Source: Longibaculum muris
GTDB taxonomy: Bacteria; Bacillota_I; Bacilli_A; Erysipelotrichales; Coprobacillaceae
DNA length: 47,425 bases
Direction of reading: 5' to 3'
Assembly (NCBI RefSeq): GCF_004343035.1
Contig: NZ_SMCQ01000023.1
Span: 1 to 47,425, forward strand
Part shown: positions 1 through 47,425 of the stretch, piece after piece
Numbering within the stretch: position 1 is the first letter of the stretch
How the letters are laid out: every line of letters starts with the position of its first letter
Program-made: the position numbers and the translations under genes
Notes under the pieces: generated by a model
What the model saw: only the letters and a program-made list of their open reading frames with translations
What the model was told of the DNA's origin: nothing
Databases searched by the model: none

Positions 1-33
1 AAGCTTCTTATCTAAATTATCTCGCAAAACAAA

Positions 34-53
34 AGCACCGAAATTTTGGTGCT
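34..53 (-). terminator. Intrinsic terminator, probably of metA
   Basis: The arms AGCACC/GGTGCT, extended by A-T pairs, form a hairpin. Read on the minus strand it is followed by TTTTGTTTT. It lies about 110 bases past the metA stop codon, so it probably ends the metA transcript. Confidence 0.65.
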
Positions 54-159
54 AATGTTTAACGATTTTTGAGACATTTTCAAATTTGCTTGACATCTTA
101 TCCGACTTTTTTATTTCATCTTATCACATATTCATCACAAAAAGAAAAGAGCCCAATTT

Positions 160-1092
160 TTATCTTTCTTTGAGCTCCTCTAAATCATAAGGCGTTTCTT
201 GGTAAACATAGTAATTCAACCAATTCGCAAATATCAAATAGGCATGAGAACGCCATTTCACTTGAATTTCACTATCAATATCATCATTTAAATAATAATT
301 CTTAGGCATTTCACTCACAATATCAGGATTTGCTAAATCTCTACGATATTCTTTATCTAAAGTATCTGGATCATATTCAGGATGTCCAGTAATAAAGAAT
401 CTTGAACCATCTTTAGAAGCAACAATATACACCCCTGCTTCTTTTGATTCAGCTAAAACATCTAAATCTTTAACTTGTTCTATTTCTTCTTTTAAGACTG
501 TTGTATAGCGTGAATGTGGTGCATAAAACTGATAATCAAAACCACGTAATATCTTGCGCTTCATTTTATCAACATTTGTATGATGAAGATAGACTCCTGT
601 TAATTTATGTGGTAATAAATGTTTCGATATCCCATAAAAATAATGTAAACTTGCTTGTGCAGCCCAACAAATAAAGAAACTACTAAAAACATGCGTTTTT
701 GACCATTCTAACAATTGCGTTAATTCATCCCAATAATCAACTTCTTCAAATTCTAGTTTTTCTACAGGTGCCCCAGTAATAATCAAACCATCATATTTGT
801 TATCTTTGATATCATCAAAAGTCTTATAAAAAGCTAATAAATGCTCTTTAGAAACATTTTTTGAATCATGACTAGCCATATGAATCCAATCTACTTCTGT
901 TTGTAATGGTGTATTTGATAACAATCTTAATAATTGTGTTTCTGTAACTATTTTTGTTGGCATGATATTTAAAATCAATAATTTTAAAGGTCTAATCTTT
1001 TGCGTTGTTGCACGTGTTTCATTCATGATAAATATATTTTCATCTTTTAATATTTTCGCTGCCGGTAAATTATCTGGTATTTTTATTGGCAT
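160..1092 (-). CDS. metA: Homoserine O-acetyltransferase, MetA family
   Basis: Activates homoserine by O-acylation in cytoplasmic methionine synthesis. The 310-residue length is normal for MetA. The nucleophile is Cys142 (in FICWAAQ) and the His/Glu pair is H237 and E239 (in TGHPEYD). Residue 111 is Glu (GAPVEKLEF); published work on this family links Glu111 to acetyl-CoA and Gly111 to succinyl-CoA, so acetyl transfer is the better call despite the family name. The start follows GAGGTG. The gene stands alone and diverges from a flavoprotein gene across a perfect inverted repeat at 1116-1141. I see no SAM riboswitch or T-box upstream. Confidence 0.95.
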
Positions 1093-1115
1093 AATAACAC
1101 CTCACTTCATTGTTT

Positions 1116-1141
1116 TCTATTTTAACATAAATTAAAATAGA
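1116..1141. promoter_or_regulatory. Inverted repeat between the metA and Nim-like divergent genes
   Basis: A perfect repeat TCTATTTTAA-N6-TTAAAATAGA sits midway in the 98-base divergent intergenic region. Its right arm precedes a possible plus-strand -10 (TAAAAT near 1161). The placement suits an operator acting on both genes, but in AT-rich DNA it could be chance. No regulator is assigned. Confidence 0.4.
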
Positions 1142-1190
1142 CTTGTACCCTTATTTGCTTTAAAATAAAGAAAAAGGAGCGCGAAAACAA

Positions 1191-1817
1191 ATGAAAGAAG
1201 ATTTAATTAACCAATACTCTCAAACATTAATCAATATTTATCCAAAAAAGTATTTAAAAAATTGTTTATATGATTATATCGTTGTTTTAAAAAATCAAGA
1301 AAACCCCATTGAAAAAAACAATATTCTCTATACAAATTATCAAGATTTCTTTAAGCACGATTATCTCATTTATCCTATACCCGTTTATCGAAAACCACGT
1401 AAGTTATTAACCTATCAAGAAAGTATGACTATTTTAAATAATATGAATTATGGTAGTCTAGCTATTACTAATGATATTCCATATTGTGTTAGTTTAAATC
1501 ATTTTGTTGTGGATCAACATATTTATTTTCATTGTGGACAACAAGGATATAAATTAAAAGGATTGAATCAATTGGCTTGTTATCATGTGGTAGAAGATTT
1601 AGGTATTCATCAGGAAGCATTTACAAATAATCATAACAGTGTGGTTGTTTATGGAATATTAAAAGAAGTCAAAAAAAATAAGAAAGCTTTATTAGAAGCT
1701 TTCTTAAAAAGATTTACCCCTGATTTTACCAAGGATTTAACTGTACAAGCAATTGAAAATACGAAAATATTAGAATTAGAAATTATTCATATAACAGGTA
1801 AAAAGCATTTTCATTAA
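1191..1817 (+). CDS. Pyridoxamine 5'-phosphate oxidase-like FMN-binding protein, Nim-related
   Basis: A 208-residue cytoplasmic protein of the split-barrel flavoprotein superfamily. The segment from about residue 85 (YGSLAIT..IPYCVSLNHFVVD..IYFHCGQQGYK) matches the Nim/PNPOx-like pattern: a central strand, the Asn-His segment and an FHxxxxGxK phosphate-binding stretch. Nim relatives reduce nitro compounds, but most homologues have no known substrate, so I give no gene symbol. It starts 12 bases after AAGGAG. Its 3' end overlaps the stop of the convergent dgt-like gene by 4 bases. The roughly 75-residue N-terminal extension, rich in Tyr and Lys, is not recognised. Confidence 0.8.
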   Translation: MKEDLINQYSQTLINIYPKKYLKNCLYDYIVVLKNQENPIEKNNILYTNYQDFFKHDYLIYPIPVYRKPRKLLTYQESMTILNNMNYGSLAITNDIPYCVSLNHFVVDQHIYFHCGQQGYKLKGLNQLACYHVVEDLGIHQEAFTNNHNSVVVYGILKEVKKNKKALLEAFLKRFTPDFTKDLTVQAIENTKILELEIIHITGKKHFH

Positions 1818-3037
1818 AATGTAATTAATTCATTAAAAACTTGAATTAAAAATACATCACTCATACCTGCTAAATAATCTAAAATACTTTTTTCTAAAGC
1901 TTGAGAATCATGGACAAAATCATAAACGATTTTGTTTGTGTATTCTTTTTTTCTTGGATAATTTTCGATATAAGCATATTTATCAAGCCAAGTAATATAG
2001 TGACTAATTAATTTTGGATACTGGTTCTGATCACGATATAAAGCAAAAATCAAATCTTCTTTACCATAATCATATAGGAAATCAAACAAAGAGTGTAAAA
2101 TTAAAGAAACGTATTTTTCATGAATTTGAACTCTTTTAATTAAATAAATATTTTCATAATTAAATTTCATAATGGCTTGCATTTTTTTAAATGCTTCATC
2201 AGATAAACCAATGCCTTTTTCAACTGATGAATTCACAATAACATCATGAATAAAATAATTCACAATTGAGCCATTATTAATAGCCTGAAATTGATATTCT
2301 CCCATCTGATTCAAAGTTTCTTTTAATTCATTGACCTTTTCTTCTTGTAAAACATCGAGTCGTAAAGCATCTTCAATATCTCTTGCTAAATAAGCAATCT
2401 TATCTGAGATTTTAACAACACATCCTTCATAGGTCCAAGGATTGTATTCCCCAGCATATTGATAGTCTTTTAAATCAATATATTCATTTCTTTTTTGAAT
2501 ATATTTTTGATTCATTTCTCCACAATGAGCTATAATTCCATCACGAATGGCATATGTTAAATTTAAATTATGTTGATAATGATTATTATCTTCTAGTAAT
2601 TCAATATCATCAACAAAATGTAAACTATTTCTTTCATGCCAAAAACGCTCTAATTGATGTTCCTTAGCAATCTCAGTTAAAATTGTCTCTCCACCATGTC
2701 CAAAAGGTGCATGCCCTAAATCATGACCTACCGCAATTGCTTTGGTTAACTCTGTATTTAATCCAAGTTCACATGCAATCGTATGAGATACCGATTCAAC
2801 AAGATTGACATGTTCACTACGCGTACAAACATGGTCATCATCAACCGCAAAAAAGACTTGTGTTTTATGTTTTAAACGTCGATAAGCTTGTGAAAATATA
2901 ATTCTTGTATAATCTCGACCAAATTCACTACGCAAATCATGACGACGTTGATAAAGTGTTTCAACTCGCGCAATCGCAAGTGAATAATCTGGATGATTTT
3001 CATTCATCGCATAGCTTGCAAATTTTTTATTTTCCAT
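1814..3037 (-). CDS. dgt: dGTPase-like HD-domain triphosphohydrolase
   Basis: Predicted to hydrolyse dNTPs (classically dGTP) to nucleoside and triphosphate, limiting the dNTP pool. The family signature is clear: SEFGRDYTRIIFSQAYRRLKHKTQVF near the N-terminus, then SEHVNLVESVSHTIA and the metal-binding HDLGHAPFGHGGE. The frame is open to 3097, but the ATG at 3037 follows GGGGTGA at good spacing and opens with MENKKFASYA, giving 407 residues. It diverges from msrC with 48 bases between starts. Gram-positive members of this class vary in nucleotide preference and regulation, so 'dGTPase-like' is the safe call. Confidence 0.88.
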   Translation of the reverse strand: MENKKFASYAMNENHPDYSLAIARVETLYQRRHDLRSEFGRDYTRIIFSQAYRRLKHKTQVFFAVDDDHVCTRSEHVNLVESVSHTIACELGLNTELTKAIAVGHDLGHAPFGHGGETILTEIAKEHQLERFWHERNSLHFVDDIELLEDNNHYQHNLNLTYAIRDGIIAHCGEMNQKYIQKRNEYIDLKDYQYAGEYNPWTYEGCVVKISDKIAYLARDIEDALRLDVLQEEKVNELKETLNQMGEYQFQAINNGSIVNYFIHDVIVNSSVEKGIGLSDEAFKKMQAIMKFNYENIYLIKRVQIHEKYVSLILHSLFDFLYDYGKEDLIFALYRDQNQYPKLISHYITWLDKYAYIENYPRKKEYTNKIVYDFVHDSQALEKSILDYLAGMSDVFLIQVFNELITF

Positions 3038-3085
3038 TTCTATCACCCCATAAAAGTATGTTATACTAAAAAAGAGGTGAAAGCA

Positions 3086-3553
3086 ATGGATAAACATTTA
3101 TTTTTCGAACAACTCCATCTTCTTATTCAAGATGAACCTAATATAATTGCTAATCTGGCAAATATATCAGCTTTTTTAAATCAAAACTTTGATGATATCA
3201 ACTGGGTTGGTTTTTATTTAGTGGAAAAAGATAACCCTAAAAAAGAATTAGTCTTAGGTCCTTTTCAAGGAAAAGTTGCTTGTATTCGCATTCCTTTTGG
3301 ACAAGGTGTCTGTGGTAATGCAGCTTTAAGGAAAGAAACAATTCGCGTATTGGATGTCCATCAATTTGTTGGGCATATTGCCTGTGATGCTGAAAGTTTA
3401 AGTGAGATTGTCATTCCAATTATTGTTGATGATGAAGTCATTGGAGTATTGGATATTGATTCTCCTTCTTATAATCGTTTTACCTTAAATGATCAAATGA
3501 TTTTAGAAGATGTAGTAAAAATTATCGAAAAAGATGTCTTTTGTAAAGCATAA
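3086..3553 (+). CDS. msrC: Free methionine-(R)-sulfoxide reductase (GAF-type fRMsr)
   Basis: A single GAF domain of 155 residues that reduces free L-methionine-(R)-sulfoxide in the cytoplasm. The catalytic and resolving cysteines are Cys66, Cys76 and Cys100, with the family spacing of 10 and 24 residues, within GQGVCGNAA and GHIACDAESLSEIVIP. The start at 3086 has AGAGGTGA 6 bases upstream; the frame extends further upstream, but that part overlaps dgt and has no ribosome-binding site. It ends at a bidirectional terminator. With metA nearby it fits methionine upkeep and repair. Confidence 0.93.
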   Translation: MDKHLFFEQLHLLIQDEPNIIANLANISAFLNQNFDDINWVGFYLVEKDNPKKELVLGPFQGKVACIRIPFGQGVCGNAALRKETIRVLDVHQFVGHIACDAESLSEIVIPIIVDDEVIGVLDIDSPSYNRFTLNDQMILEDVVKIIEKDVFCKA

Positions 3554-3577
3554 AAACGTGAGATTCTCACGTTTTTT
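3552..3577. terminator. Bidirectional terminator between msrC and the chemosensory operon
   Basis: The stem ACGTGAG/CTCACGT with loop ATT is flanked by A-tracts and T-tracts on both sides. It lies between the msrC stop and the last gene (cheW) of the minus-strand chemosensory operon, and can end both transcripts. Confidence 0.85.
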
Positions 3578-4004
3578 AAATAATTTCTTCACTTGTTAAA
3601 AATTGGATTGTTTTTTCAATATCTATAAAATAATAAATTTTATTTTCATATTGATAAAGACTTTGAATATACCAAATATCTGATAAAAATTCTTGTTTAT
3701 TTGTTGTAAAAGTCATATTTTGTATATTTTCTAATACTGGTTCTTGACCAATTTGAATCCCAAAATAACAATCTTCATTTTTAACAACTAAGATTGTTGT
3801 ATCAGTTAATGAAAAGACATTTTCATCTAATTGTAAGACGGGTAAAATATTCCCTTTATAATGAAAGATTCCTAAATAATAAAGTGGTAGACATGGAATC
3901 TTTGAAATGGAAACATGTGTACATATTTCAACCATATCACTTAATTTCACTAAATAATTCTTTTGTTGTCCTTGTAAACATAAAACATTTTCCAATGTAT
4001 CCAT
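3576..4004 (-). CDS. cheW: CheW-like coupling protein, last gene of the operon
   Basis: A 142-residue CheW-domain protein that would link the chemoreceptor to CheA in the signalling array. Conserved features are the N-terminal strand VLCLQGQQKNYLVKLSDMVEI and YYLGIFHYKGNILPVLQLDE (usually VxGxxNxRGxIxPVxDL). The ATG at 4004 overlaps the cheA stop as TAATG with AGGG upstream, indicating translational coupling; an in-frame ATG at 4025 has no ribosome-binding site. It is the second CheW of the operon and divergent from the first (10871-11236), so the two may serve different receptors. Confidence 0.85.
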   Translation of the reverse strand: MDTLENVLCLQGQQKNYLVKLSDMVEICTHVSISKIPCLPLYYLGIFHYKGNILPVLQLDENVFSLTDTTILVVKNEDCYFGIQIGQEPVLENIQNMTFTTNKQEFLSDIWYIQSLYQYENKIYYFIDIEKTIQFLTSEEII

Positions 4005-5932
4005 TATAATTTCCCTGCCTTCCATTTTTCAATCAATATCTCTACATCCAAATTCAAACAAATATGTGCCTTACTCAATAAACTAATCCCACTAATTCCA
4101 CTTAAATTACGATAAGCTCCTCCTAGTAAAACTGGTAAACGTTTCATTACTAAACGTTGATTTGATTCGACTTGATCAACCAGCAAGCAGCCTTGTTGCG
4201 TTGCAGTTTTAAAATAAATAAGGAGAGCTTGCTTCAAATCAGGTTTTTCAACTTCATAATAAGAATACAGATCTAAAAATGGAATCAATTCTTCATTTAA
4301 TGTAATGTATTTTTTTCCATTAATTTCTTGAACTTGTTGAAGTTGGGCATTTTGAAAATAAGTTACATATTTTGAAGGAATAGAACAATGATATTCTCCT
4401 AGTATAAAACAAGTTGAATCAATTGTTGTTAAGGATAATGGTAATGTTAAGATAAAAGTAGAGCCCTTATTCAGTTCACTTTCAATATAGATATGACCAC
4501 CAATTTCTTCTAAAATATGTGCCACAACATCTAAACCAACGCCACGTCCTGAATATTGAGTAACTTCTTTATTGGTTGTAAAACCTGGTGTTAAAATAAA
4601 ATTCAAGAGTTCAAAATGAGTATAGTCCTCAATTGGTTTATCTGTTAAAGATAATTCACTAGCTATTTTATAAATCTTTTGAACATCAATTCCTTTACCA
4701 TCATCACTAATAGATATATAAAGTTCTCCACGCCGTATTTCTACATCAAAAACAATTTGACCTTTTTCACTTTTATTGATTTCTAAACGTTTTGCAGTAT
4801 CTTCTATCCCATGATCAACAGCATTACGTAAAATATGAATTAAAGCTTCACTTAAATGTTCTACAATCTTTTGATCTGCTTCAATCTCACCACAATGAAT
4901 AATAAAGTCAACATCTTTATTTTGTGATTGACAAATATCACGAAGTGTTCTTTTCAATTTTGGAACAATTTGTTTGATGGGAACAAGACGCATTTGAATA
5001 ATGGTTTCTTCTAACTGCTTTGACAATTGTTCTAGATGATAGAGAGTACTATCATCAAAATCTTCTACTCCCATTTCTTTTAAGTGATCTTTAACATATT
5101 GAACATTCATCATTATTTCATTAGAAATATTTTCTAGAGTATCTAGTTTTTTTAATTGAATTTGAGATGTTTTTAAGGTTGTTTGATTTTTGACATTTTT
5201 ACTTTGCCGTGTAATTTCTTCACATTTAGATACAAATAAACCATTTTCTAATGTTTTAAAAACTTCATCAAATTCACTTGTTGTTATGCAAAGATAAAAA
5301 CCAACTTTTTGTATAATGTCAGCATTCTGGCTATCATCTAAATCAGCAGGATAGCTTTGAATAGATTGACATTTCTTTTCAATTTGATGGACTAGCATAA
5401 AAGCACGTACATTTTCCATTCGGTATTCTTTTTCAAATGTAATCTTAACAATTTTCCCGTCACCTTTAAAGTAATTTTCAACATCAAAAGTTTCCTGTTT
5501 AATCGCAACATTTTGTTTATTTAATAATCGTTGATGATATTGTTTGGCCTTTTCAATTAATGCTTCACAAGAAACCGGCATATAATTGTCATCATTCATA
5601 AGGCCTAATTCTTTTTCAATAAAATCAAAGACATCAAATAATAAATTAAATAAATCTGCTTCATCTATTTGGATATCTTGTCCATAATCACGATAAACCG
5701 AGAAAATATCTTCCATTTTATGGGTTAATTGTGATAACCCTTCTAATCCCATCATTGCTGATGAGCTTTTCATTGTATGCATAATTCTAAAAATATTTTG
5801 AATATCTTCTAGACTTAGACATTGATTTTCTTCACTATTTAATAATATAACATTTAATTGTTCAATCAACTGGCTTGTTTCAATCATATAAACTTCTAAC
5901 ATTCCCTTTGTTTCTTTATCAAAGAATCCCAT
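4004..5932 (-). CDS. cheA: Chemotaxis histidine kinase CheA
   Basis: A 642-residue cytoplasmic kinase with full CheA layout. The Hpt domain (about 1-110) carries the phosphorylated His52 in IMHTMKSSSAMMG. A P2-like CheY-binding segment lies at about 150-235. The dimerisation helices begin near 260. The ATPase has N box HILRNAVDHGIED, G1 DDGKGID and G2 GRGVGLD. The C-terminal CheW-like regulatory domain is at about 500-640. Key residues look intact, so it should be active. It lies 11 bases after the response-regulator cyclase and overlaps cheW. Confidence 0.96.
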   Translation of the reverse strand: MGFFDKETKGMLEVYMIETSQLIEQLNVILLNSEENQCLSLEDIQNIFRIMHTMKSSSAMMGLEGLSQLTHKMEDIFSVYRDYGQDIQIDEADLFNLLFDVFDFIEKELGLMNDDNYMPVSCEALIEKAKQYHQRLLNKQNVAIKQETFDVENYFKGDGKIVKITFEKEYRMENVRAFMLVHQIEKKCQSIQSYPADLDDSQNADIIQKVGFYLCITTSEFDEVFKTLENGLFVSKCEEITRQSKNVKNQTTLKTSQIQLKKLDTLENISNEIMMNVQYVKDHLKEMGVEDFDDSTLYHLEQLSKQLEETIIQMRLVPIKQIVPKLKRTLRDICQSQNKDVDFIIHCGEIEADQKIVEHLSEALIHILRNAVDHGIEDTAKRLEINKSEKGQIVFDVEIRRGELYISISDDGKGIDVQKIYKIASELSLTDKPIEDYTHFELLNFILTPGFTTNKEVTQYSGRGVGLDVVAHILEEIGGHIYIESELNKGSTFILTLPLSLTTIDSTCFILGEYHCSIPSKYVTYFQNAQLQQVQEINGKKYITLNEELIPFLDLYSYYEVEKPDLKQALLIYFKTATQQGCLLVDQVESNQRLVMKRLPVLLGGAYRNLSGISGISLLSKAHICLNLDVEILIEKWKAGKL

Positions 5933-5943
5933 ATTGTTTATCC

Positions 5944-6879
5944 TTATTTTTCATCATGATACCAAACACAACAGTTTTTACCATGACTTTTTCCTTGATA
6001 AAGAGCTAAATCAGCACAATGGACATTTTCATCAATTTCTAATGCTGGATTATAAGGATATAAACCAAAAGTCATTGTACAATGGAATGTATTTTGTTTA
6101 TGAACGAATTCAAAGCTTTCTATTTCTTCACGAATTTCTTCAACAATTTGTTTTGCCTGTTGTAATGTTAAATTAAATAAAATAATTAAGAATTCCTCTC
6201 CACCCCAACGAATAGCACGATGTTTCACTTTAAAAGAATTTAATATTTCAGCAAAGCAAATTAAAACCTTATCTCCTGCATCATGACCAAATGTATCATT
6301 AATAATTTTAAAGTTATCAATATCTGTCAAAACAAAATAATGGTTTGTTGCTTCATTTTCTTTTTCTGCTAATTCTTTAGGTAAATTCTCAGTAACAAAA
6401 CGACGATTATATAGTCCAGTTAAACTATCACGATAAGCAATATAATTCAATTTTTCCATATTACTTTTTAAAATCTCATTTTGAGCACAGAGTTCATCGC
6501 GTTGTTTTTTGATGAGTAATTGGTTTTGAATACGGGTTAAAAATTCTTCATCGACAAATGGTTTTTTGATGTAATCGTAAGCGCCTGATGATAACCCCTT
6601 AATGACATCTAAATTTTGATCTCTTGCAGTTAAAAAGACGATATTGGCATGACTTTCATCAATTTCTTTAATTTTATAAATCAAATCAAAACCTTCAATA
6701 TCAGGTAAAATGATATCTAATATAATTAAATCAGGATGAATTTTAACAATCATGTCTAAAGCATCTTTACCTGTGTGAACATCATAAATAGTGGCTGGTA
6801 AAACACTTAAAACAGATTTAACTCTTTGACAAATCATTAAACTATCATCTACTATCAATATTTTTTGTTTGTTTATCAC
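5944..6879 (-). CDS. Response regulator-diguanylate cyclase (REC-GGDEF, PleD/WspR-like)
   Basis: A receiver domain (about 1-120; acidic pair D11/D12, phosphoacceptor D55 in ILDIILPD, KKPF lysine) joined by a short helix to a GGDEF domain with an intact GGEEF signature (RWGGEEFLIIL). Phosphorylation, probably by CheA, would switch on c-di-GMP synthesis. The RxxD inhibitory site before GGEEF is absent (KVKH at that place), so product inhibition through it is not expected. I take the GTG at 6879, which has AAAGGTGG 7 bases upstream and follows the cheD stop; an in-frame ATG at 6909 would overlap cheD and lacks a ribosome-binding site. Confidence 0.92.
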   Translation of the reverse strand: MINKQKILIVDDSLMICQRVKSVLSVLPATIYDVHTGKDALDMIVKIHPDLIILDIILPDIEGFDLIYKIKEIDESHANIVFLTARDQNLDVIKGLSSGAYDYIKKPFVDEEFLTRIQNQLLIKKQRDELCAQNEILKSNMEKLNYIAYRDSLTGLYNRRFVTENLPKELAEKENEATNHYFVLTDIDNFKIINDTFGHDAGDKVLICFAEILNSFKVKHRAIRWGGEEFLIILFNLTLQQAKQIVEEIREEIESFEFVHKQNTFHCTMTFGLYPYNPALEIDENVHCADLALYQGKSHGKNCCVWYHDEK

Positions 6880-6892
6880 ATGCACACCACCT

Positions 6893-7363
6893 TTATATGA
6901 CTTTATCATTTCTTAAAGAATGCACTTCTACACGACCATCAAACGCATAAAAAGTAACTGTTCTTCCATAATTTTTACCAACATCTTTTGCAATAACACG
7001 TATTCTTTCCTGTTTTAATATATCAAAAACCATCTGTATATTTTGTTTTCCAATTTGCCATTGTTGATTTACTGATGGAAACATTTCAGCTCCACCAACG
7101 ACTTTAGCCACAATATATCTTCTTCTTGCTCCCGCATGAATCATTTCTTCTAACAATGTTACAACACCAATATCTGCATATTTATATTTCTCCCTTACCT
7201 CTCCACTAGGATGGCGTGGCAAAATGATATGTGCCATACCGGCAACTTGCCTAGCTTCATCATACAAACAAACCCCAATACATGACCCTAATGCATAGGA
7301 TACAAGTATATCTTGTTGGATGGCAATTTTTCCTTCCCCAATGCCAACGATAATCTTTTTCAT
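6893..7363 (-). CDS. cheD: Chemoreceptor glutamine deamidase CheD
   Basis: A 156-residue cytoplasmic enzyme that deamidates receptor glutamines and, in Bacillus, partners CheC. The catalytic Cys28 (ALGSCIGVCLYD) and His45 (GMAHIILP) are present. The place normally held by the third residue, Thr, appears to be Ser22 (VSYALGSC). The KVVGGAEMF and IGKQN segments are typical. It follows cheC by 9 bases and precedes the cyclase gene. CheC and CheD without CheB suggests adaptation by deamidation and CheC/CheD feedback together with CheR methylation. Confidence 0.94.
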   Translation of the reverse strand: MKKIIVGIGEGKIAIQQDILVSYALGSCIGVCLYDEARQVAGMAHIILPRHPSGEVREKYKYADIGVVTLLEEMIHAGARRRYIVAKVVGGAEMFPSVNQQWQIGKQNIQMVFDILKQERIRVIAKDVGKNYGRTVTFYAFDGRVEVHSLRNDKVI

Positions 7364-7372
7364 GATGAAAAG

Positions 7373-7990
7373 TTATTCAAGAAATCTAGGAATGTTTTGA
7401 ATAAAATCATAATCAGGAAGGAATAAGATATGACTCTTGTATTTTTCTTCACCTAGTTTAAAAATTGTTTCGATCATTAAAATATCATCAGTATCAAAGG
7501 CAAAATGTGAGATTGGAACATTTAAGATAGCTCCTGCCATGTCAACACATAATTGTGGAACAAGACATTGTATACTTTTATTAAGTAATCCATTCATAGC
7601 TGTTGCATAAGCATTACAAACAATATTTCCCATCTCACATAATAATGATTCTTCAAGTTCATTTAAATTGTTAAAATCAGCATCTTCTCCTAACAGAGTC
7701 TGGATAATTTTCTCAGTTAACAATTGATCAATCAAAAACAAGAATAATCCAGAAATTTCACCTCTTGCTTCAACAAAGACCCCAACATGTAAAGCATCAA
7801 CCTTGCCAAGAAAATGATAAACCTCTTGATAATGCATAAAATGAACGGTTGATAATTCCAGCTGAAATGAAGCATTTAAAAACTGTGATAAAGCAGTGAC
7901 TGCATTACCTGTCCCAATATTTCCTACCTCTTGTAAAAAATCTTTAATAAGTTCATTGTTTTGAAAATTTTCTTCCATAGCATTCACCAT
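7373..7990 (-). CDS. cheC: CheY-phosphate phosphatase CheC
   Basis: A 205-residue CheC/CheX/FliY-superfamily phosphatase. Both active-site helices keep the D/S-x3-E-x2-N pattern: DFLQEVGNIGTGNA near residue 20 and ESLLCEMGNIVCNAY near residue 118. It should remove phosphate from CheY-type receivers and bind CheD. The ATG at 7990 overlaps the CheY-MCP stop (TAATG), implying coupling. The in-frame ATG at 7978 has a better GGTGA site and may be the real start. Confidence 0.92.
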   Translation of the reverse strand: MVNAMEENFQNNELIKDFLQEVGNIGTGNAVTALSQFLNASFQLELSTVHFMHYQEVYHFLGKVDALHVGVFVEARGEISGLFLFLIDQLLTEKIIQTLLGEDADFNNLNELEESLLCEMGNIVCNAYATAMNGLLNKSIQCLVPQLCVDMAGAILNVPISHFAFDTDDILMIETIFKLGEEKYKSHILFLPDYDFIQNIPRFLE

Positions 7991-10041
7991 TATATCTCAA
8001 ATTTTTCAACAAGACTCTTTAAAATTTGAGCTTGGGCAGATAATTCTTCACTGGCAGCAGCACTTTCTTCAGAAGTTGCTGAGTTTCCTTGAACAATTTC
8101 AGAAATTAATTCAACACTCTTTCTAATTTGGACAATCGCATCTTTTTGTTGTAAGGAAAGTTCTGACATAAGATTTGTCTTTTCTGTCATTTGTAAGACA
8201 TTTTCAACTGAAACTTTTAAACTTTCAGCAGTCTTATCAACAGCACCCATTCCTTCTTCAACCGCTTCATTATTCTTTTCAATTAAATTAGATGTTAACT
8301 TAGAAGCATTGCTTGTCTTTGTTGCCAATCGTCTAATTTCACTAGCAACAACTGAGAACCCTTTGCCTGCTTCACCAGCTCTAGCAGCTTCTACTGAAGC
8401 ATTAAGGGCTAAGATATTTGTTTGAAAAGCAATTTCTTCAATTTCTTTAACAATTGTATTGATTTCACCAGAATTTTGTTTTAAGTGTTTCATTGATTCT
8501 AATAGTTGTTTCATTTGATCATTACTTGAAACAACTTGTTCCCCTACAAATGTTGAAATCTCACGAGATTCAACAGCATTTTGAGCATTAGCTTGAACAG
8601 ATTCAGCAATTTCATTAATACTAACAGCGAGTTCTTCAATTGAACCAGCTTGTTCCGAAGCACCTTGTGCTAAAACTTGCGCACCATTTGAAACTTGTTC
8701 AGCTCCACTTGTCACTTGTTCTGCTGAACTATTAATTTGTTGCATAGCATCTCTTAATAACACAGAGATTTCTTCCATAGCCATATTTAATTGAATAAAT
8801 TCACCTTTAAATTGAATCGTTGGCTGATAATTTAATTGCCCTTTACCAATAGCTTTTAAAACACTTTGAATTTCATTTAAATATTCTTTTAATGTTACAA
8901 CTGTTGAACGCATATCATCCGCTAACTCACCTAATTCATTTTCAGAATGATAAGTTAATGTTTCATTTAAATTCCCATTAGCAATCTCATTTGCTGTAAC
9001 TTTAATTTGTTGGATTGGATCAACAATACTCTTAGTGATAATCAACCATAATGCAATAGTTGTCACAATACAAATAACTGATAGAACTGCTAATAATATC
9101 ACAATTTGCTGACTTAAATCTTGGCTTGATGCCATCTTTTCTTGAGCATCAGTTAAACAATCATCAACAATTTCTGATAAAAGGTTTCTAACAACTTTTG
9201 CTTGTGGTTCATACTTATTAATATATGTGTCATAGGCTTCTTTTTGATTTCCATTTTCCAATAACTGAATCACTTTATCTCTAGGAACTTTTAAAGAATT
9301 AAATTTTTGAACACATTCACTAACCTTTTCTGGACTTGTGACATAGCCTGTTTTTAAATGTTCTAATCCTTCATCTACATTATTAATAGTTATTTTGATT
9401 TGTTCAATTTCTTGATCAATGTTATCCTTCTTTTCACCACTTGATAAAGTAACCAAGCTTCTTCCTACAATTTGAACATTCATACTAATCTCAAAAGAAT
9501 CTTCAACATTAGAAAAAGGCCCTGCATATAAATCAGTCATACGATCAGATAACCCATAAATATTAAAAATAGCAACCCCTACTGTTAAACTGTATAAAAA
9601 GATAATTCCTACAAAGACAGCCATCAATTTCCTACCAATTTTCATATTATCAAAATACTTTCTCATACCTATACCCCCCTTATCAGCATATACAATGGCA
9701 CACACTGTTCTCTTTAAAACATCTTCTTTAAATGGTTTCACAATAAAATCAATAGCTCCTTCGATAACTGCTTCACGAATAATACTTTCCTGTCCAACTG
9801 CTGAACACATGACGATTTTAACTTCTGCATCAATTTCTTTTAATTTTTTCAAAACCTCTATCCCTGACATATGTGGCATTGTAATATCTAATAAAACAAC
9901 ATCAGGTTTTTCATTTGGATACATCGCAAGAGCTTCAATACCATCACTTGCTTCACAAAATACATATTCTTCATTTTGGAGAATATTTTTGATCATCGTA
10001 CGCATAAACTTTGAATCATCTACAATCATAATCTTTTTCAT
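7990..10041 (-). CDS. CheY receiver fused in frame to a methyl-accepting chemotaxis protein
   Basis: One 683-residue frame. Residues 1-120 are a complete CheY: D8/D9, phosphoacceptor D52 (LLDITMP), S80 and K102 (VKPF). From M126 it is a standard receptor: TM1 at about 140-162, a four-helix-type extracellular region, TM2 at about 313-336, HAMP at about 337-390, and a methyl-accepting signalling region with the conserved hairpin tip (EIAFQTNILALNASVEAARA). The junction holds a six-G tract at 9674-9679. Removing one G would end CheY at about 123 residues and leave the receptor its own ATG at 9666, with AAGGGGG 7 bases upstream. The receptor may thus be made both as a fusion and from the internal start. 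A sequencing or assembly error, or slippage, is an open alternative. Confidence 0.9.
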   Translation of the reverse strand: MKKIMIVDDSKFMRTMIKNILQNEEYVFCEASDGIEALAMYPNEKPDVVLLDITMPHMSGIEVLKKLKEIDAEVKIVMCSAVGQESIIREAVIEGAIDFIVKPFKEDVLKRTVCAIVYADKGGIGMRKYFDNMKIGRKLMAVFVGIIFLYSLTVGVAIFNIYGLSDRMTDLYAGPFSNVEDSFEISMNVQIVGRSLVTLSSGEKKDNIDQEIEQIKITINNVDEGLEHLKTGYVTSPEKVSECVQKFNSLKVPRDKVIQLLENGNQKEAYDTYINKYEPQAKVVRNLLSEIVDDCLTDAQEKMASSQDLSQQIVILLAVLSVICIVTTIALWLIITKSIVDPIQQIKVTANEIANGNLNETLTYHSENELGELADDMRSTVVTLKEYLNEIQSVLKAIGKGQLNYQPTIQFKGEFIQLNMAMEEISVLLRDAMQQINSSAEQVTSGAEQVSNGAQVLAQGASEQAGSIEELAVSINEIAESVQANAQNAVESREISTFVGEQVVSSNDQMKQLLESMKHLKQNSGEINTIVKEIEEIAFQTNILALNASVEAARAGEAGKGFSVVASEIRRLATKTSNASKLTSNLIEKNNEAVEEGMGAVDKTAESLKVSVENVLQMTEKTNLMSELSLQQKDAIVQIRKSVELISEIVQGNSATSEESAAASEELSAQAQILKSLVEKFEI

Positions 10042-10043
10042 TT

Positions 10044-10859
10044 TTATTTGATCTCCTTTTTATATACTGAAGGAAAAACTGTAGTTAATTGAGTTTCCTT
10101 CACAGAAAGCATTTCGGCATGTCCAATCATTAAATAACCATCTTTATATAAATGATTTTCTAAAGATTTCACAATTTGATAACGCATATCCTTATGAAAA
10201 TAAATCATTACATTTCGACATAATATTAAATCAAACTGACGATTAATTTTTAATGGTTCCATTAAATTATGTTTATCAAAAGTAATATGTTTTCTAATAT
10301 CATCATCTATAAAAAATGTTGTGTTATTTTTAACATAGCAATATTGTAATTGCCAATAAGGTTCAATTGTTGACAATTGTTTAATGGAATACTCACCATT
10401 TCTTGCAATATCTAAAACATTATCCGATATATCAGTTGCTAGGATTTGGTAATCTAAAGATAATCCTGTCTGTTTCTTATAATCTTCCATCACCATAGCT
10501 AAACAGTAAGCTTCTTCGCCTGTTGAACAACCGGCACACCATATTTTATAAACTGCATTCTTTTTCTTTTCCACAAATTCTGGTAAAAGATTGTTCTTTA
10601 ATAATTGAAAATGCTCGTTTTCCCTTAAAAAATACGTATAATGTGTTGTTAATATATCTACCATTTGTTCAATCAATTGACCACTATGATCTTGATTAAG
10701 CATTTTAACATAGGCTTCAAAACTAGGTATGTTCAAATTTTGTAAGACCTTTGTCAGCCGACATTCTATCAACACTTTTTTCTTTGATAAATCTAATCCA
10801 TAAGATTGTTTCATATATTCCACAATACTTTGAAAAGATTTCTCATCAATTCGAATCAT
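10044..10859 (-). CDS. cheR: Chemoreceptor methyltransferase CheR
   Basis: A 271-residue SAM-dependent methyltransferase that modifies receptor glutamates. It has an N-terminal helical domain (about 1-75), THYTYFLREN linking into the catalytic domain, SAM-binding GCSTGEEAY and ILATDIS, and the post-motif LILCRNVMIYF. Its C-terminus ends close after MIGHAEML..VFPSVYKK as usual. GAGGGATAAC precedes the start. It is 11 bases downstream of cheW and 2 bases upstream of the CheY-MCP gene. It is the only methylation enzyme here, as no CheB esterase is present. Confidence 0.96.
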   Translation of the reverse strand: MIRIDEKSFQSIVEYMKQSYGLDLSKKKVLIECRLTKVLQNLNIPSFEAYVKMLNQDHSGQLIEQMVDILTTHYTYFLRENEHFQLLKNNLLPEFVEKKKNAVYKIWCAGCSTGEEAYCLAMVMEDYKKQTGLSLDYQILATDISDNVLDIARNGEYSIKQLSTIEPYWQLQYCYVKNNTTFFIDDDIRKHITFDKHNLMEPLKINRQFDLILCRNVMIYFHKDMRYQIVKSLENHLYKDGYLMIGHAEMLSVKETQLTTVFPSVYKKEIK

Positions 10860-10870
10860 GTTATCCCTCT

Positions 10871-11236
10871 CTATCCATCTTTATTTTTAATCAAAACATC
10901 TAAAACACTTTCTAATAAAACAAAACATAATTGTTCATGATGAGAAATCACACCTTGGACAAATGGTATCTTTTTCTTTAAGACAATATGGTTGAATGGG
11001 ATGATTTTTTCTTGTGAAACTTCTAAAACATCCTCAACCTTATCAACAACCAAAGCTAACTGCTGATCCTTGATTAATATGGCATAGCTTCCTTGGGTTT
11101 GTTCGTTATGAAAAAGACTTGATAAATCAATCACTTTTTGATCTTCTAAAGAGTCGCAATCAACAATCATATCAACAATTGTTAAAGGCAATAGAAACAA
11201 GACCTGTGAAGATTCAACAACAACATAATAACTCAT
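10871..11236 (-). CDS. cheW: Short CheW-like coupling protein
   Basis: A 121-residue CheW-fold protein, shorter than the usual 140-170. The first strands (SYYVVVESSQVLFLLPLTIVDMIV), the ALVVDKVEDVLEVSQEKIIPF stretch and the VQGVISHHEQLCFVLLE end fit CheW. The middle loop that normally holds the conserved VxGxxNLRG is shortened. It starts 2 bases after the GGDEF-EAL gene, with GAGAGGGGAT upstream. It may be a specialised coupling or adaptor protein for one of the receptors in this operon. Confidence 0.75.
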   Translation of the reverse strand: MSYYVVVESSQVLFLLPLTIVDMIVDCDSLEDQKVIDLSSLFHNEQTQGSYAILIKDQQLALVVDKVEDVLEVSQEKIIPFNHIVLKKKIPFVQGVISHHEQLCFVLLESVLDVLIKNKDG

Positions 11237-11238
11237 TT

Positions 11239-13512
11239 CTATCCCCTCTCTTTAAAAATCATTTTTTCAAATTCATTCACTGGTACAGGTTTTGAAACAA
11301 CATAACCTTGCACCATATCACAATCAATTGTTTTTAAAAATTCTAACTGTAATCCACTCTCTACCCCTTCAGAAACAGTACGCATCTTTAAGCGTTTTGT
11401 CATATCAATGATAGTTTCAATAATCGCACGTTCTCGATCATTTTCCATATCCAAACTCTTGAAAAATGCCCGGTCTAATTTAATAACATCAACATTAATG
11501 CTTGATAACATATTCAGTGATGAATAACCACTTCCAAAATCATCTAATGAACAAGTAAATCCAGCATTATGAATTTTATCAATAGCCCAGATTACAGTTT
11601 CTAAATTTTCTGATAATAATGATTCCGTAATTTCTATTTCAATAAGATGAGGCGGCACATTATATTTTTGTTGAATCAAAATATAATTATCTAAAAAATG
11701 TGGATTATTCAAATGAGCACGGGATAGATTGACCGAAATAGGAGCAGGCGTTAATTTTGCATCAAGCCAAATTCTTATATGCTGACATACACATTCAAAG
11801 ACATATAAATCTAATTTAATAATAAATCCATTTTCTTCAAAGAAAGGGATAAACTCATCTGGTGGTATTAAGCCTTTTTGTGGATTTAACCAACGAACCA
11901 GGGCTTCACCACCTACATAGCGATTACTCTTGAGTTCAATCTTTGGTTGGAAGTAAACAACAAACTCACGATTAGTTAAAGCTTCTTCCATTCGATTCTC
12001 CATGTCTTTTTCTTTTAACATACGCTGATGTTCAGCTTGAGCAAAGAAAGTCAAACGATAGAAAGGATGATTTTTTGAACAAGCTTTACTTTTTCTTGCG
12101 ACATTGGCACGGTCTTGAATAAAGACAACTGAAAGATTTGGATCATCAATCATGTAAGCACCAATCGTAAAGGTTAAAAAATATTTTTCCTGTAATTTTT
12201 TATTAAAATTATTCATTTGTGAAATTGATGAATCTAATAATTCAACAATTGAACTTTCATCATGACGATGTAATAAAATAACAAATTGATCAGCAGCAAT
12301 ACGACAAATCATTTCATCATCTTTTAATTTTGCTTTAATCACATCATGAATATATTTCAATAAACGATTTCCACCCTGATAACCAAAAGCATCATTAATT
12401 AATTTAAAACGACTTATATCAAGAATTAAAAAAGTATAAGTTAAAGGTGGATGGGTTGAAATGAGCTGTCCAGCTTCAATACGAAAACGTGTTTGATTAT
12501 ACCCTTGAGTAACAGTATCAACATAGGCTGTTTCATAGAGCTGTGTATTATTTTTACGATAATTAATAAATACCAGCAATAAAACTCCTGTTAATAAAAT
12601 AATAATTGTAAGTAAAATAATGGTTGAATAAAATGCTAAATCTTGAAATGGACCTAACGCTACATGTTGATCAATCATAAAGATTAAAGACATATCTTTT
12701 AATAAAGGAACATAATAAACAAGTTGAGTATTTTGTTTATTATTTTTCTGATGAAAAACAAAAGAGCCACTTTGTCCTTTTCCAATTGCATCATGAATAT
12801 TTTGAAATTGTTTTTGACTTAATGTACTTTGATTAGAAAGTTCATAGAAAAAGTTATGTCCAATCATTAAATCATTATCATTATTAGACTTCATTACAAA
12901 TGTTCCATCATTTTCAATAACATGGAAATAAGCCTGCTCATCAAAATAATTTTCAGCCAATAAACTATTAATCCATTCTTTACTTTCTAAAGCTATAATT
13001 CCTCCAATAATTTTATCATTTTGATAAACAGGTACCCCATAAATCAAACCATCTTGATTATAAGACTTTAATCCTATACTATCAGTAATGATTTCTTTAC
13101 CTTCTAAGACTTCCATAATCATATCATCATTTGAAAAATTAAAAGCCTGACCTTTATCATTTGTACATTTTCCGTTCATATCCATGAATGATAAAAACGA
13201 AAAATCTAAAGCTTCCCCACGCTTTTGTAAGAAATCTCCAACGCTCCCATGAGCTTCTTTTCTTTCAATATAATTTGATGCTGTAATTCTTAATTCAGAT
13301 AAACTTATATTGGTATTTAAATTCATCTTATCAGCAATACTTTGGGAAATTTCTAACAGATAATGTTCTCCTTGTTGATAGGTCACTTGGCGAATATGAA
13401 CAACAAAATAAGAAGCTAATACAATAACAATAACTGCAACAAGAGATAAAACCAAATAATAAGAACGTAATGGTTTTTTTGTTATCATATTTTTCTTTTG
13501 AGAACTTCCCAT
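11239..13512 (-). CDS. Membrane dCACHE-type sensor with degenerate GGDEF and intact EAL domain
   Basis: A 757-residue predicted c-di-GMP phosphodiesterase. TM1 (about 17-38), an extracellular CACHE-like region (about 40-285), TM2 (about 292-318), GGDEF (about 325-490) and EAL (about 505-750). The cyclase signature has decayed to RIAADQF, so synthesis is unlikely. The EAL domain keeps GGEALVRW, SVNLSRAHL, EITES, DDFGSGYSSL, IKLDRAFF and SEGVE, so hydrolysis of c-di-GMP is likely. The start follows GGGGAG. It sits in the same operon as a receiver-controlled cyclase, giving opposing activities. Confidence 0.93.
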   Translation of the reverse strand: MGSSQKKNMITKKPLRSYYLVLSLVAVIVIVLASYFVVHIRQVTYQQGEHYLLEISQSIADKMNLNTNISLSELRITASNYIERKEAHGSVGDFLQKRGEALDFSFLSFMDMNGKCTNDKGQAFNFSNDDMIMEVLEGKEIITDSIGLKSYNQDGLIYGVPVYQNDKIIGGIIALESKEWINSLLAENYFDEQAYFHVIENDGTFVMKSNNDNDLMIGHNFFYELSNQSTLSQKQFQNIHDAIGKGQSGSFVFHQKNNKQNTQLVYYVPLLKDMSLIFMIDQHVALGPFQDLAFYSTIILLTIIILLTGVLLLVFINYRKNNTQLYETAYVDTVTQGYNQTRFRIEAGQLISTHPPLTYTFLILDISRFKLINDAFGYQGGNRLLKYIHDVIKAKLKDDEMICRIAADQFVILLHRHDESSIVELLDSSISQMNNFNKKLQEKYFLTFTIGAYMIDDPNLSVVFIQDRANVARKSKACSKNHPFYRLTFFAQAEHQRMLKEKDMENRMEEALTNREFVVYFQPKIELKSNRYVGGEALVRWLNPQKGLIPPDEFIPFFEENGFIIKLDLYVFECVCQHIRIWLDAKLTPAPISVNLSRAHLNNPHFLDNYILIQQKYNVPPHLIEIEITESLLSENLETVIWAIDKIHNAGFTCSLDDFGSGYSSLNMLSSINVDVIKLDRAFFKSLDMENDRERAIIETIIDMTKRLKMRTVSEGVESGLQLEFLKTIDCDMVQGYVVSKPVPVNEFEKMIFKERG

Positions 13513-13531
13513 GATTTTATCTCCCCTTTCC

Positions 13532-14893
13532 CTATTTTAATTTATTCATAAAATAAGCAATCTTTTCTTCCCCAAACAAATTAAACATAACATAACATTC
13601 AAAAAATAATGTTTCTCCATTTTCATTAATTCTAAAACTGACTACATAAGCATCTTCTTTTAAAGAAGCCAATTTCTTTAAATGATATGGTTCACAAATT
13701 TCATCAAAAGCCTTTAAATCATCTAAGAAAATACGTGCTCTAAAGTTTTGATAAGTTTCTTCATACTTTGGTGATAGAAAACTTTGCCAAAGTTGAACTG
13801 TTGGTGTATAAACATGATAAGTTAAAGTCATTGTATTGAGATCAACTTTCATAACAAAATCATATTCATGGGTAAAAATCATTTGTAATTGGTGATCTTG
13901 ATTTCCAATTAATTCTTTTAATTGATCTTTAACTTCCATAATTCTTTGTTTTTCGCGTTTTTGAGCATAACGATAAATAATGAGAATTAAGATGATAATT
14001 CCAAGCATTGATGCAATTCTAATTCCCCATAAAAAATGTGAAATTTGTAAAGATAAGACTTCTAAAGAATGTGAAGAAATAATTGTTACAAACTGCCAAT
14101 GGGGATGATTTAATGACTTGGTAGTACCTAGATATAAAGATTGTTGATTACCATTGACTGAATAGATAGCTTTTTGACCAGCTTTGAAATCATTAGCTAA
14201 ATCTTTAACCACAGTTTGTGAATTATCTGCATTTAATAATGTTTGATAAATTGAACTTTCTGATAAATTGATCAAAGGTGAAGCTGGCCCTTTTAAAATC
14301 CAACTCCCATCGCGATTATCAACAACATAAGCTCGCCCATCACCATCATGAAAAGCAAACAGCGTTTCTTTATAAAACTTTTGAATATTGCATTCACAAT
14401 AAATCGCTCCTACCAACTTTTTATCTTGAATAAGAGGCATTTGATAAACTACATACATATTTCCATCTTCTTGACGAAAACAATCTGATACTCCACTTTT
14501 TTGCTTGGATAAAGCAAATTCTTCAATATGTAATTCACTGATATCAAAATTCTGATTTTTGTTATCAATTCCTTGACCACTTTTATCAACATAATATGTC
14601 GCATGAAATTGTCGCATTGTATTAAAGATATCTAATGATTGTGCATCATGTTTTTTTTGAATAACTTTTTGACTAAAAGATTCCATAAATGAAAGATCTT
14701 CAATGATTTTATTATCAATTTGTCGACGTATCATATCTGTTGTATCAGCTAATTGATTATACTCACTGTTTTCAATCATTTCAGTAATTTGTCTAGAAAA
14801 AACATTTGTAATGATAAAAATAACTAGAAAAATAATAAAAGAACTACCAATAAAGAAATATTTTAATTGATGATGAGATACTTTCTTCTTCAT
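13532..14893 (-). CDS. Orphan dCACHE-type membrane sensor without a recognisable output domain
   Basis: A 453-residue membrane protein: TM1 about 12-32, a large extracellular region resembling a double CACHE sensor, TM2 about 287-308, a basic helical linker (KREKQRIMEVKDQLKEL) and a C-terminal PAS-like region of about 120 residues (YDFVMKVDLNTMTLTYHVYTP..) that ends at the gene end. Such regions usually precede GGDEF, kinase or MCP modules, but none follows. It may signal through a partner such as the co-transcribed GGDEF-EAL protein. The nearest GGAG lies 15 bases upstream, with a two-codon ATG-TTA-TGA reading frame between it and the start, suggesting coupled re-initiation. Confidence 0.8.
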   Translation of the reverse strand: MKKKVSHHQLKYFFIGSSFIIFLVIFIITNVFSRQITEMIENSEYNQLADTTDMIRRQIDNKIIEDLSFMESFSQKVIQKKHDAQSLDIFNTMRQFHATYYVDKSGQGIDNKNQNFDISELHIEEFALSKQKSGVSDCFRQEDGNMYVVYQMPLIQDKKLVGAIYCECNIQKFYKETLFAFHDGDGRAYVVDNRDGSWILKGPASPLINLSESSIYQTLLNADNSQTVVKDLANDFKAGQKAIYSVNGNQQSLYLGTTKSLNHPHWQFVTIISSHSLEVLSLQISHFLWGIRIASMLGIIILILIIYRYAQKREKQRIMEVKDQLKELIGNQDHQLQMIFTHEYDFVMKVDLNTMTLTYHVYTPTVQLWQSFLSPKYEETYQNFRARIFLDDLKAFDEICEPYHLKKLASLKEDAYVVSFRINENGETLFFECYVMFNLFGEEKIAYFMNKLK

Positions 14894-14902
14894 AACATTC
14901 TT

Positions 14903-16180
14903 TTATTCTCCTTTAATTTGATCACATTGCAATTGATCATATTCTTTCATTACATTTTCTAATGTTTTTCCCCTAAGCATATCTTGAATTAAATCACGAG
15001 TTGAACCCCAAGTTTCAAAAGGCAGCTTGGTATCACGAACTGGAATTTGATGTTTTCCTCGCATCGTTGATATAAAATCATCAAGTTGTTCTTCTAAATA
15101 ACCATAATCAGGATTTTGTGTAACACTAATCGCGTGTAATTCTTTAGCAATTGTATCTAAATTTTCTTTTTTAGAAACTTCATCAATAAATTCTTTAGCA
15201 TATTCAGCTTTTGGACTATGTGTATTATAAGTTAAATGACGAGCTGTTCCAACAACTGCCATTGCGCCTTTTTCTGATAAAGGAATCCCTGTCATCTGAT
15301 ATTCAAATGAAGCTTTAGACATATCTAATTGTAGGCAATGACATAGACATGCACCTTTTCCATTAACAAAATCTATTCCAGCATCTTTGGCATTACGATG
15401 TTTTGCATCATTGACATCAATATACCCTTTATCTATTAATAATTGAACAAATTCAAATCCCTTTTTCATATAATCACTGATTTTAGTTTTTCCAGTCGCT
15501 AAATCATGAAGTAATGCTTCTTTATCAGATGATTCATAAATTTCACTTAAACCAATAACTAATGCAGGAACAACCAAAGCATAGTCTTTATGAGCAACAT
15601 AAGGTGTAATTCCATTTTTCTTTAGTGTTTCACAAACCGCCAGAAATTCATCTTTTTGTTTAGGAACAGATAATCCATATTGTTCTAGTAAATCAAGATT
15701 CCAATAAAATCCATAACCAGTCATCAATAAAGGTATACAAAAAAAATCATTTCCATCAGTGACTTGCCTATACGCATATTCAGATAAAGAGATTGAATGA
15801 GTGAAATCACGAATACGTGGTAGAAGTCCTGCCCTTTGATACTCTATAACATCTTCATTTTGTAAGATATAAAGATCAACCTCTGGAGATTCACTCTTTA
15901 ATTGATTTAAGATATATTGACGATATTCTTGACTACTCCCATTTAATGTATAATAAGCTGCGACTTCTTCCTTGATGCGCATTTTTGTTTGATCTTTAGC
16001 CATGATACTATGACTCCAAACTTGGCTATTCATTAATTTTGTTGAATATAGACTCAAAGTTACTTCCTGATACGTTGCATATTCTTTCACTTTTCCAGTT
16101 TTGTGATTTTGTGTACAACCAAGAAGGGATAAAATAAGCGCCATTGAAAGAAAAATATAGAGCAATTTGGCTTTTTTCAT
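14903..16180 (-). CDS. Extracellular solute-binding lipoprotein (ABC family 1-like), first gene of the chemosensory operon
   Basis: A 425-residue lipoprotein with signal MKKAKLLYIFLSMALILSLLGC, lipidated at Cys22. The body looks like a sugar-type periplasmic-binding-protein fold (PRIRDFTHSI..YAYRQVTDGNDFFCIPLLMTGYGFYWNLDLLEQYGL). No ABC permease or ATPase gene is nearby. It leads an operon of receptors and Che proteins, so it may act as a ligand-presenting co-receptor rather than for uptake; this is inference. The ATG at 16180 is chosen (GGTGGAG 7 bases upstream); a TTG one codon earlier is possible. A well-formed promoter lies just upstream. Confidence 0.85.
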   Translation of the reverse strand: MKKAKLLYIFLSMALILSLLGCTQNHKTGKVKEYATYQEVTLSLYSTKLMNSQVWSHSIMAKDQTKMRIKEEVAAYYTLNGSSQEYRQYILNQLKSESPEVDLYILQNEDVIEYQRAGLLPRIRDFTHSISLSEYAYRQVTDGNDFFCIPLLMTGYGFYWNLDLLEQYGLSVPKQKDEFLAVCETLKKNGITPYVAHKDYALVVPALVIGLSEIYESSDKEALLHDLATGKTKISDYMKKGFEFVQLLIDKGYIDVNDAKHRNAKDAGIDFVNGKGACLCHCLQLDMSKASFEYQMTGIPLSEKGAMAVVGTARHLTYNTHSPKAEYAKEFIDEVSKKENLDTIAKELHAISVTQNPDYGYLEEQLDDFISTMRGKHQIPVRDTKLPFETWGSTRDLIQDMLRGKTLENVMKEYDQLQCDQIKGE

Positions 16181-16206
16181 CAAAAATCTCCACCTTCCCT
16201 ATATTT

Positions 16207-16246
16207 ATTATAATATTGTTATATCAAAATAACAACAAAATAACAA
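16207..16246 (-). promoter_or_regulatory. Promoter and candidate operator of the chemosensory operon
   Basis: On the minus strand, -35 TTGTTA (16230-16235) and -10 TATAAT (16207-16212) are 17 bases apart. The perfect inverted repeat TTGTTAT-N6-ATAACAA (16216-16235) covers the -35 and spacer. A further ATAACAA copy sits 11 bases further upstream (16240-16246), on the same face of the helix. This suits repression or activation by a dimeric regulator; which one is unknown. Confidence 0.6.
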
Positions 16247-16314
16247 AATCGTCACAAAATAATTTTTTGTTGATTATCTTTACCATTTCTACCATAGCCA
16301 GTTTTTAAAAAAAG

Positions 16315-16323
16315 TGCTACAAT
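16315..16323 (+). promoter_or_regulatory. Extended -10 promoter of rarA
   Basis: TGCTACAAT (TGn plus TACAAT) lies 25 bases upstream of the rarA ATG. No good -35 is seen, as expected for an extended -10 promoter. Confidence 0.4.
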
Positions 16324-16347
16324 ACTACCAAGAAAGCCGGTGATATC

Positions 16348-17661
16348 ATGCAACAAACATCATTATTTCAAAATCAAGACCCTTTAGCCAATCGTTTAAG
16401 ACCACAAAGCTTAGATGATTATGTTGGTCAAAAACATTTAGTAGGCAAAGGAAAACTTTTAAGACAATTTATTGAAAATGATCAAATATCTTCCATGATC
16501 TTTTGGGGTCCTCCAGGAGTTGGGAAAACAACTCTTGCGCAAATTATTGCTCAAACTTCAAAAGCTGAATTTATTAATTTTTCTGCAGTTACAAGCGGGA
16601 TTAAAGATATTAAAGAAGTGATGAAACAAGCAAGTCAAAAACAAGCACTAGGAATAAAGACTATTGTTTTTGTCGATGAAATTCATCGTTTTAATAAAGC
16701 ACAACAAGATGCTTTTTTACCTTATGTTGAAAAAGGAAGTATTGTCTTAATTGGGGCAACCACTGAAAATCCTTCTTTTGAAATCAATTCAGCACTTCTA
16801 TCACGCTGTAAAGTTTTTGTTCTTCATGCCTTAGAAACTGAAGATATCTTAGAACTTCTACATCATGCCTTAAATGATGAACGAGGGTTTAAAAATGAAG
16901 ATATCCAAATCGATGAAGATACACTTTACATGATTGCAAGCTTTGCTAATGGGGATGCGAGAGTTGCTTTAAATACACTAGAAATGGCTGTTTTTAATGG
17001 AGAAAGACAAAATCAAAAAACGCTTGTTTCTAAAGAAATTGTTGAACAATGTACAAGTCATAAATCTTTACTCTATGATAAAAAAGGTGAAGAACATTAT
17101 AATCTCATTTCTGCTTTACATAAATCTATGCGTAATAGTGATGTTGATGCGGCAATTTATTGGTTAGCACGTATGTTAGAAGCTGGTGAGGATCCTTTAT
17201 ATATTGCAAGGAGACTTGTTCGTTTTGCTAGTGAAGATATTGGGATGGCTGATAGTCATGCCTTACAGATTGCTGTTGCTTGTTATCAAGCCTGTCATTT
17301 TATCGGTATGCCTGAATGTAGTGTTCATTTAACCCATGCCGTTACTTATCTTTCTTTATCAGTCAAATCAAATGCTTTATATATGGCTTATGAAAAAGCA
17401 AAAAAGGATGCCTTAGAAACTCTTTCTCAAGGAGTTCCTTTGCATCTACGTAATGCTCCAACAAAATTAATGAAAGATTTAAATTATGGTAAAGGCTATC
17501 AATATGCTCATGAATATGCTGATAAATTAACCACTATGACTTGCTTGCCTGAAGCTTTAAGTGACCGTACTTATTATCAGCCAACCAACCAGGGAAGTGA
17601 AGCCAAAGTTGCTTTACGCTTACAACAAATCAAAGAATGGAAAAAATCGCATAAGAAATGA
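16348..17661 (+). CDS. rarA: Replication-associated recombination protein A (RarA/MgsA AAA+ ATPase)
   Basis: A 437-residue AAA+ ATPase acting at stalled replication forks. Walker A is GPPGVGKTT (Lys60) and Walker B is IVFVDEIHRFNK. Sensor 1 is GATTENPSFEINSALLSR, and the C-terminal MgsA-type oligomerisation region (VRFASEDIGMAD, NAPTKLMKDLNYGKGY) is complete. The N-terminus QTSLF (residues 3-7) resembles a sliding-clamp-binding peptide. GGTGAT precedes the start. It is a lone housekeeping gene on the plus strand between the chemosensory operon and the BTAD regulator. Confidence 0.96.
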   Translation: MQQTSLFQNQDPLANRLRPQSLDDYVGQKHLVGKGKLLRQFIENDQISSMIFWGPPGVGKTTLAQIIAQTSKAEFINFSAVTSGIKDIKEVMKQASQKQALGIKTIVFVDEIHRFNKAQQDAFLPYVEKGSIVLIGATTENPSFEINSALLSRCKVFVLHALETEDILELLHHALNDERGFKNEDIQIDEDTLYMIASFANGDARVALNTLEMAVFNGERQNQKTLVSKEIVEQCTSHKSLLYDKKGEEHYNLISALHKSMRNSDVDAAIYWLARMLEAGEDPLYIARRLVRFASEDIGMADSHALQIAVACYQACHFIGMPECSVHLTHAVTYLSLSVKSNALYMAYEKAKKDALETLSQGVPLHLRNAPTKLMKDLNYGKGYQYAHEYADKLTTMTCLPEALSDRTYYQPTNQGSEAKVALRLQQIKEWKKSHKK

Positions 17662-17685
17662 CCATCATCATGATGGCCATTTTTT
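17658..17685 (+). terminator. Intrinsic terminator of rarA
   Basis: ATGACCATCAT and ATGATGGCCAT pair with one mismatch around a single C, overlapping the rarA stop codon, and are followed by six T. The convergent BTAD gene ends just beside it. Confidence 0.8.
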
Positions 17686-18865
17686 AAAATATTTTTTTCA
17701 ACTCAGATTTTAAAATCATTTCAGGGTGTTTCTTCTGCTTATTATATTCCTCTTGAATTCTTTCAACCGCGATACTTGCACCATCTATCTCATGAGAAGC
17801 AACAATTAAAGCAAATTGAGTCATATTAAACTTAGAAAAAACATCATTCTTTCTCAGACTCTTAGCAATAACATCTCTTAATATGTCAACTTCTTCTAAA
17901 ACTTCTTGTTCAGATAAACAATCTTTAGAATCGCTTAAAGTAAGTAAAGCTAAAACCCGTGCATCCATTGAACGCTTTGCTGAACGTAGATTAACTTGAT
18001 AAATGTTTTTAAAAACATCAAAGTCACAATAGAAAGTAGAATCAGAATGATTATCACCAACAAGATTATCTTCTAATTCAACAACATTGATTTCAGAAGA
18101 AGGAATAGTATTTAAAATCAACTGATAAATTTCCGTCATTCTTGCAGACATTGGTATTCCCTTTTGATGAAAATATGTGTCTATATTTTGACGATAATAT
18201 GCTAATGCTACATCAATTTGATTCGTTTTGTAATAACTATAAAGTCTTGCTTCATAGATTTTTGTATCAGAGAATTGTTGTGCATTTAAATGTTCAGTTA
18301 ATTTTAAGACATCTTCATATCGTTTCGCTTCTAATAAACAATCAAGTGTATCAATAAAAGCTTCTAAACAATGCGTGTGTAATGTTCTATTCATTTGTTC
18401 AACCCAAGGATTATCTAAGAATTCTGGTAGGAATTGGTTGACATATTTTTCTAATAAACGTAGACATCGGCTATATTTTTTTGAAACATCTTTTTCCTGT
18501 TGAATACGATTAGCAAGTTTCACTAAATCTTCATAATCAACTTTACACTCAACTTCTAGATTCCAATTATATCCTTTGCCTAAAGATTGAATACAGCTTA
18601 TATCATCACAAAAACGCTTCATTTCTTTACGAGCACGATAAACCAAATTTCTTAAAGCCCCTTCTGGTTTATCAGAATTCCCCTTTGGCCATAAGAAATC
18701 TATCAAACGTGTAGCGTTTAAGCTTTGATCTCTATTTAATATTAAATAGATAATCAGTAATTCAACTTGAGCACTTCTTTGTCTTTCTAATGGAAAAACA
18801 ATATCACCACATGAAATTTTTAATTTACCTAATGTATGGACATTTAAAACTGTCCCTTTTTTCAT
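17684..18865 (-). CDS. BTAD/SARP-type transcriptional regulator with degenerate C-terminal GGDEF-like domain
   Basis: A 393-residue protein. Residues 1-100 form an OmpR-like winged helix (LGKLKISCGDIVFPLERQRSAQVELLIIYL..ALRNLVYRARKEMK). About 105-255 is a helical BTAD/TPR-like domain (YEDLVKLANRI..EARLYSYYKTNQIDVALAYY). About 275-393 resembles a shortened GGDEF fold (RSMDARVLALLTLSD..ILRDVIAKSLRKNDVFSKFNMTQFALIVAS). GGDEF itself is replaced by NMTQF (347-351), but RKND (338-341) stands exactly where the RxxD c-di-GMP site would be. That makes it a candidate c-di-GMP-binding regulator (inference). Its target is unknown; neighbours are the pilus-like and chemosensory operons. GGAGATG precedes the start. 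Confidence 0.82.
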   Translation of the reverse strand: MKKGTVLNVHTLGKLKISCGDIVFPLERQRSAQVELLIIYLILNRDQSLNATRLIDFLWPKGNSDKPEGALRNLVYRARKEMKRFCDDISCIQSLGKGYNWNLEVECKVDYEDLVKLANRIQQEKDVSKKYSRCLRLLEKYVNQFLPEFLDNPWVEQMNRTLHTHCLEAFIDTLDCLLEAKRYEDVLKLTEHLNAQQFSDTKIYEARLYSYYKTNQIDVALAYYRQNIDTYFHQKGIPMSARMTEIYQLILNTIPSSEINVVELEDNLVGDNHSDSTFYCDFDVFKNIYQVNLRSAKRSMDARVLALLTLSDSKDCLSEQEVLEEVDILRDVIAKSLRKNDVFSKFNMTQFALIVASHEIDGASIAVERIQEEYNKQKKHPEMILKSELKKIF

Positions 18866-18931
18866 AAATTCATCTCCATTCTTTTTTAAGTATTGAGTTG
18901 CTTACCTATCATCAATTTCTTCCCACATTTT

Positions 18932-18937
18932 ATTATA
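18932..18937 (-). promoter_or_regulatory. Possible -10 of the BTAD regulator gene
   Basis: TATAAT on the minus strand, 67 bases upstream of the ATG, in a 143-base intergenic region. The matching -35 is poor, so the assignment is weak. Confidence 0.35.
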
Positions 18938-19008
18938 CTCTAAAATATCACAAATTCCATAACAAAATAAAACAAATCTAAAAAGTTATAACATAATATA
19001 TTTACTAC

Positions 19009-20064
19009 TTATAATTTCTTTTCTATATTGCCTGGATGACTGGCATACATAAGTGCTGTTTCCTGACTTATTTTTCCCTGTTTATATAACTCTACAATTG
19101 CATCATCCATTGTTATCATTCCTGCTTGTTTTTGAGAAGCAATCACATTATCTATTTGATGTGTCTTACCTTCTCTAATTAAAGTTCTAATGGCTTGATT
19201 GCATATCATGACCTCAAAAACAGGAATCATTTTTCCATCAACACTAGGTAATAGCTGTTGAGAAACAACTGCATTTAAAACCATTGATAATTGAACACGA
19301 ATTTGTTGTTGTTGAGTAGAAGGAAAAACATCAATAATACGATCAATCGTATTGGCGACACCCACAGTATGTAAACTAGATAAAATCAGATGTCCGGTTT
19401 CCGCTGCTGTAATCGCTGTTTCAATAGTTTCTAAATCACGCATTTCTCCAACCAAAATAACTTCCGGTGCTTCTCTTAAAGCAGCTCTTAAAGCCGAAAC
19501 ATAGTCTAATGTATCATGATAGACTTCACGTTGAGAAACAATGCTTTTTTGATGGCTATGTAAATATTCAATCGGATCTTCAATGGTAATGATATGTGTA
19601 TTCCGATTACGATTGATTTGGTCAATCATACAAGCTAAGGTTGTAGACTTCCCACTTCCAGCCGGACCTGTCACTAAAACCATTCCTTTTTTAGCCTTTG
19701 ATAAATCAATTAATGATGTTGGAATATGTAAAGCCAAAGGATCAGGTAAAGCAAATTGAACCACACGGATAACCGCGGATAAAGAGTTTCTTTGCTTATA
19801 AGCATTTACACGAAAACGTCCAACATTTGAAATAGAAAAAGAAAAATCGGCATCTCCTATTTCTATCAATTTATCAATATCATCTTTATGGGCAATATGA
19901 TATATTTCACGAATAATATTTTCAGTATCTTGAGGTGACAATTTTATATCATTATACATCTCAATATGTCCATCTTTTTTGATTGCACAAGGCGACCCAG
20001 CGATAATAAAGACATCTGATGCATTCATTGTGATGACATCTTCTAATAATTTTCTAGTTTCCAT
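19009..20064 (-). CDS. pilT: PilT-type retraction ATPase of a type IV pilus-like system
   Basis: A 351-residue hexameric secretion ATPase. Walker A is GPAGSGKSTTLA, the Asp box is IITIEDPIEYLH, Walker B is VILVGEMRDLETI, followed by the His box GHLILSSLHT. The C-terminal AIRTLIREGKTHQIDN is the PilT hallmark, separating it from PilB/GspE. No tetracysteine zinc motif is present, again as in PilT. It is the last gene of a seven-gene operon, overlapping the previous gene by 11 bases. In known systems PilT powers pilus retraction and twitching; no PilB partner lies in this window. Confidence 0.93.
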   Translation of the reverse strand: METRKLLEDVITMNASDVFIIAGSPCAIKKDGHIEMYNDIKLSPQDTENIIREIYHIAHKDDIDKLIEIGDADFSFSISNVGRFRVNAYKQRNSLSAVIRVVQFALPDPLALHIPTSLIDLSKAKKGMVLVTGPAGSGKSTTLACMIDQINRNRNTHIITIEDPIEYLHSHQKSIVSQREVYHDTLDYVSALRAALREAPEVILVGEMRDLETIETAITAAETGHLILSSLHTVGVANTIDRIIDVFPSTQQQQIRVQLSMVLNAVVSQQLLPSVDGKMIPVFEVMICNQAIRTLIREGKTHQIDNVIASQKQAGMITMDDAIVELYKQGKISQETALMYASHPGNIEKKL

Positions 20065-20449
20065 CCTCTACCTCCTTATTTTCTGTTTGAAAAGAAACAA
20101 TGTGTAGATTTTCATCTTGCACTTGAAAAGTTAATTTTAAATCCTGATCTTCATTAATTGAATCAATCAAGCAATACTTTTGATTTTGATAAATATAATG
20201 AATATTCTTTGATTTTAATTGTTGTTCAATATCTTTTGGCTCTAATTGTTCATAGACTGTCAAAAGATGAGATTGTGCCTGATAGTATTGTTTTGTTAAG
20301 TTCATTTGTCGTAAGGTTGACTCATAATATGAATGTGCCCTTAATGAAGCAAGGGTAGCTAAAATCAACATGACTAAAACCACAAAAAGCATAAATATAC
20401 TTGGAGCCCCAATACTCATATGAAATTCTTGTTTTTCTTTACTCATCAT
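20054..20449 (-). CDS. Small single-pass membrane protein of the pilus-like operon
   Basis: 131 residues: a short cytoplasmic head, one hydrophobic segment (SIFMLFVVLVMLILATLASLRA) and an external helical region. It resembles pilin-like or TadE-like subunits in shape but has no G|FTLIE prepilin site. I recall similar proteins next to DUF4860 and PilT genes in gut Firmicutes, without known function. ATGs at 20449 and 20446 share one GGAGG; the frame also runs to a TTG at 20461. It overlaps both neighbours. Confidence 0.7.
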   Translation of the reverse strand: MMSKEKQEFHMSIGAPSIFMLFVVLVMLILATLASLRAHSYYESTLRQMNLTKQYYQAQSHLLTVYEQLEPKDIEQQLKSKNIHYIYQNQKYCLIDSINEDQDLKLTFQVQDENLHIVSFQTENKEVEDGN

Positions 20450-20807
20450 GATTTCCTCCAATCACAAAAGGAAGTTCATTTAAACATTTATCATCCTCAT
20501 AAATTTTAATGACACCATGTTTCACTTCATCTTGATAGATAATAAGCGAAAAATGGTCACCTTGATAAGTAGAATCATCAATCTTTTGAACATCAAATAG
20601 TTGATCTGGAGCAATCTTGGGATGGGCCTGCATCGTAGCAATCATACTTTCTGCTTTTAATAAAGTTTGCGATAAAGATGTTGCTTGTGCTTGACGCTGC
20701 TTTGCTTGAACAATAAAAGTGACACAGAATGTTGTTGAAATAGCAAAGAAGAAGATTACAATTATCAGTTCCATTAAATATGAAAAAGAATGTTCTTTTG
20801 ACTTCAT
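20439..20807 (-). CDS. Pilin-like small membrane protein
   Basis: 122 residues with an N-terminal segment KEHSFSYLMELIIVIFFFAI that resembles a class III prepilin leader: a hydrophobic helix with Glu at about position +5. The usual Gly before the cut is replaced by Ser, so processing is uncertain. The rest is a small beta-rich domain (YQGDHFSLIIYQDEVKHGVIKIY). GGAGGAGATTTT precedes the start. Probable minor pilin or pseudopilin of the operon. Confidence 0.7.
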   Translation of the reverse strand: MKSKEHSFSYLMELIIVIFFFAISTTFCVTFIVQAKQRQAQATSLSQTLLKAESMIATMQAHPKIAPDQLFDVQKIDDSTYQGDHFSLIIYQDEVKHGVIKIYEDDKCLNELPFVIGGNHDE

Positions 20808-20818
20808 AAAATCTCCTC

Positions 20819-21268
20819 CTAACGATGTATATAAACAGTTAACTGTTCACTTCTTTGATGTTTTGTCACAATAAAAGTATAAAGCTGATGATCATAAGAA
20901 ATTTGAAAATCATCGATTGCAAAAAGTTTTTCGCCTTCACTAAAGAGTGGTGTATATTGACTATCAGCATATATTTCTTGTAAATAACCATCTTGATAAT
21001 AAATATATGTTATTGTTTTTTGGTTTTGAATAATAAGACAAGGATGTTGATTGATTGTTTTGACTTGAATCATTTGCTGATTTTCATTTTCTTTAAGTTT
21101 GGTATGAATATAGGATAAGGGAATGGTTAAATCTTCTTGTTGTAAAATACTTTCATGAATATTTTGATAGCCTTGTATTTCACTCGATATGATAAAGAAT
21201 GAACCAATCACAAAGATGAGAATCAATAATAAATTCATTAAGGATTGAATATGTGATTGTCTACTCAT
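20819..21268 (-). CDS. DUF4860-like membrane protein
   Basis: 149 residues: MSRQSHIQSLMNLLLILIFVIGSFFIISSEIQGYQNI forms a single N-terminal membrane helix, followed by a beta-rich external domain (CLIIQNQKTITYIYYQDGYLQEIYAD). The layout recalls DUF4860, a family seen beside PilT/GspF gene sets. The ATG at 21268 has AAAAGGAG 8 bases upstream; the open frame reaches 21286. It overlaps the preceding gene as ATGAGTAG. Function unknown. Confidence 0.7.
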   Translation of the reverse strand: MSRQSHIQSLMNLLLILIFVIGSFFIISSEIQGYQNIHESILQQEDLTIPLSYIHTKLKENENQQMIQVKTINQHPCLIIQNQKTITYIYYQDGYLQEIYADSQYTPLFSEGEKLFAIDDFQISYDHQLYTFIVTKHQRSEQLTVYIHR

Positions 21269-21560
21269 AATCATTCTCCTTTTCATAGACTCTAATCGTT
21301 GGTTTTAAGTTATCTCCTTCAAAATGATAAAGAATATGATAATCATCTTCATTAACCAATAAGCCATAATTTTTCTTTAAATATTCAATATCTTGAGGAT
21401 ACTTTCCTTCAATACTATAACATTTTAAACTTAATTGTAAGATTGTATCATTTACTCTCTTTAAATCTTCATCCTTAGAATACTCATCAGCATATTGTAC
21501 CCCTAAAACAACCAAAACCACAAAAGCTAGAATAAATAAACATTTCAATAATAATTTCAT
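21261..21560 (-). CDS. Small membrane protein of the pilus-like operon
   Basis: 99 residues with one N-terminal hydrophobic helix (LLLKCLFILAFVVLVVLGVQYADE) and a compact polar domain (LKCYSIEGKYPQDIEYLKKNYGLLV..YHILYHFEGDNLKPTIRVYE). The 'YPxxIEYLKKNYGL' pattern resembles the globular part of small pseudopilins. The ATG at 21560 has AGGTGA just upstream; GTG at 21569 is the other option. It follows GspF directly. No clear prepilin site. Confidence 0.65.
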   Translation of the reverse strand: MKLLLKCLFILAFVVLVVLGVQYADEYSKDEDLKRVNDTILQLSLKCYSIEGKYPQDIEYLKKNYGLLVNEDDYHILYHFEGDNLKPTIRVYEKENDYE

Positions 21561-21569
21561 AACATTCAC

Positions 21570-22598
21570 CTACAATGATGATAAAATACTCACAATTGGT
21601 AACATAACTGAAAGTAATACAATTCCTACAATAACTGATAAGAAAGTCACCATTGTTGGTTCAATAACATTTAAAAAATGAGCAATGGATTCATTCACTT
21701 CATCTTGATAAGTCATTGATAATTGCTGAAAGATTTGATCGACTTGACCAGTTTTAATTCCCACTTGTAAGATATTGAGTTTCATACCATGATAGATTTG
21801 ATTATTTGCGAGGGTTTCTTCAAAAGGCATATCTGCTTGTAAATCAACTAGACATTTTTTAAGATTTTCTTTTAATTGCTTTTCTTCAATTAAAGGGAGA
21901 GTATATTGAATAGCATCTTCAAATTCATAACCACTTGATATAAACATCGAAAAAGCATAAGTCATTTGGGCATGACTTAAAGCATAAGAAAGCTTCTTCA
22001 TAAAGGGCATACGATAAATAAAGACACTTAATAAATCAACATGTTTGATTTTGGCATAAATGAAAATAGAAATTAAGCTTATAAAGACTATGGTTAAAAC
22101 TAAAAAACCCATGAATGAAAAAATCTGACCGCATTTCATAAACGTATAAGCATAAGTAGAAAGCTCTCCACCAAGACTTTTTAAAACACCTTGAAAGATG
22201 GGAAGAACTTTAAAAACAATGACTCCAACAACCACTTGCATCATCAATAATAAAACAATTGGATAAGTGATTGCCTGTTTCAAAGATGATGACATATCTT
22301 TCATACGTTGATAATAATCTGATAATGATGACATGACTCCATCTAAATGTCCACTGATTTCTCCAGCTTCTAATAAATGAACCATATAATCATCAAAAGC
22401 TTGAGTTTTTGAGATAGCTTGGCTTAAAGTTGTATCTTCTTGTAAGTTTTCTAAAACTTCTTTTAAAACTGTCTTTAATCGGGGATTATCTTCTGATTGT
22501 TCAATCATATCAATTCCTTGATAAATATCAAAACCAGCATTTATAATCAATGCCATTGATTTGGCAAAAGTTTCTTTTTCTTCAAAGCTTAATTTCAT
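21570..22598 (-). CDS. GspF/PilC-family inner-membrane platform protein
   Basis: 342 residues with two GspF repeats, each ending in membrane helices. Typical motifs are FAKSMALIINAGFDIYQGID, LLEAGEISGHLDGVM, SYALSHAQMTYAFSMFISSGYEFEDAI and LQVGIKTGQVDQIFQQLSMTYQDEV. Three membrane segments lie at about 110-135, 155-180 and 315-340. In type IV pili and type II secretion it is the platform driven by the ATPases. GGAGGATG precedes the start. It is 12 bases after the transglutaminase gene. Confidence 0.92.
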   Translation of the reverse strand: MKLSFEEKETFAKSMALIINAGFDIYQGIDMIEQSEDNPRLKTVLKEVLENLQEDTTLSQAISKTQAFDDYMVHLLEAGEISGHLDGVMSSLSDYYQRMKDMSSSLKQAITYPIVLLLMMQVVVGVIVFKVLPIFQGVLKSLGGELSTYAYTFMKCGQIFSFMGFLVLTIVFISLISIFIYAKIKHVDLLSVFIYRMPFMKKLSYALSHAQMTYAFSMFISSGYEFEDAIQYTLPLIEEKQLKENLKKCLVDLQADMPFEETLANNQIYHGMKLNILQVGIKTGQVDQIFQQLSMTYQDEVNESIAHFLNVIEPTMVTFLSVIVGIVLLSVMLPIVSILSSL

Positions 22599-22610
22599 CT
22601 TTTCATCCTC

Positions 22611-23510
22611 CTAATAATAATAGATTGCATCATATTGACCATCATAATCAAATTTAGAACTCGCAAATGTTGGATCCATTCTTGTCCACGTTTTTTCATC
22701 CATAAATATATCTGGATTCACCCAGCCTTTTCCTTTTAAATAAACTTCTACCCAGGCATGATATTCAACATCTGTATTCCCACAAATCAAACGCGCAGGA
22801 ATATGATTGATTCGTAACATAGCAACCATCAGCGCAGCATAATCAAAACATATTCCTTTTTTTACTTTTAATAATTCATTTAAATCTGGTAATATATATT
22901 TTTCATTTGCTTCTGCAGCTTTTTGATCATCATAGGTTAAATAATCAGCTACAAAAGTATAGATATCTTTGATCCGTTGTAAATCATTATCATCCTTTTT
23001 CACAACTTCAATAGCCTTATGAGTTATTGAATCACCTTTTTGATAATTTACCAATTGATTAGGATAAAGAAAAGGTGATAATTCATCTTTGATTTGCACA
23101 TCTATTTCTAAAGTTTTCACAATCGCATATTGTTTTCCTTGAATATTTTCTAGAATTTTAATCATATATTTTCCATTTCCCATTTGTAAAGGAAAAGCAA
23201 TGGGTTCTAAACTGACTAAATCATAATTATATGTTTGTTCATTTTGTGAAGATGTAATCTGAATTTTCACACGCTTTTTATTTTCATGACTTAAATATGC
23301 CATGATATATCCTAAATCGGTATGTGAATAATCAACGATTGCAATAGAAGATGATAAAATCTGTTGTTTTGAATTTTGTGGATACAAAATATCCTTTTCA
23401 CTATAACTTTTTGAAGAAGGATATTCACTAGGATATTTCTTTTTTTCTGACTGACAGCCAAAAAGAAATAATGATAATGTTATGATGCATAGAGATATTT
23501 TTTTTAACAT
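22611..23510 (-). CDS. Transglutaminase-like lipoprotein, first gene of the pilus-like operon
   Basis: 299 residues. The signal MLKKISLCIITLSLFLFGC gives lipidation at Cys19. The C-terminal half is a transglutaminase/protease-like core with the full triad: Cys in KKGICFDYAALMVAML, His in EYHAWVEVY and Asp in WVNPD. Bacterial members act as peptidases or crosslinkers on extracellular proteins, so it could process or crosslink the products of the downstream genes (inference). The ATG at 23510 has GGAGG 9 bases upstream; GTG two codons earlier is too close. Confidence 0.85.
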   Translation of the reverse strand: MLKKISLCIITLSLFLFGCQSEKKKYPSEYPSSKSYSEKDILYPQNSKQQILSSSIAIVDYSHTDLGYIMAYLSHENKKRVKIQITSSQNEQTYNYDLVSLEPIAFPLQMGNGKYMIKILENIQGKQYAIVKTLEIDVQIKDELSPFLYPNQLVNYQKGDSITHKAIEVVKKDDNDLQRIKDIYTFVADYLTYDDQKAAEANEKYILPDLNELLKVKKGICFDYAALMVAMLRINHIPARLICGNTDVEYHAWVEVYLKGKGWVNPDIFMDEKTWTRMDPTFASSKFDYDGQYDAIYYY

Positions 23511-23540
23511 GAACACTATCCTCCTTCTTCTTTCTTTCCT

Positions 23541-23549
23541 ATTATAACA
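23541..23549 (-). promoter_or_regulatory. Extended -10 promoter of the pilus-like operon
   Basis: TGTTATAAT on the minus strand (TGn plus TATAAT) lies about 30 bases upstream of the transglutaminase start. The -35 is weak. Confidence 0.5.
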
Positions 23550-23592
23550 CGAAATAAATAAAGAAAAACAGTTTTATATCAAAATGCAAAGG

Positions 23593-23612
23593 ACGATGAG
23601 TTTCCTCATCGT
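23593..23612 (-). terminator. Terminator of the HAD phosphatase gene
   Basis: The perfect stem ACGATGAG/CTCATCGT with a four-base loop overlaps the stop codon of the upstream HAD gene, followed on the minus strand by CCTTTGCATTTT. It separates that gene from the pilus-like operon. Confidence 0.7.
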
Positions 23613-24352
23613 TCATTCATAAATATCATAAGTGCATCACAAACACTATAAACCAGATGATCAGCAGATTCTTGAACAATTGCTGGTGAACGGAAAAATG
23701 AAAATGCTTGATCAACATTGTCTAACATTGGCAAATCATTGTATGAATCACCAATTCCTCCAATCACATCAATTCCTTGAATTGCTTTATATTTTTTTAT
23801 TGCCTCACCCTTAGAACACCCTTTTGCAACAATATCAATATATTCAATATTTTGATAACTATCAACAACATCTCCAAAACGTGTCGTAATATCTTGACAT
23901 ATTTTAGCTGCATTTTCTTCATTTTTGCCATCAATAGATAAACAAAAAATATCATCACCTTTTATATCATCTGGTGAAGAAATAATGATTTGTTCCATTG
24001 GCATTTTTAATTGATGAAAAGCATACATTTTTTGATTTGCCTGAATGCCTATTTCAACATCTTGGTGATAAGTTTTATAAATCTCATTGAATACTTCTCT
24101 AGGTAAACATTTTTTATAGAGAATATTTTGATGTTTATCTAAGACCACTGCTCCACTACTTAAAATATAAAAATCTAAATCAATTTTTCCTTTCATTACT
24201 GGTTCAATACCTACGAGAGGTCGTCCCGTGCAAATTCCAAATAGATTTCCAGCATTTTGAAAAGCAATAATTGCATCCAAATCCGATTGATAAAAGCCTT
24301 GTTTTTCACCAAAATAAATTGTTCCATCAAAATCACTTGCTAGTGCTATCAT
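23606..24352 (-). CDS. HAD-superfamily (Cof-type) sugar-phosphatase-like hydrolase
   Basis: 248 residues. HAD motif I is ASDFDGTIYF, motif II SSGAVVLD, the motif III lysine lies in KGCSKGEAIKKY, and motif IV is GGIGDSYNDLPML, the Cof/IIB layout. Substrates of such enzymes are usually sugar phosphates or nucleotide cofactors and cannot be read from sequence. The frame opens at 24409, but the ATG at 24352 has AAGGTGAGAGG directly upstream and starts at the conserved MIALASDFDGT. Confidence 0.88.
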   Translation of the reverse strand: MIALASDFDGTIYFGEKQGFYQSDLDAIIAFQNAGNLFGICTGRPLVGIEPVMKGKIDLDFYILSSGAVVLDKHQNILYKKCLPREVFNEIYKTYHQDVEIGIQANQKMYAFHQLKMPMEQIIISSPDDIKGDDIFCLSIDGKNEENAAKICQDITTRFGDVVDSYQNIEYIDIVAKGCSKGEAIKKYKAIQGIDVIGGIGDSYNDLPMLDNVDQAFSFFRSPAIVQESADHLVYSVCDALMIFMNER

Positions 24353-24483
24353 CCTCTCACCTTCCCTTGTTTTTATTTTACTATTTCCAATTAAAAAAAG
24401 AAACTCCAATTCAATACATTAGCATATTCATTGACTTTCTTTTATAAGTGATTCGTAAACAATGAAAACTGGTGAGATGAAAT

Positions 24484-25317
24484 TTAATCACTTAAAAGAC
24501 TTTCTATAACTTGATGAATATCGGCTTTCATTAAAATAGCTTGCTGATAAATAGATTCATGACAACTGATATCTTCTTGATTAATACAAATATAAGTGGC
24601 TTGAGGATTCGATTTTGTAAATTGCCAAAAAGGATATTTAATAATTCTTGGGGTATTATAGCCAACCCCCATTTCTAAATAAACAATCTTGCTTTGTTGA
24701 TATTGGTATAAAAATTGTTCATAACGGGCTTTGGCTTGATGCCAACCTGCATCTTCAACAAAGGTTTGATCTATGCGTAAATTCATTGTCATAGGTGCCC
24801 CACAGTATGGACAATAAGGAATCAAATCTGTTGGTATTTTCATATTCTTTTGTTTTTGCATCATTTCTCTGATAGTCATTTCATTATCGTAGGTTTGTTG
24901 ATGGCATGGACGAGAACATTGCCACAACCCATAATCCCCTTGTGTATAAAATAAACGGGTATGATCAAAGCCATGAATTTGAAATTGATGGTCAACATTT
25001 GTTGTGATGATGAAATAATTCTTATCTTTAACTAACTTTAATAAATCTAAATAAGTTTGTCTAAAAGGTTGATCATAACGATGATAATAAATATGACGAG
25101 ACCAATATGCCCAGTATTCTTCTAAAGTTGAAAATGGATAGAAACCAGCTGTATACATATCTTGAAAATGATACTTTGCAATAAAGTCAGAAAAATGTTC
25201 TTGGAAATCTTCTCCCTGATAAGATAAACCTGCTGCTGTAGATAATCCTGCTCCTGCTCCAATAACAATCGCATCAGCTTGTGTCAATGCTTGTTTGATT
25301 TTTAAAATTTTATCCAT
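24484..25317 (-). CDS. SirTM-class sirtuin, probable protein ADP-ribosyltransferase
   Basis: 277 residues. The Rossmann start is AIVIGAGAGLSTAAGLSY, and zinc cysteines are C134/C138 and C169/C172. The usual sirtuin catalytic His is replaced by Gln126 (FYTQGDYG), with Asn107 in TTNVDHQF. Gln and Asn at these places are the mark of class M sirtuins (SirTM), which ADP-ribosylate proteins rather than deacetylate them. It is transcribed 2 bases after a zinc-macrodomain gene, the known partner. In Staphylococcus and Streptococcus the pair acts on a lipoylated GcvH-like protein; neither that nor a lipoate ligase gene is adjacent, so the substrate here is open. Confidence 0.9.
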   Translation of the reverse strand: MDKILKIKQALTQADAIVIGAGAGLSTAAGLSYQGEDFQEHFSDFIAKYHFQDMYTAGFYPFSTLEEYWAYWSRHIYYHRYDQPFRQTYLDLLKLVKDKNYFIITTNVDHQFQIHGFDHTRLFYTQGDYGLWQCSRPCHQQTYDNEMTIREMMQKQKNMKIPTDLIPYCPYCGAPMTMNLRIDQTFVEDAGWHQAKARYEQFLYQYQQSKIVYLEMGVGYNTPRIIKYPFWQFTKSNPQATYICINQEDISCHESIYQQAILMKADIHQVIESLLSD

Positions 25318-25319
25318 GT

Positions 25320-26081
25320 TTATTCTCCTAATAATTTTTGGTAAATATGCAAATCCTCATCTTTAAATACATTTATGACAATATCCATTGAAGATTCTTT
25401 TAAAAATGTTTCAATTTCTTGAAGGGCAATTTGCGCAGCTAATTGATGAGGGAAATGAAATTCACCCGTTGATATACAACAAAAAGCTAGACTTTGAAGT
25501 TGATAAGCGTGAGCTAAATTCAAACATTCCCGATAACATGATCTTAACAGTTCTTCATCTTTTAAAGTCACTTGCTTATCAATGATAGGTCCTACTGTAT
25601 GAATAATATAATGACTTGGTAAATTATAACCTAATGTTATTAGTGCTTCGCCAGTTGCTAAAGGTTTTCCTCTTTGTTTCATGAGTTCATCACATCTATT
25701 TCTTAGCTGAATACCTGCATAAGTATGTATGGCATTATCGATACAATGATGACAAGGAATAAAACATCCTAACATTTGTGAATTTGCTGCATTGACAATG
25801 CCATCAACTTTTAAACATGTGATATCTCCTTGATACAAATATAAATGATCTTTCATTGGCTTTAAATCACTTAATTTTATAATTCCTTTGTTTTGAATTT
25901 CGGTATGTAAGTAATCATCTAGTATTTCTTGAGTTTTCTTATCAACCATTTGAGGTGGACGGATATTCATAAGAGCACGGAGTGTTTCGTGAGGATTTTG
26001 AATTTGTTTTTTGGAATATTCAATATGAAGTTCATTGAAAAAATATTTGAGTAGATAGTCTAATCTTTCTTGTTGGTTCAT
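25320..26081 (-). CDS. Zinc-dependent macrodomain ADP-ribosyl-hydrolase
   Basis: 253 residues. After an N-terminal extension (about 1-75) comes a macrodomain: LYQGDITCLKVDGIVNAANSQML, then the zinc signature GCFIPCHHCIDNAIH (Cys106, His111/112, Cys113), ATGEALITLGYNLPSHYIIHTVGP, and the loop CCISTGEFHFP. This class removes ADP-ribose added by the partner SirTM. It is first in a two-gene operon with a 17-spaced promoter overlapping an operator-like palindrome. AGGAG precedes the start. Confidence 0.92.
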   Translation of the reverse strand: MNQQERLDYLLKYFFNELHIEYSKKQIQNPHETLRALMNIRPPQMVDKKTQEILDDYLHTEIQNKGIIKLSDLKPMKDHLYLYQGDITCLKVDGIVNAANSQMLGCFIPCHHCIDNAIHTYAGIQLRNRCDELMKQRGKPLATGEALITLGYNLPSHYIIHTVGPIIDKQVTLKDEELLRSCYRECLNLAHAYQLQSLAFCCISTGEFHFPHQLAAQIALQEIETFLKESSMDIVINVFKDEDLHIYQKLLGE

Positions 26082-26120
26082 GATGGTTTTCTCCTATTGT
26101 TTTGATGTCTTGATAAGTTT

Positions 26121-26171
26121 ATAATAGGATGAAAGAGATGAATTGTAAAGTAGTTACAATTTTGTTTTATA
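26121..26171. promoter_or_regulatory. Divergent promoters sharing a palindrome (macrodomain-SirTM and HxlR)
   Basis: The perfect inverted repeat AATTGTAA-N5-TTACAATT spans 26141-26161. Minus strand: -35 TTTACA (26144-26149), 17 bases, -10 TATTAT (26121-26126) for the macrodomain-SirTM operon. Plus strand: -35 TTGTAA (26143-26148), 17 bases, -10 TTTATA (26166-26171) for hxlR. Both -35 boxes lie inside the palindrome, so a dimer bound there would block both. Confidence 0.65.
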
Positions 26172-26201
26172 GTTTCTTTTTGATACTAAGGAGGTCGAAA
26201 A

Positions 26202-26519
26202 ATGGAAAATCAAATGCCCACCTGTCCAGTTGAAACAACTCTGTTACTGATTAGTAATCGTTGGAAAGTTTTGATTATTCGTGAGCTGCTTACTGGAACA
26301 AAGCGTTTTGGTGAGTTAAAAAAATCAATTGGACATATTTCACAAAAGGTTTTAACTTCTAATTTAAGAGATATGGAAGCTAATGGTTTGGTTAAGCGTG
26401 ATGTTTTTGCTGAAGTCCCTCCCCATGTTGAATATTCTTTAACAGAATTAGGGATGAGTTTAAAGCCAATTTTAGATGCTATGTATGTATGGGGAGAAAA
26501 CTTTAAAAATAAGCAATAA
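26202..26519 (+). CDS. HxlR-family winged-helix regulator
   Basis: 105 residues, full length for HxlR. CPVETTLLLISNRWKVLIIRELL, RFGELKKSIGHISQKVLTSNLRDMEANGLV and YSLTELGMSLKPIL are the family pattern. The lone Cys8 at CPVE is where redox-sensing relatives (YodB, HypR) carry their reactive cysteine, so thiol or electrophile sensing is plausible. A strong AAGGAGGT precedes the start. It most likely represses itself and the divergent ADP-ribosylation operon through the palindrome at 26141-26161. Confidence 0.93.
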   Translation: MENQMPTCPVETTLLLISNRWKVLIIRELLTGTKRFGELKKSIGHISQKVLTSNLRDMEANGLVKRDVFAEVPPHVEYSLTELGMSLKPILDAMYVWGENFKNKQ

Positions 26520-26547
26520 AAAATGAGAGACATACCTCTCATTTTTA
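26518..26547. terminator. Bidirectional terminator between hxlR and the aldo/keto reductase
   Basis: The stem AAAATGAGAG/CTCTCATTTT with loop ACATAC has T-tracts on both strands and lies between two convergent genes. Confidence 0.85.
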
Positions 26548-26562
26548 ATATTCCTAAAAATT

Positions 26563-27687
26563 TTATTTTTCAAAGTGTTGAGCAACATCTTGTAAATATT
26601 CAATAATTGGTAGATGTTGAGGACAAACTCCAACACATTGACCACAAGCAATACAATCACTGGCTTTCCCAAATGTTTTTGTTAAATTAGCATAGTATTC
26701 GCCTTGTGGTGTCCAGCCTTTTTCTTCAACTTCTTGCAAATCAGCATTATATAATGAAAAATATTTAGGGATGGCTATATTCATAGGGCACCCATCAACG
26801 CAATATGCACAACCTGTACAAGGTACAGTAATGGTTGAATTGATGATATTGACAGCTTGATGAATCAATTGATATTCTTCATCATTTAATGGTGATAAAT
26901 CACTCATATAGCTTGTATTGTCTAATAATTGATCCATATGGCTCATTCCACTTAATACCATCATGACATTATCTAAGCTTGCTGCAAAACGAATAGCCCA
27001 TGAAGGAATTGACATTTCTGGATGATAGTTTTTAAACATGTTTTCAACTTCCTGAGGGACTTTAGCAAGCGTTCCGCCTTTTACTGGTTCCATGACAATA
27101 ACTGGTTTATGATGTTGACAGGCAACCTCATAACATTTTCTTGATTGAACTCCCACACTATCCCAATCTAAGTAGTTGATTTGTAATTGAACAAATTCAA
27201 ATTCTGGGTGTTCACTTAAAACTTTATCTAATAATTCAGGTCCATCATGATAAGAAAAACCAATTGTTTTTACAAGTCCTTGTTTCTTTTTATCAATAAT
27301 CCAATTAAAACAATCTAATTCATTGTAAACCTCAATACTATGTGTATTAATATCATGTAATAAATAATAATCAAAATATTCAACGCCTGTTTTTGATAAT
27401 TGTTCATTAAAAATACAATCACGATCTTCTTTGGTATGAATAAAGCCAGAATGTAGCTTTGTTGCTAATGTATAACTATCTCTAGGATAACGATCAACTA
27501 AAGCTGCCTTTGCCGCATTTTCACTATGAAATCCACAATACATCCAAGCTGTATCAAAATAAGTAAAACCTCTTTCAATAAAAGTATCAACCATTTTCTT
27601 TGTTTCTTCAAGATCAATCTTTGATGGATCATTTTCATCTAATGATGGTAAACGCATTAATCCAAAACCTAATTTCTTTTGATTCAT
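26563..27687 (-). CDS. Aldo/keto reductase with C-terminal ferredoxin-type 2x[4Fe-4S] domain
   Basis: 374 residues. The N-terminal barrel has GFGLMRLP, YFDTAWMYCG (catalytic Asp/Tyr), KLHSG and DYYLLHD. The C-terminus carries CTGCAYCVDGCPMNI and CIACGQCVGVCPQHL, two cluster-binding CxxCxxCxxxCP motifs. This is the large AKR-ferredoxin group found in anaerobes; substrates are mostly unknown. GGAGAGTG precedes the start. Expression is predicted to be under a MerR-family activator from the promoter at 27711-27741. Confidence 0.93.
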   Translation of the reverse strand: MNQKKLGFGLMRLPSLDENDPSKIDLEETKKMVDTFIERGFTYFDTAWMYCGFHSENAAKAALVDRYPRDSYTLATKLHSGFIHTKEDRDCIFNEQLSKTGVEYFDYYLLHDINTHSIEVYNELDCFNWIIDKKKQGLVKTIGFSYHDGPELLDKVLSEHPEFEFVQLQINYLDWDSVGVQSRKCYEVACQHHKPVIVMEPVKGGTLAKVPQEVENMFKNYHPEMSIPSWAIRFAASLDNVMMVLSGMSHMDQLLDNTSYMSDLSPLNDEEYQLIHQAVNIINSTITVPCTGCAYCVDGCPMNIAIPKYFSLYNADLQEVEEKGWTPQGEYYANLTKTFGKASDCIACGQCVGVCPQHLPIIEYLQDVAQHFEK

Positions 27688-27710
27688 TTTTTCACTCTCC
27701 TCATATCATT

Positions 27711-27741
27711 ATTATATAACTTAAAGTTAACTCTAAGGCAA
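27711..27741 (-). promoter_or_regulatory. MerR-type promoter of the aldo/keto reductase
   Basis: On the minus strand -35 TTGCCT (27736-27741) and -10 TATAAT (27711-27716) are separated by 19 bases, the stretched spacing typical of MerR-activated promoters. The near-palindrome CTTAGAGTTAACTTTAAG (27720-27737) fills the spacer. A matching element lies at 32070-32100 next to the merR-like gene. Confidence 0.75.
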
Positions 27742-27754
27742 GGCTTTTTTTACT

Positions 27755-28927
27755 CTATTTCATATTTTGTTGATAATCAATCACTCCTTCACGTAAACGC
27801 TTAAGTCCATCCATCAATCGCATTTGAGGACAAGCTACATTCATTCTCACAAAAGCTTTGCCATTTTCGCCATATTCATATCCATCAGATAAATATAGTC
27901 CTGTTTTTTTCTTAATAGCTTCTACAAGTTCAACACTATCATCTGTTACTTTTGAACAATCAATCCATAACAAGTAAGTTGCTTCACTGTAAACAACATG
28001 TAACATAGGTAAGTTTTCTTCAATATACTGACATGCTATTTGTTTGTTATTTTGAATATAAATATTTAATTCATCTAACCATTTCTCACCATAATTAAAG
28101 GCACTCATTGCAGCCGTAATTGCAAAGCTATTGGGTTCAGCAACTTCATCTGTATTGATTCCACGATTGACTTTTTGTCTTATTACCTCATTTTCAACAA
28201 CGATGCAGGCACTTTGTAAGCCCGCTAAGTTAAAGGCTTTCGTTGGGGCAATACATGTAATACTGTTATTTAAATTGGTCTTTGAGACACTCGCGAAAGG
28301 AATATATTCCCTACCAGGTGCAATAATATCACAATGTATTTCATCAGAGACAACCAAAACATGATGTCGAGCACATAAATCTCCTATTCTTTTTAATGTT
28401 TCCTGACTCCATATTTTTCCAATCGGATTATGTGGGTTACAAAGAATCATCATTGTTGTCTGGGGTAAAGCTAACTTCTTTTCTAAATCTTCAAAATCTA
28501 TTGTATATTCATGTCCATCATAAATAAGATCACTTGATAAAACATGTCGTCCATTATTTAAAATAGAATTATAAAAAATGTTATAGACTGGTGCTTGAAT
28601 TAAAATATTCTCACCCACTGTTGTCAACTTTCTTACAATTGATGAAATAGCTGGAACAACCCCTGTACAAAACATCATCCATTCTTTTTCCATTAGAAAA
28701 TGATGTCTTTTCTTCCACCAATGTTGAATACTTTCAAAAAATTCATCTGGTACAATATTGTAACCAAAAATCTTATGATTCACTCGATTGTGTAAAGCTT
28801 CAACAATTTCAGGAGCCGTTTCAAAGTCCATATCTGCAACCCACATTGGAAGAACTTGTGGTGCTACATCCCATTTCATAGAATAACTATCAAAGCGATT
28901 TGTAAGTTTTGAAAAATCATAACTCAT
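27755..28927 (-). CDS. MalY/PatB-type PLP C-S lyase (cystathionine beta-lyase-like)
   Basis: 390 residues, fold-type I aminotransferase. Landmarks are LPMWVADMDFETAPEI, FGYNIVP, CNPHNPIGKIW, SDEIHCDI and APTKAFNLAGLQ, which holds the PLP lysine. MalY/PatB enzymes cleave cystathionine, cysteine or related C-S compounds and some act as regulators. It is the last gene of the operon starting at 31040. A paralogue lies at 42413-43636. GGGAGG precedes the start. Confidence 0.92.
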   Translation of the reverse strand: MSYDFSKLTNRFDSYSMKWDVAPQVLPMWVADMDFETAPEIVEALHNRVNHKIFGYNIVPDEFFESIQHWWKKRHHFLMEKEWMMFCTGVVPAISSIVRKLTTVGENILIQAPVYNIFYNSILNNGRHVLSSDLIYDGHEYTIDFEDLEKKLALPQTTMMILCNPHNPIGKIWSQETLKRIGDLCARHHVLVVSDEIHCDIIAPGREYIPFASVSKTNLNNSITCIAPTKAFNLAGLQSACIVVENEVIRQKVNRGINTDEVAEPNSFAITAAMSAFNYGEKWLDELNIYIQNNKQIACQYIEENLPMLHVVYSEATYLLWIDCSKVTDDSVELVEAIKKKTGLYLSDGYEYGENGKAFVRMNVACPQMRLMDGLKRLREGVIDYQQNMK

Positions 28928-28939
28928 TTTTATTCCTCC

Positions 28940-29827
28940 CTAACTACAAACACATTCTCTTGTTTTTTCTTGGGAAACAAAAGCGTCATTCGTAATTATT
29001 TGTGTAGCATGAGGATCAATCTTTGTCTCATCCATAATCAATTCTCCAACACTTTGAACCTTAATTGTTCCAGAGATTGGATTCATAATACTATCAACAT
29101 GCGAAATCACTTCTACATCAATATTTTCACAATATTCAAAAGCTAAAGTTGTATTCATCAACGTACAATTGATCATTTTCAAGTTTTCAATATAACATAA
29201 TCCTTGTAAACTCTCGATAGTACAATTAATAAAAGTCACATTCTTGCTATTCCAGGCAAGGTATTCACCAATAATCGTTGAATCATAAACTGTCACATTT
29301 TCACAATTCCAAAAAGCATCCTTAGATATCAATATAGAATCATGGACTTCAATATTCTTCCCACCATCAAAACAATAGTTTCCTGTTAAATGCAAATGGT
29401 CAATCACAAGATTTTCACTATTCATTCCAAAATAATCTCCTCTTGCTTGAACATGTTCAAGTTTAACATTATGACAATTCCATAATGATTCTAAAGCAAG
29501 TGGCATGTCAACATTGTGTAAATATATATCACTTGATCTTCTAAATGTTTTAGGAGCTTCAATTGTTGTATCACTGATATCAATGTGATGCGTATACCAA
29601 ATTCCTGAACGAGCTGTTTCTAAAAGCGTTGAATGCTTTACTTTTACATTTTGACAGTACCATAAAGGATATTTCCATTTGAATATAGTTTGATTGATAT
29701 CAAGATTTTTGCTTTCTTTTAAATGTGACTCTCCATCGGCAAAGACTGAATTTTCAATTTTTAATCCTTGGCTTTTAAAAAGTGCTCTTTCTCCACTTAA
29801 ATAGTTTTGTTTTATATGTTCCATCAT
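28940..29827 (-). CDS. DUF3737 family beta-helix-like protein
   Basis: 295 residues, cytoplasmic. The chain is built from about ten repeats of roughly 20-24 residues of the type 'FWNCENVTVYDSTIIG', with aromatic-Cys/Asn-x-N-V/I patterns, suggesting a right-handed beta-helix. I recognise it as DUF3737. It ends in a Cys pair (RECVCS). Function unknown. It sits between a lipoprotein gene and the PLP lyase gene in one operon. GGAGG precedes tandem ATGs. Confidence 0.85.
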   Translation of the reverse strand: MMEHIKQNYLSGERALFKSQGLKIENSVFADGESHLKESKNLDINQTIFKWKYPLWYCQNVKVKHSTLLETARSGIWYTHHIDISDTTIEAPKTFRRSSDIYLHNVDMPLALESLWNCHNVKLEHVQARGDYFGMNSENLVIDHLHLTGNYCFDGGKNIEVHDSILISKDAFWNCENVTVYDSTIIGEYLAWNSKNVTFINCTIESLQGLCYIENLKMINCTLMNTTLAFEYCENIDVEVISHVDSIMNPISGTIKVQSVGELIMDETKIDPHATQIITNDAFVSQEKTRECVCS

Positions 29828-29836
29828 TTTTCCTCC

Positions 29837-30289
29837 TTAATCATCAAGCAGAAATTCAACTTCTACCTGACCTTCTCCTAATATATTTTTAATTTCATCA
29901 TTATTTTCAATATATCCGATTCTTGTATAAGCATAATTTGTTGAAAAATCATCATAGAATAATACCAAACAGTTTGTTTCAAATAACATCAATTCACCTG
30001 TATGGATATAATCAATATCTTCGATTTGAGTGGGTAATGATTGATTAAAATAATGATATTTCTCATTCTGATGTAAATCTTTCATTGTCACACTCATAGG
30101 TAAATAAGTTTTCAATGCTTGAACTGTTGGATTATCATAAAGATGCACTTCAAAAATATGTTGATTAATACGCATATACATCTTATCACACTCCTTTATA
30201 CGGGGTGTTTGTTTGATTGCTTGAGATGTCTTTGAACATCCACTTAAGAAAATAAAAGCGGCTAAACAAAGTAAAAGAATTTTTCTCAT
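29837..30289 (-). CDS. Cyclophilin-like-fold lipoprotein
   Basis: 150 residues. The signal MRKILLLCLAAFIFLSGC gives a lipidated Cys18. The mature part (IFEVHLYDNPTVQALKTYLPMSVTMKDL, then YTRIGYI and LGEGQVEVEF) fits the small cyclophilin-like domain often encoded beside flavodoxins in gut bacteria. No proline-isomerase activity is claimed. It overlaps the upstream flavodoxin-like gene as ATGA. Confidence 0.82.
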   Translation of the reverse strand: MRKILLLCLAAFIFLSGCSKTSQAIKQTPRIKECDKMYMRINQHIFEVHLYDNPTVQALKTYLPMSVTMKDLHQNEKYHYFNQSLPTQIEDIDYIHTGELMLFETNCLVLFYDDFSTNYAYTRIGYIENNDEIKNILGEGQVEVEFLLDD

Positions 30290-30831
30290 ACAATCTCTTT
30301 CCCCATTTGATAAGCTTTTTCTAAAAGTTCTTGATGATTGTTTACTTCACCATACTGATCAACCCCAACACCTTTGATGACCCCTTTTAACTGACATTTT
30401 TCAAAACAAGCAATCCATCCTTCTAACCCTTTGATTGCTCCATCGATAGCTGATTCATCTTCATCTGCAGCTGTAGCAAGCAAATATATATCTCTAAATT
30501 GATAATCTTTTATAAATAAGGGATTTGTTCGATCAATCAGGGTTTTCATTTGACCACTCATTTCATAAAAATAAATCGGTGTTGAAAACACAATAACATC
30601 GGCTTTCTGCATTTTTTCAACAATTACATTTGCATCATCTTGAATCACACATGGCTGTGACTTTTGACAAACAAGACATCCTTTACAAAATGAGATAGTT
30701 TGATGAGCTAAAGAAATCATCTCAACATGATGACCAGATGCTTTTGCGCCTTGATAAAAAGATTGTGCCAAAGTATCAGAATTTCCTTTAACTCTTTGGC
30801 TTGTTGAAATCACTAAAACATTTTTCTTCAT
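30286..30831 (-). CDS. NADPH-dependent FMN reductase / flavodoxin-like oxidoreductase
   Basis: 181 residues. The FMN phosphate loop is STSQRVKGNSDTL, then FCKGCLVCQKSQPCVIQDD (a Cys-rich iron-sulfur-flavoprotein-like segment) and FSTPIYFYEMSGQMKTLIDR. The ATG at 30831 follows GGAGAATCAAGA and overlaps the previous stop; the frame is open to 30876. The usual role is flavin-mediated electron transfer. Operon with the cyclophilin-like lipoprotein. Confidence 0.9.
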   Translation of the reverse strand: MKKNVLVISTSQRVKGNSDTLAQSFYQGAKASGHHVEMISLAHQTISFCKGCLVCQKSQPCVIQDDANVIVEKMQKADVIVFSTPIYFYEMSGQMKTLIDRTNPLFIKDYQFRDIYLLATAADEDESAIDGAIKGLEGWIACFEKCQLKGVIKGVGVDQYGEVNNHQELLEKAYQMGKEIV

Positions 30832-31040
30832 TCTTGATTCTCCTTTTTTAATGTATATATAAAATAATCTAAACAATCAATTTGTTTTTGAATCATATGT
30901 AGCTTTTCTAATAAACAACACTTTTGTTTTTTTAATAAAATTAATCTTTCATCTTGATCTTCTTTTTCTAGAAACTGTTGAATCATATCAAGCTGACAGC
31001 CAGCATCTGTTAAACAAATTGTTATATCTTGCTTTTTCAT
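30828..31040 (-). CDS. Small helical protein resembling the C-terminal part of MerR regulators
   Basis: 70 residues. The helical pattern FLEKEDQDERLILLKKQKCCLLEKLHMIQKQIDCLDYFIYTLKK looks like the dimerisation coiled coil and effector tail of MerR proteins, but no winged-helix DNA-binding domain precedes it. A stand-alone family seems likelier than a truncation, since it has an operon position, an upstream ribosome-binding site and an overlapping stop. Function unknown; perhaps an anti-regulator or redox-responsive partner (three cysteines). Confidence 0.65.
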   Translation of the reverse strand: MKKQDITICLTDAGCQLDMIQQFLEKEDQDERLILLKKQKCCLLEKLHMIQKQIDCLDYFIYTLKKENQE

Positions 31041-31066
31041 TTACTTCTTCATCACTCCTCGCTTCT

Positions 31067-31150
31067 ATTTTATGTCTCTAACTTACAAATATCAAATACC
31101 TATATTAAATAATTTGTTATGCTTGAAAAGCATATGAAATTGTATATAAT
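31067..31150. promoter_or_regulatory. Divergent promoters of the flavodoxin operon and lysR, with palindrome
   Basis: Minus strand: -35 TTGATA (31090-31095), 17 bases, -10 TAAAAT (31067-31072). Plus strand: -35 TTGAAA (31123-31128), 16 bases, -10 TATAAT (31145-31150). The palindrome TATGCTT-GAA-AAGCATA (31118-31134) overlaps the lysR -35, a usual place for LysR autoregulation and activation of the divergent operon. Confidence 0.65.
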
Positions 31151-31170
31151 AAAAATAGGAGGTTATGATA

Positions 31171-32046
31171 ATGGAACTAAGAGTTTTACAATATTTTTTA
31201 GCGATTGCACGTGAAGAAAATATATCAAAGGCTGCTGAATATTTACATATTACTCAACCCACACTTTCAAGACAAATAAAAGAGTTGGAAGAAGAATTAG
31301 GGAAAACTTTATTTATTCGTGGAAATCGTAAGATTATTTTAACAGAAGATGGTATGTTACTTAGAAAAAGAGCTGAGGAAATTACGAATCTTGTAGAAAA
31401 GACTGAACTTGAAATGATGGCAAATGAATCAATACTAAAGGGAGATATTTATATTGGTGGTGGTGAAACAGATGCAATGCGTTTTATTGCTCGAACTGTT
31501 CAACAAGTTCAATCTATTCATCCACTTATCAAAGTTCATCTTTATAGCGGTAATGCACAAGATGTGATTGAAAAATTAGATAATGGATTGATTGATTTTG
31601 GAATTATTCTTGATCCTGCTGATATGTCTAAGTATGATTTCATTAAATTGCCGGCTTATGATACTTGGGGTGTTTTAATGCGTAAAGATAGTCCATTGGC
31701 TCAACTTGATGTTATTACACCTGATGATTTGATAAATCAGCCAATCATTTGTTCAAGGCAAGAAATGGTCAATAATGAACTTTCTGGTTGGATGAATGGT
31801 GAATTTGAAAAGTTAAATATCATTGCTACTTATAACCTAATTTATAATGCTTCATTAATGGTTGAAGAAGGAATGGGTTATGCTTTATGTTTGGATAAAC
31901 TAGTTAATACAACGGGTGATAGCTCACTATGTTTTCGTCCCCTATCACCTACTTTAACCGTTGGAATGGCACTTGTCTGGAAAAAATATCAAGTCTTTTC
32001 ACGAGCTTCACAATATTTTCTAAAGATTTTACGCCAACAATTATAG
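31171..32046 (+). CDS. LysR-family transcriptional regulator
   Basis: 291 residues. The N-terminal helix-turn-helix is LRVLQYFLAIAREENISKAAEYLHITQPTLSRQIKELEEELG, followed by the LysR substrate domain (GDIYIGGGETDAMRFIARTVQ.., LIDFGIILDP). The second of two ATGs is chosen because GGAGG lies 8 bases upstream of it but only 2 from the first. It is divergent from the flavodoxin-like operon, its probable target. Confidence 0.94.
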   Translation: MELRVLQYFLAIAREENISKAAEYLHITQPTLSRQIKELEEELGKTLFIRGNRKIILTEDGMLLRKRAEEITNLVEKTELEMMANESILKGDIYIGGGETDAMRFIARTVQQVQSIHPLIKVHLYSGNAQDVIEKLDNGLIDFGIILDPADMSKYDFIKLPAYDTWGVLMRKDSPLAQLDVITPDDLINQPIICSRQEMVNNELSGWMNGEFEKLNIIATYNLIYNASLMVEEGMGYALCLDKLVNTTGDSSLCFRPLSPTLTVGMALVWKKYQVFSRASQYFLKILRQQL

Positions 32047-32069
32047 ACAGAAAATAAGAACCGTGTTCA

Positions 32070-32100
32070 ATTTTATCACCTGAAGTTAACTTTAAGTCAA
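32070..32100 (-). promoter_or_regulatory. MerR-type promoter and operator, directed away from the merR gene
   Basis: On the minus strand -35 TTGACT (32095-32100) and -10 TAAAAT (32070-32075) are 19 bases apart around AAGTTAACTT, closely matching the promoter at 27711-27741. Transcription from it would run antisense through lysR toward the flavodoxin operon. As a binding site it could also control merR on the plus strand. Confidence 0.6.
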
Positions 32101-32106
32101 TAATGA

Positions 32107-32134
32107 TTGATAAAAAAATCCTCCATGCTATACT
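32107..32134 (+). promoter_or_regulatory. Promoter of the MerR-family gene
   Basis: TTGATA (32107-32112) and TATACT (32129-32134) with a 16-base spacer stand 26 bases upstream of the ATG, just downstream of the MerR-type operator. Confidence 0.6.
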
Positions 32135-32160
32135 TAATGTATAGAAAGGAGGAAGATAAA

Positions 32161-32538
32161 ATGTATTATACTATTGGTGAAGTTGCTAAAATGTTTAACC
32201 TAACACCTTCGACAATTCGTTATTATGATAAAGAAGGTTTACTTCCTTTTGTTGAACGTCAATCAGGAATACGTCAGTTTTCTGATGAAGATATCAATAT
32301 GTTAAAAACGATTGAATGTTTAAAAGAAACAGGTATGCCGATTAAGGATATTAAAATCTTTAGTCAATGGTGTTTAGAGGGCGATGATACATTAGAAAAA
32401 CGTCAAGAGATGTTTTATCAACGTCGTGAAATTGTTAAACAACAAATGGCTGATTTACAAAATATATTAAATCATATTGAATATAAATGTGATTATTACA
32501 AAAAAGCGATTGAAGCTAAGAAAAACAAACCCTTATAA
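32161..32538 (+). CDS. MerR-family transcriptional regulator
   Basis: 125 residues. The DNA-binding part is YTIGEVAKMFNLTPSTIRYYDKEGLLPFVERQSGIRQFSDEDI, followed by LKETGMPIKDIKIF and a coiled coil. There are no paired effector cysteines, so it belongs to the AdhR-like non-metal group. AGGAGGAAG precedes the ATG; an upstream in-frame extension overlaps the promoter and is not used. The AGTTAACT operators here and at the aldo/keto reductase suggest a shared regulon. Confidence 0.93.
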   Translation: MYYTIGEVAKMFNLTPSTIRYYDKEGLLPFVERQSGIRQFSDEDINMLKTIECLKETGMPIKDIKIFSQWCLEGDDTLEKRQEMFYQRREIVKQQMADLQNILNHIEYKCDYYKKAIEAKKNKPL

Positions 32539-33105
32539 TTCTTCAACAAAATGAGGATATTTATTCCAGTATTCAAGATAAACCCAATCCTGTGGTTTCT
32601 TGAAATTGGATTGATACATACGAAATGTAACATCTTTATCTTTAGGCATCCATCTTTCAGTATAAGAATACTGATAGGTCATACCTATTTTTTGCATCAC
32701 TTTACCACTATTGATATTGAAAACATCATGAGTGGCAGTTATAAAAGAAACGCCTTCTTGTTTTAGCATCTCCATAAAGATTGTTGCCGCTTCACTCATT
32801 ATTCCTTGATGCCAATATTCTTTTCTTAAAGCATAACCAAAATCATGACTCGCACTTTCACTCATCTGGATATAACCAATTGGTAAATTATTTTCTTTTA
32901 AACAAATTGCATAGTAATATCCTAAATTTTTTTGATATTTATCTAAATAATGTTCTTTGAGATAATGTTTCGCTTCATCAAGATTTTGAAGGGGAAACAT
33001 TGGTAAAAAGGTATTAACCTCTTTATCACTAAGTAAATCAAAGAGAGCTTGTTCATCACCCTCTTGAAAATGTCTTAAAATAAGTCTGGTACTTGTTAAT
33101 ATCAT
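32533..33105 (-). CDS. GNAT-family N-acetyltransferase (RimJ/RimL-like)
   Basis: 190 residues: TSTRLILRHFQEGDEQALFDLLSD at the start, PIGYIQMSE, then the acetyl-CoA loop region YALRKEYWHQGIMSEAATIF and FNINSGKVMQKIGMTYQY. This subfamily acetylates protein N-termini or small amines; the substrate cannot be read here. AGGAAATG precedes the start. Its 3' end overlaps the convergent merR stop by 6 bases. Confidence 0.9.
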   Translation of the reverse strand: MILTSTRLILRHFQEGDEQALFDLLSDKEVNTFLPMFPLQNLDEAKHYLKEHYLDKYQKNLGYYYAICLKENNLPIGYIQMSESASHDFGYALRKEYWHQGIMSEAATIFMEMLKQEGVSFITATHDVFNINSGKVMQKIGMTYQYSYTERWMPKDKDVTFRMYQSNFKKPQDWVYLEYWNKYPHFVEEL

Positions 33106-33192
33106 ATTTCATTTCCTTTCATTAATGATAGTGCATATATTTTGACATTATTTCATAAAAGACTATACTCCATTGTATGAGGAGATGATTTT

Positions 33193-33528
33193 ATGAAATT
33201 AGGATTAATTCGTTGTAAAGAGACAGAAAATTTTTGTCCTGGTACGCGAGATTTTCAAACCATCAAAGAAAAAAGTGGTGCTCTTTCTTATGTTAAGGAA
33301 GATATAGAAATCATTGGTTTTATTGATTGTGGCGGTTGTCCTGGAAAAGTCGCTATTTTACGAGCAAGAGAACTTGTGAAACGTGGAGCAGATACAATTG
33401 CTTTTACTTCTTGTATTGGTAAAGGAACTCCAATTGGTTATCCTTGTCCTTTTGCAAGAAAGATGAAAGAGTTAGTGAAAAAGGATTTAGGTGAGAAAAT
33501 TCAAATTTTAGACTATACACATGAATAA
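33193..33528 (+). CDS. CGGC-domain protein
   Basis: 111 residues. CGGC family with FIDCGGCPGK, CKETENFCPGTRDF near the start, and FTSCIGKG..GYPCPFARKM. The conserved cysteines suggest metal or redox chemistry; no function is established. GAGGAGATG precedes the start and a terminator follows. Single gene between GNAT and diguanylate cyclase genes. Confidence 0.85.
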   Translation: MKLGLIRCKETENFCPGTRDFQTIKEKSGALSYVKEDIEIIGFIDCGGCPGKVAILRARELVKRGADTIAFTSCIGKGTPIGYPCPFARKMKELVKKDLGEKIQILDYTHE

Positions 33529-33550
33529 AAGACTTTTGCAAGTCTTTTAT
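33527..33550. terminator. Bidirectional terminator after the CGGC gene and the first diguanylate cyclase
   Basis: The perfect stem AAAAGACTT/AAGTCTTTT with loop TTGC lies between convergent gene ends, with T-rich flanks. Confidence 0.8.
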
Positions 33551-34422
33551 TTTAGATTAATCTTTTTATCATGATACATATTTTGATCAGCTTCATAATA
33601 CAACTTTTTAATACTTTCATCACTGCCATCAAAATCAGCATCATAGGCCATCCCAAAATTTAAAATAACATGTTTCTTTTCTACATGATCATAAATCAAT
33701 TCATGACATGATTTTTCTTTAATTTCATCAATAACACGTCTAGCTCCTTCTTCATCACTATGATCAAGAATTATTAAAAACTCATCGCCACCCATTCTTA
33801 TCACATAATCTTGTTTACGAATGGTTCTTGAAATTAATTGAGCTGTTTCATAAAGAATTGTATCCCCTACAATATGTCCATATTGATCATTGATTTGTTT
33901 AAAACCTTTTAAATCAGTCACAATAAAAATAATTTCATGGCGGTCATTATAATATCCATAACAGAATGATTTTTCAGCATAGAAACGACGATTATATACT
34001 TGAGTTAAAGCATCTTCATAAAGCTTTTTTTCATACAAAATAATATTTTCAAAATAATCATTATTTTTAAGATGTCCCATTAAAATCTTGTTAGAATTTT
34101 TTACAACCATTTCTAAAACACAGCTATAAAGTGAATCATCAGCTAATCTTATTTGTAAAGGAGTAGAAATCACAAAATAAATTTCATCATTTAATAATTC
34201 AAATTTTGTTAATCTTTTTTGTTGCTGATAAGCTTGATAACTAATACAGTTTTCACAGCGATCACTTTTGTTCCATACTTCATAACATTTCTTTTGTTTT
34301 CTTGTTATACCTTGATCTACTTCAATACGATGACAGTGAATAGGATCCACAAGTCTCACAACATCAAAAAAACAGGAAAGATTTTTTATCATATGATTGA
34401 TTTCATGATATTGATATTCCAT
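33547..34422 (-). CDS. Diguanylate cyclase with Cys-motif sensor (paralogue A)
   Basis: 291 residues, soluble. The N-terminal sensor (about 1-125) has Cys46, Cys56 and Cys59 in KKCYEVWNKSDRCENCIS. The GGDEF domain has an intact RMGGDEF and an RxxD inhibitory site (RKQD), so it should make c-di-GMP with product inhibition. The ATG at 34422 has AGGAGT upstream; the frame extends to 34467. Paralogue of the next gene, with the cysteines at identical positions. Each has its own terminator, so they are separate transcripts. Confidence 0.9.
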   Translation of the reverse strand: MEYQYHEINHMIKNLSCFFDVVRLVDPIHCHRIEVDQGITRKQKKCYEVWNKSDRCENCISYQAYQQQKRLTKFELLNDEIYFVISTPLQIRLADDSLYSCVLEMVVKNSNKILMGHLKNNDYFENIILYEKKLYEDALTQVYNRRFYAEKSFCYGYYNDRHEIIFIVTDLKGFKQINDQYGHIVGDTILYETAQLISRTIRKQDYVIRMGGDEFLIILDHSDEEGARRVIDEIKEKSCHELIYDHVEKKHVILNFGMAYDADFDGSDESIKKLYYEADQNMYHDKKINLK

Positions 34423-34519
34423 ATAGTGACTCCTTCCTTGTTTTATTAACATATATTTCTTTTTCATCTCAAGTATAACGCAAATAATGTAGAATTACTA
34501 CATATACCATCAATTCACA

Positions 34520-34545
34520 AAAAAATCAGAGTTTCTTCTGATTTT
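34520..34545 (-). terminator. Terminator of the second diguanylate cyclase
   Basis: The stem AAAATCAGA/TCTGATTTT overlaps the stop codon and is followed on the minus strand by a run of T. Confidence 0.75.
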
Positions 34546-35389
34546 AATTCAATGTTTTGTATCTTACAACATTCTTTGATTTTTTAGCATCATAAAGCAT
34601 TTTATCTGCTTCATTGATAAAATCAATATCTTCGTTAATAGAATAAATTCCGCCAATACTTAAAGAAAGACGAAGTTGAGGATATTCATCCATAACAATT
34701 TCATGAACCGCTTTTCTAATAGATTCTAATCGACATCCAAAAACATCCACAGCAACATCAGAAAAAACAATTAAAAACTCATCTCCCCCATAACGTATCA
34801 AAGCATCTGTATTTCGCATGTTTTTTTGAATTGTATTCACAATTGTTTTTAATGCTTTATCACCCGCTTTATGACCATAGGTGTCGTTAATCATTTTAAA
34901 ATTATCAACATCCATCATAGCCACTGCATGTTCGTTTTTTAACCCTAACAACTGATCTTCAAAATAACGACGATTATACGCACCCGTTAAAGAATCAACA
35001 TATAATTTACGATTATATGTCGAAATTGTATCAACAAATTGTTCTTGTCCATAGGCACTAAATAATGTTTCATCACTTAATTTAGATACCATTTCTAACA
35101 TATATGGTGTCCCATCAATCTCCACATATTTAGAAATAACATGATAAACATCATGATTAATAAACTCAAACTTTGTCATCTGTGTCTTTTTTGAAAAAGC
35201 TTTTGCTGAAATACAGTTTTCACAACGTTCGTTTTTATTCCAAACAGAAAAACAACGAAATGGTTCTTCAATAAGCTCACCATTTTTATCTAATGAATAT
35301 TGTGTCGTAATTGTCACATCAACCAAGCGAACAATATCAAATATTTTCTTCAGTTCCCGAACTAAGATATTGATTTCTTGTTTTGTCAT
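34544..35389 (-). CDS. Diguanylate cyclase with Cys-motif sensor (paralogue B)
   Basis: 281 residues, soluble. The sensor part holds FRCFSVWNKNERCENCIS with Cys46, Cys56 and Cys59. The GGDEF domain has RYGGDEF and an RxxD site (RNTD), both intact. DSLTGAYNRRYF and NDTYGHKAGD are typical. The ATG at 35389 has GGGG 9 bases upstream; an ATG three codons earlier abuts AAGGGG. The three-Cys pattern shared with paralogue A may bind a metal, Fe-S cluster or act as a redox switch (inference). Confidence 0.9.
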   Translation of the reverse strand: MTKQEINILVRELKKIFDIVRLVDVTITTQYSLDKNGELIEEPFRCFSVWNKNERCENCISAKAFSKKTQMTKFEFINHDVYHVISKYVEIDGTPYMLEMVSKLSDETLFSAYGQEQFVDTISTYNRKLYVDSLTGAYNRRYFEDQLLGLKNEHAVAMMDVDNFKMINDTYGHKAGDKALKTIVNTIQKNMRNTDALIRYGGDEFLIVFSDVAVDVFGCRLESIRKAVHEIVMDEYPQLRLSLSIGGIYSINEDIDFINEADKMLYDAKKSKNVVRYKTLN

Positions 35390-35398
35390 TTCCCACAT

Positions 35399-35803
35399 CC
35401 CCTTAAATTGCTATAGCTGTTTTTATTATACATGATTTTGTAAAATTAATCTTTGTTTTTTATAAAATGAAAATATATTTCATAAAACACTTTAATATTT
35501 TTTAAAATCTGCTTTTTCAATCAATAATGAGAGATTGATAGCGTATCTAAACAATAAAACATATTGTTATTGGGTATTCATATTGACTGTTTGATAATCT
35601 TGAAATTACAAAAGAATGTTCTTAAACTATCAGCCAAGAGTCCCTTATAACAATCAAAACACAAATCATGGAATAAGACAATTTGAATATTGGGATAATG
35701 TGAAGCATCAATCTTGATATTTCTTTTCCTAATTCATCACTTAAACAAATATTTTCAATGATTTGTTATGATAAAGATAAATGATTTTTCTATAATGACT
35801 AAC
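35399..35803. other. 405-base gap, possibly with a decayed gene
   Basis: No intact gene. On the minus strand, short open pieces in different frames (…SDELGKEISRL… near 35713-35745 and …KIDASHYPNIQIVLFHDL… near 35660-35718) look protein-like but are broken by stops and frame changes. A small inverted repeat AACAATA-N5-TATTGTT lies at 35550-35568. No RNA gene or mobile element end is recognised. Confidence 0.35.
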
Positions 35804-36625
35804 TTATAGAGGATGAAAAATAGGTTTCATTTTTTTAAAGGTACAAAAAGATTCAAAACCTATTGCTTTTAATTCCTTCTTTAAAGCTTCTATATGTGCC
35901 CCTAAATCTTCTTTTTTATGTGAATCACTACCAATTGTTAAAATTCTTCCACCCAAATCATAATAAAGTTTTAAGATATCAGTTGATGGCATAAGATCAT
36001 CTAAACCATAACGTCGTGATGATGTATTCAATTCAATACCTTTATGATCTGCAATCACTGTTTGTAATATCTTTGTTATGATATCTTTATGTTGTTCAAA
36101 AGCTGGATAACCATCATGATCATCATAACGCTTTAACATATCCATATGTCCGATAACACTATAATCATGATAGTTTTTTACAAGATCATACATTTCTTGA
36201 TAATAAGCTTGATAGTATTCATATTCACTATGTCCTTTTTGAAATTCATAAGTCCAAAATTCTTGATTGTTGACTTGATGAACAGATAAAATCACAAAAT
36301 CCATAGGATATCTATTATATAGTTTTTGAAAATCTTGAATTGTTGTACTTTGTATTCCAAATTCAAGTCCTTTTTTAATGATAATCTTATCTTGATATTT
36401 TTCTTGTAATCTTTCTATCTCCTGGAAGTATCTTGGATAATCTACATTAAGAATTGTTTTTTCATTACAGGTTGGATCATCCCAATCTTTTTTTATTCCA
36501 TAATCTACATGGTCTGTAAAACATATTTCCTGCATTTTTAATGCTATTGCATCTTGAATAATCTTTTCCATCTCATAGTTAGAATCATCACTAAAAATAC
36601 TATGAACATGATAATCACAAAACAT
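35804..36625 (-). CDS. PHP-domain histidinol-phosphatase-like phosphoesterase (HisJ type)
   Basis: 273 residues. Metal-binding motifs in order: CDYHVHSIFSDDS, FTDHVDYG, KKGLEFG, LSVHQV, VIGHMDMLKRYD, IELNTSSRR and TIGSDSHKKEDLG. HisJ enzymes remove phosphate from histidinol phosphate, but no other histidine genes lie nearby, so the substrate may differ. The ATG at 36625 has AAGGGGG upstream; the frame opens at 36643, overlapping the upstream HAD gene. Confidence 0.88.
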   Translation of the reverse strand: MFCDYHVHSIFSDDSNYEMEKIIQDAIALKMQEICFTDHVDYGIKKDWDDPTCNEKTILNVDYPRYFQEIERLQEKYQDKIIIKKGLEFGIQSTTIQDFQKLYNRYPMDFVILSVHQVNNQEFWTYEFQKGHSEYEYYQAYYQEMYDLVKNYHDYSVIGHMDMLKRYDDHDGYPAFEQHKDIITKILQTVIADHKGIELNTSSRRYGLDDLMPSTDILKLYYDLGGRILTIGSDSHKKEDLGAHIEALKKELKAIGFESFCTFKKMKPIFHPL

Positions 36626-36639
36626 CAAATTCCCCCTTT

Positions 36640-37458
36640 TCATTTATTATTTGTATAATGCAGTAATAACCACTTGGCTACTGCATCTTCATCGTTACTA
36701 TCAATCACTCCAGTAGCAAGTTGTTTCAGTTGAGGATGAGCATTTCTAACTGCATAGCTCTCATCGGCTTTTTCAAACATATCAATATCATTTAGTCCGT
36801 CACCAAAAACAACGACTTTATCGCAATGAAGATAATTTTTTAATTGCATGATTGCATTTGATTTAGACGCTTCTTTAGGCATAATTTCTAACCATTGTTC
36901 ATTTGTATAAATATCTTTTTGAAAGATACAACGGTATTGATCTTGATATTTTTCATAAAAAGGTAAAAGTTTTTCTTCTTCATCAATACATGTAATATAA
37001 AAAATATGTTTTTGATAAAATTCCTTTTCATGATTAATTGGACAATCTCTAGAATCACCTTTGCGTGTATTAAGAAATGCTTTCATTGCCTCAGTTGATT
37101 TATCTTTGATATAAGAAAACTTTTCTTCTTGTTGAACTGTATAATAGACAATAGGATAAATATGATGTGCTAATAAATCATCTAAAACCTGGAAAATATC
37201 ATCAGAAAAATCATAGGACAACAAAATTTCACCTGTCACATTATCTTTGACAAAGGCTCCATTATAAACAATCAATGGAATCTTAGCATGAAATCCTTTT
37301 GTCACTTTATGTGCTGTATTATAAGAACGTGCTGTTGCATAAGAAAATAGCATCCCTTCTTCAACAAGTTGATTTATAGTTTGACTCGTATATTCAGATA
37401 ATGTTTCATTACTTCGTAAAAGCGTTCCATCCAAGTCAGAGACATAGAGTGTTTTCAT
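36640..37458 (-). CDS. HAD-superfamily Cof-type hydrolase
   Basis: 272 residues: motif I YVSDLDGTLLRS, motif II YNGAFVKD, the SKSNAIMQLKNYL lysine segment and motif IV VVFGDGLNDIDMFEKAD. A typical sugar-phosphate or cofactor phosphatase with unknown substrate. Its stop overlaps the open frame of the PHP gene (ATGA), and the two probably share a transcript. Confidence 0.9.
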   Translation of the reverse strand: MKTLYVSDLDGTLLRSNETLSEYTSQTINQLVEEGMLFSYATARSYNTAHKVTKGFHAKIPLIVYNGAFVKDNVTGEILLSYDFSDDIFQVLDDLLAHHIYPIVYYTVQQEEKFSYIKDKSTEAMKAFLNTRKGDSRDCPINHEKEFYQKHIFYITCIDEEEKLLPFYEKYQDQYRCIFQKDIYTNEQWLEIMPKEASKSNAIMQLKNYLHCDKVVVFGDGLNDIDMFEKADESYAVRNAHPQLKQLATGVIDSNDEDAVAKWLLLHYTNNK

Positions 37459-37510
37459 ATTTCATTTATTTCCTTTCTTTTTTTAATCATATATCATTAA
37501 TAACAAGTTT

Positions 37511-38170
37511 TTATTCGTCCTCAAAAAGAATTTTTTTCAGTTCATTTACATTCTTACAATAATAAAGACATGCTTCTTGCATATAGTGACGAATGGGCTC
37601 TATTTCATGGGCCCATCCTGCTCCAATAAAATCAACTCCAACCAATTCAGCCATAATTTTTCCAGGTTTCAAATCATCAATCATAACCATATCTCGTGAT
37701 GAAAGCTGGAATTCTTCTTTGATTTTTTCTAGTGGCCAAGGTGATGGTTTGCGATGTTGGGCTGGCTGTTCCCAACCAAAAACAAGATCAGGCATAGGCA
37801 AATGGTTGGATTTGTAATCTCTGATAATATTTTCTTTCATGGAATGTGAAACAACACAAATATAACCTCCTGCATTTTTGAAATCCCATAAGATTTCCTT
37901 TATGCCCTCATAAACTAGAGGAATATTTTGATCAACAGAGGTCAACCAATTTTGAGTTTGAAATTCCATTTCTTCCTGTGTTAAATGTAAAACATCATGA
38001 CAGAATGCACTGAATCCTGGTTCAAAATTATAATAAAAATATTCTTCTAAAGTTAAAGTCAAGTGTGGTCTCAATATTTTTAAGGACTCTATAAAGGCTG
38101 GATAATGAATTGTAGCTGTACTATTGACAATGGTATCATCATGATCTAAAACTAAACATTTATATTTCAT
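37511..38170 (-). CDS. HAD-superfamily hydrolase (phosphoglycolate phosphatase-like)
   Basis: 219 residues. Motif I is VLDHDDTIVNS, with His between the two aspartates. A helical cap follows, then VVSHSMKE (motif II), KPSPWPLEKI (motif III lysine) and MIDDLKPG (motif IV). Substrate unknown. The ATG at 38170 overlaps the preceding stop (GTGATG), and no strong ribosome-binding site is visible, so translation is probably coupled to the membrane-protein gene upstream. Confidence 0.87.
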   Translation of the reverse strand: MKYKCLVLDHDDTIVNSTATIHYPAFIESLKILRPHLTLTLEEYFYYNFEPGFSAFCHDVLHLTQEEMEFQTQNWLTSVDQNIPLVYEGIKEILWDFKNAGGYICVVSHSMKENIIRDYKSNHLPMPDLVFGWEQPAQHRKPSPWPLEKIKEEFQLSSRDMVMIDDLKPGKIMAELVGVDFIGAGWAHEIEPIRHYMQEACLYYCKNVNELKKILFEDE

Positions 38171-38511
38171 CACGACTTATCTCTTTTCGTAAATTCAACA
38201 AAAGCAAATAGAATAGAAATAACACTTAATACTGCTACAATTAATTCAGCCATATTACTAGCATAATCAGATTGTGTTGGGAAAATAATAGCCAATACTA
38301 AAAAATAACAACACCAAATAAACCCTAATCCTAACAATAAAAAAGTAAATACTTTTAAAAACTTTGAAAATTGCAAAAATAATTTTTTTATATTTTCTAC
38401 TTGTTGTGGGGTATATGATGCCTTGGTCAAAAACCACTTCACTGTTCCTAAGAGTGCTCCTATTGTTAATCCAATAGATAATCCTTTACATATGTTAAAT
38501 AAAATTTTCAT
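38170..38511 (-). CDS. Small membrane protein of unknown function
   Basis: 113 residues with three predicted membrane helices (about 8-27, 52-78 and 88-107) and charged ends (KRDKS). No family is recognised. GGAG lies 8 bases before the ATG. It is coupled to the downstream HAD hydrolase, which may indicate shared function. Confidence 0.65.
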   Translation of the reverse strand: MKILFNICKGLSIGLTIGALLGTVKWFLTKASYTPQQVENIKKLFLQFSKFLKVFTFLLLGLGFIWCCYFLVLAIIFPTQSDYASNMAELIVAVLSVISILFAFVEFTKRDKS

Positions 38512-38572
38512 TGTTTAAGCTCCTTATTAACATCATTGTATCATAGAGAAATCTTTATACCAATGAAAATCA

Positions 38573-38806
38573 TCAGCCTTCATTATTTCTTAGATGTTTG
38601 TATATTTCTTTTTCAAAAATAAGATCCATTTCTTCAATATGCCCTGTTCCCCTTTGTTTAACTGGAATATACCCTACATAGCGCCACCCACTAGCAGCAC
38701 AACTATCAATAATTTGACGGTATTCTCCAATTCCATAGCTTGTGCCATTAATCAGACCATAACCTTGACTTTGAACAGTGATTCTTACATATTTGTATTG
38801 ATACAT
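38573..38806 (-). CDS. DUF4177 domain protein
   Basis: 77 residues with the DUF4177 pattern: YKYVRITVQ at the start, YRQIIDSCAASGWRYVGYIPVKQ in the middle and MDLIFEKE at the end. A small soluble beta-alpha domain of unknown role. AGGAGGAAA precedes the ATG. Confidence 0.8.
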   Translation of the reverse strand: MYQYKYVRITVQSQGYGLINGTSYGIGEYRQIIDSCAASGWRYVGYIPVKQRGTGHIEEMDLIFEKEIYKHLRNNEG

Positions 38807-38946
38807 TCTATTTCCTCCTATGAGATATTTTTTATTGATTCATATTAATGATACACATAAATTTTATTTATTGTCAATTTATAAATATGGTTTTATTTAA
38901 ATGTTTTATGACGCATTATGCTTTAAATTTTCTTATTTATAATAAA

Positions 38947-38971
38947 AATAAGGATCAGATTGACCCTTATT
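38947..38971 (-). terminator. Terminator of the GH4 gene
   Basis: AATAAGGATCA and TGACCCTTATT pair around GAT, with one wobble pair, followed by TTTATT on the minus strand, 13 bases after the GH4 stop. Confidence 0.85.
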
Positions 38972-38983
38972 GTTGTATATGAT

Positions 38984-40384
38984 TTATAAACCTTTTTCAG
39001 TTAATTCTCTTGCTACATCATCCTTGATTGTAACACCTTCTGCTTCTAGTTCTGCAATCTTTTTAGCAAATTGTGGTAAGTATTTCTTATGTGCTATTAA
39101 CAACTCATCTAATACACGTTTTGCATTTGTTCCAGCAGGAATTTGTGGATTTAAGATAAATGCTTGTAATGCCATTCCATAATCTCCTGTAACTGCTGCT
39201 TCTTCTACACAGTGTTCCATGTTCTTCATGCATTGTAACCATCCTTTTTCTGCTGGTTGCAATTCTCCAAAGGCTATGGCTTTTGCCCCTGTTGCTCCAA
39301 TGTATGCTGAAACTTCTACGGCACAGTCTGCTGGTAAGTCTGGGACTGCTCCATTATTCTTTGTTGTAACGACGATGTGTCTATTGGCATTTGAATAGAT
39401 TGATGCGATGGTTTCACATGCTGCATCTGAGTAATGTGCTCCTCCACGTTTTGCCAATTGTTCTGGTTTATGATCTAGGTTTGGATCTTTATATAATTCA
39501 AACAATTCTGCTTCTGTTTGTTTTACTTGTTGTCCACGTGTTCCTTTTTCTGGATCATTGAATTCTTCCAATCCATGTGCCAACATTTCTTGTTGACGAT
39601 AGTAGTATCTATGATATCCACATGGAATCATCTTCATTGTATCTAATTGTTCTTTAAAGAATGGGACATCAGCGATATTAGCTGGTAATCCTCCATCTTT
39701 TCCTTCATACATTGCATCAATGATATCTTGAGTCACTTCATTTCCATGTTCATCATAGACTTTATGCCAGTGGAAATGGTTTAATCCAGCAAACTTATAA
39801 GTTAATTGATCTAATGTCTTTCCAATTGTTTCTGGTTCTTTCATCATGGCACTTACAGGTACATTACATAATCCAATCACTTTTTCCCACTTACCATATT
39901 TCATGACTGCTTCGGTTACCATTCCACTTGGATTTGTGAAGTTGATTAACCATGCATTTGGACATAATTCTTTCATATCTTCTACGATACTTAAGATTAC
40001 TGGGATTGTTCTGAATGCCTTGAAGATTCCTCCAGCACCATTTGTTTCTTGTCCTAGCATTCCATAAGAGAATGGGATTCTTTCATCTTTGATACGAGCA
40101 TTTAATAGCCCAACTCTGAATTGAGTTGTAACGAAGTCTGCATCTTTTAATGCTTCTCTACGATCTAAAGTTAAGTGAACTTTAACATCATATGGAGATG
40201 CATCCCACATACGTTGAGCCATTGCCCCAACGATTTCCATTTTTTCTTTTCCGTCCTCAATATCTACTAACCAGATTTCTCTGATTGGAAGTTCATCATA
40301 TCTTTTGATAAATCCTTCCATTAATTCTGGAGTATAACTACTTCCTCCACCAATTGTTACAATTTTTACAGGTTTCTTTTCCAT
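38984..40384 (-). CDS. Glycoside hydrolase family 4, probable 6-phospho-beta-glucosidase
   Basis: 466 residues. NAD-binding start KIVTIGGGSSYTPELMEGF, then DADFVTTQFRVGLLNARIKDERIP, LINFTNPSGMVTEA, GLCNVPVSAM and GLNHFHW (Cys and His for Mn2+). GH4 enzymes use NAD+ and Mn2+ to cut 6-phospho-glucosides by oxidation-elimination. The CNVP type and LicH/CelF-like length favour beta-linked substrates. It follows ROK-kinase and RpiR genes with no PTS permease, suggesting the sugar is phosphorylated inside the cell. AAGGAGAG precedes the start. Confidence 0.93.
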   Translation of the reverse strand: MEKKPVKIVTIGGGSSYTPELMEGFIKRYDELPIREIWLVDIEDGKEKMEIVGAMAQRMWDASPYDVKVHLTLDRREALKDADFVTTQFRVGLLNARIKDERIPFSYGMLGQETNGAGGIFKAFRTIPVILSIVEDMKELCPNAWLINFTNPSGMVTEAVMKYGKWEKVIGLCNVPVSAMMKEPETIGKTLDQLTYKFAGLNHFHWHKVYDEHGNEVTQDIIDAMYEGKDGGLPANIADVPFFKEQLDTMKMIPCGYHRYYYRQQEMLAHGLEEFNDPEKGTRGQQVKQTEAELFELYKDPNLDHKPEQLAKRGGAHYSDAACETIASIYSNANRHIVVTTKNNGAVPDLPADCAVEVSAYIGATGAKAIAFGELQPAEKGWLQCMKNMEHCVEEAAVTGDYGMALQAFILNPQIPAGTNAKRVLDELLIAHKKYLPQFAKKIAELEAEGVTIKDDVARELTEKGL

Positions 40385-40459
40385 ATTTATTCTCTCCTTC
40401 TTTCGATGATACCATCATATACTTTTTATGATAGAAAACAAGTGAATATAAATGTTTTT

Positions 40460-40513
40460 GAACACTGTTTCTTAATTTTAAAAAATACGAAATGGATTTT
40501 AAAAACAATGTTC
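40460..40513. promoter_or_regulatory. Long inverted repeat upstream of GH4
   Basis: GAACACTGTTT (40460-40470) and AAACAATGTTC (40503-40513) match at 10 of 11 positions, with a 32-base spacer, about four helical turns centre to centre. It could be a pair of operator half-sites for the RpiR regulator or a stem in the ROK-GH4 mRNA. Confidence 0.35.
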
Positions 40514-40533
40514 TTTTTATCTTAAAAAAACCT

Positions 40534-41412
40534 TTACTTTTGTGATAAAGCAAACAAAATGGCGCCTAAAAGATTTGCTTCATTATGATATTGACATTGT
40601 TTAATTTCAGTCGTTAAAACATGTTGAAAACGTTTTGGCAAGAGTTCATTATATTTATCTTGAACTACTTGAATAAACCATTCTTCTTCAGAAATTCCAC
40701 CACCAATACAAATGACTTCTGGATTATAACAAAGAGTCAAAACATTTAAAACAAAACAAATATGTGTTACCCATTTATCCATAGCTTTGATTGCGATGGC
40801 ATCATGGTTAAGATACTTTTCACAAATAGTCTTTCCATATTTTTCTGGGTATAATGAAAGCTGATTATAAATATCGATAAGTGCACTCATTGATGCAAAG
40901 TGTGATGCACTTATGATCTTTCCATCGACAACATCAAATGGTAAACAAGATAATTCTCCTGCTATTGAATCATGACCATCAATAACTCCAAATTCATCAC
41001 ATAAGCAACCCCCAATCCCAGTTCCAATAATCATAAATGCTGATGATTTTGTTCCCTGAGCACTGCCTAATTTCAATTCGCAAAGACCAGCCGCTTTTGC
41101 ATCATTTATCGCATAGGTTGTTATTTTTAATCTTTTCATTATTTCTTGATTAATATATGTTTGATACATAATCTTTGTTCGTGGTGAAGTTTCTGTTAGT
41201 ACTTGTGACAAGTGGCTAATAACCCCTGGTGCACTTACACCAATCAGAGATAATTCATAACAATCAATATCTTGACATACATAGTCATAAAATTCATCAC
41301 TTGTTAGAAAATATTTTGTTTCTTTTTTCCATTTTTTTATAATTTCAAATTGTTGATTAACCAATGCATATTTGATAAATGTTCCACCAATATCTATTCC
41401 TAAATAATTCAT
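40534..41412 (-). CDS. ROK-family sugar kinase, possibly beta-glucoside kinase
   Basis: 292 residues. ATP-binding start YLGIDIGGTFIKYALV and the second motif MIIGTGIGGCLCDEFGVIDG are typical ROK; INDAKAAGL and CIGGGISEEEWF also fit. The usual zinc motif CxCGxxGCxE is missing after GELSCLPFDVV, as in some outlying ROK kinases. Next to a GH4 phospho-glucosidase it could phosphorylate a disaccharide before cleavage (BglK-like), but glucose or another sugar is possible. GGAGGTATTT precedes the start. A weak 5-bp hairpin plus seven T follows the stop. Confidence 0.85.
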   Translation of the reverse strand: MNYLGIDIGGTFIKYALVNQQFEIIKKWKKETKYFLTSDEFYDYVCQDIDCYELSLIGVSAPGVISHLSQVLTETSPRTKIMYQTYINQEIMKRLKITTYAINDAKAAGLCELKLGSAQGTKSSAFMIIGTGIGGCLCDEFGVIDGHDSIAGELSCLPFDVVDGKIISASHFASMSALIDIYNQLSLYPEKYGKTICEKYLNHDAIAIKAMDKWVTHICFVLNVLTLCYNPEVICIGGGISEEEWFIQVVQDKYNELLPKRFQHVLTTEIKQCQYHNEANLLGAILFALSQK

Positions 41413-41446
41413 AAATACCTCCTTATATCATTGCATCCAGTATGAT

Positions 41447-42349
41447 TCATTCATCGTCTTTTAAAATAGGATTATGAGATATTCTCCCTGATAGTTGTTC
41501 TCTTTTTTCATATATTCGAGAATATTTAATCTTATTTTCAAGATTCTTTTCATAATGCATATTAAAAACATTTGCATATAAAACATCAAACAAATACATA
41601 ACACATAGATTAAAGCTAAATGAACCTAGATTTTTTGTCATCTTTTCTCTTGTTGAAACATAGAGACAATCTTGGACCATATGAGATAATGTATTATTAC
41701 CATAGGAAGTTATACAAAAACATGGAATATGTCTAGCTTTAACATTTTGCGCAATTCTTATACAGCGACTTGTTTCTCCTGAATATGATACAAATAAAAA
41801 ACAAGAATTTTTTATATCACAATAGCAGCTTGTATAATAAAGGTCATCTTCACTCGTAAAAATAAAGACATGTTTGCCAATCTTTAACATCTTATCTTTA
41901 AAAGTATCACTTAATGATCTTTGGGCTCCTGATGAACATATATAAATATATTGAGCTTGTAATAATATATTGACACATTTTTGTAAAGAATCATGTTCAA
42001 TAAGAGACATACAATCTTTAAGTGTTTCTTCATATAAGACTTCTATTTTTTGAGCTATCACTGTATTTTTATCGTTACGTTCAAATGGATAATTTGGATC
42101 AATATGCTGAAAATGCGAAGAAAGATAGTTTAATTCTTCTAGGTATTGTTTTTTAAAGTCATTAAATCCACTAAATCCAAGCTGTTGACAAAAATGAACA
42201 ATTGTTGATGGAGCAACATAGATTTCTTTTGCAATGAAACGAACACTATCTTTTACAATGTTTTCTTGTCTTTGTAAAATATAGTTTGCGATTAAACATT
42301 CCGTTTGTGAAAATTGTGCTTTGTCTTGAAGTATGTCTTTCAAAAACAT
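41447..42349 (-). CDS. MurR/RpiR-family transcriptional regulator
   Basis: 300 residues. The N-terminal helix-turn-helix has FSQTECLIANYIL and RFIAKEIYVAPSTIVHFCQQLGFSGFNDFKKQY. The C-terminal SIS domain has YIYICSSGAQRSLSDTFKDKML and LFVSYSGETSRCIRIAQNVKARHIPCFCITSY, for sugar-phosphate sensing. It lies 34 bases upstream of the ROK gene, so it probably regulates the ROK-GH4 unit. AAAGGGATG precedes the start. Confidence 0.93.
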   Translation of the reverse strand: MFLKDILQDKAQFSQTECLIANYILQRQENIVKDSVRFIAKEIYVAPSTIVHFCQQLGFSGFNDFKKQYLEELNYLSSHFQHIDPNYPFERNDKNTVIAQKIEVLYEETLKDCMSLIEHDSLQKCVNILLQAQYIYICSSGAQRSLSDTFKDKMLKIGKHVFIFTSEDDLYYTSCYCDIKNSCFLFVSYSGETSRCIRIAQNVKARHIPCFCITSYGNNTLSHMVQDCLYVSTREKMTKNLGSFSFNLCVMYLFDVLYANVFNMHYEKNLENKIKYSRIYEKREQLSGRISHNPILKDDE

Positions 42350-42412
42350 ATTATCATCCCTTTACATTATACTTATTATTTATTATAACGTATTTAAAAT
42401 GATGATTGTATA

Positions 42413-43636
42413 TTATTTTGTTTCCCCTAAATATTTTTCGTTATGTTTTGTCAAAACAGCCTCACAAATTCTTTTTAGTCCTTCTAATAATATAGATTTA
42501 GGACAAGCTAAATTTAAGCGAATAAAACAATCTGAATTTTGAACAAACATATTTCCACCTTCTAATAATACTCCGGCACGATAAGCAAAAAATAAAGGTA
42601 AATTTTCGTCTGGTTCAAAATAGTTACTCAAATCAACCCATGCCAAATATGTTGCCTCAGAAATACGGAATTTAGCTTGAGGAAGATTCTCTTTAAGATA
42701 ATCTTGAGTGAGCTTAAAGTTATTATCTAAATAAACCTGTAATTCCTTTAACCATTCTTCTCCCTTCGCATAAGCACTTTGTGCAGCTGCAATACTTAAA
42801 GGATTATCAAAGTTATAATGACGACTTAACCAAATATTTCTTAATTTTTCATCTCTAATGATAACATTTGAAATCATAAGTCCAGCTAAATTAAATGTTT
42901 TTGTAGGTGCCATACATGTGATTAGCTTTTGATATGTAGGCATCACTTTCCCTAATGGAATATGTTTTTGACAAGTACGGATTAAATCACAATGGATTTC
43001 ATCAGAAATAACCCACAATTCATTTTCTTCAATAATCTTGGCTATTTTCATTAATTCTTCTTCTCTCCATACCCTTCCAGTTGGATTATGTGGATTACAT
43101 AAAATAAATAATTTTGTTTGAGGATCACTTGCCTTTTTAGCAAAATCTTCATAATCAATTGTATAATAACCATCTTGATTGATTAAATCACTGCACACAC
43201 TTTCACGTTCATTGAAATCTGCAGCATATTTGAAATATGCATAGGAAGGTGTTAAAAACAAAACTTTCTCATCCTTTTTGCATATATAATTGACAAGTTC
43301 ATAAAGTGCGGGAATAATTCCGTTTGACATAACGAGTTCCTTTTTTTCAAAACTCCAATCATAGCGTTTTTGACACCATGATACAAAGGCATCATAATAA
43401 TCATTTGAAAAGACTCTAGTATATCCAAAGATACGGTTTTTTAAACGTTCTTCGATTCCTTCTATAACCACATCTGGTGTTGCAAATTCCATATCTGCGA
43501 CCCACATTCTAATGAATTCTTCATCTTTATAGGGAAATTTCATACTTTCATCAGCATGGAATATATAATCACGAAAACCATCAGTATTCATTGCATTGGT
43601 ATGCTTTCTATCAATAATTTCATCAAAGTTGTACAT
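42413..43636 (-). CDS. MalY/PatB-type PLP C-S lyase (second copy)
   Basis: 407 residues. RMWVADMEFATPDVVIE, RIFGYTR, CNPHNPTGRVW, SDEIHCDLIR and APTKTFNLAGLM with the PLP lysine. Paralogue of 27755-28927, but it has a longer N-terminus (RKHTNAMNTDGFRDYIF). Because malY in E. coli modulates sugar regulation, its place upstream of an RpiR/ROK/GH4 set is suggestive but unproved. AAGGAGGAAAT precedes the start. Confidence 0.92.
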   Translation of the reverse strand: MYNFDEIIDRKHTNAMNTDGFRDYIFHADESMKFPYKDEEFIRMWVADMEFATPDVVIEGIEERLKNRIFGYTRVFSNDYYDAFVSWCQKRYDWSFEKKELVMSNGIIPALYELVNYICKKDEKVLFLTPSYAYFKYAADFNERESVCSDLINQDGYYTIDYEDFAKKASDPQTKLFILCNPHNPTGRVWREEELMKIAKIIEENELWVISDEIHCDLIRTCQKHIPLGKVMPTYQKLITCMAPTKTFNLAGLMISNVIIRDEKLRNIWLSRHYNFDNPLSIAAAQSAYAKGEEWLKELQVYLDNNFKLTQDYLKENLPQAKFRISEATYLAWVDLSNYFEPDENLPLFFAYRAGVLLEGGNMFVQNSDCFIRLNLACPKSILLEGLKRICEAVLTKHNEKYLGETK

Positions 43637-43863
43637 TTTTATTTCCTCCTTATTTCATGCAGCTGCTTTTGTATACAAGTCTATTTTATCAAGACATATT
43701 TATCTCGTCAAAAAGCTATATGTTTCATATGAATAGATTTTTTTGAAATAAGTTGATTGAGGATAGATATTTTAAGTTATCTATGGTAAAATTCTGATAA
43801 AGAAAAAAATATTTATTTTTTTCATTTATTTGTCTATTTTTAAGAAACTTGAGGTGAATATTA

Positions 43864-44571
43864 ATGAGTCAAATAAATCAAGAGATTGGTAAAAAAATTC
43901 GTATCTTTAGAAAAATGAGAAATTTAACGTTGGATGAACTTGCTTTAAAAATTTATAAAAGTAAATCGACAATTTCTAAATATGAAAAAGGTGAAATTGC
44001 AATAGATATTGAAACCCTATATGATATTGCAGATGCTTTGATGGTTAATGTTGAACAATTACTCTATGTTGAAAATAATATACCTTTATCTTCTCAATCG
44101 TTTCAAATTCCATCTTTTTTTGATGGTATATCTCAGTTCTATTCTTATCTTTATGATGGAAGAAGTCAGCAATTAATAAGATGTGTATTTGATGTTCTAT
44201 TTGAAGCAAAGACAAATCAATTTAAAGTAATGATGTATATGAATTTTAAAGATTTTAACAGTTATCAAAATTGTGAAAATACTTATTGGGGATATATGGA
44301 ACACTTTGATGCTTTAACAAATATTATTTTAACCAATCAAGATTCTCCAATGGAGAAAGCAAGTGTTCAAATCTTAGCTTCTTATTTAGATAATGATACA
44401 AAATATGGTTTATTTAATGGTTTCTCATCACGACCAATGATGCCGGTTGCTGCCAAAATGTTATTTTCAAAAAAGAAATTAAAAGAAGATCAAAATCTTA
44501 TTCAATTACTCAAGATTTCTAAAGAAGATATACGTCTTTTAAAATTATATAATATGATGTCTGTTATATAA
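43864..44571 (+). CDS. XRE-family helix-turn-helix regulator
   Basis: 235 residues. The N-terminal XRE domain is IGKKIRIFRKMRNLTLDELALKIYKSKSTISKYEKGEIAIDIETLYDIADAL. The C-terminal 165 residues (FFDGISQFYSYLYDGRSQQLIRCVFDVLFEAKTN..) are a soluble domain I do not recognise. It diverges from the PLP lyase gene across 227 bases, so it may control it. GAGGTGAATATTA precedes the start. Confidence 0.88.
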   Translation: MSQINQEIGKKIRIFRKMRNLTLDELALKIYKSKSTISKYEKGEIAIDIETLYDIADALMVNVEQLLYVENNIPLSSQSFQIPSFFDGISQFYSYLYDGRSQQLIRCVFDVLFEAKTNQFKVMMYMNFKDFNSYQNCENTYWGYMEHFDALTNIILTNQDSPMEKASVQILASYLDNDTKYGLFNGFSSRPMMPVAAKMLFSKKKLKEDQNLIQLLKISKEDIRLLKLYNMMSVI

Positions 44572-44581
44572 TTAATGATAT

Positions 44582-44618
44582 AAAAAATCAACTACCCTAA
44601 AAGATAGTTGATTTTTTT
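44582..44618. terminator. Bidirectional terminator between XRE and ptsI
   Basis: AAAAAATCAACTA and TAGTTGATTTTTTT pair around a 10-base loop between convergent genes. Confidence 0.9.
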
Positions 44619-44627
44619 AATTATATG

Positions 44628-46340
44628 TTATTTTGTTGCTTCTTCAACTAATGCAACAACTTCTTCCATTGTTCCACAGTTAATAGCTTTGTTAGCTAAT
44701 TCAGCCATTTCAGCTTGAGATAATCCTCTAATTAATTTTCTTTGAGCTAAAATTGATGTAGCAGACATTGAGAATTCATCAAGTCCTAATCCTAATAATA
44801 ATGGAGCAGCTAATGGTTCACCAGCCATTTCTCCACACATACCAGCCCATTTACCTTCTTTATGAGCAGAATCAATAACATGTTTAACTAAACGTAAAAT
44901 TGATGGATTAAATGGTTGATATAAGTAAGATACACCTGATGACATTCTGTCAGCAGCAAATGTATATTGAATTAAGTCATTTGTTCCAATTGAGAAGAAA
45001 TCAACTTCCTTAGCAAATTGATCAGCTAATACAGCAGCTGCAGGAATTTCAATCATGATACCAACTTGAATAGTATCTGAAACTTCTACACCTTCAGCAA
45101 TCAATTTTTCTTTTTCTTCCATTAAGATTCCTTTAGCTTTTCTAAATTCACCTAAAGCAGCAATCATAGGGAACATAATTCTTAAATCACCATGCACTGA
45201 AGCTCTAAGTAACGCTCTTAATTGAGTTCTAAAGATATCTTCTCTTTGGAAGCATAAACGAATTGCACGAACACCTAAGAATGGATTCATTTCTTTTGGT
45301 AAATCAATAGCTTCGATTTCTTTATCTCCACCGATATCTAAAGTTCTTACAACAACTGGTTTACCAGCCATACCTTCTAAGATTTCTTTATAAACTTCGT
45401 ATTGTTTATCTTCACTTGGTAATTCAGCAGATTCCATATATAAGAATTCAGTTCTGAATAATCCAACACCTTCTCCACCATTTTCCTTAACTCCTTCAAG
45501 GTCTTTTGGTGAACCAATGTTAGCAACTAATTCTACATGATGTCCATCAGTAGATACAGTTTTTTCATTAACTAATTTCTTTAATTCTTCACGATATGCT
45601 TTATATTCATCACGTTTTGTTGCATATTCTTTAATAGTTTCTTCATCAGGATTAATCATGACAACTCCTTCAATACCATCAAGAGCAATCATATCTCCAT
45701 CTTTCACTTCTTCTGTAATTGTTTTACAAGCAACAACAGCAGGGATTTCTAAACTTCTTGCCATAATTGCTGAGTGAGATGTTCTACCACCAATGTTAGT
45801 TGCAAAACCTCTTACTAAATTTTTATTTAATTGAGCTGTATCAGATGGTGTTAAATCATCAGCAATAATAACAACTTCTTCATCAATTAAAGCAGGATTA
45901 GGTAATGGTTTTCCTAATAAGTTAGCTAATAAACGACGAGAAACGTCTTTAATATCAGCTGCTCTTTCTCTAAAATATTCATCACCCATAGATTCGAACA
46001 TAGAAATAAACATAGCAGCAACTTCATCTAATGCAGCTGCAGCGTTACATTTTTCATTTCTAATTTTATCTTCTACTTGAGTTTTTAATTCAGGGTCAGA
46101 TAATACTAATGCATGTGCATCAAAAACTGCTGCTTCTTCTGCAGATAAGTTCTTAGAAGCTGCTTCTTTAATAACTTCTAATTCCTTTGCAGTGTGATCC
46201 ATTGCATCTTCATATGCTTTAATTTCTTTTTCTACGTCCTCAACAGTTACCTTTTCAACTGTTAAATCTGGCATAACTAATTTGTATGCTTTTGCAATAG
46301 CGATACCATTAGATGCCGCAATACCTTTTATCATTGTCAT
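44628..46340 (-). CDS. ptsI: PTS enzyme I (phosphoenolpyruvate-protein phosphotransferase)
   Basis: 570 residues, standard length. The phospho-accepting His189 is in [12 protein letters not shown]. The PEP-binding part has [40 protein letters not shown] and the catalytic-site [10 protein letters not shown]. It passes phosphate from PEP to HPr for all PTS sugars. Unusually for Firmicutes, no ptsH precedes it here; HPr must be elsewhere. GGAGGTAGG precedes the start. It is divergent from nagB. Confidence 0.98.
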
Positions 46341-46458
46341 TTTGACCTACCTCCATATAGTCCTATTTTACCTTATTTTGAGCATAAAATAAAGAATAAT
46401 TGTTGTTATTTAGTAAAATTTCATTAATTTAAAATTTTCAAAATATGAAAAAATAACC

Positions 46459-46487
46459 TTTTCATTTCGACCCCCTTGGTATATAAT
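46459..46487 (+). promoter_or_regulatory. Promoter of nagB
   Basis: TTTTCA (46459-46464), 17 bases, TATAAT (46482-46487), 27 bases before the ATG. Confidence 0.6.
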
Positions 46488-46514
46488 GATTATATAGATA
46501 TAGGAGGGACACAA

Positions 46515-47249
46515 ATGAAAGTCATTATTGTCAAAGATTATGAAGAAGCAAGTCAAAAAGCTTGTGAAATTATGTTGGACGTTGTAAAAAACAATCCAAA
46601 AGCAAATTTAGGTTTAGCAACAGGATCTACACCTATTAGAATGTATGAATTAATGAGAGAAGATCATAAGAAAAACGGGACTTCTTATAAAGACATTAAA
46701 TCATTCAACTTAGATGAATATTTTGGTCTTGATCAATCTCATCCTCAAAGTTATCACTATTTTATGTGCCATAACTTATTTGATGAACTTGATATTGATA
46801 TGAATAATGTTCATGTTCCAAAAGGAAAAGGTAACATTGATGAAGAATGTGATGCTTATAACAAATTATTGGAAGAAAATCCTATTGATATTCAATTATT
46901 AGGAATTGGTTCTAATGGACATATTGGTTTTAATGAACCAGGAACACCATTTGATTCAGTAACTCATAAAGTTGAATTAAAACAATCAACTATTGAAGAC
47001 AATGCTCGTTTATTCTTCAATGGAAAAATCGAAGATGTACCTACTCAAGCAGTAAGTATGGGAATTGCTAATATTATGAAAGCTAAAAAAGTTTTACTAA
47101 TTGCTTGTGGTGAAGGTAAAGCTAAAGCTATTTATGGTACTGTTGAAGGTCCTAAGACTGTAGATATCCCAGCTAGTGCTTTACAAGATCATCCTGATTG
47201 TACAATCATTGCTGATGAAGCAGCAGCTAAACTATTAACTAAAAAATAA
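46515..47249 (+). CDS. nagB: Glucosamine-6-phosphate deaminase
   Basis: 244 residues, normal for Gram-positive NagB. ATGSTPIRMYELM binds phosphate, SFNLDEYFGL carries the catalytic Asp, LGIGSNGHIGFNEPG the active-site Asp/His/Glu region. It converts glucosamine-6-phosphate to fructose-6-phosphate and ammonia. The ATG at 46515 has TAGGAGGGAC upstream; the frame extends 13 codons into the promoter. No nagA is adjacent in the window. A terminator follows. Confidence 0.97.
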   Translation: MKVIIVKDYEEASQKACEIMLDVVKNNPKANLGLATGSTPIRMYELMREDHKKNGTSYKDIKSFNLDEYFGLDQSHPQSYHYFMCHNLFDELDIDMNNVHVPKGKGNIDEECDAYNKLLEENPIDIQLLGIGSNGHIGFNEPGTPFDSVTHKVELKQSTIEDNARLFFNGKIEDVPTQAVSMGIANIMKAKKVLLIACGEGKAKAIYGTVEGPKTVDIPASALQDHPDCTIIADEAAAKLLTKK

Positions 47250-47255
47250 GATAAC

Positions 47256-47290
47256 AAAACACAGTGTTTATAAGAGCATTGTGTTTTTTT
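47256..47290 (+). terminator. Intrinsic terminator of nagB
   Basis: AACACAGTG and CATTGTGTT pair with one wobble around a 10-base loop and end in a run of T. Confidence 0.85.
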
Positions 47291-47331
47291 GTACCTAAAT
47301 TCAGAAAATAAACTTCAAATATAAATATAAA

Positions 47332-47363
47332 CAAAAAAAGAGAGATATCGGATGATATCCCTC
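47332..47363 (-). terminator. Minus-strand terminator near the window end
   Basis: GAGGGATATC and GATATCTCTC pair with one wobble around ATCC, followed on the minus strand by seven T. It ends a transcript entering from beyond the window's right edge; its likely source is the GC-richer tail. Confidence 0.75.
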
Positions 47364-47425
47364 AGGAGAACTGGCAGCTTGCTATTGTCGCAATCGCTCA
47401 CTATCTTCGCCGTTATGATGCTTAA
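47364..47425 (-). ncRNA. GC-richer tail, possible 3' end of a structured RNA
   Basis: The last 60 bases are about half G+C against a strongly AT-rich background, and stand directly before a minus-strand terminator. Short complementary pieces occur (GGC...GCC, TTGTCGCAA). No ribosome-binding site or long frame is seen on either strand. I do not recognise a specific RNA, and a gene 3' end is possible; the feature is cut by the window edge. Confidence 0.3.

Follow-up and report, generated by a model that had tools for sequence, protein, structure and literature searches.

As assembled, the chemosensory operon of Longibaculum muris encodes a CheY-like receiver and an MCP chemoreceptor in a single open frame, and we propose, with a probability of roughly 0.7, that these are ancestrally separate cheY and mcp genes joined by one extra G, carried either by the isolate or by its assembly. 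Of these two origins, a slippage mutation that added one base in the isolate itself is given slightly less than even odds, and a consensus error in the assembly, which is counted inside the same 0.7, is a possible but considerably weaker candidate. A one-base indel is preferred because the fused frame occurs in a single genome, the relatives are unfused and the MCP has kept its own start and Shine-Dalgarno sequence; frame transitions confined to a single genome are classed as probable indel mutations or sequencing errors (PMC3711429). The nearest unfused orthologues, which weigh against this explanation by their distance, are only 52-54% identical.

Within the window, that is, the whole stretch of 47,425 nucleotides that was analyzed, reading-frame analysis finds the minus strand open from 10041 to 7990 as one frame of 683 codons, so that the CheY frame does continue into the MCP, as an earlier note on this DNA had claimed. 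The predicted 683-residue protein (7990..10041, minus strand) matches Pfam Response_reg at residues 4-112, 4HB_MCP_1 at 132-308, HAMP at 335-382 and MCPsignal at 504-649. Its receiver part (9670..10041, minus strand) is of CheY type, with a Response_reg score of 103 bits and phosphorylation residues D8, D9, D52, S80 and K102 that are intact and invariant in alignment A1; the remainder, in which 4HB sensor, HAMP and MCPsignal are all present, is a transmembrane MCP, and signs of decay are absent from the domains of both.

On the minus strand the junction reads GAT AAG GGG GGT ATA GGT ATG. Its G6 tract (9679-9674 on the minus strand; C6 at 9674-9679 on the plus strand) is both the MCP Shine-Dalgarno and the site at which the frames differ, and is separated by 7 bases from the ATG (9666-9664) that opens an MCP of 558 residues (7990..9666, minus strand). 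When the tract length alone is edited in silico, G5 ends CheY at residue 123, with ADKGV as its last residues, which is the length given in the earlier note and falls among the 120-124 residues of the relatives' CheY proteins (except one, whose longest ORF has 140). G8 similarly yields a CheY of 124 residues, G4 one of 129 and G7 one of 130; G3, G6 and G9 read through, and CheY and MCP are thus apart at two-thirds of tract lengths.

Comparison with relatives gave no support for a conserved CheY-MCP fusion family. No second fusion of this kind was found in about 1,100 genome searches (partly overlapping sets of 60, 316, 392 and 297 genomes), in a single scan of species-representative contigs or in the fetched loci. 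The two closest operons with the order CheR, CheY, MCP, CheC/X, CheD are those of Anaerovorax odorimutans SL.3.17 (L039, 54% identity) and of genome G910 (L258, 52% identity over the MCP); in both, cheY has a stop of its own, located 14 (L039) and 22 (L258) bases upstream of the MCP ATG. Genomes G005, G052 and G232 also encode the two proteins separately, in the opposite order (MCP-CheY). The start of the MCP aligns with those of the two unfused orthologues (the three starts are MRKYFDNMKIG, MKTYFKNLKIS and MKDWIKNLKIG), and the G tract is absent from the relatives, including L039 and L258; G5 as the probable ancestral length is thus drawn from relatives that have no such tract. A scan of viral contigs gave no match, and plasmids matched over short stretches only, covering at most 6% of the query. 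The case resembles the singleton frame transitions described with GeneTack (PMC3711429) in being restricted to one genome, in turning on a one-base difference and in having unfused relatives, and differs from them in that the shift joins two complete genes rather than breaking one.

The G5 form would be a routine junction in this genome. The MCP Shine-Dalgarno, AAGGGGGG, lies 7 bases before an ATG conserved with the orthologues, which fits the usual spacing of 5-10 bases, and placement of such a site within the last codons of the upstream gene is a common junction type here: near copies of the G5 junction are AAAGGGGGTTTAAAAATG at C11:20972 and AAAGGGGTTATAGATATG on contig C9 (L182), and a further Shine-Dalgarno inside an upstream gene is TTGGGGGGATTAAATAATG on contig C2. 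Only two close spacings are more frequent than the 2-base gap that the G5 form would have, which occurs in 26 of 453 pairs. Close-packed operon junctions of the translational coupling type, of which this genome has many, would share the layout of the G5 form exactly and differ from the assembled junction in that the latter has one G too many, which puts the upstream stop out of frame. Across 370 close same-strand pairs, 16 one-base indels in G runs would fuse neighbors in frame, including one at a different junction within the chemosensory operon (10871-13512), and indels in A or T runs would add about 90 more.

In 1.25 Mb of sampled genome, G/C runs of at least 6 number 7, whereas dinucleotide content predicts about 42, a roughly sixfold depletion, and over half of those that remain are Shine-Dalgarno sites. 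An ATG lies 7-8 bases downstream of 4 of the 7 G6+ runs, compared with 0 of 7 in controls, and 4-11 bases downstream of 58 of 196 G5 runs, compared with 21 of 196 for C5 controls; of the G6+ runs, the CheY-MCP tract alone lies deep within an ORF. Together with the 7-base spacing and the conserved ATG, this genome-wide enrichment of G runs before ATGs bears out the proposal that the tract is the MCP Shine-Dalgarno. The broader idea that one homopolymer acts as slippage site, linker and ribosome-binding site survives in the last of these roles and finds no support as regards slippage or switching; a ribosome-binding site, a potential linker and a potential slip site coincide in one tract because ordinary operon packing yields such junctions.

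From this anatomy, a mechanism can be outlined for the one-base indel. In the normal junction, GAT AAG GGG GTA TAG GT ATG, the G-rich Shine-Dalgarno of the MCP would sit inside the last codons of cheY, whose stop would precede the MCP ATG by 2 bases; one added G would remove that stop and set both genes in one frame. Ribosomes started at cheY would then read AAG GGG GGT ATA GGT into the MCP and make the 683-residue fusion, and initiation at the MCP ATG by ribosomes recruited to AAGGGGGG could continue to supply a free receptor of 558 residues. Free CheY would be lost, arising only through slips into the other frames, both of which stop early. CheA keeps its P2 domain and so could remain able to phosphorylate a receiver tethered in this way; receiver-GGDEF would stay as a free output. 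This order of events, the dual translation and the loss of free CheY are what we infer from the layout of the genes.

Whether the extra G belongs to the isolate or to its assembly is informed by a census of frameshifts in which G005 served as reference; among the compared genomes, its genus is the closest as judged by PtsI (97%). The 233 genes compared (215 kb), which contain 137 A/T runs of at least 7 and 31 G/C runs of 5, gave none, with a sensitivity of 82% on simulated indels (192/233); errors therefore seem infrequent, which favors a real G6, and the census bounds their rate at roughly fewer than 2 per 100 kb, a figure that cannot clear any single site. This result counts against a consensus error with a true tract of G5, which we hold to be considerably less likely than the isolate mutation, even as a one-base homopolymer miscount would be the simplest artefact and would restore an ordinary junction. 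An ab initio scan for frame switches over 1.25 Mb was dropped, as it recovered only 17 of 300 simulated indels. Separately, a phage tail-sheath-like gene near C3 124518 (L170, minus strand), named from its residues only, seems to shift frame without a start codon and is perhaps a decaying prophage gene.

The operon in which the junction lies runs CheW, CheR, CheY-MCP, CheC/CheX-type, CheD, receiver-GGDEF, CheA, CheW, all on the minus strand. Pfam searches identify the CheW-like coupling protein (10871..11236), the CheR methyltransferase (10044..10859), the CheC/CheX-type phosphatase (7373..7990), the CheD deamidase (6893..7363), the CheA kinase with Hpt, P2, ATPase and CheW domains (4004..5932) and the second CheW (3576..4025); the receiver-GGDEF diguanylate cyclase spans 5944..6909, and an EAL/GGDEF protein precedes the operon. 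At 3576-16183 the window thus holds a chemosensory operon with one receptor, together with receiver-GGDEF and GGDEF-EAL proteins, and PilT/PilC-type genes are nearby: a pilus ATPase of the PilT family (423 bits, cut-off 319) and a T2SSF/PilC-type protein both lie about 10 kb off, at 19009-22598. The source genome (3.17 Mb in 56 contigs, estimated 100% complete) has a single MCP gene, and no FliM was found in it. Given this setting, the outputs of the pathway are likely to be c-di-GMP and perhaps pili, the receiver-GGDEF protein being the likely freely diffusing one. All other receiver domains of the genome sit in frames of at least 198 residues, which makes this CheY its only single-domain CheY-like receiver.

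This setting bears on a second explanation, namely a fixed, working fusion in which the receiver is tethered to the sole chemoreceptor and serves locally as a phosphate sink or, bound to the array, as a regulator, with receiver-GGDEF as the diffusible output. The frame is open, with receiver residues and receptor domains intact; with a single MCP, no FliM and every other receiver in a frame of 198 residues or more, a free motor-binding CheY may be unneeded. The topology is also compatible, as the N-terminus of the MCP is cytoplasmic in this receptor class. A precedent of a sort for receptor and receiver domains in one chain is offered by a Lachnospiraceae MAG, in which a minus-strand gene (L055:1345-3912) encodes an Fe-only hydrogenase, an MCP signaling domain and a C-terminal receiver in one frame. 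That protein shows no sign of a separate start; in CheY-MCP, unlike in L055, the receiver precedes a membrane-type receptor that retains a start of its own.

Against a fixed fusion stand the relatives compared, all of which are unfused, and the intact Shine-Dalgarno and ATG of the MCP, which would be needless in an old fusion. The linker between CheY and MCP, moreover, amounts to a few residues, in contrast to that of an AmtB-PII fusion of 561 residues (L180:5073-6758, contig C7, minus strand), which is the only other fusion relative to G005, where the two genes are adjacent and in the opposite order; its linker of about 40 residues and its join without a ribosome-binding site are what a settled fusion would have. 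A fixed fusion is thus regarded as doubtful. So, by a shade more, is the arrangement it would entail, with the tethered pair permanent, a phosphate sink built into the array, free MCP made from the internal start and receiver-GGDEF as the only output able to diffuse.

Phase variation, one of the options named in the earlier note, would act here through slipped-strand mispairing, with G3, G6 and G9 fusing the proteins and other lengths separating them. Poly-G contingency loci, in which a G homopolymer sets the reading frame, occur in Campylobacter, Neisseria and Helicobacter, and the present tract is like them in being a G homopolymer at a frame-deciding site, with two of every three lengths giving separate proteins. 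It is, however, shorter than theirs and lies in a genome depleted of long tracts (the 7 runs versus about 42 above), and no relative shares the tract or the fusion. Its six bases also fall below the minimum of 7 that GeneTack sets for repeats (PMC3711429). A full-text literature search, represented mostly by titles and abstract openings, brought up no paper describing phase variation at a cheY-mcp junction. On this evidence phase variation is very improbable.

Still less probable is programmed ribosomal or transcriptional slippage that would yield both the fusion and free CheY. The in-frame G GGG GGT corresponds to the slippery pattern X XXY YYZ in form only, and shifts of -1 and +1 would both meet an early stop; nevertheless, no stimulatory RNA fold stands out at the junction (z -0.55), which also has no separate upstream Shine-Dalgarno, and the site is unconserved, being absent in L039 and L258, in a genome where packed junctions of this geometry are routine. 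Phase variation and programmed slippage were consequently both rejected as leading explanations.

In summary, if the fusion is real and kept, this organism would have a pared-down chemosensory array in which the one CheY stays bound to its receptor, and would provide a natural test of a tethered receiver as sink or adaptation device. If, as is more likely, the junction reflects a one-base event, it illustrates how one base more in a homopolymer can produce a spurious multi-domain protein that looks genuine, because compact operons often place the ribosome-binding site of one gene in the end of the preceding one.
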